Positions 1 through 64,000 of a stretch of DNA of 64,000 nucleotides are shown piece by piece (the stretch's first letter is position 1; the number at the start of each line of letters is the position of its first letter). The notes below the pieces were generated by a model, which did no database searches, was not told the DNA's origin, and saw only the letters and a list, made by a program, of their open reading frames with translations. The translations under genes and the position numbers were made by a program. This DNA comes from Alphaproteobacteria bacterium (GTDB lineage Bacteria; Pseudomonadota; Alphaproteobacteria; UBA8366; GCA-2717185): positions 1 through 64,000 of the forward strand of contig JBBDQU010000036.1 of NCBI GenBank assembly GCA_040905865.1, written 5' to 3'.

Positions 1-9
1 TCAAAAGGA

Positions 10-37
10 AAACCCCGCCGGAAATCCGACGGGGTTT
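10..37 (+). terminator. Rho-independent terminator-like hairpin
   Basis: A GC-rich stem (AAACCCCG pairing with CGGGGTTT, one C/A mismatch, then CGG with CCG) closes on a 4-nt loop and ends in a short T run. It probably ends a gene lying left of the window. The T tract is short, so the call is moderate. Confidence 0.5.
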
Positions 38-50
38 GTCAGCGGTCTGA

Positions 51-78
51 GGCCGTCCCCCGGGGCGGCCTTTCTTTG
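51..78 (+). terminator. Second terminator-like hairpin
   Basis: GGCCGTCCCC pairs with GGGGCGGCC (one bulged T) and is followed directly by TTTCTTTG, the classic layout of an intrinsic terminator. It sits 14 bp after the first hairpin and 47 bp before the phosphoesterase start, so the two may work in tandem to insulate that gene. Confidence 0.5.
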
Positions 79-124
79 TCTCGCGCGATGCGGAATAATC
101 CGGAAAAGAATTCAGGAACCGTCC

Positions 125-862
125 ATGTCCCCTTCCCTGCGCATCGCCCATTGTTCGGATATCCATCTCGATGGCGACAGCTACCGCGACGACATTCCGG
201 GGGCCGAATGGTTTCGCGACGGTTTCGACCGCGCGCTGGCGGCGATCCGCGCCCACCGGCCCGACCTGATGCTGCTGGCGGGCGACCTGTTCGATTCGAA
301 TGCCGCGCCCGAAGACACGATCCGCTGGTCGATGGATATCCTTTCGGCGCAGCCCTTCCCCATCGTCATGATTCCCGGCAATCACGACTGCATGGCGGAT
401 GGCGCCATCTATCGCCGCTTCGATTTCAACGCCATCGGCAATGTGCGCATGCTCGCCGCCGAACGGGGCGAGATCGCCCGGCTCGACGATCTGGGCGTGG
501 CGGTCTGGGGCAAGGGCATGGTCGAGCACGACCCGGCGTATTTCCCCCTCGCCGGCTGTCCCCCGCGCCCGGCGGGCTGCCGCTGGTATCTGGGCATGGG
601 CCACGGCATCCATGTGCCGCATGCCGGCTCGACCGGCCGGTCCTCGCCGATCCACATGCGCGAGATCGAGGACAGCCCGTGCGACTACCTGGCGCTGGGG
701 CACCACCACGCCGCGCTGGAGCTGCTGACCGACAGTACGGCTGCGGCCTATTGCGGCTCACCCACCGACACGGTGGGCCGGGGCGCGACCTATATCATCG
801 CCGATTTACCGGAAAACGGCCGCGCCGCGGTACAGGTTCACCGGATCGACATCCCCGACTGA
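125..862 (+). CDS. Calcineurin-like metallophosphoesterase
   Basis: A 245-aa protein with the ordered metal-binding motifs of the metallophosphoesterase fold: CSDIHLDGD (DxH) near residue 10, LAGDLFD (GDxxD) near 56, IPGNHD near 83, a GHG motif in the middle and LALGHHH near residue 197. This family uses a two-metal centre to hydrolyse phosphomono- or diesters. The N-terminal layout resembles SbcD/Mre11-type exonucleases, but the protein is shorter and no SbcC partner is adjacent, so a DNA substrate is not supported. The ATG at 125 has an AGGA ribosome site 8 bases upstream. No signal peptide is seen, so it is probably cytoplasmic. It converges on the GMC gene with a 48-bp gap. Confidence 0.85.
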   Translation: MSPSLRIAHCSDIHLDGDSYRDDIPGAEWFRDGFDRALAAIRAHRPDLMLLAGDLFDSNAAPEDTIRWSMDILSAQPFPIVMIPGNHDCMADGAIYRRFDFNAIGNVRMLAAERGEIARLDDLGVAVWGKGMVEHDPAYFPLAGCPPRPAGCRWYLGMGHGIHVPHAGSTGRSSPIHMREIEDSPCDYLALGHHHAALELLTDSTAAAYCGSPTDTVGRGATYIIADLPENGRAAVQVHRIDIPD

Positions 863-910
863 CAATTGTCGCGGAAACCGGTTCAGCCCCCTGACCGGCG
901 GGGATAATCG

Positions 911-2545
911 CTACGCCGCCGCCCGCGCCGGGCTTTCCTTCACGTCCTCCAGCACCATGGCGGCGCATTTCTCGCCGATCATGATGCAGGGACCGTTGGT
1001 GTTGCCCGACGTCAGGGTCGGCATGATCGAGCCGTCCGCCACCCGCAGCCCCGCGATGCCGTGCACGCGCAACCGGTCGTCGACCACCGCCATCGCGTCG
1101 CCGCCCATCTTGCAGGTGCCGACGGGGTGATAGGTGGTTTCCGCATTGTGCCGCACCCAGTCCAGCAGTTCGTCGTCGCCCTGCAAATCCGGGCCGGGCG
1201 CGATCTCGCCGCCGACGATCTCCGCCAGCGGCGACGCCGCCATCAGCTGCCGCCCGATCCGCATCGCCGCCAGCAGCCCGGTGCGGTCCATTTCGTCGGA
1301 CAGGAAGTTGAAGCGGATCGCCGGCGCCTCGGCCGGGTCGGCGGATCTGATATGGATGCTGCCCCGGCTTTCCGGCCGCAGCACATTGGCGCTGAGCGTC
1401 ACGCCGGGCGTCTTCGCGATGCGCCGCACCCGGTTCACCCGCTCGGTGATGAAGGGCATGACGGAAATCGTCGCATCCGGCGATTCCAGCCCCTCGCGGG
1501 TGCGGAAATACAGCCGGATCGGCACCGTCGTCTGGCCGATGAACCCCTTGCGGGTGAGCACGTACCGGATCGCCTCCCCGGCCAGCCCCAGCCCGCTGCC
1601 CTTGTCGCTGTAGACGGCGCCGCGGTCGGTGATGGCGTATTTCAGGCGCGGCGAATAATGGTCGCGCAGGTTCTCGCCGACCCCCGGCAGTTCGTGCGCC
1701 ACCGCGATCCCGTGCCGGCGCAGCAGTTCCGGCTGGCCGATGCCGGACAGTTCCAGCAGCTTGGGCGAATTGATCGACCCGCCGCTGACGATCACCTCGC
1801 GCGCCGCATGGGCCTCGCGCGCCGCGCCGTCGACCGTGTAGCGGATGCCGGTGCAGCGCTTGCCCTCCAGGATCAGCGACCCCGCCATGGCGCCGGTCTC
1901 GATCGTCAGATTCGCCCGCGACCGCGCCGGGTCGAGATAGCAGTAGGCCGTGCTCTGCCGCCGTCCCTTCAGGATGGTCGCCTGCGTCATGGCGATGCCT
2001 TCCTGGCTGGCGCCGTTGTAATCGGGGTTGAAGGGAATGCCGATATTCTCCGATGCCCGGATCATCCGGTCGAACAGCGGCGTGATCCGGCCCGAATCCG
2101 TGACCTTCAGCAGCCCCTCGCGGCCGTGGAATTCATCCGCGCCGCCCTCGTAGCTTTCCATCATCCGGAACACCGGCAGCACATCCTGGTAGCTCCAGCC
2201 GCGATTGCCCAGCTGCGCCCAGTGGTCGTAATCCTGCGCCTGGCCGCGCACGAAGACCATGCCGTTGATCGAGCTGGACCCGCCCAGCATCCGCCCGCGC
2301 GGCACCTCGATATTGCGCTGGCCGCTGCTTTCCTCCGCCTCGGCGCTGTAGCACCAGTTGACCTTCGGATTGTCGATCAGCCTGGCGATCCCCGCCGGCA
2401 CGCGAGACCAGAAGAAATTCGACCCCTCGGTCCCCGCCTCCAGGCACAGCACGCGGTATGCGCCGCTGGCGCTCAGCCGGTTGGCCACGACCGCCCCGGC
2501 CGACCCCGCGCCGACGACGATGTAATCATAGGTATCGGTAACCAT
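911..2545 (-). CDS. GMC family FAD-dependent oxidoreductase (choline dehydrogenase-like)
   Basis: A 544-aa flavoprotein of the glucose-methanol-choline family. The N-terminus holds the ADP-binding motif VVGAGSAGAVVANRLS. The GMC signature with GGSSSINGM follows near residue 90, then SGGSINSPKLLELSGIG (GMC signature 2) near 255. The catalytic histidine lies in TYHPVGTCKMG near residue 470, with a final NTNGPCIMIGEK block. Length is normal for choline or other alcohol dehydrogenases. The substrate cannot be told from sequence; related enzymes oxidise primary alcohols or choline. It is divergent from the sulfatase gene with a spacer of about 95 bp. The ATG at 2545 is preceded on its strand by a GGAGG-like site. 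Confidence 0.9.
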   Translation of the reverse strand: MVTDTYDYIVVGAGSAGAVVANRLSASGAYRVLCLEAGTEGSNFFWSRVPAGIARLIDNPKVNWCYSAEAEESSGQRNIEVPRGRMLGGSSSINGMVFVRGQAQDYDHWAQLGNRGWSYQDVLPVFRMMESYEGGADEFHGREGLLKVTDSGRITPLFDRMIRASENIGIPFNPDYNGASQEGIAMTQATILKGRRQSTAYCYLDPARSRANLTIETGAMAGSLILEGKRCTGIRYTVDGAAREAHAAREVIVSGGSINSPKLLELSGIGQPELLRRHGIAVAHELPGVGENLRDHYSPRLKYAITDRGAVYSDKGSGLGLAGEAIRYVLTRKGFIGQTTVPIRLYFRTREGLESPDATISVMPFITERVNRVRRIAKTPGVTLSANVLRPESRGSIHIRSADPAEAPAIRFNFLSDEMDRTGLLAAMRIGRQLMAASPLAEIVGGEIAPGPDLQGDDELLDWVRHNAETTYHPVGTCKMGGDAMAVVDDRLRVHGIAGLRVADGSIMPTLTSGNTNGPCIMIGEKCAAMVLEDVKESPARAAA

Positions 2546-2639
2546 GGCCCTGTCCGCCTCCCCTTGCGCGCCGGATCGATTGCGGAAAGGATAGGTGCGG
2601 ACTGGAAACGTGTCAAAACAGGGAAGCAGGAATCAACCT

Positions 2640-4184
2640 ATGCCGGATCGCCCCAACATCATCCTCATCACCTCCGACCAGCATCGCGGCGACTGCTTCG
2701 GCTTCGAGGGCCGGGCAATCAAGACGCCGCATCTGGACCTGATGGCGCGGCGGGGCACGCGGTTTTCCACCTGCATCACGCCGTCGGTGTTCTGCCAGCC
2801 GGCCCGCGCCTCGATCCTGACCGGGATGCTGCCCTATACCCATGGCGTCGCCGATAACGGCATCAACCTGGACCCGGCCGCCGGGGAAGCCGGGTTTGCC
2901 GGATCCCTCGCCCGCGCCGGCTACGACACCGGGTTTTTCGGCAAGGCGCATTTTTCCACCCGCGCGACCTACCAGCCGACCGACACCCCGGAATGCAAGA
3001 CCGGCTCGCGATCCTATCCCGAAAACTGGAACGGCCCCTATATGGGCTTCGGCCATGTGGAGCTGATCGTGCACGGCCATCTCAGCAAGGCGCGGGCCAA
3101 CCCGGCGCCGCCGGAAGGCCAGCATTACGAACGCTACCTCGCCAGCCGCCTGCCGAACGGCGAAGCCTACGGGATGTGGGCGAAGGAGCTGCCGCCGGTC
3201 ACCGGCGCCGCGCAGACCTGGCATTCCGGCCTGCCGGTCAAATGGCACAGCAGCACCTGGATCGGCGACCGCGCCATCGACTGGCTGCGCAACCGGAAAA
3301 AGGACACGCCGTTCTGCACCTGGATTTCCTTCCCCGACCCGCATCACGCCTTCGACTGCCCCGAACCGTGGAGCCGCCTGCACGCGCCGGAAGCGGTCGA
3401 CCTGCCCGATCACCGCACGATGGACCTCGACCGCCGCCCCTGGTGGCACCGCAAGTCGCTGGAGGGCGAACCCATCGTCGACGACCCGGAAATCCGCCAG
3501 TACCGGCTGAAGGGCCAGCGCGTGCCGCCGCAGACGGATACGCAACTGCGCGACATGACCGCGAATTACTACGGCATGATCTCGCTGATCGACCATACGG
3601 TCGGGCGGATCCTGGAAGCGCTGGCGGAAACCGGACAGGCGGAGAACACCATCGTCATCTTCACCTCCGATCACGGCGACATGCTGGGCGATCACGGGCT
3701 CTACCTGAAGGGGCCGGCCTTCTACGAAGGCGTGATGCGCGTCGGCATGATCGTGACGGGCCCCGGCATCCCCGCCGGCAAGGTCGTCGCCGACCCCGTC
3801 TCGACGCTGGACCTCGCCCCGACCTTCCACGAACTCGCCGGCCTTGCCGTGCCGCCGCATCTTCAGGGCGCGAGCCTCACCCCTTTGATCCATGGCGCTA
3901 CTGGCGCGGCGCGCGAGGCCGCCTACAGCGAATGGTTCGTGCACAAGTCGCGCTTCGGCTTCGACCTGGATCTGCGCCTGGTGCGCACCGCCACCCATAA
4001 ATGCACGTTCGAAATGCTGTCCGGCGCGGGGGAACTCTATGACCTGGTCAACGACCCGAAGGAGATGGACAATCTGTTCGACGATCCCGCCGGGAAGTCG
4101 GCCCGAAAGGAACTGACGGCGCTGATGCAGGCGCGACCGGGAAAAATCCTCGACTCCTTCCCGCCGCAGATCGGCATGGCGTAG
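2640..4184 (+). CDS. Sulfatase family hydrolase (type I, Cys-type)
   Basis: A 514-aa alkaline-phosphatase-superfamily sulfatase. Asp13 in the N-terminal TSDQHRG block is the expected metal ligand. The CQPAR pentapeptide at residues 52-56 matches the sulfatase C-x-P-S/A-R signature, whose cysteine is converted to formylglycine. The SDHGDMLGDHGLYLKG block near residue 340 gives further metal ligands. An upstream in-frame ATG at 2595 exists, but the one at 2640 has a GGAAGCAGG ribosome site and begins directly with the conserved RPNIILI strand. No signal peptide is visible, suggesting cytoplasmic action on an imported sulfate ester or phosphonate ester. Activity needs a formylglycine-generating enzyme or anSME, which is not in the window. 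Confidence 0.88.
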   Translation: MPDRPNIILITSDQHRGDCFGFEGRAIKTPHLDLMARRGTRFSTCITPSVFCQPARASILTGMLPYTHGVADNGINLDPAAGEAGFAGSLARAGYDTGFFGKAHFSTRATYQPTDTPECKTGSRSYPENWNGPYMGFGHVELIVHGHLSKARANPAPPEGQHYERYLASRLPNGEAYGMWAKELPPVTGAAQTWHSGLPVKWHSSTWIGDRAIDWLRNRKKDTPFCTWISFPDPHHAFDCPEPWSRLHAPEAVDLPDHRTMDLDRRPWWHRKSLEGEPIVDDPEIRQYRLKGQRVPPQTDTQLRDMTANYYGMISLIDHTVGRILEALAETGQAENTIVIFTSDHGDMLGDHGLYLKGPAFYEGVMRVGMIVTGPGIPAGKVVADPVSTLDLAPTFHELAGLAVPPHLQGASLTPLIHGATGAAREAAYSEWFVHKSRFGFDLDLRLVRTATHKCTFEMLSGAGELYDLVNDPKEMDNLFDDPAGKSARKELTALMQARPGKILDSFPPQIGMA

Positions 4185-4199
4185 CGGGACCAGCGCGAT

Positions 4200-4568
4200 T
4201 CAGCCGGGCCGGGCTAGTTTCCGGTTGGCGCGGCGCTCGTCCAGGAACGCGCCGGCGATGCCGTAGACCACGGCGCAGAAGACGAACGCGACAAGTTCGA
4301 TCGGCAGGGTGAAAACCGTGTTCAGGGCCAGTTGCGCCCCGGTCCAGCCAATGCGCGGCGCATCCAGTCCCAGCGACTCCAGCGTCATGACCGGCCAGTG
4401 CCCGTCCTGCAGCCAGGCGATGACGCGCAGGCCCAGCGGAAAGAAGCTCGAAAATACCGCGATTTTCGCGATAGACGCCACGGCGCCCGCCGCCGCTGCG
4501 CCGGCTTCATCCGCCGCCAGCCTTGCCACCGACGCCCGGAACTGCGTTGCTCGTTGTGTCAGTCTCAT
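4200..4568 (-). CDS. Small membrane protein of unknown function
   Basis: A 122-aa protein, not recognised. It has an N-terminal amphipathic Ala-rich stretch, a hydrophobic segment near residues 28-50 (AGAVASIAKIAVFSSFFPLGL) and a second near 80-110 (LNTVFTLPIELVAFVFCAVVYG), ending in a basic tail. This fits a two-pass inner-membrane protein. The open frame extends upstream to 4652, but the Met at 4568 looks more likely as start because the extension has no hydrophobic or conserved character. It converges on the sulfatase gene (15-bp gap). An AT-rich region with an inverted repeat lies upstream. Confidence 0.55.
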   Translation of the reverse strand: MRLTQRATQFRASVARLAADEAGAAAAGAVASIAKIAVFSSFFPLGLRVIAWLQDGHWPVMTLESLGLDAPRIGWTGAQLALNTVFTLPIELVAFVFCAVVYGIAGAFLDERRANRKLARPG

Positions 4569-4652
4569 GTCGGCACCCTGCGGGTTTGTCGATGTCTCGA
4601 AACGAATTCCGGCGTTTCCTGTCCATCGCCACGAAGACAGGTAAACACCCAT

Positions 4653-4674
4653 ACAGGGTACAATAATACCCTGT
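4653..4674. promoter_or_regulatory. 8-bp inverted repeat in an AT-rich spacer
   Basis: ACAGGGTA and TACCCTGT form a perfect dyad around a 6-nt centre (CAATAA). It lies about 85 bp upstream of the small membrane-protein gene, in a stretch (4650-4770) far richer in A+T than the surrounding genome. On the + strand it is followed by TTTTATT, so it could also be read as a weak terminator, but no + strand gene would need one here. An operator is the more natural reading. Confidence 0.4.
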
Positions 4675-4770
4675 TTTATTCTGTCAATTCTTGGTTATTT
4701 ATCAGGTTTATATTTAAAATTACTGCAATAACCGTTCAAATACGGGTGGTTTTCATTATCAATTTTATCG

Positions 4771-5760
4771 TTACACCTGCCCGTCCCGATGCACCGCAAT
4801 AACCGATTTGCCCCGCGCATGCCCCGCTTCCAGGCGGCGGATCGCCTCGGCCGTCTCGGCCAGCGGCCAGATCCGGTCGATGACCGGTGCGAACCGCCCC
4901 GCCTCGGCCAGCCCCATCAGGAACAGCAGGTCTTCCCGGCGCGCCGTCGCGATGAAGCTCTTCAGGTTCTGGCGGGTGAAGGGTGACCGGATCATCGCGC
5001 CGGCCTGCCGATGGACGCCGCCGGTCCAGCGGTCGCCGCCCGACCCGCCGACGATGACCAGCGTACCGTCCGGCGCCAGGGCGCGGCGCAGCTGCGCGAC
5101 CGGCCGGTTGCCGGCGATATCGAGGATCACGTCGTAGCGCTGCGTCCCCTGCGTGAAGTCCTCGCGCGTATAGTCGATCGCATGGTCGGCGCCGAGGCCA
5201 CGGACCATATCCTGTTTCGCCGGGCCGCAGACCCCGGTGACCGCCGCGCCGAATATCTTTGCCAGTTGCACCGCGAAATGGCCGACGCCGCCGGATGCGC
5301 CGGTGATCGCCACGCGCTGCCCCGCCCGGAGCCGCGCATGGTCGCGCAGCCCCTGCAGCGCGGTGCTGGCGGATACGGGGATGGCCGCCGCCTGTTCGAA
5401 GCCGAGGCCCGGCGGCAGGGGGGCGATGCGGTCCGCCCGGGCGACCGCGTATTCCGCCAGACTCCCTGTCGTGCAGGTCCCGAATACCGGATCGCCGACC
5501 CTGAAATCGCCGACCTCGGGACCGATCGCCTCGACCACTCCGGCGATATCCAGACCCGGCACCGGCGTCTTCGGCCGGCGGAGCCCGAAACCCGGCCGCA
5601 CCAGCCACGGCAGCCCGGTCATCCGGCGCCGGACGCCCTGGTCCACCCCGGCGGCGTGCACGCGGATCAGCACCTCGTCCGGTTTCGGTTCGGGCCGTTC
5701 GATATCGCGGAGTTCGAGCACATCCGCCGAGCCGTAACTGTCCTGTGTAACGGCTTTCAT
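4771..5760 (-). CDS. Zinc-type/quinone-reductase-like medium-chain dehydrogenase
   Basis: A 329-aa MDR-superfamily NAD(P)-dependent oxidoreductase. The N-terminal GroES-like domain starts MKAVTQDSYGSADVLEL and contains PGLDIAGVVEAIG. The Rossmann domain carries GASGGVGHFAVQLAK near residue 155. The C-terminal IWPLAETAEAIRRLEAGHARGK block is typical of the quinone oxidoreductase subgroup. No structural four-Cys zinc lobe is seen, so a zinc-independent NADPH:quinone reductase or enone reductase is more likely than an alcohol dehydrogenase. It is monocistronic as far as can be seen and divergent from the terminase-like ORF across an AT-rich spacer. Confidence 0.88.
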   Translation of the reverse strand: MKAVTQDSYGSADVLELRDIERPEPKPDEVLIRVHAAGVDQGVRRRMTGLPWLVRPGFGLRRPKTPVPGLDIAGVVEAIGPEVGDFRVGDPVFGTCTTGSLAEYAVARADRIAPLPPGLGFEQAAAIPVSASTALQGLRDHARLRAGQRVAITGASGGVGHFAVQLAKIFGAAVTGVCGPAKQDMVRGLGADHAIDYTREDFTQGTQRYDVILDIAGNRPVAQLRRALAPDGTLVIVGGSGGDRWTGGVHRQAGAMIRSPFTRQNLKSFIATARREDLLFLMGLAEAGRFAPVIDRIWPLAETAEAIRRLEAGHARGKSVIAVHRDGQV

Positions 5761-5914
5761 CGGGTCACCCTGACGGGCGCGGGGCTGGAAACGACCATGC
5801 GCCGGGTCTAACCCGACAGGGCATCGAAGACAACGGGAGCGCCGCCGGTTTTTATTGCTTTTCTTACCGAAATATGTTATTATTCCTTTTTTGGATAATT
5901 AATCGGAACGGGAC

Positions 5915-6841
5915 ATGGACGCCAACACCGCACCGGAAACGCGCGAGGAGCGGTTCTGCCGCGCCTATGTGCGGCTGCCGCTGGCAATCGGGGCCGCCAT
6001 CTTCGCCGGCTACGACCCCGACGAGGCGGAGGAAGCGGCGCACCGGCTGCTGACCCGCGAGGATATCCAGAACCGGATCGCCCTGCTGCGCCATGAGCAG
6101 GCCTGGCGGCAGTGCCATGACATGGATGCAATGCTGTCGAAGCTGCAGGCGCTCTACGAGAAGGCGTTGGAGGCGCAGCAATTTTCCACCGCGCTGCGCG
6201 CCCTGACGTGGCAGGCGCGGATCGCGGTGCTGGTGGACGACCGCGGTCGCGGCACGCAGCGGCGTCACGAACCGGTCGACTGCCGGGCGTGGGGCGACCT
6301 GGCGAAGCAGGTGGGCGCGGAGCCGCCGGCGCCCGACGACGCCACCGAATACGACCCCGATTCGGACGTATTCGAACCCGATCCGGAAGCCTTCGAAGTC
6401 GACGCGCGGGCATTCGAAAACCCTGTCGCACCCTGCCTCCGGGAAGGTGGGGATTTAAGTCACGAAGGATGGGAAGCGGATGATTTCCCCTCCCCCAGGA
6501 TGAGGAGCGTATGCTCAGGATGTGGGACGCGGCGAAGGCCCGCAATGTTGCGGAACGCGGGACGCCGACAGAATTGCCGCCGGAGTCCCGGCCGATCCCG
6601 TTTCATGCCGGGGCCAGGACCGCATGGCCATCCGACAGCACCAGCGTATCGCGCGAAGCGACCCGTGTTTCGAAGAACACGTCGTTTCCCGCCACCCATA
6701 AACAGGTCGTCAGTTCCTCGCCGGGATAGACCGGCGCGGCGAATCCGGCGGAAAACCGTTTCAGCCGCCCGACATCGTAACCGCCCGCCGCCCGCAGCAG
6801 GACGTGACAGACATGCCCCCAGGTCGACAGCCCGTGCATGA
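5915..6841 (+). CDS. Orphan terminase small-subunit-like protein, 3' end disturbed
   Basis: The N-terminal 110 residues resemble phage terminase small subunits: EERFCRAYVRLPLAIGAAIFAGY, then an LLTREDIQNRIALLRHEQAW helix, matching the family pattern of a DNA-binding helix-turn-helix followed by a helical arm. An acidic stretch (residues 145-175) follows. After about residue 190 the frame turns Arg/Pro-rich and overlaps the MaoC gene antisense by 239 bp, which is not plausible coding. Adding one C to the C5 run near 6492-6496 would join residue ~190 to a charged stretch in the next frame (PQDEERMLRMWDAAKARN) ending at 6729. No terminase large subunit, portal or other phage gene is nearby, so this is either a relic or a domesticated DNA-binding protein. 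Confidence 0.5.
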   Translation: MDANTAPETREERFCRAYVRLPLAIGAAIFAGYDPDEAEEAAHRLLTREDIQNRIALLRHEQAWRQCHDMDAMLSKLQALYEKALEAQQFSTALRALTWQARIAVLVDDRGRGTQRRHEPVDCRAWGDLAKQVGAEPPAPDDATEYDPDSDVFEPDPEAFEVDARAFENPVAPCLREGGDLSHEGWEADDFPSPRMRSVCSGCGTRRRPAMLRNAGRRQNCRRSPGRSRFMPGPGPHGHPTAPAYRAKRPVFRRTRRFPPPINRSSVPRRDRPARRIRRKTVSAARHRNRPPPAAGRDRHAPRSTARA

Positions 6842-7460
6842 TCGGACCGTCGAACCCCTGCGCGCGCGCATCGGCGGGGGTGGAGTGGATTTTGGCCCTG
6901 CCGCCCAGCAGGCGGTAGATCAGCGCCACCTGCGGCGACGTCTTGAGCGCCACCACATGATCCGGTTTCCGGTCCGGCCGGGCCACGCGCGCCCGTGCGC
7001 CGCCGGCCGGCGCGCCCTCGATCCGGAAATCGCGCGCAAGAGAGGTCATCACGAGCCGCGCCAGGGTCCGCTCGCCGCCATCCTCGCGGATCAGCGTCTC
7101 GCTGGTCAGGATCGTGGCGTTCTGCTTCGGCTTGTCCACGGCGTCGATAATCCGGGAATCGGCCAGCAACCGGGCTTCCACGGGGAAGGCGCCGAAAAAT
7201 TCCGCGCTTTGCGCCAGATGGATCAGCTTCGACCAGCCGATGCCCAGGTCCAGCAGAAACTCGATATCCCAGGTCGCCACCGTTGCGAATGTGGGAAACA
7301 CCAGCAGGTCGTCTTCCAGGACAAACCGCAACTGCCGCTCATCCAGCGGCGCCATCCCCATCCCGATGCCCAGCGCATACAGGATCACCCGCTGCCGGTC
7401 GTAACGGTGCGGCTTGTCCCGCTGTTTATGGTTCAGCAGGTCCTGATAGGCAGGCGCCAT
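6603..7460 (-). CDS. MaoC-like (double hot-dog) enoyl-CoA hydratase
   Basis: A 285-aa protein with an N-terminal FAS1/MFP2-type dehydratase region (residues 10-130) and a C-terminal MaoC hot-dog. The latter carries a motif near residue 205 with D-G-P-I-M-H-G-L, in which the His and neighbouring Asp are the expected catalytic pair for trans-2-enoyl-CoA hydration. Length matches two-domain hydratases such as human MFP2 hydratase 2 and its bacterial homologues. It probably hydrates CoA esters in fatty acid or polyketide-like degradation, fitting the acyl-CoA genes further right. Its 3' end overlaps the tail of the terminase-like ORF on the other strand. It is divergent from the D-serine dehydratase-like gene. 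Confidence 0.82.
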   Translation of the reverse strand: MAPAYQDLLNHKQRDKPHRYDRQRVILYALGIGMGMAPLDERQLRFVLEDDLLVFPTFATVATWDIEFLLDLGIGWSKLIHLAQSAEFFGAFPVEARLLADSRIIDAVDKPKQNATILTSETLIREDGGERTLARLVMTSLARDFRIEGAPAGGARARVARPDRKPDHVVALKTSPQVALIYRLLGGRAKIHSTPADARAQGFDGPIMHGLSTWGHVCHVLLRAAGGYDVGRLKRFSAGFAAPVYPGEELTTCLWVAGNDVFFETRVASRDTLVLSDGHAVLAPA

Positions 7461-7575
7461 GATCGTTCCCGGTTATGTGCACGATATCCGGGGCAAGCTT
7501 ACGAAGCCGGAGGCCAAATGCCAATAAAAGCCGTGTGGCAGCGGTTGTGGAGATTTTCGAGTATGACGCAGCCCT

Positions 7576-7638
7576 CCTTGCATGTTTCCAGGACCGCATC
7601 ATCTTTCTCCAATGAAGCGGTCCTGGAAACATGCAAGG
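7576..7638. repeat. Perfect 22-bp inverted repeat with 19-nt loop
   Basis: Arms at 7576-7597 (starts CCTTGCATGTTTCCAGG) and 7617-7638 (starts GCGGTCCTGGAAACATG) are exact reverse complements over 22 bp. The central 19 nt are ATCATCTTTCTCCAATGAA. No T tract follows on either strand, so it is not a standard terminator. It could be a structured RNA, a fold-back/MITE-type remnant, or a protein-binding cruciform. No second copy was noticed in the window. Confidence 0.85.
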
Positions 7639-7703
7639 TGGGGCGGCGCAGCCGGTTTCTTTGTCCCGGAAGCCAATCGAAACGCCCCGCTAGGGGAAAT
7701 GAT

Positions 7704-7723
7704 AACCGATGTTAACCGATGTT
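7704..7723. promoter_or_regulatory. 10-bp tandem direct repeat, possible operator
   Basis: AACCGATGTTAACCGATGTT: two exact copies of AACCGATGTT head to tail, then AA. It lies about 110 bp upstream of the D-serine dehydratase-like start and between the hairpin and a TATATAA-like stretch, a sensible place for a regulator site. No regulator gene is adjacent. Confidence 0.4.
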
Positions 7724-7832
7724 AATCCCCCCGCAAAATTTCGCCGCCGGGGCTGTGGCTGTATGTTCGGGCGGTATATAAAGGCGAACCGCAAAAACTA
7801 TTCCGGCCGGCCGGGCCGGTGGAGCAGATGCC

Positions 7833-8963
7833 ATGGATATCGAAGACCTGCCGACCCCCTCGCTGATCCTCGACCGCGCGGTCGTCACCCGCAATACGCA
7901 GCGCATGGCCGCGCGCATGGCGGAACGCGGCGTGGCGCTGCGGCCGCATTGCAAGACGGCGAAATCGGCGGCGGTGGCGAAGCTGGCGACCGCCGGGCAC
8001 AGCGGCGCGATCACCGTGTCGACCCTGGCGGAGGCGGCGTATTTCCTGTCGCACGGCTTCACCGACATCGCCTATGCGGTCTGCCTGGCGCCGAACAAGG
8101 TCGCGGCGGCGGCGGCGCTGATCGCGAAGGGGGCGGATCTGACGGTGATCGTCGATTCCATCGACGCGGCGCAGGCCATCGCCGGGCATGCCGGGCCGGA
8201 GGTGTTCCGGGTGCTGGTGGAGATCGATTGCGGCGATGCCCGCACCGGGCTGCTGCCGGACGCGCCGGACCTGCTGGATATCGCGCGGATCGTCCACGAT
8301 TCGCCGCGGGCGGAACTGCGCGGGGTGCTGACCCATGGCGGGCATTCCTACGGCGAGAAGGATATCGCCGGAATCCGGAAGATCGCGCGCGAGGAGCGCG
8401 AGGCGGTGACCCGCGCGGCGCGGCGGCTGCGCGATGCCGGGCTGCCCTGCCCGGTCGTCAGCGCCGGCTCCACGCCCACCGCCATGCATGGCGAAAGCTA
8501 TGAGGGCATCACCGAGATGCGGCCGGGGGTGTATGTGTTCTTCGACCTGGACCAGTTGTCGCGGCAGGCCTGCGGGCCGGACGACCTGGCGCTGTCGGTG
8601 CTGGGCACGGTCATCGCCCACAACCGCCATACCGGGCAGATCGTCACCGATACCGGCGCGCTGGCCATGTCCAAGGATATCAGCGCCAATGCGCGCTGGC
8701 CCGATGCGGGCTACGGCGCCGTCTGCGACGCGCGGACGCTGGCGCCGATCGCGGGGCTGCATGTCGCCAAGGTCAGCCAGGAGCACGGCATCGTGCCGGT
8801 GACCGACCCGGCGCTCTACGACCTGCTGCCCATCGGCGCGAAAATCCGCGTGCTGCCCAACCATGCCTGCATCACGGCTTCCGCCTATCCCCATTACGAG
8901 GTGGTGGAGGGCACCGAGGTGGTGGACCGCTGGGAGCGGATCAGCGGGTGGACTCTTTCTTGA
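7833..8963 (+). CDS. D-serine dehydratase / D-threonine aldolase-like PLP enzyme (DSD1 family)
   Basis: A 376-aa fold-type III PLP enzyme with an alanine-racemase-like N-terminal barrel. The expected Schiff-base lysine is in RPHCKTAKS near residue 48. The C-terminal domain ends with LPNHAC near residue 347, where His and Cys provide the zinc site known from eukaryotic-type D-serine dehydratase. Characterised members deaminate D-serine to pyruvate and ammonia, or cleave D-threonine or 3-hydroxyaspartate; which one applies here is unknown. The ATG at 7833 has a GGAGCAG ribosome site. The product lacks a signal peptide. Confidence 0.85.
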   Translation: MDIEDLPTPSLILDRAVVTRNTQRMAARMAERGVALRPHCKTAKSAAVAKLATAGHSGAITVSTLAEAAYFLSHGFTDIAYAVCLAPNKVAAAAALIAKGADLTVIVDSIDAAQAIAGHAGPEVFRVLVEIDCGDARTGLLPDAPDLLDIARIVHDSPRAELRGVLTHGGHSYGEKDIAGIRKIAREEREAVTRAARRLRDAGLPCPVVSAGSTPTAMHGESYEGITEMRPGVYVFFDLDQLSRQACGPDDLALSVLGTVIAHNRHTGQIVTDTGALAMSKDISANARWPDAGYGAVCDARTLAPIAGLHVAKVSQEHGIVPVTDPALYDLLPIGAKIRVLPNHACITASAYPHYEVVEGTEVVDRWERISGWTLS

Positions 8964-8978
8964 CGCAAATGCGTCGTC

Positions 8979-8997
8979 GCAGGCACTTTGCGCCTGC
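8979..8997 (+). terminator. Short hairpin after the D-serine dehydratase-like gene
   Basis: GCAGGC and GCCTGC form a 6-bp stem around a 7-nt loop, 16 bp after the stop codon and in the gap between two convergent genes. The following sequence is only mildly T-rich, so this is a weak terminator candidate. Confidence 0.3.
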
Positions 8998-9044
8998 TCG
9001 GGATTTGCTGTTTGTCTTACTATGTTACCGCGATAAGAGAGACC

Positions 9045-10241
9045 CTATTTCCACGACCAGAACTCGTTGCCCTCGGCCAGGTAGTTGCGGGCCAGCACCA
9101 TCTTGTGGACCTCGGACGCGCCGTCGACCAGCCGCGCCTGCCTGGCGTAGCGGTAGATCCATTCCAGCACCGTGTCCTTGGAATAGCCGCGCGCGCCGTT
9201 CAGCTGGATCGCGGTATCGACCGCCTGGTGCAGCGTGTCGGCGACCTGAATCTTGGCCATGGAGACTTCCTTGCGGGCGAAGTCTCCCTCGTCGAGGCGC
9301 CTGGCCGCGCGCATGGTCAGCAGCCGGCCGACCTCGATGCCCATCGCGACCTCGCCCATCATCCACTGCACGCCCTCGTGCTGCGACAGTTTCATGCCGA
9401 AGCTCTCGCGCTGCTGCACATAGTCGCGGGCGATTTCCATGGCGCGCCGGGCGAGGCCGAGCCAGCGCATGCAATGGGTCAGCCGCGCGGTGCCGAGCCG
9501 GATCTGGGTCAGCTTGAGCCCGTCGCCGACCTCCATCAGGCGGTCCTCGTCGGGGATTTCGAGCCCGTCGAACTCGATCTCGCAATGGCCGCCATGTTCC
9601 TCCGGCCCCATGATCGGGATGCGGCGGACGATCCGCCAGCCGGGCTGGTCGGCATGGAACATGAAGGCGCTGAGGCCGCGGCGGTTGTCGTCGGAGGTGC
9701 GGGCGACGAGGATGAAATGCTTCGCGGCACCCGCCCCGGTGATGAACCATTTCGTACCGTGGACGACCCATTTGTCGCCCTGCTTCACGGCCTTGGTCAG
9801 CATGGCGGCGGGGTCGGAGCCGGAACCGGGCATCGGCTCGGTCATGACGAAGGAGGAGCGCACCTCGCCGCTGGCGATCGGGGCCAGCCATTTCGCCTTC
9901 TGGTCCGGCCGCGCGACCTGGCTGAGGATGCGCATGTTGCCGTCATCGGGGGCGGAGGCGTTGAAGCAGACCGGGCCGAAGATCGAGCGGTTCATCTCCT
10001 CGTAGCAGGCGGCGATATCGGTGACGCCGTAGCCCAGCCCGCCGTCCTCGACCGGCAGCGACAGCGACCACAGCCCCTCGGCCTTCGCCTTCGCCTTCAG
10101 CCGTTCCAGCGGGGCTTCGGCGATGTTTTCGTGGTCGTCGTAACTGGCCCGGTCGGATTCGAGCGGGATGATCTCGCGGTCGACGAAATCCCTGATCCGC
10201 AGGCGCATTTCCTCGACTTCGGGCGACAGGGTGAAATCCAT
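9045..10241 (-). CDS. Acyl-CoA dehydrogenase
   Basis: A 398-aa FAD-dependent acyl-CoA dehydrogenase. It has the N-terminal helical domain (MDFTLSPEVEEMRLRIRDF), the mid-domain FAD/substrate segment SSFVMTEPMPGSGSDPAAM near residue 125, and a C-terminal block with AIQLNGARGYSKDTVLEWIYRYARQ, which is the usual C-terminal signature. It removes two hydrogens from an acyl-CoA to give the 2-enoyl-CoA, passing electrons to ETF. Start chosen at 10241, not 10310, because MDFTLSP is the conserved beginning and a GGAGAA site lies 7 bases upstream. It is the last gene of a synthetase-SDR-dehydrogenase operon. Confidence 0.92.
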   Translation of the reverse strand: MDFTLSPEVEEMRLRIRDFVDREIIPLESDRASYDDHENIAEAPLERLKAKAKAEGLWSLSLPVEDGGLGYGVTDIAACYEEMNRSIFGPVCFNASAPDDGNMRILSQVARPDQKAKWLAPIASGEVRSSFVMTEPMPGSGSDPAAMLTKAVKQGDKWVVHGTKWFITGAGAAKHFILVARTSDDNRRGLSAFMFHADQPGWRIVRRIPIMGPEEHGGHCEIEFDGLEIPDEDRLMEVGDGLKLTQIRLGTARLTHCMRWLGLARRAMEIARDYVQQRESFGMKLSQHEGVQWMMGEVAMGIEVGRLLTMRAARRLDEGDFARKEVSMAKIQVADTLHQAVDTAIQLNGARGYSKDTVLEWIYRYARQARLVDGASEVHKMVLARNYLAEGNEFWSWK

Positions 10242-10281
10242 GGGATCGTTCTCCGGTGGTGCGGGTTGGTCAGCCAGGCTG

Positions 10282-11043
10282 TCAGGCGATGGCGAGCGTG
10301 TGCCCGCCATCCACCGTGATGACGCTGCCGGTCATGAAGGCCGAACCGTCGCCGGCCAGCAGCAGCAGGACGCCGTCGAGGTCTTCCGGCTGGCCGAGCC
10401 GCCGCTGCGGGATCTTGCGGATCAGCGCCTTGCCGGCATCGGTTTCGAAATAGGCCTGGTTCAGCTCGGTCGCGATGTATCCGGGCGCCAGGGCGTTGAC
10501 CCGGATATCGTGGCGGGCCAGCTCCAGCGCCAGCGCCCTTGTCATCTGCACCACGCCGGCCTTGCTGATGGCGTAGGTCGACAGCTGGTTCGTGACCCCC
10601 TCGCCCAGGATCGAGGCCATGTTGACGATGCTGCCGCCATGGCCCAGGCGGGTCATGTGGCGGGCGACTTCCCGGGCGACGCGCCAGGCGCCGGTCAGGT
10701 TGGTGCCGACGACCAGTTCCCAGTCGGCCTCGTCGATCTCCAGCGCCGGTTTGGCCTGCACCAGCCCCGCATTGTTGACGAGGATACCGATGGCGCCCAG
10801 TTCGACCTCGACCACCCGCACCGCCTCGGTGACGCTGGCCGGGTCGGTCACGTCGAGCGGTACCGGCAGGGCGTGGCCGTCGAACGCGGCGATCTCGGCG
10901 ACGAGGCTTTCCAGCCGGTCGGTGCGCCGGGCGGCGACGGCGACCTTCGCGCCGGCCTTCGCCAGGGTGACGGCGAAATGCCGCCCGATCCCGCTCGACG
11001 CCCCGGTGACGAGGGCAACACGGTCCTGCAGGGGCTGGCTCAT
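10282..11043 (-). CDS. SDR family oxidoreductase (3-hydroxyacyl-CoA/3-oxoacyl type)
   Basis: A 253-aa classical short-chain dehydrogenase with the cofactor motif TGASSGIG at residues 13-20, NNAG near 88, catalytic Tyr/Lys in YAISK near 158-162, and the C-terminal ITVDGGHTLA strand. Position between an acyl-CoA synthetase and an acyl-CoA dehydrogenase suggests oxidation of a 3-hydroxyacyl-CoA or a related alcohol. The start ATG overlaps the upstream synthetase stop codon by 4 bp (ATGA), indicating translational coupling; this rules out the longer open frame to 11136. Confidence 0.9.
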   Translation of the reverse strand: MSQPLQDRVALVTGASSGIGRHFAVTLAKAGAKVAVAARRTDRLESLVAEIAAFDGHALPVPLDVTDPASVTEAVRVVEVELGAIGILVNNAGLVQAKPALEIDEADWELVVGTNLTGAWRVAREVARHMTRLGHGGSIVNMASILGEGVTNQLSTYAISKAGVVQMTRALALELARHDIRVNALAPGYIATELNQAYFETDAGKALIRKIPQRRLGQPEDLDGVLLLLAGDGSAFMTGSVITVDGGHTLAIA

Positions 11044-12677
11044 GACGTTCCTTTCGCGGTTTCGCGCAGGGTGAATTTCTGCACCTTGCCGGTCGATGTC
11101 TTCGGCAGCTCCCCGAATACGACACGGGTCGGGCATTTGAAATGCGCCAGATTGTCCCGGCAGTAGGCGATGACCGCCGCCTCGGTCAGCGCCGTGCCGC
11201 CGGGCTTCAGGGCAACGAAGGCGCAGGGCGTCTCGCCCCAGCGTTCATGGGGTGCGGCGACGACGGCGGCTTCCATGATGCCGGGATGCCGGTACAGCAC
11301 CTCCTCCACCTCCAGGCTGGAGATGTTCTCGCCGCCGGAAATGATGATGTCCTTGGCCCGGTCCTTGATCTCGATATAACCGTCGGGATGCTTCACGGCC
11401 AGGTCGCCCGTATGCAGCCAGCCGCCGCGGAAGGCCGCTTCGGTGGCGACAGGGTTCTTCAGGTAGCCCTTCATCACCGTATTGCCGCGCAGCATCAGCT
11501 CGCCGATGGTCGCGCCGTCCGCCGGCACCGGGGACATGGTGTCGGGGTCGATGATGTCCTGCTCCTCCAGGGTCACGTAGTTCACGCCCTGGCGCGCCAT
11601 CTTCGCCGCCCGTTCGCCCATCGGCAGGCCGTCCCAGTCCGGCTGCCAGGCGCAGACCGTGGACGGGCCGAAGCATTCGGTCATGCCGTACAGATGGGTC
11701 ACCCGGAAGCCCAGGGCCTCCATCTGCTCGATCACCGCGCTGGGCGGCGCGGCGCCGCCGGTCGCGACCTCGACCCTGTGCCCGAAGCGGCGCTTCACCG
11801 CATCCGGCGCATGGATCAGCGCGGTCAGCACCACGGGCGCGCCGCACATATGGGTCACGCCGTGGTCTTCGATCATGGGGAAGATCAGCGCCGGGTCGAC
11901 ATCGCGCAGGCAGACATGGGTGCCGCCCACGGCCGTCACGCCCCAGGTATAGGTCCAGCCGTTGCAGTGGAACATCGGCAGGGTCCACAGGTAGCGCGAC
12001 TCCGCGTTGACCCCGAAGGTCAGCGCGTTGCCGATGGCGTTCAGATAGGCGCCGCGATGATGGAAGACGACTCCCTTCGGATTGCCGGTCGTGCCGGAGG
12101 TGTAGTTCAGCGCGATGGAGTTCCATTCATCCGCCGGCCCTTGCCAGGGGAAGTCCGGATCGCCGCCGGCGATGAAGGTCTCGTAGTCGAGATCGCCGAT
12201 CCTGCCGCCGCCTTTCGCCAGCGGGTCGTCGATATCGACCACCAGCGGCGGGCTGGCCATGCGGCCGAGCGCATCGGTGACGATGGGCGCGTACTGCCGG
12301 TCGGCGATGAAGACCTTCGCGCCGCCATGTTCCAGGATGAAGGCGACGGTCGCCGCGTCGAGCCGTGTATTGATGGTGTTCAGGACGGCGCCCAGCACCG
12401 GAACGCCGAAATGGCATTCCAGCATTTCGGGAATATTGGGCGCCATGACCGCCACGGTATCGCCGGCGCCGACGCCCCGGGCGGCGAGCGCCGATGCCAG
12501 TTGCCGGCTGCGCGTGTAAAACGCGGCGTAGCTTATCCGGCGATCGCCGTGGATTATCGCCGTTTTATGCGGATACACATGGGCGCTGCGCCGCAAAAAG
12601 CTCAACGGCGACAGCGGCGTGTAGTTTGCGGCGCCTTTTTCGAGCCCCTGTTCGAAAGGTGACGGGAAATCGTCCAA
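11040..12677 (-). CDS. Acyl-CoA synthetase (AMP-dependent, long/medium-chain FadD-like)
   Basis: A 545-aa ANL-superfamily ligase. Motifs in order: YTSGTTGNPKGVV (P-loop, near residue 192), YGMTECFG near 330, HTGDLAV near 420 and a C-terminal PKTSTGKVQK holding the catalytic lysine of the adenylation step. It activates a carboxylic acid to its CoA thioester via an acyl-adenylate. First gene of the three-gene operon feeding the SDR and acyl-CoA dehydrogenase. The close relatives are the 'fatty-acyl/aryl' DMSP lyase-linked and FadK-like ligases; the substrate is open. Divergent from the PleD-like gene. Confidence 0.92.
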   Translation of the reverse strand: MDDFPSPFEQGLEKGAANYTPLSPLSFLRRSAHVYPHKTAIIHGDRRISYAAFYTRSRQLASALAARGVGAGDTVAVMAPNIPEMLECHFGVPVLGAVLNTINTRLDAATVAFILEHGGAKVFIADRQYAPIVTDALGRMASPPLVVDIDDPLAKGGGRIGDLDYETFIAGGDPDFPWQGPADEWNSIALNYTSGTTGNPKGVVFHHRGAYLNAIGNALTFGVNAESRYLWTLPMFHCNGWTYTWGVTAVGGTHVCLRDVDPALIFPMIEDHGVTHMCGAPVVLTALIHAPDAVKRRFGHRVEVATGGAAPPSAVIEQMEALGFRVTHLYGMTECFGPSTVCAWQPDWDGLPMGERAAKMARQGVNYVTLEEQDIIDPDTMSPVPADGATIGELMLRGNTVMKGYLKNPVATEAAFRGGWLHTGDLAVKHPDGYIEIKDRAKDIIISGGENISSLEVEEVLYRHPGIMEAAVVAAPHERWGETPCAFVALKPGGTALTEAAVIAYCRDNLAHFKCPTRVVFGELPKTSTGKVQKFTLRETAKGTS

Positions 12678-12795
12678 TATTCACGCTCCAGTATGCATGG
12701 GTTCTTTTTGCTCGCGCAATTCCACAGGCCTCGGCTATGGTTTGTCGTGACGCCAAAAAGGTCAAGCCACGATCTAATCTGTTGGACAGGATGCC

Positions 12796-14139
12796 ATGAC
12801 CAGTATGACGAATGTTGTTGTCGCAGGCGGCGATGCGGACGCGGCTATTGCGCGTATCGAGAAGCTGACCCCTGCCGGTTATGCCGGGCTGGCCGTTTCC
12901 AACGGCCTGGATGTGTTTGAATACGTCGTCAACAGACAACCGGATCTGGTCCTGTTCGAGGGCGCGTTTTCCGATGTCGACGCCTTCGAAGTGGTCCGGA
13001 AACTCAAGCGGAGCATCGACACGCTGCATATACCGGCGATCATGCTGAACGCCGATACAACGCCTGAAATGCTCCAGGAGGGTCTCGAATCGGGACTTGG
13101 CGACATGATCGCCAGGGACACGCCGACCGATATCGTCACAGCCCGCCTGCAGCCCTTTGTCCGGCTGGCGACCATGCATGCCGAATGTATCCGCCGGGTC
13201 GCCACGGCGGAGAGTTTTCATATCCCGGTCGATCTGATGGGGATTCATAACGTCGATACGGCGGGTTGCCGGGTGCTGCTGGTCGGCGCCGAGAGTGCCG
13301 GAGTCGACAGGGTCTCGGACAACCTGCGCGATCAGGATATCAGCGTATCGCGGGAATCGAGCCAGTTCGCGGCCGGCGAACGGCTGGCGGCGGAAACCTT
13401 CGATGCGGCGATTATCGTGGCGGAAGCGCCGGCGGAAGTCGAAAAAGCCTATTTCCTTTGCGCCCATATTCGCAACAATTCCCGGTTGTTCAATCTTCCG
13501 GTCCTGCTGGCCTCGAACAGCGGCCTGGTGCCCGCGAGCGACCTGCCCTACCGCCAGGGGGCAAGCATCGCGGTTGCGCTGGACGGTAATCCCGACAATC
13601 TCGCCATATCGTTGAAATTTCTGGTTCTTCGCCAGCGCTTGCGCTGGAATCTCCACGCGCCGTTAACCGCGACGCTCACGGAAAGAACCGCCGATTCGCT
13701 GCGCGGCCTGTATTCGGGCTCCTTCCTTCGCTCCCACATGGCCCGCCAACTGGATTGGACCGGGCGCCGCCGCCGCAGCCTTTCGCTGGCCGTGTTTTCG
13801 ATCCAGAACCTGGACAGCGCCGAAAGCATGTACGGCGCCGGCGCCGGCGGGCAACTGATGCAACAGGCGGCAAACTGGGTTTCCAGTCTTATCCGAATCG
13901 AGGACATGGCGGCCCGCCTGGCGCCGATAGAGATCTGCGCGGTGTTTCCGGATACCGAGGAACAGGATGCCCGACAGGCCGCCGACAGGATCGCGGGTGT
14001 CCTGCACCATTCCGAGTTCACGCTGACCGGCAGCCGGAATGCGACGACCCGCATGTGGACGCAAAGCGGCGTTGCGACGTCGGTTCCGGGCGACTCGGTC
14101 GAAGATCTCGTGGCCCGGGCGCGCGACAACCTGGCGTAA
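12796..14139 (+). CDS. Degenerate PleD-like protein (REC-REC-GGDEF), PopA-like architecture
   Basis: A 447-aa protein that aligns along its whole length with PleD but lacks its key residues. In receiver 1 (residues 6-125) the phospho-acceptor Asp is Glu55 (LVLFEGAFSDVDAF) and the acidic pair is reduced to GGD. In receiver 2 (about 155-275) the acceptor position is Ala (FDAAIIVAEAP). In the GGDEF domain (about 290-447) the active-site motif reads APIE at 376-379, so cyclase activity is not expected. The allosteric I-site RxxD is kept (RIED, 367-370) at the correct spacing. Caulobacter PopA has the same logic: an inactive PleD paralogue that binds c-di-GMP through its I-site. Role here is inferred as a c-di-GMP receptor or scaffold. 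A second possible start is Met4. Confidence 0.75.
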   Translation: MTSMTNVVVAGGDADAAIARIEKLTPAGYAGLAVSNGLDVFEYVVNRQPDLVLFEGAFSDVDAFEVVRKLKRSIDTLHIPAIMLNADTTPEMLQEGLESGLGDMIARDTPTDIVTARLQPFVRLATMHAECIRRVATAESFHIPVDLMGIHNVDTAGCRVLLVGAESAGVDRVSDNLRDQDISVSRESSQFAAGERLAAETFDAAIIVAEAPAEVEKAYFLCAHIRNNSRLFNLPVLLASNSGLVPASDLPYRQGASIAVALDGNPDNLAISLKFLVLRQRLRWNLHAPLTATLTERTADSLRGLYSGSFLRSHMARQLDWTGRRRRSLSLAVFSIQNLDSAESMYGAGAGGQLMQQAANWVSSLIRIEDMAARLAPIEICAVFPDTEEQDARQAADRIAGVLHHSEFTLTGSRNATTRMWTQSGVATSVPGDSVEDLVARARDNLA

Positions 14140-14156
14140 AGCCGCCACCGTATCGG

Positions 14157-17100
14157 CTATTGCGCTGCGACGATTGCCAGTTCCTGCAGGATCTTGCGGA
14201 CTCCGGAAATCCGGGCCTTGGATAGTTGCCAGTCGGCGCCGCAAACGAGTTTGTGGTCCGGCCGGAGCTTGATTCTGGACGCGTGTTTCTGCAGATAGCC
14301 GATAAGGCCGGCCGGATTGGCAAATTCATTGTTGCGGAAGGACAGCGCCATACCCTTGGGGCCGGCATCCAGCTTATCGACGCCAGCCTGGCGGCAGAGC
14401 TGTTTTATCGTCATGATTTCCAGCAGGTTTTCGACTTCGACGGGCAGCGGTCCGAAACGGTCGACCAGTTCCGCGGCGAAGCGGTCGATTTCCGCCGGGT
14501 CGGCGCTAGTGGAAAGCCGTCGGTAAAGGCCCATCCGGACCGTCAGGTCCTCGACGTAGTTTTCCGGAATGAGCACCGATGTTCCGACGGATATCTGGGG
14601 GACCCACTCGCTTTCCGCCGCGTTGTCGCCACCCTTGGCCGAGACCACGGCCTCTTCCAGCATCCGCTGATAGAGCTCGATGCCGACCTCGCGGACATGA
14701 CCGGACTGCTCCTCGCCCAGCAGATTGCCCGACCCCCTGATATCCAGGTCATGACTGGCCAGGGTGAACCCGGCGCCGAGTGTATCCAGGGTCTGCATGA
14801 CCTCCAGCCGTCGCGTCGCGGCCGGCGTCAGCCGTCGGCCCGGCGGAATCGTGAAATAGCAATAGGCGCGGATCTTCGACCGGCCGACGCGTCCCCGCAA
14901 CTGATACAACTGCGCCAGGCCGAACATGTCGGCCCGGTGCACGATCATCGTATTGACCCTGGGCAGGTCCAGCCCGGATTCGATGATCTGCGTGCAAAGC
15001 AGTATGTCAAACTCGCCGTCGGCAAAGGCCGTCATGACATCCTCGAGTTCCCCCGGCGACATCTGCCCGTGGGCGATCGTCACGCGTGCTTCCGGGACGA
15101 TATTTTGCAGGGCCAGCCGCAACTGGCGAATATCGGACAGCCTGGGACAGACATAGAAGGTCTGACCGCCACGATGCCGTTCGCGCATGATCGCCTCGCG
15201 CAGCACCACGGGATCATGCGGCATGGTGAAGGTTCTGACCGCGAGCCTGTCCACCGGGGGCGTGGCGATTATGCTGAGTTCGCGCACCCCTGTCAGCGCC
15301 ATCTGCAGCGTCCGCGGGATCGGCGTCGCCGTGAGGGTCAGCACATGGACATTTGATTTGAGCTGTTTCAGGCGTTCCTTCTGGGTCACGCCAAAGTGCT
15401 GTTCCTCATCGACGACGATCAGGCCAAGCCGGTCGAAGCGAACCGATTTGCTCAACAGCGCATGTGTCCCGACGACGATATCCAACGTGCCGTCCGCCAG
15501 CCCTTCGCGGGTCCGGTCGGCATCCTTGCCGGTAACGAAGCGCGACAATTGCCCGATCCGAACCGGCAGACCCGCGAAACGGTCCTTGAAGTTCTGGAAA
15601 TGCTGGCGGGACAGCAGGGTTGTCGGCACCACAACCGCGACCTGATAGCCGCTCATGGTCGCGGCAAAGGCGGCGCGCAGGGCGATTTCCGTCTTGCCGA
15701 AGCCGACATCGCCACAGATCAACCGATCCATCGGACGGCCGGATTCCAGATCCGACAGCACGTCGTTTACGGCGCTCAATTGATCGTCGGTTTCCGCATA
15801 GGGGAAACGGGCGCAGAATTCATCGAAACTGGCCTGCTCCGCCTGGATCGTCTCGCCTTTGGAAAGCGTTCGTCCGGCGGCTATGGCGAGCAGTTCATGG
15901 GCGACCTCGCGGATATGCTCCTTGACCCGTGCCTTGCGGGCCTGCCAGGCCTGTCCGCCCAGCCGGTCGAGCTGGATATTCGATTCCTCCGACCCGTAAC
16001 GGGCGAGGACTTCGATGTTTTCGACCGGAACATACAGTTTGGCCCCGCCGGCGTAGAGGACGCGCAGGCAATCATGGGATGCGGCGCCGGCCCTGACCGT
16101 TTCCAGCCCGTCGAAGCGACCGACGCCGTGATCGACATGAACGATGTAATCTCCTTCCGAAAGGCTCGATACTTCGGTCAGAAATTCCTCGCCGCGCCGC
16201 CGGCGGCGGGACGGGCGTGACAGGCGTTCGCCGAGGATATCCTGTTCGGTAATGACGACGACATCGCCGGTACTGAATCCCTTTTCGAGGTTCAGCGCCG
16301 CAAGCGAGATGGACCCCGAAGGCTGCGCCAGCAGTTCGGCCCAATCGTCAATGGTTCCGGCGGTTTCGATACCGTGCTGCTCCAGCAGCGTATTCAACCG
16401 GTCGCGTGTGCCGGCACTATGGCCCGAAATCAGTATCCGGCGCTTCTTCTCGCTCTCCAGTCGGTCGCGGACGGCATCGAACAGTCCGGCGGCATTTGCC
16501 TGTCGCGCCTGGGTGAAATCGACGATCTGGCGGGCGCCGGCATCAACGGTTGCCCCGGACTGTTCGGGCGCGGTGAATGGCGAGAATACGGCCACGATCC
16601 GTTCATTCAGGGTTTTCGACCAGCATGCCTGATCCATGAACATGCTGTCCGGCGGGACGGGCTTGTAGATCGCCGCGCCCTCCCCCGCCGCCTTTCCCCT
16701 GCCGCCGGCAGGCAGCATCGAACGGCGCGCGTCGTAGTAATCCGCGATCATCTCCATCCGTTCGGAAACGACGCTTTCCACCTCGTGATCCAGAACCACA
16801 ACGGCGTCTGGCAGGTATTCGAACACCGTCTCCAGCCTGTCATGAAACAGCGGAAGCCAGTGTTCCATGCCGATATAGCGCCGTCCGGCGGTGATCGACT
16901 CGTAGAGCGGGTCCTCGCTGGAAGCGATGCCGAAAATGCTCCTGTATCCGGACCGGAAGCGCTGGATGCTGTCTTCATCCAGCAGCACTTCGCTGACGGG
17001 GCGCAGGCGGATGCCGTCCCGAACGTCTTCCGTGCGTTGCGTCATGGCGTCGAAGGCCCGGACGCCTTCCAGTTCGTCGCCAAAAAAATCCAGACGCAGC

Positions 17101-17642
17101 GGCGACGGCGCGCCGGGCGGATAAACGTCGACGATCCCGCCGCGAATGGCGTATTCCCCGGTTTCCCGGACGGTCGCGGCGCGGATATAGCCGTTCCGGG
17201 TAAAGTACTGCGTCAGTTCGCCGAGATCCAGGCGGTCGCCGGTATTCGCGGTCAGCGTCGATTCCCGGAATACGGCCCGTGCCGGTACGCTTTGAACGGC
17301 GGCGCTGACCGTCGTGAGCAGGATGAACGGCTGATTTATGTCGTCGCTTGCCATTCGGGTCAGCGCGTCCAGCCGCCGCGCGACGACGTCGCCGTTCGGC
17401 GAGACACGGTCATATGGCAGGCAGTCCCAGGCAGGCAGCACGAGAACATCGAGCGCCGGCGCGACAAAAGCCAGCATGTCGGACATAAGCGCCATGCCCG
17501 CATCGTCGCGCGCAATATGAATCACCTGCCGCGCGGATGCTTCACAGGCGAGTTCCGCCAGGGCGACAGCCGTGTAGCCTTCGGGCGCCCCGGCTATCGT
17601 GGTCCGACCGACCGAAAGTTTATGTTTCGAGATAACGTTCAA
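14157..17642 (-). CDS. mfd: Transcription-repair coupling factor Mfd
   Basis: A 1161-aa protein of normal Mfd length. It holds the UvrB-like N-terminal region, the RNA polymerase-interacting (CarD-like) domain with EGDYIVHVDHGVGRFDGLE near residue 495, the Walker A segment ICGDVGFGKTEIALR near 640, the DEEQ box in VVDEEQHFGV, RecG-like translocase motifs (LTATPIPRTLQMAL) and the C-terminal D7 domain. Mfd removes stalled RNA polymerase from DNA lesions and recruits UvrA. Its TTG start lies inside the sdhE stop (TTGA, 4-bp overlap), so the two are translationally coupled. Confidence 0.97.
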   Translation of the reverse strand: MNVISKHKLSVGRTTIAGAPEGYTAVALAELACEASARQVIHIARDDAGMALMSDMLAFVAPALDVLVLPAWDCLPYDRVSPNGDVVARRLDALTRMASDDINQPFILLTTVSAAVQSVPARAVFRESTLTANTGDRLDLGELTQYFTRNGYIRAATVRETGEYAIRGGIVDVYPPGAPSPLRLDFFGDELEGVRAFDAMTQRTEDVRDGIRLRPVSEVLLDEDSIQRFRSGYRSIFGIASSEDPLYESITAGRRYIGMEHWLPLFHDRLETVFEYLPDAVVVLDHEVESVVSERMEMIADYYDARRSMLPAGGRGKAAGEGAAIYKPVPPDSMFMDQACWSKTLNERIVAVFSPFTAPEQSGATVDAGARQIVDFTQARQANAAGLFDAVRDRLESEKKRRILISGHSAGTRDRLNTLLEQHGIETAGTIDDWAELLAQPSGSISLAALNLEKGFSTGDVVVITEQDILGERLSRPSRRRRRGEEFLTEVSSLSEGDYIVHVDHGVGRFDGLETVRAGAASHDCLRVLYAGGAKLYVPVENIEVLARYGSEESNIQLDRLGGQAWQARKARVKEHIREVAHELLAIAAGRTLSKGETIQAEQASFDEFCARFPYAETDDQLSAVNDVLSDLESGRPMDRLICGDVGFGKTEIALRAAFAATMSGYQVAVVVPTTLLSRQHFQNFKDRFAGLPVRIGQLSRFVTGKDADRTREGLADGTLDIVVGTHALLSKSVRFDRLGLIVVDEEQHFGVTQKERLKQLKSNVHVLTLTATPIPRTLQMALTGVRELSIIATPPVDRLAVRTFTMPHDPVVLREAIMRERHRGGQTFYVCPRLSDIRQLRLALQNIVPEARVTIAHGQMSPGELEDVMTAFADGEFDILLCTQIIESGLDLPRVNTMIVHRADMFGLAQLYQLRGRVGRSKIRAYCYFTIPPGRRLTPAATRRLEVMQTLDTLGAGFTLASHDLDIRGSGNLLGEEQSGHVREVGIELYQRMLEEAVVSAKGGDNAAESEWVPQISVGTSVLIPENYVEDLTVRMGLYRRLSTSADPAEIDRFAAELVDRFGPLPVEVENLLEIMTIKQLCRQAGVDKLDAGPKGMALSFRNNEFANPAGLIGYLQKHASRIKLRPDHKLVCGADWQLSKARISGVRKILQELAIVAAQ

Positions 17643-17899
17643 TAGTTGCTTATGCTTAGAGTAAATTTTTTAAGAGAATTCATGAGGTCATGCTGCAGGG
17701 AACCAGGCAGGATACCGTCCTTTGCAATCCACTCATATATAACCGGGTCGTCATAGGTCAAAATTTCTTCCAGCTGGGCAAGTTCCCGATCTGAAAAGTC
17801 GTTGATACGCTGTTCGGCAAACTTGCCCAGCAGCATGTCCATTTCGCGCATACCGCGATGCCAGCATCGGAACAGAAGCTTCTTGCGGCGTGTATCCAT
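17639..17899 (-). CDS. sdhE: Succinate dehydrogenase assembly factor SdhE (FAD assembly factor, DUF339)
   Basis: An 86-aa protein with the family signature RGMREMD (the RGxxE-type motif that contacts SdhA) near residues 16-22, followed by the LxxFL-like helical bundle and DDPVIYEWI. SdhE promotes covalent flavinylation of SdhA. Start taken at 17899 (MDTRRKKLLFRCWHRG); the open frame to 17965 adds 22 residues without family similarity. It is the first gene of an sdhE-mfd unit and is divergent from recG, an order common in Alphaproteobacteria. Confidence 0.92.
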   Translation of the reverse strand: MDTRRKKLLFRCWHRGMREMDMLLGKFAEQRINDFSDRELAQLEEILTYDDPVIYEWIAKDGILPGSLQHDLMNSLKKFTLSISNY

Positions 17900-18018
17900 T
17901 GAATCCGTATGCCCGGTGGGTAACGCATCGTTTCTTTCAAGGGTCGGGTATAGACTGCCGCGCAATCCCGGTAAATCAGAATGTCCGACCGCTGGCTACC
18001 GGCACGAGCACGTTTGTA

Positions 18019-18047
18019 TTATATGGGGCGTTACCAGCGTCCGTCAT
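18019..18047 (-). promoter_or_regulatory. Candidate sigma-70-type promoter for sdhE-mfd
   Basis: On the minus strand an ATGACG element (18047-18042) and a perfect TATAAT (18024-18019) are separated by 17 bp. It would start transcription about 110 bp upstream of sdhE. The -35 box overlaps sequence just before the chosen recG start at 18049. Confidence 0.4.
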
Positions 18048-18048
18048 C

Positions 18049-20160
18049 GTGACACCCCTTCAGGTCCCGGAGGACGATTTGCGTCCGGAAATTCTGTTCG
18101 ATCTTTTTTCGCCGGTGACCAGCCTGCCCGGTATCGGTCCGCGCAGTGCACGGCTGGTTGAACGCCTCGCCGGACCGAATGCGGTTGACCTGCTCTGGCT
18201 GCTGCCCCGCGAGATTGTCGACCGGCGTTACAACCCAAAAATCGCAGCGGCCGTCCCGGGCCGGATCGCGACGCTGACAGTCCGCGTGGACTCCCATTTC
18301 GCGCCGCCCGTCAAAAGGCAGCCCTATCGCGTGATTTGTTCCGACGATAGCGGATATATCACCCTGATCTTTTTTCATGCGCGCGCGGACTACCTGACAA
18401 GGCAGTTGCCGGAAGGAGAGACACGGGTCATCAGCGGCCGGGTCGAGGCGTTCCGCGGTGAGATCCAGATGACCCATCCGGACCATATTACGGCGCCGGA
18501 GGATGTAGAGGCGATCATGCGCGTCGAACCGGTCTATCCCATGACGGCTAATCTGGCGCCGAAGATCCTGTCGCGGGCGATTGCCGCCATCCTTGAAAAG
18601 CTGCCTGATTTACCCGAATGGCTCGATCCCGCCTATCTGGACAGGCGGCAATGGCCCGGATGGCGCGACGCGGTGACCACGGTCCATCATCCGACGGACA
18701 GCGCGTCGCTTTCGCCGCAGACACCGGAGCGGATGCGCCTTGCCTATGACGAGTTGCTTGCCAACCAACTGGCGCTGTCGGTCATGCGGAATCGGCTGAA
18801 GCGGTCAGTTGGCCGTGCGCTGAAAGGCGACGGCGGGCTGAAGCGGAAAGTCTACCGGTCTCTCCCGTTCAAATTGACGGGCAGCCAGATTGCAGCCCTG
18901 AAAGAGATCGACGCCGACATGGCGGCGCCCGGCGCGATGCTGCGCCTGCTGCAGGGCGATGTCGGCAGCGGCAAGACGGTAGTGGCGCTTTTCGCGATGC
19001 TGAACGCTGTCGAATGCGGTGGCCAGGCAGCCATGATGGCGCCAACGGAAATCCTGGCCCGACAGCATTTCGAGACGCTGCGGGCAATGCTGGAGCCAGC
19101 CGGAGTCAGCGTTGCCCTCCTCACAGGACGCCATAAAGGCGCCGCGCGGCAGCGCATTCTGGATGCGGTCGCCACGGGGGAAACCCGGGTCATCGTCGGC
19201 ACGCATGCGCTGTTCCAGGCGGATGTCGCGTTCAAGTCGCTGATGCTGGCGGTCATCGATGAGCAGCACCGGTTTGGCGTCCATCAGCGGCTAACCCTGG
19301 CGGACAAGGGGCGTGGCATCGACGTGCTGGTCATGACCGCGACACCGATCCCCCGGACGCTGACATTGACGGTTTATGGCGACATGGATGTATCGCGGTT
19401 GACAGAAAAGCCCGCCGGACGAAAACCCGTGGACACAAGGACCGTTCCGCTGTCGCGATTGCCGGAAACGATCGATGGCATCGCAAGAGCCCTGGAGCAC
19501 GGCGCCAAGGTCTATTGGGTCTGTCCGCTCGTGGACGAAAGCGAGGTGCTCGACCTCGCGGCGGCGGAGGAACGCTATACGGAATTCCGGACAAGGTTCG
19601 GCGATATTGTTGCGCTGGTGCATGGCCGGATGAAACCCGTGGAAAAGGATGCGGCGATTGCCCGTTTCGTTGAAGGCGATGCGCGTATCCTGGTTGCCAC
19701 GACAGTGATCGAAGTCGGCGTCGATGTTCCCGACGCGACCGTCATGGTCATCGAGCATGCCGAGCGTTTCGGTCTGGCGCAATTGCACCAGCTGCGCGGC
19801 AGAATTGGCCGTGGCGAGAAAGCATCGAATTGCCTGCTGCTCTACGGTCAGCCGGTCACGGAAACCGCGCGGTCGCGGCTGAAGATATTGCGGGAAACCG
19901 AGGATGGTTTCCGGATTGCGGAGGAGGACCTGCGGCTGCGGGGCGCCGGCGAAATGCTGGGAACGCGGCAAAGCGGCCTTCCGGAATTCAGGCTTGCGGA
20001 TATTGCCCTGCATGGCGATCTTCTGGCTGCGGCCCGAGATGACGCGAACCTGATTCTGAACAGGGACCCGGATCTGAAAAGCGAACGCGGCAAGGCGCTT
20101 CGAAACCTGCTTTATCTGTTCGGGCGGGACGCGGCTATCGTCAATCTTCGATCTGGTTGA
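18049..20160 (+). CDS. recG: ATP-dependent DNA helicase RecG
   Basis: A 703-aa helicase with the N-terminal wedge/OB domain (LPGIGPRSARLVERL helix-hairpin-helix near residue 22), Walker A LLQGDVGSGKTVVAL near 302, DEQH box VIDEQHRFGVHQR, motif III MTATPIPRTL, and the C-terminal QLHQLRGRIGRG motif VI. RecG remodels stalled forks and branched DNA. The frame is open back to an ATG at 17890, but the GTG at 18049 gives the standard length and begins just before the conserved N-terminus; the 53-residue extension would run over the sdhE promoter. The 3' end overlaps the DUF502 gene by 20 bp (convergent). Confidence 0.95.
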   Translation: MTPLQVPEDDLRPEILFDLFSPVTSLPGIGPRSARLVERLAGPNAVDLLWLLPREIVDRRYNPKIAAAVPGRIATLTVRVDSHFAPPVKRQPYRVICSDDSGYITLIFFHARADYLTRQLPEGETRVISGRVEAFRGEIQMTHPDHITAPEDVEAIMRVEPVYPMTANLAPKILSRAIAAILEKLPDLPEWLDPAYLDRRQWPGWRDAVTTVHHPTDSASLSPQTPERMRLAYDELLANQLALSVMRNRLKRSVGRALKGDGGLKRKVYRSLPFKLTGSQIAALKEIDADMAAPGAMLRLLQGDVGSGKTVVALFAMLNAVECGGQAAMMAPTEILARQHFETLRAMLEPAGVSVALLTGRHKGAARQRILDAVATGETRVIVGTHALFQADVAFKSLMLAVIDEQHRFGVHQRLTLADKGRGIDVLVMTATPIPRTLTLTVYGDMDVSRLTEKPAGRKPVDTRTVPLSRLPETIDGIARALEHGAKVYWVCPLVDESEVLDLAAAEERYTEFRTRFGDIVALVHGRMKPVEKDAAIARFVEGDARILVATTVIEVGVDVPDATVMVIEHAERFGLAQLHQLRGRIGRGEKASNCLLLYGQPVTETARSRLKILRETEDGFRIAEEDLRLRGAGEMLGTRQSGLPEFRLADIALHGDLLAAARDDANLILNRDPDLKSERGKALRNLLYLFGRDAAIVNLRSG

Positions 20161-20944
20161 GCAGTTCCCGGCGATCCACCTTGCTTTGAAGCGACTCGAT
20201 GTTTTCGTAGCGTCCCGCCGAAACAACCGGCATCGATTTTTCGCTTTCCGAGCGCCTGTCGGGCGGGGTCACGAGCCCGATGGAGATGACCATCTTCACC
20301 GCTTCCTCGACAGTCATGTGGAGAATCTGGATATCCTCGCGCGGCACATACAAAAGAAAACCGGAGGTCGGATTGGGAGTCGTCGGAATGTAGACGTTGA
20401 CCACATCTTCCAGGATGAGGTTCTGGACCTCGCCTTCGGTCGTCCCCGTCAGGAACCCGATTGTCCAGACGCCGCGTCGCGGATACTCGACGAGAACCGC
20501 CTGCCGGAACGCGGTGGACTTGTCCTTGAACACCGTTTCCATGATCTGTTTGATGGCGCTGTATACCGTGCGGATGACGGGCATCCGGGCCAGTATCTGT
20601 TCGCCAAAATTGACGACCATGCGCCCCAGGAATCCCGCGGTCAGGGCGCCGATCAGGGTTATAAAAACCAGCAGGATCAGCAAGCCAAGGCCAGGCAGCC
20701 CGATACTGATACCCAACACGTCCTTAAAGTAGGTATCCGGATTCCAGCCTTGCGGAATCAGTGGAACGATATGATCGTCCACGGCGCCGACCAGCCACCA
20801 TGCCAGCGCCAGCGTTACCGTCAGCGGCATTGTGACGAGAACGCCCGCGAAAAAATAGCTGCGAATTTTCGAAAGAATGCCGTAGCGACGTCTGTCCTGA
20901 CGCATTTTAGCCGCTTTACGTCGGTCGGAATAGATCTTCACCAC
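20141..20944 (-). CDS. DUF502 family inner-membrane protein
   Basis: A 267-aa protein of the DUF502 family. A basic N-terminus precedes two transmembrane helices (about residues 28-52, GVLVTMPLTVTLALAWWLVG, and 80-108, GLLILLVFITLIGALTAGF), then a conserved soluble region with RMPVIRTVYSAIKQ and VYIPTTPNPTSGFLLYVP. The P-N-P-T-S-G segment is a family hallmark. Function is unknown; the plant relatives COV are linked to vascular patterning. A later Met (MRQDRRRYG) is an alternative start. Convergent with recG, the frequent alphaproteobacterial arrangement. Confidence 0.9.
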   Translation of the reverse strand: MVKIYSDRRKAAKMRQDRRRYGILSKIRSYFFAGVLVTMPLTVTLALAWWLVGAVDDHIVPLIPQGWNPDTYFKDVLGISIGLPGLGLLILLVFITLIGALTAGFLGRMVVNFGEQILARMPVIRTVYSAIKQIMETVFKDKSTAFRQAVLVEYPRRGVWTIGFLTGTTEGEVQNLILEDVVNVYIPTTPNPTSGFLLYVPREDIQILHMTVEEAVKMVISIGLVTPPDRRSESEKSMPVVSAGRYENIESLQSKVDRRELLNQIED

Positions 20945-21098
20945 GAGTCTTTTACGTTCCTATCGAAGGTTGAATGTTCAGAGAATGGCAGTACATATGC
21001 GCCGGTAACCGAAGCATTGCAAGCATTTCAGGGATTTTCAGGCTGCTGCAACCAACGCCGCTATATTGCGGAAGCATCGCGTGCTATGACGCGCACGC

Positions 21099-22157
21099 AT
21101 GCAGTCACACGGATCAATTCAACCGCGAATCAGGGCGGTAACCACGGCCGTGCCGCCTATCGTTCTGGATCAGGCGGATGTGGAGGCGCTGGGCCGCAGG
21201 ATATTTACGGCGCGCGGCGCCACGTTCGAGCGCATGCGTCCCGTCTATGCCAATGCCGGCATCGACACGCGATATTCCTGCGTCGATCTGGACTGGTACA
21301 CCCGGGAACACAGCTGGCAGGAGCGGAGCCTGCTTTATGTCGAGCATGCCCGAAAACTGGCGAAAATGGCAGCCGGCGAATGCCTGGACCGGGCGGGGCT
21401 GTCGCCGGAGGACATTGGCGGCATCGCCGTCGTATCGACAACCGGTGTCGCAACGCCGAGCCTGGATGCCCTGCTGATCGAGGACATGGCCCTGCGCCGG
21501 GACATCAGCCGGCTGCCGGTTTTCGGCCTTGGATGCGCCGGCGGAGTCATCGGCCTCAACCGGGTCGCCGAACTCGCCCGCGGGCAGCCGGGAAAAAAAT
21601 GGCTGTTCATCGTGGTCGAGCTGTGCGGACTGACCTTTCGCCGCGCCGATGTGTCCAACAGCAACATCGTGGCGACCGCACTGTTCGGCGATGGCGTTGC
21701 GGCCATGGTTATCGATAGCGAAACCGATACAGGCCCCGCGGTTATCTGCGGCGGCGAGCATACCTGGCCGGAGTCGCTGGATGTCATGGGCTGGCAGATA
21801 CAGGATGACGGCTTCGGCGTTCTGTTCAGCCGCGACATCCCGGATCTTGTCCGCACGGTATTCGGCGATGCACTGGCCGGCTTTCTGCGCGGTGCCGGCA
21901 TGTCCCTGTCCGATTTCGCGGAAATCGTTCCCCACCCGGGCGGCGCCAAGGTTCTTACAGCGCTGGAGGAAACCATGCACCTGCCTGTCGGCAGCCTGGA
22001 CTGTGCCCGGGACGTCCTGCGCGGCTACGGAAACATGTCCGCCGCCACGGTGTTTTTCGTATTGCAGCGCAGCCTGGAAAAAGCGCCGCATGGCCGACGG
22101 CTCCTGTCGGCACTCGGACCGGGATTCACGGCCGCGTTTTCGGTGCTGGAGCACTAA
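21099..22157 (+). CDS. Type III polyketide synthase (chalcone/stilbene synthase-like)
   Basis: A 352-aa homodimeric-type ketosynthase of the chalcone synthase superfamily. The catalytic triad is visible: Cys146 in VFGLGCAGG, His279 in VPHPGG and Asn312 in GYGNMSA. The segment ALFGDGVAAMVI and the C-terminal LSALGPGFTAAFSVL are standard family blocks. Bacterial homologues (BpsA, SrsA, ArsB/C) extend acyl-CoA starters with malonyl-CoA to alkylpyrones or alkylresorcinols. The next gene, 5 bp downstream, is an ICMT-like methyltransferase, as in bpsA-bpsB and srsA-srsB. No clear ribosome site precedes ATG 21099. Confidence 0.92.
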   Translation: MQSHGSIQPRIRAVTTAVPPIVLDQADVEALGRRIFTARGATFERMRPVYANAGIDTRYSCVDLDWYTREHSWQERSLLYVEHARKLAKMAAGECLDRAGLSPEDIGGIAVVSTTGVATPSLDALLIEDMALRRDISRLPVFGLGCAGGVIGLNRVAELARGQPGKKWLFIVVELCGLTFRRADVSNSNIVATALFGDGVAAMVIDSETDTGPAVICGGEHTWPESLDVMGWQIQDDGFGVLFSRDIPDLVRTVFGDALAGFLRGAGMSLSDFAEIVPHPGGAKVLTALEETMHLPVGSLDCARDVLRGYGNMSAATVFFVLQRSLEKAPHGRRLLSALGPGFTAAFSVLEH

Positions 22158-22162
22158 TTACC

Positions 22163-22675
22163 ATGTCGGGTGCGTTGGGCCTGGCGCAATGGATCGTGCT
22201 TGCGGTCGCTGTACAGCGCATTCTTGAACTGGCGCTGGCCCGCCGCAACACCGTCCGGCTGCTGGCCGCCGGCGGTATAGAGGCCGGTGCGGCGCACTAT
22301 CCGGTAATCGTCCTGTTTCATGCGGCGTGGCTGGTCGCGAACTTCATTTTTCTGCCCGCGGATTCCGCGGCGAACGGGCTACTGCTCGCCGTGTTCTGTC
22401 TTCTCCAGGCCGGACGTGTCTGGGTCATCGCGAGTCTCGGGAGATACTGGACGACGCGCATCATTACGCTACCCGGTCAGCCGCTTGCGGCGCGGGGCCC
22501 CTACAGGCTGATGCGCCATCCCAACTACGCGATCGTCGCCCTGGAAATTGCCTGTTTGCCCCTGATATTCGGCGCATGGCATATCGCCATTCTCTTTACC
22601 GTCGCAAATCTGCTCATCCTGGCGTGGCGCATCCGTGTCGAGGACAGGACTTTGGCGCCGCGGCGCGGGGCGTGA
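22163..22675 (+). CDS. Isoprenylcysteine carboxyl methyltransferase-like membrane protein
   Basis: A 170-aa membrane protein of the ICMT/phospholipid methyltransferase family. About four hydrophobic segments are seen, with the conserved C-terminal SAM-binding region G-P-Y-R-L-M-R-H-P-N-Y near residue 113 and a terminal RVEDRTL, both typical of ICMT. In bacterial type III PKS operons this protein (BpsB/SrsB type) methylates the alkylpyrone or alkylresorcinol made by the partner synthase. Starts 5 bp after the PKS stop codon, so co-expressed. True protein prenylation is not expected in this setting. Confidence 0.88.
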   Translation: MSGALGLAQWIVLAVAVQRILELALARRNTVRLLAAGGIEAGAAHYPVIVLFHAAWLVANFIFLPADSAANGLLLAVFCLLQAGRVWVIASLGRYWTTRIITLPGQPLAARGPYRLMRHPNYAIVALEIACLPLIFGAWHIAILFTVANLLILAWRIRVEDRTLAPRRGA

Positions 22676-22696
22676 ATTGTTCAGGGGGCTTTTTTT

Positions 22697-22712
22697 GGCG
22701 CGCCGGCGCGCC
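22697..22712. repeat. 16-bp GC palindrome (two abutting GGCGCGCC)
   Basis: GGCGCGCCGGCGCGCC lies just after a T7 run in the 105-bp gap between the methyltransferase and the Crp/Fnr gene. The T run precedes rather than follows it on the + strand, so it is not a terminator in the usual order. It may be a simple low-complexity GC palindrome. Confidence 0.4.
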
Positions 22713-22780
22713 ACGACAATAGCCTCGCAATGTGTCCAACCGCGCGATAAAATCGGATATCTCACTTCCAGGAGTCTTCC

Positions 22781-23479
22781 ATGACCGGCGAGCAGTTGAA
22801 CACACTAGCAAAAGTCGGCTTGTTCAAAGACCTGCCCGAATCGACGCGTCAGGCACTGGAAAAGCGTTGCCGATGGCGAAACTATAGTGCGCATGAACAG
22901 ATTATCGACCGACAAAGTGATACCCAGGATGTTTATTTCATCGTCCATGGCCGTGTACGGGTGGTCAATTATTCCATGTCCGGCCGCGAAATTGCGTTCG
23001 ACGAGATAGAGTCCGGTTCGTATTTCGGTGAACTTGCCGCCATCGATGGCGAACCCCGTTCGGCGAACATTGTCGCCCTGGAAGCGACAACCGTGGCGAT
23101 CCTGTCGAGCGAGGCATTCCGGGCGGCGCTGCAGGAAAACCCCGAACTGGCGCTGCAACTGATGTTGCGCATGTCCAGTATTATCCGGGCTTCGACGGAA
23201 CGGATCATGGATCTGAGCACGCTGGGCGCGAATAACCGGATCTATGCCGAAATACTCAGACTGGCGAAAAGCGATGTCCGCGACGACAATACCGCGGTTA
23301 TCACGCCGGTACCGATTCACGGCGATATCGCCAGCCGTGTCAGCACCACCCGCGAAACCGTTGCCCGCGTGTTGAGCGAATTATCCCGGCTTAATCTGGT
23401 CAAGCGGGAACGGGACAGGCTAGTCATTCTGGATCTTGAGCATCTCACGGAAATGGTCGAACAGTTTCAGGTCGAATAA
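22781..23479 (+). CDS. Crp/Fnr family transcriptional regulator
   Basis: A 232-aa regulator with an N-terminal cyclic-nucleotide-binding-like beta-roll (residues 12-130, including GSYFGELAAIDGEPRSANIVAL, close to the cAMP phosphate-binding cassette pattern GE..A....R.A) and a C-terminal winged HTH (recognition region DIASRVSTTRETVARVLSEL near 188-207). No N-terminal cysteine cluster is present, so it is not an Fnr-type oxygen sensor. The retained G-E-L-A...R-S-A cassette suggests it binds a cyclic nucleotide or similar effector. It lies downstream of the PKS pair; regulation of that pair is possible but unproven. Confidence 0.9.
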   Translation: MTGEQLNTLAKVGLFKDLPESTRQALEKRCRWRNYSAHEQIIDRQSDTQDVYFIVHGRVRVVNYSMSGREIAFDEIESGSYFGELAAIDGEPRSANIVALEATTVAILSSEAFRAALQENPELALQLMLRMSSIIRASTERIMDLSTLGANNRIYAEILRLAKSDVRDDNTAVITPVPIHGDIASRVSTTRETVARVLSELSRLNLVKRERDRLVILDLEHLTEMVEQFQVE

Positions 23480-23525
23480 GGCTTTTCTCTATGCCACGCG
23501 AATATTTTCCGTGGGAGATACCGGA

Positions 23526-24179
23526 ATGGAACAGGCAGTATGCGTCCCAGGGTCGGCAATTCGGGAAGGTGTGGTAATCTGTCCGCTGATCCGCATCGCG
23601 CTTGCCGCTTTCGTTCTTCTTTTCACCGATATCGGGGTGGGGTCGGCGGATTCGCAGGAACAACTCGAGACGACGGCAGTCATTTCGGCCCTGGGTATCA
23701 GACCGATTGCTTCCGGTGCGCGCGTCAGGATCAGGCTCGCCGATGATTCCGATTTCAATCGCCAGCTTGCCATCGTTGCGGGCGAATCCCTGCGGGATGC
23801 GGGCTACGGCAATGACAGTACGGCGCCCCAAATCACGCTGCGGATCGAAACCAGAAATAACGCACCCGGGGTCACGGAGGACAATTCCATAGGTCGCCTG
23901 CACGCGGATAGCGGCGGCGATATCGACCTGAACGTCCGCTTGTGGTCATCCAACAGGAACAGCCTGTTGAAAAAGAACACCGGCGAAGCCGGGGGAGATC
24001 CCACTTACGTCATCCAAATGGAAGCGTATGACGAGGTCGCGGGTACGGTGGCCTGGCAGGCCGAGGCGCGTACCGACAAGGTTAACGCCAACAATATCGA
24101 AGCCGGCAGCGCCATGGTTCGACAGCTGATTGCCGTTTTCGGAAAGGCCTCTGAACCGGTATTTATTCCGTTGCCATAG
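23526..24179 (+). CDS. Putative exported protein of unknown function
   Basis: A 217-aa protein, not recognised. After a short lead it has a hydrophobic signal-like segment (LIRIALAAFVLLFTDIGVGSA) at about residues 20-41, then a mature region rich in beta-strand-like alternation (RVRIRLADDSDFNRQLAIVAGESLRDAGY, YVIQMEAYDEVAGTVAWQAEARTD). The pattern recalls small lipoprotein-like or DUF4136-type envelope proteins, without a lipobox. ATG 23526 has a GGGAG site 8 bases upstream; a GTG at 23571 closer to the signal segment is an alternative. Confidence 0.6.
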   Translation: MEQAVCVPGSAIREGVVICPLIRIALAAFVLLFTDIGVGSADSQEQLETTAVISALGIRPIASGARVRIRLADDSDFNRQLAIVAGESLRDAGYGNDSTAPQITLRIETRNNAPGVTEDNSIGRLHADSGGDIDLNVRLWSSNRNSLLKKNTGEAGGDPTYVIQMEAYDEVAGTVAWQAEARTDKVNANNIEAGSAMVRQLIAVFGKASEPVFIPLP

Positions 24180-24199
24180 GTGTTCGGGCGAATGCGGCG

Positions 24200-24228
24200 T
24201 TGACCTTTGCCTTAAGTCTTTCTATTTT
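24200..24228 (+). promoter_or_regulatory. Promoter for tRNA-Lys
   Basis: TTGACC (24200-24205) and TATTTT (24223-24228) are spaced by exactly 17 bp. The predicted transcription start near 24235 is about 23 bp before the mature tRNA 5' end. Confidence 0.55.
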
Positions 24229-24257
24229 CGCGCCGCCCAGCGGCTTTCGGGTTTGGC

Positions 24258-24333
24258 GGGCGCGTAGCTCAGTTGGTAGAGCATCTGACTTTTAATCAGA
24301 CGGTCGTGGGTTCGAATCCCGCCGCGCTCACCA
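24258..24333 (+). tRNA. tRNA-Lys (UUU anticodon)
   Basis: A 76-nt cloverleaf. The acceptor stem GGGCGCG pairs with CGCGCTC (one G-U), followed by discriminator A and an encoded CCA. The D arm contains AGCTCAGTTGGTAGAGC; the anticodon stem TCTGA/TCAGA encloses loop CTTTTAA with anticodon TTT; the T arm holds GGTTCGAATCC. All canonical positions are present. Confidence 0.98.
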
Positions 24334-24449
24334 GTTAAATCAATAATTTAGACGATTCTAATAAATGCGGCGCAGCCTGTTATGGGACATTTTATGTGCA
24401 ACGGCCAGTTATTCTACTTTCAAGGGTATTAATAAGTATCATTCCTGCA

Positions 24450-24455
24450 TATAAT
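24450..24455 (+). promoter_or_regulatory. TATAAT -10 box upstream of first PAS-like gene
   Basis: A perfect TATAAT sits 38 bp before the ATG at 24493. The matching -35 (TATTAA at 24427, 17-bp spacing) is poor. If used, transcription starts near 24462, which excludes the GTG at 24460 as start of the gene. Confidence 0.3.
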
Positions 24456-24492
24456 ATCCGTGCCGCAATTTAAGATAGAGGCAGCCCTGCGC

Positions 24493-25044
24493 ATGTATCT
24501 TCCTGTGGAGACAGTTTCAGAGACCGCCGGTCTGGACGAGCAGCTTCGGGAACGCTATTCCACGAAGGCATTCCTGGAGCTTGAACAGGGAACGGTACTC
24601 GGCCGGTTCCACGATTTCTGGGCGTCGCTTCCGCAAGATGATAACGGTTTGCCAATTCTAACCGATGACATGCTGAAAGCCGGACTCCCCGGCGACGTGT
24701 TGCATTGGGTATCGCGGATAGACACCCGGCCGGAAAACCCGATGGAATATATCATGCAGGCGTGCAGCACGCGGCAGTTGCCGGAATATTGCGTCGGAGC
24801 CGCGGATACCCTGGTCATCGAAATTCCCTGTATTTTTCATGCCATACAACTGGCCATCGAGTGCCTGGCTTGCAAACATGACCGCAATGCCGCATATCAT
24901 GTGATAAATCAGACGATTGGCGGCAAGCACAGCCATTATGGGCGACTTTTGCTTCCGGTTGGTGATGCCTCGGGGGGTGTTGTGGAAATTTTCCATGTCA
25001 TTCGTCCTGTACAGGTGTCCCATAACGTCGAAGCCGTGGGATAA
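24493..25044 (+). CDS. PAS_5-like small sensor protein, paralogue 1
   Basis: A 183-aa protein. It has the pattern of the small PAS-like (PAS_5) proteins common in Rhodospirillales: FHDFWASL then LP near residue 45, a central variable region, and a C-terminal YHVINQTIGGKHSHYGRLLLPVGD...GVVEIFHVI that fits the conserved RY-x-R-L-L-P-L-x-D block. The neighbouring gene encodes a clear paralogue with the same landmarks. Function of the family is unknown; a ligand- or signal-binding role is inferred from the fold. Start chosen at ATG 24493 over GTG 24460 because of the TATAAT box at 24450. Confidence 0.55.
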   Translation: MYLPVETVSETAGLDEQLRERYSTKAFLELEQGTVLGRFHDFWASLPQDDNGLPILTDDMLKAGLPGDVLHWVSRIDTRPENPMEYIMQACSTRQLPEYCVGAADTLVIEIPCIFHAIQLAIECLACKHDRNAAYHVINQTIGGKHSHYGRLLLPVGDASGGVVEIFHVIRPVQVSHNVEAVG

Positions 25045-25062
25045 TCTTCTGGATTCAATGGA

Positions 25063-25581
25063 ATGTACGGTGTCTTAAGGCGACATGAAGAACAATCGGG
25101 AACTGATTATCAGGACCGTCTGTTTCTGTCATTCGACAAGATGTTCTCGCGCGAGAAGACGAGCGCGCTCGGCGAAATCTTCGATTACTGGAAGTTCCGG
25201 CGCAACGAACAGGTCGGCCTGCCGACAGTCGATACATTTCGCCCGAAAGATGAGATGCCATCGGGAAACTCCAGGGCCATTACCATGGTCGACGTCACCT
25301 ATAGCGATCCGGCCAATTTTCTGTTTTTCAGCCACCCGCAATATACAAGGGGGTTTTTCGATCTTTCCCGGCGCCGCCTTGGAGACCACCCAAGCCTGAT
25401 GAATGTGAAATCCTGCGCGGCGGATTACCTGTATTGCATGATTAGCCGCAAACCCATTTATCACGAAATTATCCAGACAATCGGGAACGCCAATCGCCAC
25501 TACGTACGATTGGCGCTCCCTATTGCAGACAATTCGGGTCGGGTCGTCAATCTGGCTTATGCGATCCGCATGATAGGTTAA
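25063..25581 (+). CDS. PAS_5-like small sensor protein, paralogue 2
   Basis: A 172-aa protein 18 bp downstream of its paralogue. It shares the F-D-Y-W...LP segment (residues 39-55), a conserved ADYLYCMISRKPIYHEIIQTIG block near 125-146 and the terminal HYVRLALPIADNSGRVVNLAYAI, where the first copy has HYGRLLLPVGDASGGVVEIFHVI. The middle region is divergent, so the duplication is old or sensing differs. Met27 is an alternative start but has no ribosome site. No signal peptide or membrane segment is seen. Confidence 0.6.
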   Translation: MYGVLRRHEEQSGTDYQDRLFLSFDKMFSREKTSALGEIFDYWKFRRNEQVGLPTVDTFRPKDEMPSGNSRAITMVDVTYSDPANFLFFSHPQYTRGFFDLSRRRLGDHPSLMNVKSCAADYLYCMISRKPIYHEIIQTIGNANRHYVRLALPIADNSGRVVNLAYAIRMIG

Positions 25582-25608
25582 GGCGGACCGCTTTCAGCAC
25601 GATTGGCT

Positions 25609-26304
25609 TCAGGCCGCGACTTCATTGGCGTGATGACGTTGCTCTTCCGATATCTGTTCGAGGATTTCCCGGCGGCATTCCCATAGCAGATCCATGTCCT
25701 GATCCGCTTCGCGACCGGGATATCGACCCTTGATAATTGCACATTTGTTGCGAAACCCGCATTCCACACCAAAATTGCGGCCCGTGGCCATGAAGGTGAC
25801 GAAGTAGTCCGCAAGAAAATGTCGTACGGATAATGCACGCGCAAGGCGGCTCATGATTCCCCCCAGATTCTTGCCACGCCAGGCGGGATGGACCCAGGCG
25901 CCGCCCCCAAGGTTTACGCGGCCGCTGATCAGCGGATAGCGTTCTCCGAGGCGAACCGTGTAATGGTGAATAACGGGACGGAGATCGCCAAACAGGCGAT
26001 GGGTCGCCACATAATCGCCGACGAAGTCTTCGGTGATCACAAGCCGGTCCGCCTGGCAAGCGACGATGTCGCCGGCACGATTCTTGGCGTAAAGCCAGAA
26101 TGCGTTGCCGCTTTCCAGATTATTCAGTTCCGGGTCGAGGGCGCGCGAAACGCCAATCCCGCCCGGCGCGCTTTCCAGAAGTTTTCGCCAATTCCACATA
26201 TTGGCGTCGGTTTCAAATGTAAGCCCGTGCATCTCCAGGCCGGTCAACATGTCGCCGACAAATGCCTGAATGTTTTCGAGATCCTGTATTCTGAGCGATG
26301 ACAT
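25609..26304 (-). CDS. GNAT-like acetyltransferase-fold protein
   Basis: A 231-aa protein, family uncertain. The segment GGGAWVHPAWRGKNLGGIMSRLARAL (residues 132-157) resembles the acetyl-CoA loop of GNAT enzymes (beta strand, R-G-x-x-L/G, helix), and FMATGRNFGVECGFRN near 180 fits the family's later 'x-N-x-x-x-x-x-x-G-F' element. The N-terminal third has no clear match. The start at 26304 has an AGGGAAG site; the open frame to 26385 has none. It converges on the PAS-like pair with a 27-bp gap. The substrate is unknown. Confidence 0.5.
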   Translation of the reverse strand: MSSLRIQDLENIQAFVGDMLTGLEMHGLTFETDANMWNWRKLLESAPGGIGVSRALDPELNNLESGNAFWLYAKNRAGDIVACQADRLVITEDFVGDYVATHRLFGDLRPVIHHYTVRLGERYPLISGRVNLGGGAWVHPAWRGKNLGGIMSRLARALSVRHFLADYFVTFMATGRNFGVECGFRNKCAIIKGRYPGREADQDMDLLWECRREILEQISEEQRHHANEVAA

Positions 26305-26659
26305 CTTTCTTCCCTTCTCGGTTAAATAGAATCGACGGAAAGAATCTTCGCTCTTGTGCGACAAAGACCAAGCGACAAATGGCACGTTTGGTTAATTTTT
26401 TTTAAGGTTGGAAAATAATACGCACGATACCGGCGCGATATTCTCCGCCGTAGAAGGCCGACCGGGAATTATTACAGGTGTTCCAGGACACGATACGTCT
26501 GTCGCAGCACCAGGTGCTGACAGGGTGCGTCGACCAGGCCCGCTCCGGGATACCGGCCATGGCGGACATCGGGCCGTAAATTTAAATCGGCACACGATAC
26601 GGCGCCGGAAAGCCGATCCCGGGGAAGCGCCGGGACCGGTTTGGCATCCGCCGGCAAAG
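26305..26659. other. 355-bp intergenic region, no gene recognised
   Basis: Between the GNAT-like gene and the 3' end of the enolase-superfamily gene, both on the minus strand. It contains a T8 run near 26395-26403 and an ATTTAAAT palindrome near 26580. The GNAT promoter must lie at its left end. Short open frames on both strands lack ribosome sites and family features; nothing further is supported. Confidence 0.5.
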
Positions 26660-27742
26660 CTATTGAATCGTGCAGTCTTTCAGGATTTCCGGCTTGAATC
26701 GCAGGCCGTGACCCGGGGTTTCCGGCGCCGTAATCATGCCGTTTACGGGAGCCGCCCAGTCGACCCATAGGTCATCCATGAATTCCATGTTCTCGAGAAT
26801 CAGTGCGTTTGGAATCGACGCCGCGACGTGAATCATCAGTTCGGGATACAGGTGCGGGGCGATGGTCATGCCCCAGGTATCGGCAATCGCCGCTGTCTTG
26901 CGCATGTCGGTCAGACCGCCGCGAACCACATCCGGCTGCAGGATCGGCAGGTTGGGGTTTTCGAAGAACGGTTTCAGATCGAATCGGGTGAAATGGCTCT
27001 CGCCGCCCACGACCCGCAGGTCCAGCTTATCGGCGATTCGGGCGTAGCCCGCAAAATCATCCGGAATTACCGGCTCTTCCAGCCAGTAAATTTCATACTC
27101 TTCCAGTTTTCGCCCCATCAGAATCGCCTTGTCTGCGGTCCAGGCCATGTTCACATCGACCATGATGTCGATTTCCGGTCCGACCGCGTCGCGCACCATT
27201 TTCACGTTGGCAACATCCTGCGCATCGGTCCAGATATGGCCGACCTGCATCTTGATCGCCTTGTAACCCTCCGAAACGAAACGCTTTGCTTTTTCCGCCA
27301 TACCTTCGCCACCCATGCCGCGCCAGCAGCCAGAGCCGTATACCGGCACCTCGGTACGAAAGTTGCCCCAGAGACGATGCAGCGGCATTCCCGCCTTCTG
27401 GCCGACGAGGTCCCAGAGTGCGACATCGATAATCGAGAGGCCCAGAAGCGGTGCGCCGCCGCGGCCGTCGGCGAAGGTCGAGCGCCAGATATCGCGCCAG
27501 ATACCTTCCACTTGCGTGGCGTCGCGGCCCAGTATCCGCGGCGTGATCAGTTCGGCGATGGCCGCGGCCGTGGTGCGGAATCCTTCGCGCAGGTAAAGCT
27601 GATAGCCCATGCCGACGAGGCCCGATTCGGTTTCGATCTCGACCACCAGAATCTGGCGCGGCCGGTTGAAACCGGCCTGCAGCGACGGCATCACCTTGAA
27701 CGGCAGCTCCAGGAAAGTCGTGCGTACTTCCTTGATTTTCAT
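26660..27742 (-). CDS. Mandelate racemase/muconate lactonizing enzyme family protein
   Basis: A 360-aa enolase-superfamily enzyme of normal length. Visible elements: a KxQ motif at Lys164-Gln166 (IKMQ) on barrel strand 2, metal ligands Asp196 (VDVN), Glu222 (WLEEP) and Glu248 (GGESH), and the His297-Asp271 dyad (APHLYP; LQPD). This places it in the mandelate racemase subgroup, which abstracts the alpha proton of a carboxylate to racemise or dehydrate sugar acids and similar compounds. The gene starts 9 bp after the hyuA-like stop codon, so the two are one operon and may act on the same compound. Confidence 0.88.
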   Translation of the reverse strand: MKIKEVRTTFLELPFKVMPSLQAGFNRPRQILVVEIETESGLVGMGYQLYLREGFRTTAAAIAELITPRILGRDATQVEGIWRDIWRSTFADGRGGAPLLGLSIIDVALWDLVGQKAGMPLHRLWGNFRTEVPVYGSGCWRGMGGEGMAEKAKRFVSEGYKAIKMQVGHIWTDAQDVANVKMVRDAVGPEIDIMVDVNMAWTADKAILMGRKLEEYEIYWLEEPVIPDDFAGYARIADKLDLRVVGGESHFTRFDLKPFFENPNLPILQPDVVRGGLTDMRKTAAIADTWGMTIAPHLYPELMIHVAASIPNALILENMEFMDDLWVDWAAPVNGMITAPETPGHGLRFKPEILKDCTIQ

Positions 27743-27751
27743 TGTTTCCCC

Positions 27752-29866
27752 CTAAGGATTCTTATGTGTGGTACTCCCGCTCCGGGCGCTCCGCTCCATT
27801 ACGATAAAACCGGAAGCGTCGATCCGCGCGTTGAAACTGGCGGAAACGAATGTGGATGTCTCATCTTCAGCGATTATTGCCGGGCCCGCAACGCGCATGC
27901 CGGGCGCCAGGACGTCGCGGCGGTATTGCGCGATATCGGCGAAGGTCTGGGTGACGGGGTCGAAGACCGGGCGGTAGCCGGATGGCGGCGGCGTATCGAC
28001 ATCCGGAGCGGTCGCGACCGGCGCCTGATCGGCCATAGCGGTGCTGATGGTCATTGCCCAGGTCAGCACCTCGATATCGCCTTCCGGGATCGTGCGGCCA
28101 TACAGCGCCTCGTATTCCCGGTCGTAAATCTGTTTCAGCATGGCGGCATCATCTATCGTCAACGGGCGGTTGGGCAGCGGCACCACGATTTCATGTCCCT
28201 GCCCCATATAGCGCATGAAGGCGATCCGCTTTTCCGTTAACGCCGCATTACCGGCGCCGGAACGCACCACGCCGAGCGCTTCGCCCTGCATCGCATCCAG
28301 TAGGGTATTCGCCTGACCGGCATCGAAGTCGCGCAGGGTCATGTATCGGCTGCGCACCACTTCATAGGCGATGGGGGCCCGCAGAAACCCGACCGCCGAT
28401 CCCACACCCGCATCGGTCGGCACGATGACCCGGTCAATGGCCAGCTTTTCCGCCAGTCGCGACGCATGCAGCGGGGCCGCCCCGCCAAAGGCGATGATGG
28501 TATGGTCGGCGATCACCTTGCCGCGCTCGATGGAATGCACGCGCGCCGCATTGGCCATGTTCTCATCGACCATCTCGATCACGCCGTAGCCGGCCAATTC
28601 GCCGCTGAGGCCCAGGGGGCCGCCGACCGTGGTCTCCAGCGCGGCAATCGATCTGTCCGGATACAGGGGCACTTTACCGCCGGCGAAGCTCGCCGGGTCG
28701 ATTCTGCCCAGGGTCACGTCGCCGTCGGTCACGGTTGGCGCGATGCCGCCACGGCCATAGCAGGCGGGCCCCGGGTCCGATCCCGCGCTTTGCGGTCCGA
28801 CCGCGATCTGCTGCAGCGAATCGATGCTGGCTATGGACCCGCCACCGGCGCCGATTTCCACCATCTCGATCACCGGGATACGTAGCGGCAGCCCGCTGCC
28901 TTTCTGGAATCGCGCCTGGCGGTCGACCTCGAAGCTGCGGCCGGCTTCGGGGGTATAATTCTCGATCAGGCAGATCTTGGCCGTGGTGCCGCCCATGTCG
29001 AAGGACAGCGCCTTGTCGACACCGGTTGCCCGTGCCACGCCGGTCGCCAGAATTGCGCCGCCCGCCGGTCCTGATTCGACCAGCCGGATCGGGAACCGCA
29101 CTGCGGTTTCCAGCGTCGTCAGCCCGCCGCCGGACGTCATCATGAACAGCGCCCCCCGGAAACCGCGCGAATCCAGTTCCGAATTCAACTGTGTCAGGTA
29201 GCGCCCCATCAGCGGTTGGACATAGGCATTGGCCGTGGCGGTGGTGAAACGCTCGTATTCGCGGATTTCCGGACAGACCTCCGAGGACAGGGTAACGGTC
29301 CAGGCCGGTCGCCGCGCCGACAATATCTCGCGGACCCGCTGTTCATGGCGGTCATCGGCATAGGCATGCAGGAAGCCGACCGCGATACTGGTCACGCCTT
29401 CGGCGTCCAGTTTCGCTAACAGCGCTTCGACGGCGGATTCGTCCAGCGGTTTCAGCACGGTACCATTGACCGACAGGCGTTCGGGCACCGTAAAGCGCAG
29501 GTAGCGCGGCACCAGCGGATCGATCTTGTCGAGAAAGATATCGTACTGGTCGTAACGGGTTTCATAAGCGATATCGAGCACGTCACGGAACCCTTCGGTC
29601 GTGATCAGCGCCGTGACCGCGCCCTTGCGCTCAATGATGGCATTGGTCGCAAGCGTCGTGCCGTGAATCAGGATGCCGATATCCGCCATCGCCAGCGCCG
29701 CGGCCTCCAAGGCTGTCTCAATGCCCTCGAGCACGCCTTCCTCCGGTGCATGGCTGGTGGTCAGCACTTTCACCGTGGTGCGTTTTCCATCATGCTCCAC
29801 GACCACATCGGTGAAGGTCCCGCCGACATCCACCGCCAGCCGCGCCGCTCCCTGTGCTTCCGCCAT
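27752..29866 (-). CDS. Hydantoinase A / 5-oxoprolinase-type ATP-dependent amidohydrolase subunit
   Basis: A 704-aa HyuA-family protein. The N-terminal Hydant_A_N region begins LAVDVGGTFTDVVVEHDG with ASKHA-fold phosphate loop features; HGTTLATNAIIERKGA follows near residue 68. The central hydantoinase A domain includes MTSGGGL, LVESGPAGGAILA, SFDMGGTTAKICLI and EIGAGGGSIA. Characterised relatives (N-methylhydantoinase, acetophenone carboxylase, 5-oxoprolinase) need a HyuB-type partner. None is adjacent; instead an enolase-superfamily gene follows after 9 bp. Divergent from the BASS transporter, a possible uptake route. Confidence 0.9.
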   Translation of the reverse strand: MAEAQGAARLAVDVGGTFTDVVVEHDGKRTTVKVLTTSHAPEEGVLEGIETALEAAALAMADIGILIHGTTLATNAIIERKGAVTALITTEGFRDVLDIAYETRYDQYDIFLDKIDPLVPRYLRFTVPERLSVNGTVLKPLDESAVEALLAKLDAEGVTSIAVGFLHAYADDRHEQRVREILSARRPAWTVTLSSEVCPEIREYERFTTATANAYVQPLMGRYLTQLNSELDSRGFRGALFMMTSGGGLTTLETAVRFPIRLVESGPAGGAILATGVARATGVDKALSFDMGGTTAKICLIENYTPEAGRSFEVDRQARFQKGSGLPLRIPVIEMVEIGAGGGSIASIDSLQQIAVGPQSAGSDPGPACYGRGGIAPTVTDGDVTLGRIDPASFAGGKVPLYPDRSIAALETTVGGPLGLSGELAGYGVIEMVDENMANAARVHSIERGKVIADHTIIAFGGAAPLHASRLAEKLAIDRVIVPTDAGVGSAVGFLRAPIAYEVVRSRYMTLRDFDAGQANTLLDAMQGEALGVVRSGAGNAALTEKRIAFMRYMGQGHEIVVPLPNRPLTIDDAAMLKQIYDREYEALYGRTIPEGDIEVLTWAMTISTAMADQAPVATAPDVDTPPPSGYRPVFDPVTQTFADIAQYRRDVLAPGMRVAGPAIIAEDETSTFVSASFNARIDASGFIVMERSARSGSTTHKNP

Positions 29867-29966
29867 GCCCGTCCCGTTTCAGTTGGATATCGCCGCGCGA
29901 TACTAGTCGATAGACTGCGGCCATGAAAACAGAAGCACACAGGGCCCGGTCCGGAGCCGCCATTCC

Positions 29967-30926
29967 GTGAGCATTCTTCTCGCACCGCTCGCCTGGCTGG
30001 GCCGACAGGGCACAACTGCGGTCGCCATTGTCGTCTTCCTGGCAATGGCGACGCCGCAGGTCGGCGCGCTGATGAAGGATTTCCTGACCGAGATCGTCGT
30101 TGCCCTGTTGTGCATCGCCTTTATCAGGGTCGATATCGGCGTGCTGCGGCGGCACCTGAGCCGCCCGTATGTCGTCATCGCGGCTACGGTCTGGACGGTC
30201 ATCGGCATCCCGTTCCTGTTCGGTGGCGTCTGCCTGCTGTTCGGGATGCGAGAATACGCCCCCGACCTGTTTACAGGGCTTGTCATGCAGTTTTCCGCCT
30301 CTCCCATGATGGCGGCGCCGGCGCTGGTATTGCTGATGGGGCTGGATGCGACCCTGGTGCTGATCGTCCTGGTCGCCAGCACCGCCCTGATCCCGCTGAC
30401 CGCACCCTTCTTTGCATGGCTGCTCATCGGGGCCGACTTGTCCTTACCGCCATTGGCCCTGGGGCTGAAACTGCTGGGGATTCTCGGCAGTGCGACCGTC
30501 ATATCGGTCATCATCCGGCGGATTGCGGGCATGGACGGGATTCGCCGCTACGGGGCGGAAATCGACGGTATCAACATCATCGTGCTGTATATTTTTGCCG
30601 CCCCGGTCATGGAATTGTTCCTGCCATCGCTGATGCGCGACCCGTTGACCGTGTTGTGGGTGTCGCTGCTGGCGCTGGCACTGTTCGCCGCCTATTACGT
30701 CGTGACCTTCCTGCTGTTTATCCGGGCGGGACGCGAACAGGCGCGGGCGCTGGGCATCATGACATCACTGCGCAATCTCGGTCTACTGATCGCGGCCACC
30801 GGCGGCGCGGTCCCGGAATTGTCCTGGATCTATTTCGCCGCCAGCCAGATTCCCATCCACCTCGCCCCCGCCCTGCTGAAACGGCTCGCGGCGCGAAAGA
30901 GAGCCATTCTTCGGGATATGAACTGA
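29967..30926 (+). CDS. BASS family (bile acid:sodium symporter-like) transporter
   Basis: A 319-aa integral membrane protein with about nine to ten hydrophobic helices. The arrangement and segments such as FSASPMMAAPALVLLMGLDATLVL and a later SLRNLGLLIAATGG match the BASS fold, in which two such discontinuous helices cross at the sodium sites. It likely imports or exports an organic anion. Start is GTG at 29967, the only start close to the first helix. It is divergent from hyuA with a 100-bp spacer and may serve that pathway (inference). Confidence 0.75.
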   Translation: MSILLAPLAWLGRQGTTAVAIVVFLAMATPQVGALMKDFLTEIVVALLCIAFIRVDIGVLRRHLSRPYVVIAATVWTVIGIPFLFGGVCLLFGMREYAPDLFTGLVMQFSASPMMAAPALVLLMGLDATLVLIVLVASTALIPLTAPFFAWLLIGADLSLPPLALGLKLLGILGSATVISVIIRRIAGMDGIRRYGAEIDGINIIVLYIFAAPVMELFLPSLMRDPLTVLWVSLLALALFAAYYVVTFLLFIRAGREQARALGIMTSLRNLGLLIAATGGAVPELSWIYFAASQIPIHLAPALLKRLAARKRAILRDMN

Positions 30927-31036
30927 CGAAATTATGACCACGCCATGCTCAATACCCGATAGCCTTGATTTTTGTTTCTGCTATTGGGTATTCCAAATAA
31001 CGCGGTAACCAGACCATAAGCCGGTTTTCCTGAAAT

Positions 31037-32125
31037 ATGGACAGCATTACGCAATTTGCCCTGGGAGCCTGCGTTGGCGTTGCCGTGCTCGGCCGCCGGA
31101 TCGGCCCGAGGCGCGCAGCGTTGACCGGCGGCTTACTCGGCACGCTACCGGATATGGACGTCTTCCTCCGGCACAGCGATCCCGTCGACGCCTTTGTGAA
31201 TCACCGCGGATGGAGCCATTCGCTCCTCGTCCACGCCGCCCTGACGCCCGTTTTGGGAGAAATCATAACGCGGTTCAGCAAAGCGCTATCCGGCGAACGT
31301 GCGATCGCCTATACCGCCGTATTCCTTTGCCTTGCAACGCATGCCCTGCTCGACGCCCTCACGATATATGGAACGCGCCTGTTCTGGCCAGTCTGGAACG
31401 AACCTGTCTCTGTGGGATCGATGTTCATCATCGATCCGCTTTACACGATACCGTTGCTCGTTGCCGTGGGCTGGGCGATGGCCTGCCGGTCTTGGACACC
31501 ACGATACGGCAAAGTGCTCCTCGCCAGCCTCGGCTTCACGACCGCCTATCTGGCCTGGTCTCTGATTGCGCAGCAGATTGTGACCGGCAAAGCAAATGGA
31601 TTGCTGGCTGATATCGGGGTGGCGCCCGACCGATTGATTGCCACCCCGACACCATTCAACACGGTGTTCTGGCGCGTAGTCGGTATCGACGGGGACATTA
31701 GTTTCAATCTCGACATCCCGGTATTCGGCCACACTGAAAATCCAGCATTATATACCTACCGGCGAAATCTGGGAATCAACGCGTGTTCAGCGAATGACGA
31801 CCGTATCGCCAGGATCGCGGAGTTCAGTCATGGCTTTTACCGGATCATGGTGCAGGACGATGAGGTCATCGTGGCCGACATGCGGATGGGCCTGACACCG
31901 AATTATGCATTCCGGTTCATCCTGGGTCGTCTGGAGGCAGGAAAGCTGGTGCCTGCCCCCACCCGACGGATCGAAGGTCGCGGAAACCTCAGCGAGGACC
32001 TTGACTGGCTGATCGCGAACCTGACAGGAAATTATACGATCAGACCGGCAGAGGCCGCGGCAAGGACCGAATTGACGCATTACCCTGTCATCGCCAGGCT
32101 GGCCAGCCCCTCCCGCGACTGTTGA
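31037..32125 (+). CDS. Membrane-bound metal-dependent hydrolase, YdjM/DUF457 family
   Basis: A 362-aa protein with the DUF457 N-terminal pattern MDSITQFALGACVG, then PDMDVFLRH near residue 38 and NHRGWSHSLL near 54-64, followed by ATHALLDALTIYG near 104; the His/Asp residues in these blocks are the presumed metal ligands. Several transmembrane helices fill residues 80-190. The C-terminal third is soluble. Members of this family are predicted inner-membrane hydrolases; the substrate is unknown. Monocistronic, preceded by a 110-bp AT-richer spacer. Confidence 0.85.
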   Translation: MDSITQFALGACVGVAVLGRRIGPRRAALTGGLLGTLPDMDVFLRHSDPVDAFVNHRGWSHSLLVHAALTPVLGEIITRFSKALSGERAIAYTAVFLCLATHALLDALTIYGTRLFWPVWNEPVSVGSMFIIDPLYTIPLLVAVGWAMACRSWTPRYGKVLLASLGFTTAYLAWSLIAQQIVTGKANGLLADIGVAPDRLIATPTPFNTVFWRVVGIDGDISFNLDIPVFGHTENPALYTYRRNLGINACSANDDRIARIAEFSHGFYRIMVQDDEVIVADMRMGLTPNYAFRFILGRLEAGKLVPAPTRRIEGRGNLSEDLDWLIANLTGNYTIRPAEAAARTELTHYPVIARLASPSRDC

Positions 32126-32331
32126 AAGTTTGCGGTTCCATTCAATCACATGAATCTGACCTGGTACGGGCCGCCCCGCGACCATTGCCGGCGCCGCAAA
32201 GCCATGCATGCGGAACAAGCCGTGCGATTCGCAGCCGTCGCGTTAAGCCGCCGTCATCACATCAGCGATGACAACGGCGTTTGTGTTGGATATACCGGCG
32301 CGGACCTCCGCCAGCGTCAGCCGGATCCGGT

Positions 32332-33120
32332 TTACCAGCTGTTACGCAATGTCCGCAGGTTGATGAATACAGTTTCCGGGTCCGGGTTTTCCGGCATGTC
32401 GGGGAACTCCTCGCGGAGCCGGGCGATGACGCTCGGACTGTGCAGACGGAAGAAGGTATTGATTTCCTTCTCCAGCGCCAGGGTCGATACCAGCGCATCG
32501 TTCAGGTCCTGCCCCTCGATCTCGTCCATCAGCTTCTTCGCCTTCTCGTTGTCCGGTTCGCGGTCGAGGGTGAAACCGAGATTGTTCGAGATATAGTCAT
32601 GTCCCGGATAGATCAGCGTATTGTCCGGCAGCTTGGCCAGTTGGCCGGCGAAGGTTTCATACAGGTTATGCGGATGCCCGCTCTTGCAGTTGCCCGCACC
32701 CGCGTTGAACAGCGTGTCGCCGCAGAACAGCGCCGGCTGGTCGGTACGCGACATCAGGCAGATATGGCTCATCGTATGGCCGGGCGTGTCGAGGCATTCC
32801 AGTTCCACTGCCTTGCCGACCCTGATCACGTCGCCCGCGTCGAGGCCACGCGCCATGTTCGGGATTTTGGCCTGCGCGCCGTGATGCGCCAGAATCTTCG
32901 CGCCCGTCGCCGCGACCACCGCGTCGTTGCCGCCGATATGGTCATTATGTTCGTGGGTATTGAGGATCTGCGTTATCGTCCAGCCGTTTCGTTTGGCCGT
33001 CGCCAGGCATTTTTCGTGATCCAGCGGATCGACAGCCATCGCTTCGCCGGTGTCGGGACAGACAATCAGGTAGTTGAAGTTGCGGTACGAATTTCCGGTC
33101 CATATCTGTTCGACAATCAT
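32332..33120 (-). CDS. Hydroxyacylglutathione hydrolase-like (glyoxalase II)
   Basis: A 262-aa metallo-beta-lactamase-fold hydrolase. The binuclear metal motif THEHNDHIGG (HxHxDH) is at residues 55-64, a further His in LDTPGHTMSH near 114, FCGDTLF with the bridging Asp near 132, and PGHDY near 172. The C-terminal HAGH_C-like helical region ends PETVFINLRTLRNSW. Length and C-terminal domain fit glyoxalase II, which releases D-lactate and glutathione from S-lactoylglutathione; other thioesters are possible. Neighbours do not clarify its role. Confidence 0.85.
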   Translation of the reverse strand: MIVEQIWTGNSYRNFNYLIVCPDTGEAMAVDPLDHEKCLATAKRNGWTITQILNTHEHNDHIGGNDAVVAATGAKILAHHGAQAKIPNMARGLDAGDVIRVGKAVELECLDTPGHTMSHICLMSRTDQPALFCGDTLFNAGAGNCKSGHPHNLYETFAGQLAKLPDNTLIYPGHDYISNNLGFTLDREPDNEKAKKLMDEIEGQDLNDALVSTLALEKEINTFFRLHSPSVIARLREEFPDMPENPDPETVFINLRTLRNSW

Positions 33121-33243
33121 GGCGCGCTCCTCAATGGTTCAATTTTCATTACAATACCGTGCCCGGCTCGGACATTCGACCCTCGAGTTAGTATCCCATA
33201 CCGTGTGCCGGGGAAACCGGTGCAAGGTGTCTGTCCAACCAGT

Positions 33244-34071
33244 ATGGCTGATATGAAACGGTGCCTGTTCCTTTTTGCGATTCTGATTTCCCTGGCCACT
33301 TCCGCTGCCGCCTGGGCCGCCCCCAGGGCAGTGCTATGGGAGCGCTGGGCCGACTCCGACGATTCCGCCTCCCTGACCGTGGATCACTCCCTCTGGAGCG
33401 GGTTTCTGGCGACTTACGTAATCGCCGGCGATGACGGCATCAATCGGGTGCGTTACGGCAGGGTATCGGATTCGGACCGGGCAGCGCTGGAACGCTATCT
33501 GACCCTGCTGTCCGATACGCCGGTGGGCCGGTTGAGCCGACCGGAACAACTGGCCTTCTGGATAAACCTTTACAACGCCCTCACTGTGCGGATGGTCCTG
33601 GATAACTATCCCGTCGACTCAATTCGCGCAATCCGGTCGGGGATATTCAGTTCCGGTCCCTGGGGGCGCGCGCTGATTGCCGTGGAATCCGTCGAAATCA
33701 CCCTGGATGATGTCGAACACCGGATACTGCGGCCCCTCTGGCGCGATCCGCGGCTGCATTATGCGCTGAATTGCGCCTCGCTCGGCTGTCCCAACCTGCA
33801 GAGGCAGGCGTTCACTGCGGGCAACGCCAATACACTGATGAATATGGCTGCCAGAGACTTCGTGAATCATCCGCGCGGCGTTCAGATAGACGGCGAAACC
33901 GCGATCGTATCCAGTATATACGACTGGTTCGCCAGCGACTTCGGCGGCGATATGAAATCAATCATCGCGCATCTGACCCAATATGCGGACGCGGATCTCG
34001 CTGCCGCCCTGAAACGGGTGACCGAATTTCGCTACGGGTATGACTGGGATTTGAACGACGCGGCTGATTAG
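33244..34071 (+). CDS. Exported DUF547 domain protein
   Basis: A 275-aa protein with a signal peptide (MADMKRCLFLFAILISLATSA..WA, cleavage near residue 24-26). The mature part carries the DUF547 landmarks: LAFWINLYNALTVRMVLDNYP near residue 100, SVEITLDDVEHRILRP near 141 and RLHYALNCASLGCPNLQRQAF near 168. DUF547 has a predicted cysteine-peptidase/transglutaminase-like fold, with the conserved Cys-Ala-Ser block as likely active site, but no activity is established. ATG 33253 is an equal alternative start. It converges on the DUF427 gene with a 3-bp gap. Confidence 0.85.
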   Translation: MADMKRCLFLFAILISLATSAAAWAAPRAVLWERWADSDDSASLTVDHSLWSGFLATYVIAGDDGINRVRYGRVSDSDRAALERYLTLLSDTPVGRLSRPEQLAFWINLYNALTVRMVLDNYPVDSIRAIRSGIFSSGPWGRALIAVESVEITLDDVEHRILRPLWRDPRLHYALNCASLGCPNLQRQAFTAGNANTLMNMAARDFVNHPRGVQIDGETAIVSSIYDWFASDFGGDMKSIIAHLTQYADADLAAALKRVTEFRYGYDWDLNDAAD

Positions 34072-34074
34072 GTA

Positions 34075-34488
34075 TTAATGCGCCTGTCCCAGCACAGGCT
34101 CCCCATCTTCAAACCATCCGTCCATCCGGCCGCGGTAGAACGCGACATGGCCCTTGATATCAGCGACTTCATCATAAGGCGTTTCGTAGCCCCATACCGC
34201 GTTATCTTCCGTTCTGCCGGCAACGGACACTGTCCAGTAGGAGGCCTCGCCCTTGTAGGGGCAATGTGTCGCATGATCGGTTCGTTGCAGGTGCTTCAAT
34301 GCCACGTCGGGTAGCGGAAAATAACACACAGGCGCGTGGTTCTGTTCGCGCATCAGCAGGACATTCTCGCTGTCGGCAATCGTCGCGCCGTTAAAAACGA
34401 CACGGACCCGACGCGATGACCGCAACAGTTCGATAACGTATCCCGGGTTTTTCGAAAAACCGGGGCTGGCGTGAGAATTATCTGACAT
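34075..34488 (-). CDS. DUF427 domain protein
   Basis: A 137-aa protein covering a full DUF427 domain: VRVVFNGATIADSENVLLM near residue 30, the HCPYKGEASYWTV block near 75-87, WGYETPYDEVADIKGHVAFY near 98-117. The C-P-Y-K-G motif is the family signature. Function is unknown. It is a single gene between a convergent DUF547 gene and bioD. Start ATG 34488 is the only reasonable one. Confidence 0.88.
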   Translation of the reverse strand: MSDNSHASPGFSKNPGYVIELLRSSRRVRVVFNGATIADSENVLLMREQNHAPVCYFPLPDVALKHLQRTDHATHCPYKGEASYWTVSVAGRTEDNAVWGYETPYDEVADIKGHVAFYRGRMDGWFEDGEPVLGQAH

Positions 34489-34591
34489 GGCTGTTCTCCC
34501 GTTGCCGCGAACCGGCTTTAATGTAGCGCTAGTCCGGCGATTGCATCCAACACAGCTTAAACACCCCGGTTCACGTTCATGTCACCCGCCA

Positions 34592-35251
34592 TTACAGCCT
34601 GGGGAAAACAGCGGACAGACCGTCAACCGTCGCCGCTCCCCTTGGAAGCGCAACGACCGGCACACCGGAAACGAAGCGCCTTATGGCCCCAACGGTTTCC
34701 GCCAGGGGTACGGGGCTGGTTTCGGATTCACTGACAATGGCCGCCGCGACTGCGACACCCCTGCCCTGCAGGGCTGTTACTGTCGTCAGGGTATGGCTGA
34801 TGGTTCCAAGATAACTGCCGGCGACAACCAGCGCCGGAACGTCCAGTGCGGCGATCCAGTCCGCGACCGTTTGCGTGCCGGTCAACGGTACCATGGCGCC
34901 GCCAACCCCTTCGATCAAGAGCACGTCCTCGCTGCCCGGCCGACAGAATGCGGTCAGCGCCGCGAAGTCAATGCCGCGGCCTTCGCGTTCGGCTGCCATG
35001 TCGGGCGACAGCGGAGCGCGAAAGCGCCAGGGAGAAATCGCCTCGATTTTCGCTTCTGTCGCAGGGATATCGAGCGCCTTCAGAATCCTGACGGTATCGC
35101 TTTCCGCACAATCGGCCGGGTCGAAGCCGCTGATAACCGGTTTCAGTGCGCGAACCGAATATCCGGCATCGCGCAACTGCCGGCACAGCAGCGTCGTCAC
35201 GTAGGTCTTGCCGATTTCGGTGCCCGTGGCGGTGATAAAACAGGACCTCAT
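34592..35251 (-). CDS. bioD: Dethiobiotin synthetase BioD
   Basis: A 219-aa ATP-dependent carboxylase-ligase with the P-loop ITATGTEIGKTYVTT at residues 6-20, the KPVISGFDP segment near 37 and IEGVGGAMVPL near 115. It closes the ureido ring of dethiobiotin from 7,8-diaminopelargonate and CO2. It follows bioF by 4 bp on the same strand, so the two form an operon divergent from bioB-bioA. Confidence 0.93.
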   Translation of the reverse strand: MRSCFITATGTEIGKTYVTTLLCRQLRDAGYSVRALKPVISGFDPADCAESDTVRILKALDIPATEAKIEAISPWRFRAPLSPDMAAEREGRGIDFAALTAFCRPGSEDVLLIEGVGGAMVPLTGTQTVADWIAALDVPALVVAGSYLGTISHTLTTVTALQGRGVAVAAAIVSESETSPVPLAETVGAIRRFVSGVPVVALPRGAATVDGLSAVFPRL

Positions 35252-35255
35252 GACG

Positions 35256-36431
35256 TCAGGCGGCAGCGATCAGCGGCTTGACGGCTTCGGCCAGCCGAAG
35301 GATGTCGTCGTTTTCATGAACGGCTGTAAACGTGAACCGCAACCGCGCGGTACCCGGCGGCACCGTTGGCGGACGGATGGCCGTCACCAGGTATCCCAGT
35401 TCTTCAAGCATTTTCGATGCCGCCAATGTCCTTTCAGGGTCGCCCAGGAGGACGGGGACGATACAACTCTGCGGTTCCGGCAATCCGGTAGCCGCGCAGA
35501 ACAGGCGCGCCTTGACCAGGGGCAGAGCCGCGTAGTCCGGATACTGCGCGATGATATCCAGCGCGGCAATGCTGGCGGCCACCGACGCGGGCGGCAGGCC
35601 GGTGGAATAGATGAATGTGCGGGCGCGGGTCCGCATCAGGTCGATGACGGGCTGCGCCGCGCAAAGATATCCGCCATAGCCGCCGATGGCTTTCGACAAC
35701 GTCCCCATCTGCAGCGGAACGACCGTCCTGGCGCCATTCATATGGCTGCTTCCGCTGCCGCCGCCCAGAACACCGACGCCATGCGCGTCATCGGTCATCA
35801 GCCAAGCATCGTAACCCTCCGCCAGCGCCGCCATGTCGGCAACCGGCGCGAGGTCGCCATCCATGCTGAAAACCCCGTCGGTTACGATCATCGTTCGCTG
35901 GAATTCGTGGCGTCTCCGGTCAAGTATTTCAATGAGATGCGCCAGGTCGTTATGACGAAACATGATCATTTCCGCCCGGCACAGGGCGCCGCCGGCCAGC
36001 AGGCAGGAATGGCTCAATTCATCAGCCAGCAGCAGATCGCCCGGGCCGATCAGCGCCGGGATGATGCCGAGATTCGCGAGATATCCGGAACCGAAGACAC
36101 AGGCGTCGTCTGTTCCCTTCAGGGCGGCCAGCCGCGCCTCGAGTTCCCGGAAAAGCGGATGATTTCCCGTTACAAGGCGCGACGCGCCGGAACCGACGCC
36201 GTAGCGTTCGGTTGCGTCTATCGCGGCCTGTTTGACATCTGGATGCTGCGACAGGTTGAGGTAATCGTTGCAGGCAAAGGAAATCAGGCGTTTACCATTG
36301 CGAATCGCGATGGCACCCTCCTGCCGCTCGGTATCGAACAGCGTCCGGCGCAGTTGCTGCTGTTCCAGCGCCGCGAGCTTTCCCCGTGCGAAATCCACCA
36401 GGGACTGCACCATGCCTGTAAACCTCTCCAT
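35256..36431 (-). CDS. bioF: 8-amino-7-oxononanoate synthase BioF
   Basis: A 391-aa PLP enzyme of the alpha-oxoamine synthase family. Landmarks: SFACNDYLNLSQHPDV near residue 50, GSGASRLVTGNHPLF near 77, TDDAHGVGVLG near 200, and the PLP lysine in GTLSKAIGGYGGY near 230. It condenses pimeloyl-ACP (or -CoA) with alanine, the first committed step of the biotin ring assembly. First gene of the bioF-bioD unit. Confidence 0.93.
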   Translation of the reverse strand: MERFTGMVQSLVDFARGKLAALEQQQLRRTLFDTERQEGAIAIRNGKRLISFACNDYLNLSQHPDVKQAAIDATERYGVGSGASRLVTGNHPLFRELEARLAALKGTDDACVFGSGYLANLGIIPALIGPGDLLLADELSHSCLLAGGALCRAEMIMFRHNDLAHLIEILDRRRHEFQRTMIVTDGVFSMDGDLAPVADMAALAEGYDAWLMTDDAHGVGVLGGGSGSSHMNGARTVVPLQMGTLSKAIGGYGGYLCAAQPVIDLMRTRARTFIYSTGLPPASVAASIAALDIIAQYPDYAALPLVKARLFCAATGLPEPQSCIVPVLLGDPERTLAASKMLEELGYLVTAIRPPTVPPGTARLRFTFTAVHENDDILRLAEAVKPLIAAA

Positions 36432-36449
36432 TTGCCGGTTGGCATCGTC

Positions 36450-36477
36450 TTGACGCGCTATCGTAACCGCCTATGCT
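36450..36477 (+). promoter_or_regulatory. Promoter for bioB-bioA
   Basis: TTGACG (36450-36455) and TATGCT (36472-36477) are 16 bp apart, with the predicted start near 36484, about 33 bp before the bioB ATG at 36517. The region is only 85 bp wide and must also hold the divergent bioF promoter, so one operator could control both. No clear BioR or BirA palindrome was identified. Confidence 0.5.
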
Positions 36478-36516
36478 GCCCCGCGAAAGCCGCGACACTT
36501 CAAGGGAATGCCTACG

Positions 36517-37515
36517 ATGTCCATCGTTACCGAACCGCGTATCGCCAGCCACCCCGTTCCGATGGGGAGCGGCCCGCGACATGACTGGACACGTGCTGAA
36601 ATCGCGGCAATTTTTGCGCAACCCCTGAACGACCTGATTTTCCAGGCCCAGACGGTACATAGACAGTATTTTGATCCCAATGAAGTGCAGATGTCGACGC
36701 TTCTCAGCGTCAAGACCGGCGGCTGCCCGGAGGATTGCGCATACTGTCCGCAAAGCGTTCACCATGAAACCGGCGTTCAGGCTGAAAAGCTGATGCAGGT
36801 CGATACCGTGCTGGCGCAGGCGCGGCAGGCGCGCGACGCTGGCGCGACGCGTTATTGCATGGGCGCCGCATGGCGAAGCCCGAAGGACCGGGACATGGAC
36901 GCGATTTGCGAGATGGTTCGCGGCGTTCGGGAACTCGGTATGGAAACCTGCGTGACCCTCGGCATGCTGACGCCGGACCAGACGGAAAGGCTGCGCGATG
37001 CCGGGCTCGACTATTACAATCACAACCTCGATACCTCGGAAGAATTTTACGGCGAAATCATCACGACGCGGACCTATCAGGACCGGCTGGAAACGCTGGG
37101 CCATGTGCGCGATGCGGGAATCAATGTCTGTTGTGGCGGCATCGTCGGCATGGGCGAGCAGCGCGAGGACCGGGTCGGGATGCTGACGACGCTGGCGACC
37201 CTGCCGAAGCATCCCGAAAGCGTGCCGATCAATATGCTGGTCAAGGTCGAGGGTACGCCGGTGGACAGCGAAGCCGACATGGATCCACTGGAGTTTGTCC
37301 GCATGATCGCCACCGCGCGGATTGTAATGCCGAAATCCATGGTGAGGCTGTCCGCCGGTCGCGAGACGATGACCGATGAATTGCAGGCATTGTGCTTCCT
37401 TGCCGGCGCGAATTCGATATTCGTGGGACCGAAGCTGCTGACGACGGATAATCCCGGTCGCGACCGCGACGAAGCCCTGTTTGACCGGCTGGGCATTGCA
37501 CCCATGCCGCTTTAG
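36517..37515 (+). CDS. bioB: Biotin synthase BioB
   Basis: A 332-aa radical SAM enzyme. The CxxxCxxC cluster motif is in [13 protein letters not shown] near residues 70-80, and [20 protein letters not shown] and the second cluster's Arg/Cys-containing segments are present. It inserts sulfur into dethiobiotin. The ATG at 36508 has an AAGGG only 1 base upstream, too close to function; the ATG at 36517 puts that same site at proper spacing, so it is chosen. bioA follows immediately. Confidence 0.95.
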
Positions 37516-38781
37516 GTGTCAACCCTGAAGGATACGACCGGACAGCTCTGGCTGCCCTATACCCAGATGAAAACGGCGCTGCCGCCCTTGCAGGTGGCAT
37601 CGACCGATGGCGTGCAAATAACCCTCGCCGACGGGCGCAGGCTGGTCGACGGCGTGTCTTCATGGTGGACTGCGTGCCATGGTTATAACCACCCCCATAT
37701 CCGGGCGGCCGTGCAGCACCAACTGGCGGTCATGCCCCATGTCATGTTCGGCGGACTTGTCCATGAACCTGCCTGCCGGCTCGCCCATCGCCTTGCCGCC
37801 CTGCTGCCGGGTGACCTGAACCGGGTATTTTTTTCTGATTCGGGATCTGTGTCGGTCGAGATCGCCATGAAGATGGCGTTACAGTATTGGATAAACGGCG
37901 GCGAATCCGGTCGCCGCAAATTTATCGCCTTTGGCGGCGCCTATCACGGCGACACGATCGGCGCCATGTCTGTCTGCGACCCCGAAGAAGGCATGCATGC
38001 GCTGTTCCGCGGCCTCGTGCCGGAACAGCACGTTATTCCCCTGCCCCGGGCGGATTCGGATTTTGCCGCATTCGATTCCTTCCTCGTCCGGCATGCCGGC
38101 GAATGTGCGGCGATCATCATGGAACCGCTGGTACAGGGGGCGGGCGGCATGAAGTTCCATAGTCCCGAAATACTGGCGGCCATTTCCCGGCGCGCGCGGG
38201 ATCACGACCTGCTGTTCATCCTGGACGAAATCATGACCGGATTCGGACGCACCGGTTCGATGTTCGCCTGCGAACAGGCGGATATCGTGCCGGATATCAT
38301 GACCCTTTCCAAGGCTTTGACCGGCGGTACGATGGCGCTGGCGGCAACGGTGGCGACCGACCGGGTCTTCGACGCCTTTCTGTCGGATGATTCGGGGGCG
38401 GCGCTGATGCACGGGCCGACCTTTATGGCCAACCCGCTGGCCTGTGCGGCGGCAAATGCTTCGCTGGACCTGTTCGAAACCGAACCGCGACTGGCGCAGG
38501 TAGCCAAAATCGAGGCGCATCTGGAAACCGCGCTGGAACCCTGCCGGGGACTGCCGGGGGTAATCGACGTCCGCGTCAAGGGGGCTATTGGCGTGGTGCA
38601 ACTGGAAGACCTGAAAGCCAATGACCGGTTGAAGGCGCGATTCGTCGAGGAGGGCGTCTGGATTCGGCCGTTCGGCGACATCGTCTACCTGATGCCGCCC
38701 TTCGTCATCGGCAAGGACGAACTGACGACGCTGACACGCGCCGTCGGCACCGTCCTGACGGAATGGTCGCAGCGGCGGTAA
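37516..38781 (+). CDS. bioA: Adenosylmethionine-8-amino-7-oxononanoate aminotransferase BioA
   Basis: A 421-aa class III aminotransferase. Features: LWLPYTQMKTALPPL, then the SWWTACHGYNHP substrate-site segment near residue 46-57, GAYHGDTIGAMS near 140, LDEIMTGFGRTG near 235 and the PLP lysine in LSKALTGGTMAL near 270. It uses SAM as amino donor to make 7,8-diaminopelargonate. The GTG start abuts the bioB TAG stop codon directly, indicating coupled translation with no ribosome site of its own. Confidence 0.94.
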   Translation: MSTLKDTTGQLWLPYTQMKTALPPLQVASTDGVQITLADGRRLVDGVSSWWTACHGYNHPHIRAAVQHQLAVMPHVMFGGLVHEPACRLAHRLAALLPGDLNRVFFSDSGSVSVEIAMKMALQYWINGGESGRRKFIAFGGAYHGDTIGAMSVCDPEEGMHALFRGLVPEQHVIPLPRADSDFAAFDSFLVRHAGECAAIIMEPLVQGAGGMKFHSPEILAAISRRARDHDLLFILDEIMTGFGRTGSMFACEQADIVPDIMTLSKALTGGTMALAATVATDRVFDAFLSDDSGAALMHGPTFMANPLACAAANASLDLFETEPRLAQVAKIEAHLETALEPCRGLPGVIDVRVKGAIGVVQLEDLKANDRLKARFVEEGVWIRPFGDIVYLMPPFVIGKDELTTLTRAVGTVLTEWSQRR

Positions 38782-38804
38782 GGCCGCCGCGACCGTTCCG
38801 GTAA

Positions 38805-39455
38805 TCAGAATTTCGGCTTGTTGGTCTTGTCCAGAACGTGTTCGCGATAGGCCGGGCGCTGGCACAGCCTTGCGTACCAGGCTTCCACATTAGGATGCGA
38901 CGGACGCATCCCCTTCGGCGTCCAGGTCATCCAGCGATGGGTCAGCGCCCCCGCCGGGATATCGCCGATGGTGAGCTTGTCACCACAGACATAGTCGCGT
39001 CCCTGGAGATGTTTGTCGAGGATGTCGTACCAGGGCGTCGCATTTTTCACCGCTTCCTCAATCTTCCTGATGTCCCGCTGCTCTGCCGGCAGGCGGAAGA
39101 AGTAGTCGAGATAGGCGCCGTTGAAGCCGGCCATGTTCAGCGAACTCCAGTCCATCCACCGGTCCGCGTCGGCGCGGGCGCGCAGGTCTTCGGGATACAG
39201 ATTGCCCATGCTGTATTTGGCGGAAAGGTAGCGGATGACCGCGCCTGATTCCCAGACGCACCAGCCGTCTTCTTCCTCTATCGTTGGCAGCCGGCCATTG
39301 GGGTTCTTGGCGCGGTATGCGGGGTCGTCATTACCGCCGAATTTGCCGCCCCAGTCGATACGGTCGTATTCGATGCCCAGTTCGCCGATGCACCACATTG
39401 CCTTGATGACATTGGAGCCATCGGGTCTTCCCCATACTTTTATCACTTCGCGCAC
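38805..39455 (-). CDS. Glutathione S-transferase family protein
   Basis: A 216-aa GST with an N-terminal thioredoxin-like domain (IKVWGRPDGSNVIKAMWCIGEL; the Ser in GSNV is a plausible catalytic Ser, then NPNGRLPTIEEEDG and ESGAVIRYLSAKY for glutathione binding) and an all-helical C-terminal domain with TIGDIPAGALTHRW near residue 155. It most resembles plain cytosolic GSTs of Alphaproteobacteria. It converges on bioA and is divergent from the BKACE gene, so a role in detoxification or in the neighbouring catabolic set is possible. Confidence 0.88.
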   Translation of the reverse strand: MREVIKVWGRPDGSNVIKAMWCIGELGIEYDRIDWGGKFGGNDDPAYRAKNPNGRLPTIEEEDGWCVWESGAVIRYLSAKYSMGNLYPEDLRARADADRWMDWSSLNMAGFNGAYLDYFFRLPAEQRDIRKIEEAVKNATPWYDILDKHLQGRDYVCGDKLTIGDIPAGALTHRWMTWTPKGMRPSHPNVEAWYARLCQRPAYREHVLDKTNKPKF

Positions 39456-39608
39456 CTCCCGGTATTCAGGTTGAAATCTGCGTACACCTTACCGTAAGCC
39501 GCCGACCGGCCAACCGGTTTTTATGCATTGCCGGGAAACCGCCCTTGTCGCCGATACCGTCGCGGCCTTAGTCTCCCGGGAGACGGACAATAATCGGGAG
39601 GCGCCGCC

Positions 39609-40541
39609 ATGGCGGGTAACAAGGTCATTATTTCCTGCGCCGTGACAGGCGCGATCCATACGCCCACCATGTCGGAAGGGCTGCCTATCACGCCGGATGA
39701 AATCGCCGAACAGAGTATCGCCGCCTGGGAAGCGGGCGCCGCCATCCTGCACCTGCATGCGCGGGATCCCGAAACCGGCGAACCGACCCCCGATCCCGAT
39801 GTCTTCATGAAATTCCTGCCGCGCATCAAGCAGAACACCGATGCCGTTATCAACATCACAACGGGCGGCGGGCTGAAAATGACGCTGGAGGACCGGCTGG
39901 CGGCCCCTATGCGGGCGAAGCCGGAAATGTGCTCGCTCAACATGGGGTCGATGAATTTCAATATCTCGCCGGCGGCGGACAAGTTCACTGACTGGAAATA
40001 TGACTGGGAAGAACCCTATTTGCGGGGCACGGATGACCATATTTTCCGAAATACATTCAGAGATATAGAGTACATTCTAAAACATCTTGGTGAAGAACAT
40101 GGCACCCGGTTCGAGCACGAATGCTATGACCTGGGACACTTATACAATGTTGCGCATTTCGTTGACCGCGGGTTGCTGAAGCCGCCCTTCTTTATCCAGT
40201 CAATTTTCGGCATTCTCGGCGGGATGGGCGCGGACCTCGACAATGTGCTGTTCATGAAGCGGACGGCCGACCGGCTGTTCGGCACGGATTATGTCTGGTC
40301 GGTGCTGGCGGCCGGACGCCATCAGATGAGCTTTGTCACCCAGGCTGCGATGCTGGGGGGCAGCGTGCGCGTCGGGCTGGAAGACAGCCTTTATCTGGCA
40401 AAAGGCCAGATGGCAAAGAACAATGCCGAACAGGTGGCGAAAATTCGCCGGATACTGGAGGATCTTTCGCTGGAAATCGCGACGCCGGATGAAGCCCGGA
40501 AAATGCTGCAACTCAAGGGCGGCGACGATGTCGGTTTCTGA
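39609..40541 (+). CDS. 3-keto-5-aminohexanoate cleavage enzyme family (BKACE, DUF849)
   Basis: A 310-aa TIM-barrel protein of the beta-keto acid cleavage enzyme family. It has CAVTGAIHTPTMSEGLPITP, the zinc-binding HLHARD at residues 49-54, NITTGGG near 78 and a C-terminal GGSVRVGLEDSLYLAKGQMA near residue 250. BKACEs condense a beta-keto acid with acetyl-CoA to give acetoacetate plus a new CoA ester; the substrate range is broad (3-keto-5-aminohexanoate, dehydrocarnitine, beta-ketoglutarate). An MFS transporter follows after 27 bp, suggesting uptake of the substrate. Confidence 0.9.
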   Translation: MAGNKVIISCAVTGAIHTPTMSEGLPITPDEIAEQSIAAWEAGAAILHLHARDPETGEPTPDPDVFMKFLPRIKQNTDAVINITTGGGLKMTLEDRLAAPMRAKPEMCSLNMGSMNFNISPAADKFTDWKYDWEEPYLRGTDDHIFRNTFRDIEYILKHLGEEHGTRFEHECYDLGHLYNVAHFVDRGLLKPPFFIQSIFGILGGMGADLDNVLFMKRTADRLFGTDYVWSVLAAGRHQMSFVTQAAMLGGSVRVGLEDSLYLAKGQMAKNNAEQVAKIRRILEDLSLEIATPDEARKMLQLKGGDDVGF

Positions 40542-40568
40542 CAGGTCGCTGGAATGAAATAGCGGATT

Positions 40569-41768
40569 GTGAGCGACACGCGCCTCGACGATCCTGCCGA
40601 ATTCTGGCGGATGCGGCTGACGATTGTCACCACCGCGCATGCTATCGGCACGCTTAACAGCGTTTCGGTACTGTCGCTGGCGCCGGTAATTCGCCCGGAA
40701 CTGGGACTCAGTTTCAGCCAGTTCGGCCTGCTGATCAGTGCCTATAGCGCGGGACAGATTACAGGCACAATGCCGGCCGGAATTCTGGTGGATAAAATCG
40801 GCGTCGGCTGGGCCCTTGTCCTGGCCCATATGCTGCTGGCCCTTGCCACGGCGACGCTGACCCAGGCGAACGGGCTGTATACGGCGCTGGCGGCGATGCT
40901 GTTTATGGGATGGGCCTACGCTATCGTCAATCCGGCCACGGCGCGTGGCGTCCTGGAATGGTTTCCCCCGCGCCGGCGGGCAACCGCGATGGGTGTGAAG
41001 CAGGCCGGTGTCCCCGCCGGCGGCATTCTGGCCGCGGGCACGTTGTTTCTGACCGCGTGGCTGTCCTGGCAGGGAATCCTGTGGGTGATCGTCGGCCTGA
41101 CCTGCCTGGGCGGCCTGATCTGTCTGCCGCTCGTTGAAGCGAAGCGTGCCCGTATCGGTCCTCTGGAGAGTCCGTTTGCCGGTATCCTGCGCGTGGCCAG
41201 GGATCGAAATTACGGCGCTCTGGTCGGTTCCTGCGCCTTCATGAACGCCGGTCAACATATTTTCTTTACCTATCTCACCCTGTTCATGCGCGAGGCGCTG
41301 CAATCCAGCCAGGGCGTCGCCAGTATCGCCATGGGACTGGCCCAGGGCGGCAGCGCCATCGGGCGCATCGGCTGGGGCGTGGTCAGCGATACCGTCTTCC
41401 GCGGACGCCGGAAGAAACTGACCGCGATGCTGTGTATCGCCGCCGTTGTGTTTTTTGGCCTTATGGCCGCTGTCGATACCTGGTGGGGAATCGGCGCGGG
41501 TCTGGCCGTCGCCGTCCTGTTGGGGCTGACCATCGCCTCCTGGGCCTCGCTGATCCAGACGCTGGCGGTGGAATCCGTTAACCGCGCCGATTCGGGTTCG
41601 GCCATCGGATTTCTGTCGCTCGGCACCGGCATGGGATCCATGGTCGGCCCGCCGCTGTTCGGCGCGGTCATCGACGCGACGGCGAGTTTCAGCCAGGGCT
41701 GGCTGGTCGCGGCCCTTGTCACCGGAGTAGGTGTCGTCATGTTCTGTGCGTTCTATCGCGAACGTTGA
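40569..41768 (+). CDS. MFS transporter
   Basis: A 399-aa major facilitator with about 12 hydrophobic helices, the loop between helices 2 and 3 (ILVDKIGVGWALV) and a central cytoplasmic loop near residue 190-205. The pattern resembles the NNP/ACS-type organic anion transporters. Start is GTG at 40569, 27 bp after the BKACE stop. Likely imports a carboxylate that the BKACE pathway uses, although export cannot be excluded. Confidence 0.85.
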   Translation: MSDTRLDDPAEFWRMRLTIVTTAHAIGTLNSVSVLSLAPVIRPELGLSFSQFGLLISAYSAGQITGTMPAGILVDKIGVGWALVLAHMLLALATATLTQANGLYTALAAMLFMGWAYAIVNPATARGVLEWFPPRRRATAMGVKQAGVPAGGILAAGTLFLTAWLSWQGILWVIVGLTCLGGLICLPLVEAKRARIGPLESPFAGILRVARDRNYGALVGSCAFMNAGQHIFFTYLTLFMREALQSSQGVASIAMGLAQGGSAIGRIGWGVVSDTVFRGRRKKLTAMLCIAAVVFFGLMAAVDTWWGIGAGLAVAVLLGLTIASWASLIQTLAVESVNRADSGSAIGFLSLGTGMGSMVGPPLFGAVIDATASFSQGWLVAALVTGVGVVMFCAFYRER

Positions 41769-41905
41769 CCCTATTTTCGGCCTGATGTCATGATCGACAT
41801 CGTTGTAATCGCGGGTATGCATGGAGCCCGCAGGTGTGCAATTATCCGTCGTATAGGCGCCACGCTGGAATGTGGACGCCGCGACGTTTGAACGGGAGGA
41901 ATATC

Positions 41906-42879
41906 ATGCGCGCAATAACCAGACGTACGACCTTACTGACGACGGCTGCGATGGCCCTGGCCATCGCCGTTCCGTCTGCAATGGCCCAGGACGACAAGTT
42001 TCCGTCCAAGACGATTGAAATCGTAACCCACGCAAAATACGGCGGCGGCACGGACACGACCGCCCGGATGATGATGATCCGGACCCGACGCGAACTCGGC
42101 GTCGATATGGTCGTCAACAGCCAGCAGGGCGGCGGCGGCGCCGCGGCGATCGACTACGCCATGAAAAAGCCGAAAGACGGTTATACGGTTCTCGCGATGA
42201 CGCAGACGCATCTGTACACGATAGCGCGCGGCAAGGCCGGCGTCGGCATCGATGACATCGTCGGCATTGCCCGGGCAATGGACGATCCCACATTCATCAC
42301 CGTAAACGCCAAGGGCGATATCAAGTCGCTGGACGAGTTGATCGCCCGCTCGAAGGAAGAGCCGCTGAACTGGGGCATCGCCGAGATCGGCAATACCGAG
42401 CTGTCGGCCTGATCCAGTTCGCCAAGCAGACCGGCATCAAATACAAGGTCGTACCGTTCGGCAGCGGCGCCCAGATGGTGCAGGCGCTGATGTCCGGTGC
42501 GATCGATGCCACATTGCCCAATGTCAGCGAGGCATCGACGCAGGTTATCGACGGCACCTTCCGGGCGCTGGCCGTGATGGCGAAGAAGCGGCTGAAGGAT
42601 TTTCCCGACGTTCCGACGACGTTCGAAAATGGTATTGAGGTCGCGACATCGACAACCCGCGGCTATTTCGTTCTCAAGGGTACGCCGCAGGACCGGATTG
42701 AGATGCTATCAGCGGCCATGGTCAAGGCAATGAGGCATTCGACTTTCGCTGAATACCTGAAAAGCTCCGGTCTCGATCCCGAAGCAAGTGTCGCGGGCTG
42801 GGAAGAATGGACCGAGAACATCAAGGCCGAATACGCGGTAGCCCGCGAAGCGCTGGTCGAATTGGGCCTCGCGAAATAA
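41906..42879 (+). pseudogene. TctC-type solute-binding protein with a one-base frameshift
   Basis: Two open frames together make one 324-residue tripartite tricarboxylate transporter receptor. The 5' part (41906-42412) has a good GGGAGGA site, a signal peptide (RRTTLLTTAAMALAIAVPSAMA) and the domain start FPSKTIEIVTH. It stops at a TGA at 42410, while the 3' part continues at once in the other frame (LIQFAKQTGIKYKVV) to 42879. Restoring one C in the GGCCTGATC stretch near 42408 reads E-L-S-A-L-I-Q-F-A-K without break. So there is either a real single-base deletion or a sequencing error. The periplasmic receptor would deliver a carboxylate to TctAB downstream. Confidence 0.8.
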
Positions 42880-42895
42880 CCTTCAGGGCTTTGAT

Positions 42896-43456
42896 ATGAC
42901 CGATCCAAACCACGAGGATCAGGCCAAGGCTGCGACGGCGCGGAGCGATACCGCGTCGTCGTCCCTTGTACATCGAACCGATCTGCTGCTGACTCTGGCG
43001 CTCTTTGCGTTCTGCGGTTTCGCCTGGTATGCGACGACCCAGTTCGAGGAACCGTCGGCGCTGTTTCAGGACAATATCCAGCCCGCCTTTTTCCCGCGGA
43101 TCATGATCTGGACGATCCTGCTGCTGTCGATCCTGTTGCCGTTCGAACATCGTGCGATCTCGAAACGCGGCGAAGATATTGACGCGGAACGAAACAGCCG
43201 CATCCAGCCGATGGCCTATATCACCTTCGGCGTGCTTGTCATTCTGCTGCTGATTGCGCCCTGGCTGGGAACGTTGCTGACCGTCATTACCGCGTCATTC
43301 GTATTGCCCCTGCTTTGGGGCGAGCGGCGACTGAAGCTGATAATTCCATTTGCGATCCTGTTTCCGATCGCGGTGATGGTTCTGTTTTCCAAGGTGCTGC
43401 AGGTCTATTTCGAACCCGGACTGTTGGGTGAGACCGTCGGCTCCTGGGTCCAGTAA
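42896..43456 (+). CDS. Tripartite tricarboxylate transporter small membrane subunit TctB-like
   Basis: A 186-aa protein with four hydrophobic helices (starting LLLTLALFAFCGFAWYATTQF near residue 25) as in the TctB family. Between helices 2 and 3 lies a charged loop. It lies 16 bp after the tctC frame and 23 bp before tctA, completing a TctCBA set. Together TctA and TctB form the membrane permease that accepts the substrate from TctC. Confidence 0.85.
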   Translation: MTDPNHEDQAKAATARSDTASSSLVHRTDLLLTLALFAFCGFAWYATTQFEEPSALFQDNIQPAFFPRIMIWTILLLSILLPFEHRAISKRGEDIDAERNSRIQPMAYITFGVLVILLLIAPWLGTLLTVITASFVLPLLWGERRLKLIIPFAILFPIAVMVLFSKVLQVYFEPGLLGETVGSWVQ

Positions 43457-43479
43457 GCTTTTAATTTCAGGAAATCGTC

Positions 43480-44958
43480 ATGGACGACATGCTCCTCGGC
43501 CTTTCGCTACTGGCCGACCCATACACCCTCATTCTCATTGTCATCGGCGTGCTGATCGGCGTCACCATCGGCGCCCTGCCCGGTCTCAGTTCCTCCATGG
43601 CCGTGGCCCTGCTGCTGCCGTTCACGATTTCGCTCGAACCGGTGCCGGCGATCGCAATGATGGCGTCGCTCTACTGTGCCGGCACCTTCGGCGGATCGAT
43701 CACCGCGATCCTGATAAACACGCCGGGCGCGCCCCCCGCGGCCGCAACCGCAATTGACGGTTATCCCATGGCGCAGCGCGGCGAAGCCGGCCGGGCCTTG
43801 GGCATGGCCGCTGTCAGCAGCGTGATCGGCGGCATATTCAGCCTCATTGTGTTTCTCTTCACGGCGCCATTGCTGGCCGCGATCGCACTCGAATTCCGTC
43901 CGCAGGAATACTTCGCGCTGGCGGTTTTCGGCCTGTCAATGCTGGCCACTATTTCCGGGAAATCGTCGATTCGCAACCTTATCGCGGGAGCCGTCGGCGT
44001 GCTGATCAGCACCGTCGGCATCCATCTGACAACGGGCGTCGAGCGATTCACCTTCGGCATACCGCATCTGACCGAAGGGATCGGCTTCCTGCCGGTGCTG
44101 ATCGGGTTGTTCGCCATGGGTGAGATGCTCAACCAGAGCCAGGCCCTCGATGTCGTGTATAAGCGCGTGACCTCCGTTGCGATCAAACTGCCGTCCATTG
44201 CCGATTACATAAAGGTCAAGGGGGCGATCATAAGGTCCTGTTTCATTGGCACATTTATCGGCATCCTTCCGGCGGAAGGAACCACCGTGGCCGCGATCAT
44301 GGGCTATAACGAAGCCAAACGGTGGTCCAAGCACAAGGAGGAATTCGGCAAGGGCGCGCTGGAAGGTATCGCCGGGCCGGAAACCGCCAACAACGCGGCG
44401 ACCGGCGGCGCCATGGTCCCCACACTCGCGCTTGGAATTCCCGGCAGCGCGACGACAGCCATCATCCTCGCGGCACTGATCATGCACGGCTTTCGGCCGG
44501 GACCGAATCTCGTGCGGGAAACCCCGGAATTCGTCTACGCAATTTTCGGCTCGATGCTGATTGCCAATTTCGTCTTTCTGATCGTCGGGTTGGGTGGCGC
44601 GAAGCTGTTTTCCCGCGTCACACTGATCCCGAGGACAATTCTATGGCCGGCGGTGTTTGTGTTTTCGATGATCGGCTCCTATGCCTATGGACAATCGGTA
44701 TTCGATGTCTGGGTCATGCTGGGTTCCGGATTGATCGGCTTTCTGATGCTGCGCCACGGCTTCGGCCCGGCGCCGCTGGTGATGGGGCTGATTCTCGGCC
44801 AACTCGTCGAGGAAAACCTGTCACAGGCAATGATCATCCTCGACAATAACCCGCTCCGGATGCTGGAAAGCCCGATCGTTGTCGGTTTCCTCATCCTGAC
44901 CCTAATCAGCCTGTTCTGGACGCCTATTTTAAGTCTGGTCACGCGCCTCAGGAACTGA
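43480..44958 (+). CDS. Tripartite tricarboxylate transporter large permease TctA-like
   Basis: A 492-aa membrane permease with about 12 helices. The family motifs are clear: GALPGLSSSMAVALLLPFT near residue 33, ILINTPGAPPAAATAIDGYPMAQRGEAGRALG near 76, and a repeat-type element GIPGSATTAIILAALIMHGFRPGP near 322. The 3' end overlaps the convergent LLM gene by 30 bp. Function depends on whether tctC is intact, since the receptor gives specificity. Confidence 0.92.
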   Translation: MDDMLLGLSLLADPYTLILIVIGVLIGVTIGALPGLSSSMAVALLLPFTISLEPVPAIAMMASLYCAGTFGGSITAILINTPGAPPAAATAIDGYPMAQRGEAGRALGMAAVSSVIGGIFSLIVFLFTAPLLAAIALEFRPQEYFALAVFGLSMLATISGKSSIRNLIAGAVGVLISTVGIHLTTGVERFTFGIPHLTEGIGFLPVLIGLFAMGEMLNQSQALDVVYKRVTSVAIKLPSIADYIKVKGAIIRSCFIGTFIGILPAEGTTVAAIMGYNEAKRWSKHKEEFGKGALEGIAGPETANNAATGGAMVPTLALGIPGSATTAIILAALIMHGFRPGPNLVRETPEFVYAIFGSMLIANFVFLIVGLGGAKLFSRVTLIPRTILWPAVFVFSMIGSYAYGQSVFDVWVMLGSGLIGFLMLRHGFGPAPLVMGLILGQLVEENLSQAMIILDNNPLRMLESPIVVGFLILTLISLFWTPILSLVTRLRN

Positions 44959-46008
44959 GTACGACCATTGCGTATCGAACCGTTCGAACCGTGATGGGAT
45001 GCGCTGGATATCCTGAATGACGTCCGGCGTCAGCCCCGGATCGGCGTCCGGCGCGTGAATGGCGTCCACAACATCGCCAAGCCCGCCGAAGCGCGTCTCG
45101 ATGGCTGTGGCGATAGTGTCATGGGTGCCGACGGCGGCGAACAGGTGAACCACGTCGTCGGAAATTTCCCGTGCCATCAGGTCCCACTGCCCGGCCCGGA
45201 CCATCGCATTCAGTTTCTGGCCCAGGTCATGCAGACCATGCATTTCGAAGACCGGCCAGTAGGCGCGGGTCGACCCGTAGAAGGCTACGCGGAAGCGGAC
45301 ATATTCGAATATCTTCGCAACGGTTTCCTCATCCGGACCCGTGACAACAAAGCCGCCGCCTGAAATCTCGAAATTTTCGCGGGATATGCCGCTTTTTACC
45401 CAGCCCTCCGCCAGCTTCGGCAACACGGCATCCTCGACATATTTGCGGGTGCAGAACGGGTGCAACTGCACCCCGTCGCAATGCGAACCCGCCAGACGCA
45501 GCATTGCCGGCCCGACGGCGGCGACCGTGACCGGCGTCATCGGTAAATTGGTAACCTCGGGCACGAAATGCGGCGTCATCAGGGTGAACCGGTAATGGTC
45601 GCCGGTATAATCGGCCGGGGCCCCCTTCTCCCAGCAACGCCAGATCGCGCGCAGTACCTCGATATACTCACGCATGCGCGGAGCGGGCGGCGTCCATGGA
45701 ACGCTGAACCGGCGTTCGTTGTGCCCCTTGACCTGGGTTCCGAGGCCCAGCTTGAAACGCCCGCCGGAGGCCAGTTGCAGGTCATGCGACATCCCGGCCA
45801 CCGCCATCGGCGTGCGGGCAAAGGCAATGGCGATGCCGGTCATCAGTTCGACCCGTTCGGTCACCGTCGCCGCCACGGCAAGCGACAGGAAGGGATTGTT
45901 GGAATTTTCCATCATGCGGATCGAATCGAACCCGGATGATTCCACATGTCGCGCCGCGTCCGGCACCAGTTTCAGGTTGTTCTTGGGCACCGTTGTGGCA
46001 ACGCGCAT
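44929..46008 (-). CDS. LLM class oxidoreductase, F420-dependent-type subfamily
   Basis: A 359-aa bacterial-luciferase-like TIM-barrel protein. Residues 1-110 carry the barrel start (SGFDSIRMMENSNNPFLSLAVAATVTERVELMTGIAIAFARTP) and LASGGRFKLGLGTQVKGHNERRF near 80, typical of the actinobacterial F420-dependent set. FMN versus F420 cannot be read from sequence alone, but the F420 synthesis operon lies 2.8 kb away, so F420H2 is a plausible cofactor. It overlaps tctA by 30 bp convergently and is divergent from the two paralogous LLM genes. Confidence 0.85.
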   Translation of the reverse strand: MRVATTVPKNNLKLVPDAARHVESSGFDSIRMMENSNNPFLSLAVAATVTERVELMTGIAIAFARTPMAVAGMSHDLQLASGGRFKLGLGTQVKGHNERRFSVPWTPPAPRMREYIEVLRAIWRCWEKGAPADYTGDHYRFTLMTPHFVPEVTNLPMTPVTVAAVGPAMLRLAGSHCDGVQLHPFCTRKYVEDAVLPKLAEGWVKSGISRENFEISGGGFVVTGPDEETVAKIFEYVRFRVAFYGSTRAYWPVFEMHGLHDLGQKLNAMVRAGQWDLMAREISDDVVHLFAAVGTHDTIATAIETRFGGLGDVVDAIHAPDADPGLTPDVIQDIQRIPSRFERFDTQWSYSVPEARDQT

Positions 46009-46119
46009 GGGATATTCCTTTCCGCGACAAATCTTGCAAACGCGGTGCGCCGCATGTGACAGCGGCGCATCCGCGGGCTAACTTACCGGCAAATATCCAT
46101 AAAGAGGAGAGCACACGTA

Positions 46120-47145
46120 ATGACGGCAATTCAGTTCGGTCTCATGCTGCGCGGCCAGTTCCCGCAGGAGGACGACATGACGCAGCGATTCAATGAACTG
46201 ATGCAACAGGCCAAACTCGCCGACAGGCTGGGCTTTTCCTGCGTCACGAAAGGGTCGCATTACGCCGGTTATCCTCTGCAGGACGTACAGCAGATTCCGT
46301 TCCTGGCCGCACTGGCGCGCGAGGCGCCGAATGTACGCCTGAACGCCGGCATAGTGTTGCTGTCCCTGCACAAGCCGCTGGATATCGCCGAACAGCTTGC
46401 CTCCATCGACGTTATTTCCGGCGGCCGGCTGATTTTCGGTATTGCGCTCGGCTACCGCGAGGTCGAATTCAAGGCCTTCGGCACGACACAGAAGGAGCGG
46501 GTCCCCCGGTTCGAGGAAAACCTGATCGCGATCAAGCGGTTGTGGACGGAAAACAGCGTCAATATGAAGGGGTCGCATTTCGAACTCGAGAACGCTTCGG
46601 TTTCGCTGAAACCCGTGCAGAAGCCGAACCCGCCGATCTGGGTCGGCGCCAATGCGGATCCGGCCATACGGCGCGCCGCGAAAATCGGCGATTGCTGGTA
46701 CATGAATCCGCATAACCGGATCGACACCATTGCGCGCCAGGTCGATGTCTACAAGGCGGCGCTGGAGGAATTCAACAAGCCAATGCCGAAAGAGTTCCCG
46801 ATACGACGCGAGGTCTTCGTCGCCAGAACGCGCAAAGAGGCGTTGCGCCTGTGCGGCGAAACGCTCGCGGTGAAATACAAGGTTTATCACGAATGGGGGC
46901 AGGACAAGGCGATGCCCAAGGGGGACGACAATCTGGGGCTCGAATTCGACGAACTGGCCCGTGACCGTTTCCTGATCGGCTCGCCCGACGAAGTCACGGA
47001 CCAGGTGGTGGACCTGCACCGGCGCACCGGCGCGAACCATATTATCGCCAGCATGCAATGGCCCGGCACGCCTTTGCGCGCAACGACCGATTCGATGCAG
47101 ATGCTGGCCGAAGAAGTGTTCCCGCGCGTGGCGCAGGCCCTTTGA
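46120..47145 (+). CDS. LLM class oxidoreductase, tandem copy 1
   Basis: A 341-aa luciferase-like monooxygenase-family protein. It has the barrel segment FGLMLRGQFPQEDD, the conserved EQLASIDVISGGRLIFGIALGYREVEF block near residue 90-115, and RVPRFEENLIAIKRLWTE near 127. It is closely similar to the next gene over the whole length (clearly above half identical by eye), so these are tandem paralogues. Enzymes of this type use reduced FMN or F420 to reduce or oxygenate organic substrates. ATG 46120 is preceded by an AGAGGAG ribosome site. Confidence 0.85.
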   Translation: MTAIQFGLMLRGQFPQEDDMTQRFNELMQQAKLADRLGFSCVTKGSHYAGYPLQDVQQIPFLAALAREAPNVRLNAGIVLLSLHKPLDIAEQLASIDVISGGRLIFGIALGYREVEFKAFGTTQKERVPRFEENLIAIKRLWTENSVNMKGSHFELENASVSLKPVQKPNPPIWVGANADPAIRRAAKIGDCWYMNPHNRIDTIARQVDVYKAALEEFNKPMPKEFPIRREVFVARTRKEALRLCGETLAVKYKVYHEWGQDKAMPKGDDNLGLEFDELARDRFLIGSPDEVTDQVVDLHRRTGANHIIASMQWPGTPLRATTDSMQMLAEEVFPRVAQAL

Positions 47146-47178
47146 AACAGTCGAACGTGAAGTCGAGAGGAAAACGAG

Positions 47179-48207
47179 ATGACCAGGACAATGCGGTACG
47201 GCATCGGCATGCGCACGCAATACGCGGCCGGCTTCGACATGCAGCAGGGGTTCCAGGAACATGTTGAGCAGGCGCGGCTAGCCGAAAAACTCGGTTTCGA
47301 TTCGCTGATGAAAAACTCGCATTTCGCGGGTTACCCGTTACAGGAATTCCAGCAGTTGCCATTCCTGTCCCGGATCATGACCGAAGCTCCCAGCCTGCGT
47401 CTGCTGACGGGCATTGTCTTGTTATCGTTGCAGAAACCGCTCGATCTGGCGGAGCAGCTTGCGTCGATCGACGTCATGTCCGGCGGCAAGCTGATATTCG
47501 GCTGCGGGCTCGGCTATCGCGAGGTCGAGTTCAAGGGATTCGGCACGACGCAGAAGGACCGTGTCCCGCGATTCATCGAAAACCTGAAGGCGGTCAAACG
47601 CCTGTGGACGGAGGATCATGTGTCCATGAAGGGATCGCATTTCGAACTGGTCGATGCAACCCTTTCGATGAAGCCGTTGCAGAAGCCGACGCCGGCCATC
47701 TGGATGGGCGCCAATGCCGATGTCGCCATAGAACGCGCCGCGGAACTGGCGGATGTGTGGTTCATGAATCCCCATCAGCGTATGGAAACCATCCAGCGCC
47801 AGACGGAGGTCTACAAACGGGCGCTGGACAGGCTCAACAAGCCGTTTCCGGACGAAGTGCCGATTGCGCGAGAGATATTTGTGGCCAATTCCCGCGAAGA
47901 GGCCATCAGCACCGCCAAGCCGTTTCTGGAAGAAAAATACAAAATCTATCACCAGTGGGGGCAGGACAAGGTCATGCCCAAAGGCGACGATAATCTGGCG
48001 CTGGACTACGACGAGCTTCTGGAAGACCGTTTCATGCTGGGTTCGCCGGAGGAAATCGCCGAGCAGATCATCGCGCAGAACCGGATGTGCGGGATCAATC
48101 ATCTGGTACTGCAATTCCACTGGGTCGGGATTCCGCACAGCCTGGTGATGGAATCCATGACCCGCTTTGCGGAGGAGGTCCGGCCACTGGTGGAACAGGG
48201 TTTGTGA
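47179..48207 (+). CDS. LLM class oxidoreductase, tandem copy 2
   Basis: A 342-aa paralogue of the preceding gene, 33 bp downstream. Shared blocks include GIVLLSLQKPLDLAEQLASIDV, GYREVEFKGFGTTQKDRVPRF and WGQDKVMPKGDDNLALDYDEL. The region from residue 14 to 30 and the C-terminal 30 residues differ most, where substrate or cofactor contacts usually lie. The pair may form a heterodimer or act on related substrates (inference). A secreted protein gene starts 3 bp after its stop. Confidence 0.85.
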   Translation: MTRTMRYGIGMRTQYAAGFDMQQGFQEHVEQARLAEKLGFDSLMKNSHFAGYPLQEFQQLPFLSRIMTEAPSLRLLTGIVLLSLQKPLDLAEQLASIDVMSGGKLIFGCGLGYREVEFKGFGTTQKDRVPRFIENLKAVKRLWTEDHVSMKGSHFELVDATLSMKPLQKPTPAIWMGANADVAIERAAELADVWFMNPHQRMETIQRQTEVYKRALDRLNKPFPDEVPIAREIFVANSREEAISTAKPFLEEKYKIYHQWGQDKVMPKGDDNLALDYDELLEDRFMLGSPEEIAEQIIAQNRMCGINHLVLQFHWVGIPHSLVMESMTRFAEEVRPLVEQGL

Positions 48208-48210
48208 TTG

Positions 48211-48786
48211 ATGCGATACGGTTACGGGCTGATCTGCCTTGCCGGCTTTGTGGCGTTTTCGGGCATCGTGACGTCCGGAACGTTACGGGCCGGTGAAAAA
48301 TTCGACGTTCCCATTCCGAATGACTTTATGCAGTCGGTCAGCCGCGACGGGAACAACCATGCGATAGGCCATTTCATTCCGAAAAGCGAAACGGAGGAGA
48401 ACTGGACGCGCAAGATCATCGTCCAGATATTCAAGGGATTGACGATGGATGCAGCCAGTTACATGGCGCAGATGCAGGATCGGAAAATCGGCGGCTGTTC
48501 CCAGTACGATGCCCGGGACCTTGTCACCGATACCCATAACGGTTATCCGTCCGCGCGGATTACGCTGGCCTGCAGCTATAATGTGGAAAACGACAAGGGA
48601 TCCGTGGCCATGGTCCGGGTCTATTCCGGCGACGAGAATTTCTACTATGTTCAGCGGGCCTGGCGCGGGGCGCCATTCGATCTCAGGGCATTACCGGTAT
48701 CGGAAGCGTTACAGAAGGAATGGACCGCGTTTCTTGACTCGGTAAAGCTCTGCAACACGGATAGCGCCGCACATCCCTGCCAGTAG
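48211..48786 (+). CDS. Putative exported protein of unknown function
   Basis: A 191-aa protein with a signal peptide (residues 1-27, YGLICLAGFVAFSGIVTSGTLRA), then a mature domain with two separated Cys pairs (C97, C121 region and Cys near the C-terminus) that could form disulfides. No family was recognised. It starts 3 bp after the second LLM gene, sharing its operon, and ends 20 bp from the convergent fbiC 3' end. A TTG just before the ATG is a less likely start. Confidence 0.6.
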   Translation: MRYGYGLICLAGFVAFSGIVTSGTLRAGEKFDVPIPNDFMQSVSRDGNNHAIGHFIPKSETEENWTRKIIVQIFKGLTMDAASYMAQMQDRKIGGCSQYDARDLVTDTHNGYPSARITLACSYNVENDKGSVAMVRVYSGDENFYYVQRAWRGAPFDLRALPVSEALQKEWTAFLDSVKLCNTDSAAHPCQ

Positions 48787-48806
48787 AAATTTTTTGAAAA
48801 TCCGGG

Positions 48807-51215
48807 CTATTCCGCCGCGCCAACGAGTCCCGGCCGGTGCAGCATAGGCTTGACGTCCCGTTCATAACGGCGGGCCGGCGTATTGACCACATCGCCCAGC
48901 GGCGCGGCGCCGAATGAGGTCCGGACCTGGTCTTCCGGCGGTACGCCATAGAACGTCGTCCGCTGCACCGGTACACGGCCGATTTCGTGGATCATTGCCT
49001 CCATCTTTTCCGGCGGCATTTCCTGGCCGTGGGATGCGCCGGCCGCACGGGTGATCGTCTCGTTCATCAGCGTGCCGCCCAGGTCGTTCGCCCCGGCATT
49101 CAGACAGGCCTTCACGCCTTCCGGCCCCATTTTTACCCAGGATGTCTGGATATTGGCGATATGCGGGTGCAGCGCCAGCCGCGCCACCGCATGCATCAAT
49201 ACGGCCTCCCGGAAAGTCGGCCCGCGGCGTGCGTTGCCTTTCAGGTAAATCGGCGCTTCCTCGGCGACAAAGGGCAGCGGCACGAATTCCGTGAAGCCGC
49301 CTGTTTTCTTCTGCAGGCTCCGCAACCGCAACAGATGACGCGCCCCGTGAACCGGCCGTTCGACATGCCCGTACATGATGGTCGAGGTTGTGCGGAGGCC
49401 GGCATTATGCGCGGCCTCCATTACCTCGAGCCATTGCGCCGTATTGACCTTGTCCGGGCACAGGATGGCGCGGACTTCATCGTCCAGAACCTCGGCCGCG
49501 GTGCCCGGCAGGGATCCAAGGCCCGCATCGCGTAACCGGGCAAGGAAATCGGCCGTTTCGATCCCCAGCGTCTTCGCGCCCTGCCAGACTTCCAGTGGCG
49601 AAAAGGCATGCACATGCATTCCCGGCACGGCGGCTTTCACCGCGCGGCAGATCTCCAGATAGGTCTCGCCGGTATATTCCGGGTGAATGCCGCCCTGCAT
49701 GCAGACTTCCGTCGCGCCCCGCTCCCAGGCTTCGACGACCCGGCGAACGATCTCGTTCATATCCAGGTCGTAGGGCTGCCCGCGCAGGTTCTCGCTCATC
49801 TTGCCTTTGGAAAAGGCGCAGAACTGGCATTTGAAATAACAGACATTGGTGTAGTTGATGTTTCGCGTCACGACATAGCTGACGGTATCGCCGTTCATCG
49901 CACGGCGCAGGTCATCGGCCGCTTCGCAGACCGCCGCGACCTCGCCGCCGCGCGCGCGGAACAGCCGCGTGATATCGGACTCGGAAAGGTCAGCGCCGTC
50001 CCTCGCCCTGGCAATGATATCGGCGAAGGCCGGACTGACCGCTGCCAGCGAACCGGCCCACAACGGCGGCGGTGCGGAAGGCGTGCCCGTCATCCACCCG
50101 TCGGTACGGGGCAGGCCGTCGCCATCGACGAGGCGAAGCACGGGCGTTCGGAACGTCCGGTCGAGCCATTTCGCGCCGTTCAGGGCATAATCCGGATAGA
50201 TCGCCAGGCGTTCGACGAGTGTCCTGCCGGCGGCGGCCGTCTGTCGCGCCAGTTCGTCCAGATGCGGCCACGGGGCTTCCGGGTTGACATGATCCGGTGT
50301 CACCGGGGATACGCCGCCCCAATCGTTCAGCCCGGCGGCAACCAGCCGGTCCAGCATGCCGGGGCTGAGATTTGGCGGCGCCTGGATTGTCACCTCCGGC
50401 GCGAAGAGAAGTCGCGCCATGGCAATGGTCCAGAGCAGTTCCCCGTTTGACGGTTCGGGCGCATCCGCCATCCTGGTACCCGCCTTCGCCCGGAAATTCT
50501 GGACGATGACTTCCTGGATATGGCCGAATTCGTCATGCAGGTCCCGCAGCGCCAGAAGCGATTCAACCCGCTCGGCACGCGTTTCGCCAATCCCGATCAG
50601 GATGCCGGTGGTAAACGGCACATTCAGTTGCCCGGCAATCCGAATGGTATCCAAACGGGTTGCGGGATCCTTGTCGGGGGAACCATAATGCGGACCGCCC
50701 TTCTCCAGCAGCCGTGGCGAGATGGATTCAAGCATCAACCCCTGGCTGACGGATACGCCCCGCAGCATCGCCATGTCTTCGGCGCCCATGACGCCGGCGT
50801 TCACATGGGGGAGGATGCCGGTCTCGCGAAACACGAGTTCGCAGACCTCGGCCAGATAGGACAGCGTCGTTTCATGGCCGAGCGACGCCAACTCGTCACG
50901 GGCCACGCGGTAACGCAGTTCCGGCTTGTCTCCCAGCGTGAACAGGGCTTCCTTGCAGCCGGCGGCGGCGCCCGCGCGCGCCACGTTGAGGATTTCCTCG
51001 TGCGTCATATAGGCCCGCTGCCCGCGGCGCGGCGGGTGCGCGAATGTGCAATAGTGGCAGACATCGCGACACAGCTGCGTCAGTGGAATGAAAACCTTGC
51101 GTGAATAACTGACCGTGCCCGCATATGTGGCATCGCGCATGGCCGCCGCCTGCGCCATTAGCGCGCCGGGGTCGCTATCCCGCGCCAGCGCCAGTGCGGT
51201 ATTCCTGTCAATCAT
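48807..51215 (-). CDS. fbiC: 7,8-didemethyl-8-hydroxy-5-deazariboflavin (FO) synthase FbiC (CofG-CofH fusion)
   Basis: An 802-aa fusion of the two radical SAM halves of FO synthase. The CofG half has CRDVCHYC at residues 49-56; the CofH half has CYFKCQFC near residue 460. Both are CxxxCxxC clusters. The enzyme makes the deazaflavin chromophore FO from tyrosine and the riboflavin precursor 5-amino-6-ribitylaminouracil. Length and order match FbiC of Mycobacterium. The start at 51215 overlaps the cofC stop (ATGA); the extra 83 residues upstream are an artefact of high GC. Last gene of the F420 operon. Confidence 0.96.
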   Translation of the reverse strand: MIDRNTALALARDSDPGALMAQAAAMRDATYAGTVSYSRKVFIPLTQLCRDVCHYCTFAHPPRRGQRAYMTHEEILNVARAGAAAGCKEALFTLGDKPELRYRVARDELASLGHETTLSYLAEVCELVFRETGILPHVNAGVMGAEDMAMLRGVSVSQGLMLESISPRLLEKGGPHYGSPDKDPATRLDTIRIAGQLNVPFTTGILIGIGETRAERVESLLALRDLHDEFGHIQEVIVQNFRAKAGTRMADAPEPSNGELLWTIAMARLLFAPEVTIQAPPNLSPGMLDRLVAAGLNDWGGVSPVTPDHVNPEAPWPHLDELARQTAAAGRTLVERLAIYPDYALNGAKWLDRTFRTPVLRLVDGDGLPRTDGWMTGTPSAPPPLWAGSLAAVSPAFADIIARARDGADLSESDITRLFRARGGEVAAVCEAADDLRRAMNGDTVSYVVTRNINYTNVCYFKCQFCAFSKGKMSENLRGQPYDLDMNEIVRRVVEAWERGATEVCMQGGIHPEYTGETYLEICRAVKAAVPGMHVHAFSPLEVWQGAKTLGIETADFLARLRDAGLGSLPGTAAEVLDDEVRAILCPDKVNTAQWLEVMEAAHNAGLRTTSTIMYGHVERPVHGARHLLRLRSLQKKTGGFTEFVPLPFVAEEAPIYLKGNARRGPTFREAVLMHAVARLALHPHIANIQTSWVKMGPEGVKACLNAGANDLGGTLMNETITRAAGASHGQEMPPEKMEAMIHEIGRVPVQRTTFYGVPPEDQVRTSFGAAPLGDVVNTPARRYERDVKPMLHRPGLVGAAE

Positions 51216-51877
51216 GCCGCAGAATCCCCCGCCGCGAGGCGTTCGGCAATCCTGTTTTCCCGCAACCAGCATTGCGCGAGGGTTTCGCCGGGAGCCGCCA
51301 TCAGTTCCGCGAGGTCGTCCGGGCGGTCGATATCCAGGCCGAGGCCCGGAAGCGGCAGGATTTTTGGCACAACGCCCCTGTCCGCGGCCTCCTGTAAATG
51401 CGGCCTGAAACTGTCGTTGCCAAAGCGGAAGGGAATCAGTCCCGGCGGTGAACAGGCGATGCAATTCGAGCCGCGTTCATCCTGCGCCGGCACGATCGTC
51501 ATTGCTGGCGCCGCACCATGCGCCGCCAGAACCTGTTCCAACTCGGCCGCCGAAACCAGCGGCACATCACCGGGAACGGCGATCATGCCATCCACGCCCT
51601 TGGCCGCCAGCCATTCCGCCGCGGCCTGTACCGCCGCCGTCTGTCCCCGGTTCTCCGGTTCCTCCAGGATTTCGGCGTCATGGCGTGCCGCAATTGCTAT
51701 GGCGGACGGGTCGCGGGTGACGACCAGCACACCATCAAGCCCCGGCACGCTGACCAGCGTCGAAAGGACATCTTCAAACATCGCCGCGAACAGCGATGTC
51801 CGTTCATCCGCATTCAAAACACCGCCAAGCCGCTGCTTTGCATCCGTAAAGTTCTTGGCTGGTATGACGGCCCACAT
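51212..51877 (-). CDS. cofC: Phospholactate/phosphoenolpyruvate guanylyltransferase CofC (FbiD)
   Basis: A 221-aa nucleotidyltransferase of the CofC/FbiD family. It starts MWAVIPAKNFTDAKQRLG, has VVTRDP and VPGDVPLVSAAEL (metal site) near residue 97, and FGNDSFRPHL near 153, the substrate-binding block. It forms the GPP-like activated intermediate (LPPG, EPPG or GPPG) that CofD couples to FO. The identity of the three-carbon substrate is not readable here. ATG 51877 has a GGGGGAG site 9 bases upstream; 19 bp follow the cofD stop, and its stop overlaps fbiC. Confidence 0.93.
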   Translation of the reverse strand: MWAVIPAKNFTDAKQRLGGVLNADERTSLFAAMFEDVLSTLVSVPGLDGVLVVTRDPSAIAIAARHDAEILEEPENRGQTAAVQAAAEWLAAKGVDGMIAVPGDVPLVSAAELEQVLAAHGAAPAMTIVPAQDERGSNCIACSPPGLIPFRFGNDSFRPHLQEAADRGVVPKILPLPGLGLDIDRPDDLAELMAAPGETLAQCWLRENRIAERLAAGDSAA

Positions 51878-51896
51878 AACCTGGGGCTCCCCCTGA

Positions 51897-52847
51897 CTAG
51901 TGTAACTCCTGCGCGAAGGCGACCACATCGCGCGCCAACGATACACGATCCTGTATGGATTTCATCACCGTATTCGTGATCCGGACCTGACTTCCCAGTT
52001 CACTTATCGCGTCTGCTGACCCGGCGTCGGCGGTATCGATGATAAAGCCATCGATCAAACCGCGATAGTGTTCAGCAATCGCGAGGGCGGAAGAGGGCCG
52101 CCTCAGTTCTGCCAGCATTTTCGCCGTCGGCCCCTTGATGGCCCGTCCACCGACTATCGGCGAGACAGCGATAACAGGCGCCGGGCAATCGGTCAGCATC
52201 TCGCGCACCGTGGGGATTGCGAGGATCGGATCGATACTGATGAACGGGTTCGATGGACAGATGACCACCATCTTCAGCGCAGCGCTGGTTAGCGCAGCCT
52301 TCAACGTCGGGCCCGGCCTGGCCGAATCCGCGCCGTCGAAACGGAATCCCGTGACTGCGGGGCGGCACTGGTCGCGCACGAAGTAATGCTGGAAGGCAAG
52401 CGGCCCGTTCGGAGTCTCCACAATGGTGCGGACTGGATCGTCGCTCATCGGCGCGATACGGCATGATATAGCCAGTCGTGTCGCGATGGCGTCGGTGATC
52501 GCGCTGAGAGATTCCCCGTCGCCCAGGCGCCGCGTGCGTTCGACATGCAGCGCAAGATCGCGATCGCCAAGGCGAAACCAGGTCTCGCCCCCCAGGCTCT
52601 CCAGCGTTTCCATGAAGGACCAGCTTTCATCTTTCCGGCCCCAGCCTGTCGAAGGATTGGCCAGTCCCGACAAGGTATAGGTCACCGTATCGATGTCGGG
52701 GCAGATGCGCAGGCCGAGGTGATCGAAATCGTCGCCCGTATTGGCCACGATAAGCAGTTTGGCCGGATCCATGGCGTGGCTGAGGCCGAGAGCCAGTTTT
52801 GCGCCGCCGACGCCGCCCGAAAGCGCCAGACAGGTCGTGCTGCTCAA
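51897..52847 (-). CDS. cofD: 2-phospho-L-lactate transferase CofD (FbiA)
   Basis: A 316-aa CofD/UPF0052-family protein. Motifs in order: LSGGVGGAKLALGL at residues 9-22, NTGDDFDHLGLRICPDIDT near 36-54, ICPSNPFISIDPIL near 198 and VSPIVGGRAIKGPTAKM near 233. It transfers the phospho-three-carbon acid from the GDP-activated intermediate to FO, giving F420-0 or its dehydro form. Its start overlaps the cofE stop codon by 4 bp. Confidence 0.95.
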   Translation of the reverse strand: MSSTTCLALSGGVGGAKLALGLSHAMDPAKLLIVANTGDDFDHLGLRICPDIDTVTYTLSGLANPSTGWGRKDESWSFMETLESLGGETWFRLGDRDLALHVERTRRLGDGESLSAITDAIATRLAISCRIAPMSDDPVRTIVETPNGPLAFQHYFVRDQCRPAVTGFRFDGADSARPGPTLKAALTSAALKMVVICPSNPFISIDPILAIPTVREMLTDCPAPVIAVSPIVGGRAIKGPTAKMLAELRRPSSALAIAEHYRGLIDGFIIDTADAGSADAISELGSQVRITNTVMKSIQDRVSLARDVVAFAQELH

Positions 52848-53608
52848 CGAAAAAGATCCTCGGCAATGTTCCGGATCAGGCCGCGGGCCGGGATTTCGGG
52901 GCCCGCATAGTCAAATCCGCGGACCAGCACCGCCGGCAAGCCTTCCGCCGCCTGTCCCTGCAGCATCGAGGCAGCCGCGGCGAGTTCGTCCGCCAGGCCG
53001 ACGATGGACGATTGCAAGGGACGACCGAACATATCGTCCTGCCCGCGCAGGTCGAGCAGTGAGGGAAACCCGGCAGCCCCGATGGCAATGCCCACTGTGC
53101 CGCTGCGCCAGGCCCGACCGACACTGTCGTTCATGATGACCGCGACGGAAACGCCACGACGCGCCAGGATTTCACCGCGCAGATGCGCGCAATCGCCATC
53201 CGGGTCGAGCGGCAGCAACAGCACGCGCTCGCCGCCGTCCTCCGCGGGTTCGACATTGGAGGCGTCGATTCCGGCATTGGCCATGACCATGCCGAGGCGG
53301 TGAACAACGATGATTACGCCGGGCCGTTTGCGCAGCACTTCACTGGACTCCGACAGGATCAGTTCGACCACCCGGGGATCCTTTTCGGTTTCCACCGCGA
53401 GAACCTCTGCTGCGGCGGATGGCGTGATCGTGTTCAGCACCGCGTAGCGGTTCTGCGCCTTGGAAAAAATTTTCTGTGCAATAACAAGGACATCGCCGTC
53501 ACGCAGATCGTCGCCAACGGCATCAAGCAACAGCGTGGCCAGGTCGTCGCCCGGCCTGACTCGCGGGATCCCGTCCAGCGTGCGAAGCGTCAGGGTTCTG
53601 GCTGTCAC
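52844..53608 (-). CDS. cofE: Coenzyme F420-0:L-glutamate ligase CofE (no fused nitroreductase)
   Basis: A 254-aa ligase matching the N-terminal half of FbiB. It has KIFSKAQNR near residue 45 (usually K-I-V-S-K-A-E-G-R), NAGIDASNVEP near 110, the metal-linked MNDSVGRAWRSGTVGIAIGAAG near 158-178. It adds one or more L-glutamates to F420-0 using GTP. The actinobacterial FbiB C-terminal FMN domain, which reduces dehydro-F420-0, is absent and no separate copy is in the operon. Overlaps cofD and npdG by 4 bp each. Confidence 0.93.
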   Translation of the reverse strand: MTARTLTLRTLDGIPRVRPGDDLATLLLDAVGDDLRDGDVLVIAQKIFSKAQNRYAVLNTITPSAAAEVLAVETEKDPRVVELILSESSEVLRKRPGVIIVVHRLGMVMANAGIDASNVEPAEDGGERVLLLPLDPDGDCAHLRGEILARRGVSVAVIMNDSVGRAWRSGTVGIAIGAAGFPSLLDLRGQDDMFGRPLQSSIVGLADELAAAASMLQGQAAEGLPAVLVRGFDYAGPEIPARGLIRNIAEDLFR

Positions 53609-54282
53609 GCGGTCCCGCCCGGCGTGCCGGTGATCCGAATGCCGGCGCCGTCGATCTTGTAGTTACGATTGATATGAATGAGCATCGCCGTCAGCGCCTC
53701 CCCGACCACCGAATTGTCGATCGGTCCCCCGTGCCAGCCTTTCATGCCGGCGGCCTCCACAAGCTTCAGGACTTCGTCGCGCGCGGCCTTCTTGTCGCCG
53801 AACACCAGCACATCGCTGTCGATTGCGTGCTCCATATCCTGAAGATGCGCCGCCGCGATATTATGAAAGGCCGAGGTCACTTGCACGTTCTCGCCCAGGC
53901 GTATCTGGGAGGTTTTCGCGGCGGACCCTTCCGGCGGGATATGCACCCGCGAAACACGCGGCGGCACAAGCGGCACCGTCACATCGACGAATATCTTGCC
54001 CTGCACGGCTTCCTTTACCGCATCGATTGTCGGGCCATGGTTTTCCCATGGTACGGTCATAACGACAATATCGCCCCTCGCTGCGGCTTCGGCGTTATCA
54101 TACCCGGAGACTGTTGAATTCGGCACGCGTTGCGCCAGCGCCTTTGCGGCATCGACGGCACGGTCCGCGGCGCGCGACCCGATTATGACCGGATACCCCG
54201 CCGACGCCCAGCGCAATGCCAGCCCCGCGCCAAGCGCCCCGGTGCCGCCAAGTATTGTAATGGAAGGCTTGCCGTCGGCCAT
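53605..54282 (-). CDS. npdG: F420H2:NADP oxidoreductase NpdG
   Basis: A 225-aa protein of the NADPH-dependent F420 reductase family. It opens with ILGGTGALGAGLALRWASAGYPVIIGSR, the Rossmann NADP site, and has MTVPWENH near residue 79, a FVDVTVPLVPPR segment near 98 and NIAAAHLQDM near 145. It moves hydride between NADPH and F420, supplying F420H2. Start at 54282 (MADGKPSITILGG); the longer frame to 54375 carries no family sequence. First gene of the F420 operon. Confidence 0.93.
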   Translation of the reverse strand: MADGKPSITILGGTGALGAGLALRWASAGYPVIIGSRAADRAVDAAKALAQRVPNSTVSGYDNAEAAARGDIVVMTVPWENHGPTIDAVKEAVQGKIFVDVTVPLVPPRVSRVHIPPEGSAAKTSQIRLGENVQVTSAFHNIAAAHLQDMEHAIDSDVLVFGDKKAARDEVLKLVEAAGMKGWHGGPIDNSVVGEALTAMLIHINRNYKIDGAGIRITGTPGGTA

Positions 54283-54374
54283 CAATATGCTCCTGAACTG
54301 TTCTCGTTCTTGCACCGGATAAATTATCGTCTCACGAAAGACGGAGATACTGAATTTCTCCCGGGTTCTATTCA

Positions 54375-54392
54375 ATGACTATCTGTAGTCAT
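54375..54392. promoter_or_regulatory. 18-bp dyad, possible operator between npdG and the dioxygenase gene
   Basis: ATGACTATCTGTAGTCAT: perfect 7-bp arms around TCTG. It lies 93 bp upstream of npdG and 167 bp upstream of the dioxygenase gene, in a 276-bp divergent spacer that is richer in A+T than its surroundings. Confidence 0.45.
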
Positions 54393-54462
54393 CATGGAGT
54401 GCAACCAAGCTGCTATAGATATTCTCCAAAATTTTTCGATGCCGAGCGATTCGGTTTGAGGG

Positions 54463-54475
54463 ACTATATGATAGT
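54463..54475. promoter_or_regulatory. Second, related short dyad in the same spacer
   Basis: ACTATATGATAGT: perfect 5-bp arms around ATG. It shares the ACTA...TAGT core with the dyad at 54375, but with one base more between half sites. Two similar sites suggest one dimeric regulator binding twice. Confidence 0.3.
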
Positions 54476-54558
54476 AGACTTTGCCATCACTTTGCCCGTT
54501 TTGCTTCCGGCCGAAGATGCGCTACGGTTGTCTTCCCTGAAATCCCGGGAGGAAACAG

Positions 54559-55452
54559 ATGACTGACATTCAGGCAGCACCATACAGCCGCGGGACAGGC
54601 ATTCCCTATCCGTTCGATATACGCGCACTGACCGAAACCGGCGGCGCGGAGATATTCGGGCTGGACCTTGCAGCGCCTTTGGACGGTGCGATGCGCGACG
54701 CGATCATGCGGGCGTTTCTCGAATTCCATATCCTGGTATTCCGGGGTCAGTCCCTGACCAAGGACCAGCAGGCCGCGTTCAGCAGGAATTTCGGCGAACT
54801 GGAGCATCATGTCGGGCGACTGCCGGATGGGTCCCCCTACCCCATTGTCCATACGGTGACCAACCTGGATAGCGATGGCAAACCGACGCCGGGAGCGGTC
54901 GCGCTGGGCAATTACTTCTTTCATACGGACAAATCCTATCACGAAATTCCGTCGCTGATGACCATGCTGCACGCAATTGAATTGCCTCCCAAGGGCGGCG
55001 ACACCCAGTTCGCCAATACGGAACTCGCCTATGACGCGCTCTCGCCGGAGATGAAGGAACGGATTGCGGGGCTGAAGGCGGAACACAGCTGGGAAGCCAG
55101 CCGCCGCAACTGCGGCGCGCCGCCGGCGACGGAGGAACAGAAACGCGAACGGCCGCCGGTCGTTCACCCCATCGTCCGAACCCATCCGGATACGGGCCGG
55201 AAGAGCATTTATCTTGGCAATCATGCCTCGCATATCGTCGGCCTGCCAGCGGCAGAGAGCGATGCGTTGATTACCCAACTGATGGAACATGTGGGGCAGC
55301 CGCAATTCACCTACACCCACCAATGGCGCGACGGCGATTACGTCATGTGGGACAACCGCTGCCTGTTGCACCGGGCCCTGCGGAATTACGAAATGGCGAC
55401 GCAACGGCGCGTGCTGCACCGGACGGTGATTATCGGAACGGCGCCGTATTAA
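54559..55452 (+). CDS. TauD/TfdA family Fe(II)/2-oxoglutarate-dependent dioxygenase
   Basis: A 297-aa dioxygenase with the iron-binding triad: His122 and Asp124 in FFHTDKSYHE and distal His271 in CLLHRALRNY. The 2-oxoglutarate-binding Arg follows in RRVLHRT. A lid-like region of about 45 residues (PPATEEQKRERPP) lies between. Family members hydroxylate taurine, aryloxyalkanoates and other small acids. A GGGAGGAAAC site precedes ATG 54559. An SDR gene follows after 37 bp, which could oxidise the hydroxylated product. Confidence 0.92.
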   Translation: MTDIQAAPYSRGTGIPYPFDIRALTETGGAEIFGLDLAAPLDGAMRDAIMRAFLEFHILVFRGQSLTKDQQAAFSRNFGELEHHVGRLPDGSPYPIVHTVTNLDSDGKPTPGAVALGNYFFHTDKSYHEIPSLMTMLHAIELPPKGGDTQFANTELAYDALSPEMKERIAGLKAEHSWEASRRNCGAPPATEEQKRERPPVVHPIVRTHPDTGRKSIYLGNHASHIVGLPAAESDALITQLMEHVGQPQFTYTHQWRDGDYVMWDNRCLLHRALRNYEMATQRRVLHRTVIIGTAPY

Positions 55453-55489
55453 CCGTTCATTCGGCGGCGAAGATTGAAGGGCGGCACGC

Positions 55490-56254
55490 GTGACAGGGCA
55501 GCTTGAAGGTAAAACGGCAATAATCACAGGCGCCGCGCGCGGACTGGGCAGGGAATACGCGATCCGTCTTGCGGGGGAAGGCGCGGCTGTCGTGGCGGGC
55601 GATGTCCGGAACTGCGCGGAAACCGTGGATGCGATCACGGCGTCCGGCGGGCGCGCCGTGAGCGTTTCGCTGGACGTAACGGATATGGCGCATTGCCATC
55701 ACGCCGCAATGACAGCCATCGAGTCTTTTGGGGCCATCGATATACTGATCAACAATGCCGCGCTGTATGGCGGTCTCAACAGCGGGCGGTTCGAAACGCT
55801 CGATCCGGATGAATGGAACCGTGTGCTGAGTGTCAACGTCACCGGTGTTTGGAATTGCTGCAAGGCCGTTATCGAACCGATGCGTGCGGCAAAACAGGGC
55901 AGCATCATCAATATCAGCTCTCTGGCCGCGATCTACGGCCTGCCCTATTCGCTGCATTACGCAATGTCCAAGGCAGCCGTGATCGGTATAACCCGCAGTC
56001 TGGCCCGGGAACTGGGCAGGGACTGGATCCGCGTCAACGCGATTGCCCCCAGCGCGGTACTGACGGAAGGCACGGACGAGTTTTTCGGCGACAAGCTGGA
56101 AAGGGCCAAGGAAGTTATCGCCGGCAATCAGAGCCTCAAGCGCAATCTGGAAGTCGGCGACCTTGCCGGAACGGTTATCTATCTCGCCAGCGACGCCAGC
56201 AAATTCGTAACCGGACAGACCCTGATGGTGGATGGCGGAACGGTCTATCTGTAA
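55490..56254 (+). CDS. SDR family oxidoreductase
   Basis: A 254-aa short-chain dehydrogenase with TGAARGLGREYAIRLAGEGA near residue 12, NNAALYGG near 87, the catalytic YAMSK near 155-159 and an MVDGGTVYL C-terminus. Start is GTG at 55490 with a GAAGGGCGG site. It is in the same orientation as the TauD-type dioxygenase 37 bp upstream and is likely co-transcribed. The substrate is not known. Confidence 0.9.
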   Translation: MTGQLEGKTAIITGAARGLGREYAIRLAGEGAAVVAGDVRNCAETVDAITASGGRAVSVSLDVTDMAHCHHAAMTAIESFGAIDILINNAALYGGLNSGRFETLDPDEWNRVLSVNVTGVWNCCKAVIEPMRAAKQGSIINISSLAAIYGLPYSLHYAMSKAAVIGITRSLARELGRDWIRVNAIAPSAVLTEGTDEFFGDKLERAKEVIAGNQSLKRNLEVGDLAGTVIYLASDASKFVTGQTLMVDGGTVYL

Positions 56255-56283
56255 TCGCTCTGCGATGTCAGGCCGGCGAGGAA

Positions 56284-56604
56284 CTACTCGATATCCGATC
56301 CTGACCGATAGCCACTGATCTCGGTAATCAGGCGCTCTTCACTGTCTTCGTTCAGGTCGAATGCCATGGCAAATCCATCGTCAAGAATTCGAACCACACT
56401 GCCCGTCAGGATACCGAAATCTTCCATATCCATTTCAATGTCCTGATCCGAATCGAAATAAAAATCGTCGTCGTCAAGATTTACCGCGGCGCCACTTAAT
56501 GAAATATCCACCAGGGTACCATCGTGCGTTCCCGCGCCATCACGCACAGTAACGGCGCGATCCAGCTTGACGCGTTCATGCTTGCGTCTTTCCAGGCCAG
56601 CCAT
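56284..56604 (-). CDS. Single-domain PilZ protein (predicted c-di-GMP receptor)
   Basis: A 106-aa protein consisting of one PilZ domain. The c-di-GMP-binding RxxxR is seen in ERRKHERVKL at residues 5-14, and the second motif (D/N-x-S-x-x-G) as DISLSGAAV near residue 33-41. An unusual acidic insert (LDDDDFYFDSDQDIEMDMED) follows. Such single-domain proteins act as adaptors for c-di-GMP. It fits with the PleD-like receptor elsewhere in the window. Confidence 0.88.
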   Translation of the reverse strand: MAGLERRKHERVKLDRAVTVRDGAGTHDGTLVDISLSGAAVNLDDDDFYFDSDQDIEMDMEDFGILTGSVVRILDDGFAMAFDLNEDSEERLITEISGYRSGSDIE

Positions 56605-56763
56605 ACCACCCTCCGCCGAGAGAACAATGAGCCATGGAAAAAATCTAAGGGATAACAGGTAAACAAGAGTTTAATAGGTATTCCTGCGATCCGGCACTTT
56701 CACGCGCAGCTTAGCGGTGTTTAATCTGTATCCTGGGGCTGGGCGATTTTGATTGAACTGTTA

Positions 56764-58152
56764 TTACTTGCGACGCCAAACCGTCTGGCCGGACTTGTCT
56801 TCCAGCACAACACCCGCTTCCTGCAGCACGTCCCGAATACGGTCGGATTCAGCAAAATTCCTTGCCATCCGCGCCGCCGCGCGCTCCGCGACAAGTGTAT
56901 CGATGGCGGTATCGTCCAGGGCGTCATCGCTTCTGGCGCGCCAGCGAAACCACTGTTCCGGATCCTGCTGCAACAGTCCCAGAACAGCACCACCGGCCCG
57001 CACCGCTGAAAGCGCCGCTGATTTTTCTACCGGCGACCCTGCGGCATTCAACGCAGCGACAGCCTCATGCAACGCGGTAATAGCCAGGGGCGTATTCAGG
57101 TCATCTTCAAGCGCGGCGACCATGGCGGGCGGCGGATCGCTCGCGACCGCCGGTTCCGCCGACAACCCGCGAAGCGCGCCATACCAGCGGTCCAGCACGG
57201 CTTTCGCCTGGCGTACCCCGTCCTTGCTGAAATCAAGCGGCGCGCGGTAATGGGTTTGCAGCAGGGTCAGACGCAGCGCCTCGCCGGGGAATTCGTCGAG
57301 CAGTTCACGGGCTGAATAGAAATTCCCCAGCGACTTCGACATTTTTTCGCCTTCGCTCATCAGGTAGCCGTTATGCACCCAGTATCTGGCGAAATGGGAG
57401 CCCGGGTTGCCGCAGCAGCTTTGCGCTATTTCATTTTCATGATGCGGAAAAATCAGGTCCTGCCCACCGCCATGAATATCGAAATCCTCGCCAAGGTGTT
57501 TCTGGCTCATCGCCGAGCATTCCACATGCCAGCCCGGTCGCCCCCGGCCCCAGGGACTCGGCCACCCGGGCAGGTTATCCGGGCTTGGCTTCCACAGGAC
57601 AAAATCCGCCGGATCGCGTTTATACGGTGCGACATCGACACGGGCGCCCGAAATCAGCGCATCCCTGCTGTGACGCGACAGCCTTCCGTAATCCGGCATG
57701 GCGGGGACGTCGAACAGGACGTGCCCTTCCGCCGCATAGGCATGCCCCGAACCGATCAACCGCTCGATCAGGGCGATCATTTCCGGAATATGCTCTGTCG
57801 CGCGCGGTTCGACATCCGGAGGCAGCGTATTCAGGGCCGCAGCATCGTCGTGAAACTGTTCGGCTGTGCGCTCCGTCAAGACGCGGATATCCTCGCCGGT
57901 TTCCTGCGCCCGCGCATTGATCTTGTCGTCCACATCCGTGATGTTCCGGACATAGGTTACCTTCGGGTACATCCGCAGAAGAACCCGGTACAACACATCG
58001 AACACAACGAGCGGCCGGGCATTTCCGATATGGATATTGTCATAGACGGTCGGGCCGCAGACATACATCCGCACATTGTCCGGGTCGATCGGGACGAAAT
58101 CCTGCTTCTCTCTGGCGAATGTATTGTGCAGCTTCAACGGCACCGGCAGCAT
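56764..58152 (-). CDS. cysS: Cysteinyl-tRNA synthetase
   Basis: A 462-aa class I tRNA synthetase. It has the N-terminal YVCGPTVYDNIHIGNARP (zinc Cys and HIGH-like motif) at residues 29-46, WHVECSAMSQKHLGEDFDIHGGGQDLIFPHHENE near 212-245, and GEKMSKSLGNFYS with the KMSKS loop near 270. It charges tRNA-Cys. Length is normal. A CoA-transferase gene lies 17 bp upstream on the same strand. Confidence 0.96.
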   Translation of the reverse strand: MLPVPLKLHNTFAREKQDFVPIDPDNVRMYVCGPTVYDNIHIGNARPLVVFDVLYRVLLRMYPKVTYVRNITDVDDKINARAQETGEDIRVLTERTAEQFHDDAAALNTLPPDVEPRATEHIPEMIALIERLIGSGHAYAAEGHVLFDVPAMPDYGRLSRHSRDALISGARVDVAPYKRDPADFVLWKPSPDNLPGWPSPWGRGRPGWHVECSAMSQKHLGEDFDIHGGGQDLIFPHHENEIAQSCCGNPGSHFARYWVHNGYLMSEGEKMSKSLGNFYSARELLDEFPGEALRLTLLQTHYRAPLDFSKDGVRQAKAVLDRWYGALRGLSAEPAVASDPPPAMVAALEDDLNTPLAITALHEAVAALNAAGSPVEKSAALSAVRAGGAVLGLLQQDPEQWFRWRARSDDALDDTAIDTLVAERAAARMARNFAESDRIRDVLQEAGVVLEDKSGQTVWRRK

Positions 58153-58169
58153 CCTCTATCTGGATCAGG

Positions 58170-59387
58170 TCAGGCGATAACGCCGTCTTGTTTAAAGCGG
58201 TCGATTTCCGCGTCGTCATAACCCGCGGTACGCAAGACCTCAACCGTGTGTTCCCCCTGCTCCGGCGCCAGTGTCGGCGTTTCCTTCTCGACGCCGGCAA
58301 CCTGGATCGGGCTGTCGACAATATAGGCTGCGCCGGCCCTCGGATCGGGCATGGGGCGCAATGCGCCGCTATCCTTCATCTGCTGGTCCAGGGCGACATC
58401 GCCGACAGAAGCGACCTCGCCGAACGTGAAGCCATTTTGCGACAACAGATCGCGCCAGCTTTGCCGGTCCTTGCGACGGAACACCGTGTCGAGCGCATGG
58501 ATGAGGCTCTTCGCGTTTTCGTCACGCGCCGCGACCGTCGCGTAGCGGGGATCGTCCGCCAGTTCCGCCGCACCGGCCAGGCGTGCGAAATCGGCCCACC
58601 GATGCTCCTGATGCATCATGACAAGATGCAGCCAATAGCCATCCGATGTCTGGTAGAGATTGTTGAACGCGTTGTCCGCGTCCTCGCGTGCGGGCCTGGG
58701 TTCCACGACGCCGCCGCTGAGCTGCGCCTGTACCATGATGGCGTTGGACCACAATCCGTTGCTCATCAGCGACGTGGATACCATGCTGCCCTTGCCCGTG
58801 CGTTCGCGCCGGTACAGCCCGGTCGCAATGGCGCCGAACATCGCCACGGCCGTCGGGTGGTCGCCCATTCCGGGCATGGAGCGGGCCGGTGCGGAGTCGG
58901 GCGACGGCTTCACCAGATCCATGAGACCGGTTCGGGCCCACCAGGCAGTACTGTCAAATCCCGTACGTCCGGCCTCGGCCCCCGTTTCGCCATACGCCGT
59001 GAGCGAGGCATAGATGATCCGCTCGTTCAGCGGCTCAATATCCTCATAGCGGATTTTCAGGCGTTTCCGGGGGGCCAGCGGCATGTTCGTGACGAAGACA
59101 TCGGCGTCGCGCACAAGGCGATACAGGATTTCGCGGCCGGCATCGGCTTTCAGGTCCAGCGTAATTCCCTTTTTGTTACGGTTATCGACGATCCACTGAT
59201 GCGGCACGGGACTGGAAGGATAGCGCTTGCCCCGGTTCACGCCGCGATAGGGATCCCCGTCGCCAGGGGCTTCAACCTTGATCACCTCGGCGCCGAAATC
59301 GGCCATGATCGTCGCCGCAGCGGGCGCTGCAATGAAACTGCCGACATCGAGCACCTTCAGGCCGCTGAAAATCCCCTCACCCATCAT
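58170..59387 (-). CDS. CaiB/BaiF family CoA-transferase (type III)
   Basis: A 405-aa family III CoA-transferase. It starts with GLKVLDVGSFIAAPAAATIMADFGAEVIKVEAPGDGD, the standard N-terminus, and the segment IIYASLTAYGETGAEAGRTGFDS near residue 125 to 145 followed by a catalytic-Asp region in GFDSTAWWARTG. It moves CoA between carboxylic acids (for example formyl-, succinyl- or carnitine-type donors). The LysR gene lies 3 bp upstream on the same strand, so it is co-transcribed with its likely regulator. Confidence 0.9.
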   Translation of the reverse strand: MMGEGIFSGLKVLDVGSFIAAPAAATIMADFGAEVIKVEAPGDGDPYRGVNRGKRYPSSPVPHQWIVDNRNKKGITLDLKADAGREILYRLVRDADVFVTNMPLAPRKRLKIRYEDIEPLNERIIYASLTAYGETGAEAGRTGFDSTAWWARTGLMDLVKPSPDSAPARSMPGMGDHPTAVAMFGAIATGLYRRERTGKGSMVSTSLMSNGLWSNAIMVQAQLSGGVVEPRPAREDADNAFNNLYQTSDGYWLHLVMMHQEHRWADFARLAGAAELADDPRYATVAARDENAKSLIHALDTVFRRKDRQSWRDLLSQNGFTFGEVASVGDVALDQQMKDSGALRPMPDPRAGAAYIVDSPIQVAGVEKETPTLAPEQGEHTVEVLRTAGYDDAEIDRFKQDGVIA

Positions 59388-59390
59388 TCG

Positions 59391-60287
59391 CTACTCCTTG
59401 CCGGTTTCGCCGCGCGCTTCCGCCAGCACCCAGTCGACAAATTTATCTGTATGCGCGTCAGAAACATGTGTTGCAGGTTGGCTGATGTAATAGGACTGGC
59501 CGTCCGGTGCAAACCCAAAGGGTGCGATGAGGCGACCGTTCGCGAGGTCGCCGGCGACGAGCACCCGCGGGCAAACCGCAAATCCCAGCCCGGAAACGGC
59601 GGATTCGATCAGAAAGTAATAATGCTCGAAATACTGTCCGGCGAGCGGATCGACTTCCGGAATACCCTGAGACTCAAGCCAGTGCGGCCAGGCCAATGGA
59701 CGCGTATGGGTGTGCAGCCGCTCGAATTGCGACAGGTCGGGGCGATCATCCGCGCCGTTTGGCGACCACAATACGGGGCTGCATACGGGACCAACCTGCT
59801 CCGCCAGCAATGGCGTTGTCTTTGTGCCGGGCGACCATGGAGGCCTGCCGACGCGGATGGCCACGTCGATCCCGTCCGCCCCGAAATCGAACGGTTGATC
59901 GGATGCCGACAGCCGGACCTCGACATCGCTGTGCAGGTTTTGAAACCGGTACAGTCTCGGGATCAGCCAACGCATGGTAAAGGTTGCAAGGCAGGAAACG
60001 ATGACCGTACGGCTTCGCGATGCGGCTTTTACTTGGGCCGTTCCCGCTGCTATCAGGTCGAGCGCCGCGGATACGGAGGTAAGCAGCGCTTCACCGGCTT
60101 CGGTCAGGACCACGCGGCGATGCGCGCGCCGAAACAGCGCCGTCCCCAGATACTCCTCCAACGCCCTCACCTGGCGGCTGATGGCGCCATGCGTGACAAA
60201 TAACTCCCCGGCGGCACGCGAGAAACTGCTGTGTCGCGCGGCGGCCTCGAAACTGCGCAATGCGTTCAATGGCGGTAGCTGTCGCAT
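59391..60287 (-). CDS. LysR family transcriptional regulator (GcvA-like)
   Basis: A 298-aa regulator with the N-terminal winged HTH (LNALRSFEAAARHSSFSRAAGELFVTHGAISRQVRALE, residues 6-43) and a periplasmic-binding-like effector domain. The HTH sequence groups it with GcvA/AmpR-type LysR proteins. Start at 60287 (MRQLPPLNALRSF) is the normal N-terminus; the frame extends 54 residues upstream without similarity. Divergent from the EamA exporter and immediately upstream of the CoA-transferase; either could be its target. Confidence 0.9.
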   Translation of the reverse strand: MRQLPPLNALRSFEAAARHSSFSRAAGELFVTHGAISRQVRALEEYLGTALFRRAHRRVVLTEAGEALLTSVSAALDLIAAGTAQVKAASRSRTVIVSCLATFTMRWLIPRLYRFQNLHSDVEVRLSASDQPFDFGADGIDVAIRVGRPPWSPGTKTTPLLAEQVGPVCSPVLWSPNGADDRPDLSQFERLHTHTRPLAWPHWLESQGIPEVDPLAGQYFEHYYFLIESAVSGLGFAVCPRVLVAGDLANGRLIAPFGFAPDGQSYYISQPATHVSDAHTDKFVDWVLAEARGETGKE

Positions 60288-60401
60288 TTGTCTGTGAGTT
60301 TTTCTAACCTGACGATTCCGAATACTCGTTTGCACGACGTCGAAGTTGTCCATAAGACATTCCGACCGACAATAAATAACCGAAGAATTATCGTATCCAA
60401 A

Positions 60402-61241
60402 ATGGAACCGTTCGCAACAGCCCTTGTCCTGACCTCCGCCGTGATGCACGCCTCCTGGAATGCGTTACTGAAAGGCACAGGAGACGGGCTGATCCTTATT
60501 GCCGTTATCAGCGCCGCCAGCGCCGTAATCGGCATTGCCGGCATAATGATATTTCCGGTGCCGCTGCGGGAGGCATGGCCGTTCATCGCCGCCTCCGCCC
60601 TGCTGCATACCGGGTACAAGATTTTTCTGATCCGGGCTTACCGGTATGGCGACCTCAGCCAGGCCTACCCCATCGCCCGCGGAACGGCCCCGGTCATCGT
60701 TCTGATCATCGCCAGCCTGTTTCTCGGCGAAAATATCGGTCCCGGGAATGCCGTTGCGATCCTGATCATCGCGGCAGGCATTGGCGGATTGGCGCTGGGT
60801 TCACGAACGGCGTCGTCGCTCGAGGCGGTGTCAATATTCTACGCTTTTGCAACGGCGGGGTTTATTGCCTCCTATACGATGGTCGATGCGGTGGGCGCGC
60901 GCCTCGCCATGACGCCGCATGGCTACACTGCCTGGCTGTTCGCGATCGAGGGATTGTATTTCCCGCTGATTGTTCTCTACCGGCGGGGCCCGGGAGCCCT
61001 GGGCGCCATGCGGACCTGCCTGCGGTCGGGCGCCATTGGCGGTGCGCTTTCAACCGGCGCGTACTGGCTTGTCATATGGGCGCTGACCCTCGGGCCGACG
61101 GCGCCCGTTGCGGCGCTTCGTGAAACCAGTATCGTTATCGGTGCACTGATCGGTGTCGTATTCCTCAAGGAACGCATGGGGCCGCATCGCATCATAGCCG
61201 CATGTATCGTCGCCGTCGGTGTCATTCTCCTGCAACTGTGA
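60402..61241 (+). CDS. EamA family (DMT) transporter
   Basis: A 279-aa membrane protein with two EamA repeats, about ten helices in total. The first repeat opens with MHASWNALLKGTGD; segments SQAYPIARGTAPVIVLIIASLFLGENI and PVAALRETSIVIGALIGVVFLKERMG (end of repeat 2) are the hallmark blocks. EamA proteins usually export small metabolites. ATG 60402 begins just before the first helix; the longer frame to 60288 is unlikely. Overlaps the GT41 gene by 20 bp convergently. Confidence 0.85.
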   Translation: MEPFATALVLTSAVMHASWNALLKGTGDGLILIAVISAASAVIGIAGIMIFPVPLREAWPFIAASALLHTGYKIFLIRAYRYGDLSQAYPIARGTAPVIVLIIASLFLGENIGPGNAVAILIIAAGIGGLALGSRTASSLEAVSIFYAFATAGFIASYTMVDAVGARLAMTPHGYTAWLFAIEGLYFPLIVLYRRGPGALGAMRTCLRSGAIGGALSTGAYWLVIWALTLGPTAPVAALRETSIVIGALIGVVFLKERMGPHRIIAACIVAVGVILLQL

Positions 61242-62910
61242 CGGACTGCCCGGATACGGCAAACCCTGCCGGCGCTTCGCCGGCCACATGGCGCCGCCAC
61301 ATTTCCCGATAGGCGCATTCCAGTTCACGCGTATGTCCGATGCCGTCCAGAAGACGTTCTTCCGACAGGCTTCGCAATGTTGCGCGCAGATACGCCAGCC
61401 GCTCCGTATCGAGCGCCAACCCGCTCGCTATCGCGACGTATTCCTCCGCCGATTGCGCCACAAGATCGCCGAGCCCCAGCCTGCTGAGATACGCCAGCCC
61501 CTGGCGGTTCATGAAGGTTTCGCCCGACATGGAAATCACCGGCACGCCCATCCACAATGCCTCGCAGCTGGTCGTGCCGCCATTGCAGGGAAACGGGTCC
61601 AGCGCGATGTCGACCATCCGGTAGCGCTCGAGATGACCGGCCAGGTCGCTGTCCCCCTGCATCAGCACGAGACGCTCGCCCCCGATTCCGTGCCTGGCAA
61701 AAAGACTTTCGAAATACTGGCGCGTCCCGGAATCCGCGAAACGGTACGAACTTTTCATCACCAGCCGGGATTCGGGGACAGCATTAATAATTTTTGACCA
61801 TACCGCGACTGTTTCCGGCGTCACCTTGCCCGGGTTATTAAAGCTGCAAAAGGTAATCCGCCCCGCCGCAAAACATGGGGGGGTGACCGACGGCGCTATC
61901 GGCGCCGGCGGCTTATACACATTGGCGCGGCTCAGTTGCACCAGCTTTTCAACATACCAGGCAGGATCGTCGGTCAGCGCTTCGGTAACCTTGTAGTCGA
62001 CCGCGGCAAGCCCCGTTGTCGAGACCATGTTGTTGTAACAGACCTGCACCGGCGCGGGACGGTACGCCATGACAACCCGGCTTTCCGCGCGATAGGAGGT
62101 GCAGAGCACCAGAATATCGATGGCGTCGCGCCGGATCGCGCCTGCCGCTTCCGCGTCACTCAGCCCCGAGAGGTTTCGCCATGTATCGCCATGGCCTGAC
62201 AGCAATTCGGTTGCGTCATCGCTTTCGGCGTTGCGGGCATAACAGAAAATTTCAAACGCATCGCGATCGTGATGGGCGAGGACCGATTCCATGAAGCGCG
62301 AGGTGACGCCCTGGCGAAATTCGTCCGAAAGATAGCCGAGCCTGATTCGCGCTCCCGTCCGGACGGGCCGGGTAACGTCCAGAACCCTGTCGACCGACTC
62401 CACGTGCCGGCCCCAGTCACGGTTCAGGTCAAAAATCCGCTTTGCGTCAAATCGGGGGTCAAATGCGATATGAAAGAGATACTTGGAAATGGCGACGTGG
62501 TTATAGGGCGCGATGGCCAGCGATTTTTCGAAACAGTCTATTGCCGCGGTCGTTTTTCCCTGCTCGATCAGCGCCTCGCCGAGAAAGCACCAGGCTTCAA
62601 AATAATCGGGGTCCAATGCCACGGCCTGCTCCAGCGCCGGAATGGCATCCGTGTAACGACGGACGGCGCCGTAACACGCCCCCAGACCGGCATGGCCTTC
62701 GGCTGAATCCGGAAAATGCGCCAGTATCGCGTCGTACATCGGCGCGGCGATATCGTATCGGCCGGTGCGGCGAAGGATTCGCGCCGTAAGCAGCATTGCT
62801 TCCGAATCGTCCGGCGATTCGGCCAGCGCGGCGCGCGCCGCCCTTATCGCGTCATTGAGCCTGCCTGCCTGAAGATGCGCCCTTGCCTGTTCCAGCAGTC
62901 CCGTGGCCAT
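61222..62910 (-). CDS. TPR-containing GT41 (SPINDLY/OGT-type) glycosyltransferase
   Basis: A 562-aa protein. The first 165 residues are tetratricopeptide repeats (ARAALAESPDDSEAMLLTARILRRTGRYDIAAPMYDAIL, then AEGHAGLGACYGAVRRYTDAIPALEQAV). The rest is a GT41 catalytic region like O-GlcNAc transferase and SPINDLY: CSFNNPGKVTPETVAVW near residue 355, RLVMKSSYRF, and the C-terminal MVDIALDPFPCNGGTTSCEALWMGVPVISM near 440. Bacterial members glycosylate proteins, with nucleotide-sugar donors. No acceptor is adjacent. Confidence 0.88.
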   Translation of the reverse strand: MATGLLEQARAHLQAGRLNDAIRAARAALAESPDDSEAMLLTARILRRTGRYDIAAPMYDAILAHFPDSAEGHAGLGACYGAVRRYTDAIPALEQAVALDPDYFEAWCFLGEALIEQGKTTAAIDCFEKSLAIAPYNHVAISKYLFHIAFDPRFDAKRIFDLNRDWGRHVESVDRVLDVTRPVRTGARIRLGYLSDEFRQGVTSRFMESVLAHHDRDAFEIFCYARNAESDDATELLSGHGDTWRNLSGLSDAEAAGAIRRDAIDILVLCTSYRAESRVVMAYRPAPVQVCYNNMVSTTGLAAVDYKVTEALTDDPAWYVEKLVQLSRANVYKPPAPIAPSVTPPCFAAGRITFCSFNNPGKVTPETVAVWSKIINAVPESRLVMKSSYRFADSGTRQYFESLFARHGIGGERLVLMQGDSDLAGHLERYRMVDIALDPFPCNGGTTSCEALWMGVPVISMSGETFMNRQGLAYLSRLGLGDLVAQSAEEYVAIASGLALDTERLAYLRATLRSLSEERLLDGIGHTRELECAYREMWRRHVAGEAPAGFAVSGQSVTVAGE

Positions 62911-62920
62911 GGCGCGGCGC

Positions 62921-64000
62921 TCAAAGGATTGTAGTGAACGCGTTGGTAATCGGATAACGGCGGTCGCGACCGAACGCCCGGCTGGTCAGCTTTACGCCGG
63001 GCGGGGCCTGGCGGCGCTTGTATTCCGCCCGGTCCAGCATGCGCCACACCCGCTGCACCGTCTGCGGATCGTGCCCATGCTTGCAGATATCGTCGACACT
63101 GAGTTCCTTTTCGATCAGGCAGGCCAGGATATCATCGAGGACCTCATAAGGTGGAAGCGAGTCCTGATCCGTCTGATCGGGGCGCAATTCCGCCGAGGGC
63201 GGCTTTGTTATAACCCGTTCCGGCATTGCCCGGCCCGATGGACCCAGCGCGCGTTCCGGGACGTTCTGGTTGCGCCAGTGCGACAACGCAAAGACATCCA
63301 TCTTGTAGACATCCTTGAGAACGGAAAAGCCGCCGCACATATCGCCGTAGAGCGTGGCGTAGCCAACGGACATTTCGGACTTGTTGCCTGTCGTCAGCAC
63401 CATGTAACCGAGTTTGTTGGATATCGCCATCAGGGTCAGGCCACGGCTGCGGGCCTGGACGTTTTCTTCGGTGATATCGGGCGGGCTGTCGCCGAATATC
63501 GGTTTCAGCATTTCAGAGAATGCCGCCATGGCCGGTTCGATATTCACCTCGTCCAGTTTCACGCCGAGCAACCGCGCTACTTCGCTCGCATCCTCAAGGC
63601 TCTCCCGGCTCGTATACGGGGACGGCATCATTACGCAGTGTACCCGGTCCGGCCCCAGGGCATCGACGGCAACCACGGCGGACAACGCGGAATCGATGCC
63701 GCCGGACAAACCGAGAATAATGCCCGGAAATCCGTTCTTGTTGACGTAGTCGGCAAGCCCCAGCACCATCGCCTGGTAAATTGCCGCGTGACCTTCCGGA
63801 TGCGGCTCCCGTGCCGCCACGTCGCAAACCCATCCCCTGCCGCCGTCCCGGCGCCAATACGTCAGCGTTACGGCATCCGTGAAAGCCGGAAGGCGTGCCG
63901 CGAGGCTGCAATCCGAGTTCAGAACGAATGACGCACCATCGAACACAAGTTCGTCCTGGCCGCCGACCTGGTTCACGTAAATCAGGGGCAGTTTCGTCTC
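62921..64000 (-). CDS. nadE: Glutamine-dependent NAD+ synthetase NadE (3' part, truncated by window end)
   Basis: The frame continues without a stop to base 64000, so the N-terminal glutaminase (nitrilase-like) domain is outside. The last residues of that domain read L-P-L-I-Y-V-N-Q-V-G-G-Q-D-E-L near 63975-63950. The C-terminal NAD synthetase domain has the ATP-binding P-loop LGLSGGIDSALSAVV near 63700-63660, TGNKSEMSVGYATLYGDM and a normal end at 62921. It amidates deamido-NAD using glutamine-derived ammonia. A GT41 gene follows 10 bp downstream on the same strand. Confidence 0.95.
   Translation of the reverse strand, partial: ETKLPLIYVNQVGGQDELVFDGASFVLNSDCSLAARLPAFTDAVTLTYWRRDGGRGWVCDVAAREPHPEGHAAIYQAMVLGLADYVNKNGFPGIILGLSGGIDSALSAVVAVDALGPDRVHCVMMPSPYTSRESLEDASEVARLLGVKLDEVNIEPAMAAFSEMLKPIFGDSPPDITEENVQARSRGLTLMAISNKLGYMVLTTGNKSEMSVGYATLYGDMCGGFSVLKDVYKMDVFALSHWRNQNVPERALGPSGRAMPERVITKPPSAELRPDQTDQDSLPPYEVLDDILACLIEKELSVDDICKHGHDPQTVQRVWRMLDRAEYKRRQAPPGVKLTSRAFGRDRRYPITNAFTTIL

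Follow-up and report, generated by a model that had tools for sequence, protein, structure and literature searches.

What does a PleD-like protein do once its catalytic site has decayed, and is it still a receptor for c-di-GMP? The question is raised by a gene in the window (i.e. the whole stretch of DNA analysed, 64,000 nucleotides of contig JBBDQU010000036.1 in the alphaproteobacterial assembly GCA_040905865.1), whose open reading frame, with an ATG start and ends confirmed at exactly 12796 and 14139 on the forward strand, encodes 447 residues. The sequence-only reading had compared it with Caulobacter PopA, described as a pleD paralogue with an RxxD motif and a degenerate A-site, for which c-di-GMP binding is listed at about 2 µM (PMC12564702). 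The gene and its parts are the following.

12796..14139, forward strand: popA-orthologous gene, 447-residue REC-REC-degenerate GGDEF protein (ORF, Pfam, structure prediction)
12805..13176, forward strand: REC1 pseudo-receiver, residues 4-127 (alignment, model)
13267..13671, forward strand: REC2 pseudo-receiver and linker helix, residues 158-292 (model, structure comparison)
13471..13500, forward strand: family signature RNNSRLFNLP in a REC2 loop, residues 226-235 (family conservation)
13684..14133, forward strand: degenerate GGDEF domain, residues 297-446 (Pfam, alignment, model)

The REC-REC-GGDEF architecture emerges from three sources. Pfam detects GGDEF (E 5e-14) and, below threshold, Response_reg (6.5e-6), the best PDB sequence matches are Caulobacter PleD structures (residues 12-444), and an AlphaFold2 model (mean pLDDT 93.6, pTM 0.90) has PleD 2wb4 as its best structural match (433 residues, Z 27.8). 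The domain arrangement of the model differs from that of 2wb4 (rmsd 17.9), with single GGDEF domains agreeing to 1.4-2.3 Å, and the fold is confidently predicted to be PleD-like. Compared with PleD of Caulobacter and its paralogue in the window genome, the protein has the same fold, domain order and I-site spacing, but lacks the phospho-acceptor pocket and the catalytic residues, and the NCBIfam PleD model, which spans residues 23-446, gives it 146 bits where the cut-off is 474.

In the GGDEF domain, the PleD alignment places three elements.

13894..13905, forward strand: I-site RIED, R367 and D370 corresponding to PleD R359 and D362 (alignment)
13921..13935, forward strand: APIEI replacing GGEEF, residues 376-380 (alignment)
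13987..13989, forward strand: R398, corresponding to PleD R390, the secondary I-site arginine (alignment)

The proposal that RIED (367-370) sits at the exact PleD spacing and that GGEEF has been lost is borne out by this alignment, and the protein combines the two marks of PopA, a degenerate catalytic A-site and an RxxD with its secondary arginine (R367, D370, R398). By itself, an RxxD motif in one protein is weak evidence, since it occurs in six of the nine catalytic-looking, alignable GGDEF domains of the same genome. Conservation among relatives, on which the sequence-only reading had staked its case beforehand, is more telling. Named genomes, predominantly of Rhodospirillales (Magnetospirillum, Paramagnetospirillum, Telmatospirillum, Terasakiella, Marivibrio, Aestuariispira, Curvivirga, Oleispirillum and MAGs), contributed 70 orthologous loci, and more came from further relatives; 84 distinct sequences were compared, and the scan was based on a 9-row alignment, a 25-row alignment having no sufficiently conserved stretch. 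RxxD is kept across this set, with position 367 being R in 82/84 and K in the remaining two, position 369 E in 82/84 and position 370 D in all 84, while R398 is R in 83/83 aligned orthologues. The PleD residues D327, D329, K332, N335 and E370 survive in 0-2% of the same 84 sequences, and D336 and D344 in about 10%. PleD has 40 GGDEF columns with an invariance of at least 95%; just six of them still reach this level in the PopA-type family, and all three I-site residues are among them (hypergeometric P = 0.002). The I-site is held by selection on an enzyme with a dead active site. The REC-side I-site arginines of PleD, R148 and R178, are not kept, though they vary in PleDs too.

These figures bear directly on the idea that the gene is a decaying copy of pleD that binds no ligand, in which RxxD would survive only through ancestry or the constraints of the fold. 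In accord with it are the frequency of RxxD in the genome and the state of popA in two relatives, since a split into two frames in one (G020; L066 9865-11210) and an in-frame TGA at codon 11 in another (G003; L002 1501-1700), each of which may be decay or sequencing error, suggest that popA may be dispensable in places. However, R367, D370 and R398 are almost invariant in 84 divergent orthologues that have lost most other PleD-invariant positions, three of the nine local catalytic-looking GGDEF domains do without RxxD, so that the fold does not need it, and divergence at third codon positions of popA exceeds that at first and second positions two- to threefold, which places the gene under purifying selection. 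An inert relic is thus an unlikely explanation. Separately, PopA-type genes with GGDEF or near-GGDEF motifs were found in other families (L227, L228, L229, L235, L238 and L241); they keep RxED and miss other catalytic residues (e.g. K332), i.e. a graded decay of the active site.

The receiver domains had prompted a different suggestion, namely that the glutamate at the acceptor position of REC1 mimics phospho-aspartate and holds the protein in a constitutively active state.

12958..12960, forward strand: E55, aligned to the phospho-acceptor D53 of PleD and variable across the family (alignment)

E55 does stand in the acceptor column, and it occurs in the family f1 orthologues examined, but across the 84 orthologues this column is G in 38, D in 12, S in 8 and E in only 7, and on this conservation test the phosphomimic was rejected. 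Other residues of the phosphate pocket have been lost as well, the Mg2+-binding acidic pair being G11/G12, Thr83 replaced by N85 and Lys105 by R107. With the acidic pair, Thr and Lys gone, a mimic would have no switch to drive, which makes a locked-on protein very improbable; REC1 is a pseudo-receiver rather than a locked-on receiver. REC2 likewise has no Asp acceptor, so that the reported loss of both phosphorylation sites is correct as a description of the two domains, but in REC2 it is no new loss, the corresponding column in PleD proteins being N in 26 and S in 15 of 42. The REC1 phospho-acceptor Asp and GGEEF active site that characterize PleD are accordingly both absent, with E55 and APIEI in their place.

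Is the likeness to PopA one of design only, or of descent? Caulobacter-like genomes were located with PleD as bait, and each of the nine examined contains exactly one further REC-REC-GGDEF gene matching the window protein. In the Caulobacter-like genus g260 (four genomes), this second protein numbers D55 and R357, which we take to be the published PopA residue numbers, and on this basis the gene was assigned as PopA. In maximum-likelihood trees (quick searches, unrooted), the PopA-type proteins are cleanly separated from PleD proteins (SH-aLRT 100), and the window protein falls with PopA of Caulobacterales, outside every PleD. The AU test rejected an independent origin of PopA from caulobacteral PleD (p-AU 5e-71, 66 log units). 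Derived states common to Caulobacterales PopA and the Rhodospirillales family, and absent from most PleDs, include RxED, Q357 and RNxRLxxxP; the RNNSRLFNLP loop of the window protein corresponds to RNTRLYHIP in Caulobacterales PopA, and this REC2 loop is a candidate partner-binding surface.

The gene neighbourhood provides a second line of evidence.

10282..11136, reverse strand: SDR-family gene; an SDR gene adjoins popA in several other orders too
11040..12677, reverse strand: AMP-dependent ligase gene; in families f1 and f3 it is the divergent neighbour of popA
14157..17642, reverse strand: mfd, convergent neighbour, conserved beside popA in Rhodospirillales and Caulobacterales
17639..17965, reverse strand: sdhE-like gene, part of the conserved neighbourhood
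17890..20160, forward strand: recG, part of the conserved neighbourhood

The order popA-(DsbA-like)-mfd-sdhE-recG is found as a group in Rhodospirillales and, wholly or partly, at 8/9 Caulobacterales loci, with mfd-sdhE-recG lying by popA both in the window and at the Caulobacterales loci L169, L174, L175 and L177. In a class-wide sample, PopA-type genes of many further families adjoin DsbA-like, mfd or SDR genes, but the PleD-type loci read in that sample do not. Phylogeny and common neighbourhood together make the window protein an orthologue of PopA, not only an analogue, so that the PopA-like, non-catalytic design noticed at first holds in a stronger sense than had been claimed. Like the window protein, PopA of Caulobacter crescentus/vibrioides (CC1842, CCNA_01918) is REC-REC-GGDEF with a dead active site, RxED and R390, and it shares with the window family a clade apart from PleD, the DsbA-like/mfd/sdhE/recG neighbourhood and the RNxRL loop. 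The two are only 22-27% identical over aligned parts, and they differ in REC1 (Asp55 in CC1842, Glu in the window protein) and in the GGDEF remnant (APIEI in the window protein). Of this neighbourhood the window retains popA-mfd-sdhE-recG; the DsbA-like gene, usual between popA and mfd, has been lost at 14139-14157 and is missing in G003 too, leaving a 17-base convergent gap. Within the window, no CtrA box (TTAA-N7-TTAA) was found, and promoter and terminator scans performed no better than shuffles.

If the protein is PopA, does it work as PopA does? In Caulobacter, PopA acts through RcdA (PMC8973945), and regulated proteolysis had been proposed as the role here. The most complete version of this scenario is a full Caulobacter-type adaptor which, with c-di-GMP, would bind both RcdA and CtrA and hand CtrA over to ClpXP primed by CpdR. 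Several of the proteins that the sequence-only reading had named for a search are indeed in the genome, i.e. a true PleD (L031, G000:C72), a CtrA at 73% in a chemotaxis-flagellar cluster (G000:C74) and a CpdR-like protein at 52%. Moreover, the CtrA ends in RAPAA, resembling a ClpXP degron, and the closest relatives (G001-G003) have RcdA. Searches of the window genome for RcdA itself, however, with PF07323 and with an order-specific RcdA profile, found none. In genomes of the same genus, rcdA lies between hsp20 and rpmE; here these flanks are intact (G000:C5, in one assembly) and enclose only a 3' remnant, the last ~37 codons (134-170), without a start (L218, G000:C5:184001-198000, 4955-5167). 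An assembly gap as the cause of the missing gene was rejected, the flanks being contiguous, without N and with the remnant present. In this one assembly, rcdA is deleted, and RcdA-dependent delivery of CtrA to ClpXP therefore cannot run here.

This loss has a parallel in the related family f3, in which popA is present in 14/15 genomes (split in one) and RcdA was detected, with both PF07323 and the order-specific profile, in 0/15; nor was CpdR found in f3 genomes at a single cut-off of E 1e-25, a result that carries no weight in what follows. Both popA and RcdA occur in 7/7 f4 genomes and in Magnetospirillum-type, Telmatospirillum and Terasakiella genomes. Earlier work reported that CpdR-RcdA is nearly lost from Magnetospirillum and Rhodospirillum and noted an rcdA in Magnetospirillum (PMC2877005). 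Since Caulobacter PopA works through RcdA, while popA is found in genomes without detectable RcdA, the RcdA route cannot be the general function of the family, and a full adaptor of the Caulobacter type is improbable for the window protein. As for the C-terminus of CtrA, an Ala-Ala end was read in the window genome and one f1 relative, and in none of the eight CtrAs read from the RcdA-free f3 lineage (L209, L251-L261).

The reading that we favour, and consider probable, is that the gene encodes a PopA-orthologous PleD paralogue, devoid of cyclase activity and of phosphorylation control, which serves as a c-di-GMP receptor or adaptor. In the proposed mechanism, the cell's other cyclases would supply the c-di-GMP (they are PleD and at least eight more GGDEF proteins, the genome encoding eight other catalytic-looking domains besides PleD), and this would bind at the I-site, with R367 and D370 contributed by one GGDEF domain and R398 by another. 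The I-site residues of two GGDEF domains would hold an intercalated c-di-GMP dimer, which would cross-link two protomers at their C-terminal domains, and the cross-linked dimer may then offer a partner the conserved surfaces of REC2 and GGDEF. Its output would be adaptor-like, such as recruitment or positioning of a client, rather than enzymatic. Against a receptor are the K that replaces R367 in two orthologues (L060 and L022), the interrupted popA of G020 and G003, and the missing counterparts of PleD R148 and R178.

Membership of the PopA type is known in kind from earlier papers. PopA has been called restricted to Caulobacter and related species (PMC8973945), a Hyphomonas popA, 25% identical, is listed in PMC7200025, and Fig. 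5a of a 2023 paper (PMC10333796) shows alphaproteobacterial PopA homologues that branch with PopA and have an I-site but no GGDEF motif, all of which is also true of the window protein. The accessible text on these PopA-like receptors gives no organism names, neighbourhood, residue statistics or comparison with RcdA. What appears to be new is the common neighbourhood, the residue statistics and the retention of popA after loss of rcdA. popA is a syntenic orthologue across Rhodospirillales and, on less full testing, in many other alphaproteobacterial families, and its presence in lineages without detectable RcdA sets PopA's c-di-GMP sensing apart from the textbook role in proteolysis. A broader scenario, which we put forward tentatively, is that PopA is an ancient, class-wide alphaproteobacterial c-di-GMP receptor, descended from one PleD paralogue beside mfd, whose active site decayed variously by lineage while the I-site was held, and whose original job, without RcdA or CtrA proteolysis, might survive here and in RcdA-free relatives. 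Cultured organisms in which such an older function could be tested directly include Paramagnetospirillum, Terasakiella, Marivibrio and Aestuariispira. Finally, the two orthologues L060 and L022 have KASD instead of RxED at the I-site, and are natural variants for binding tests.
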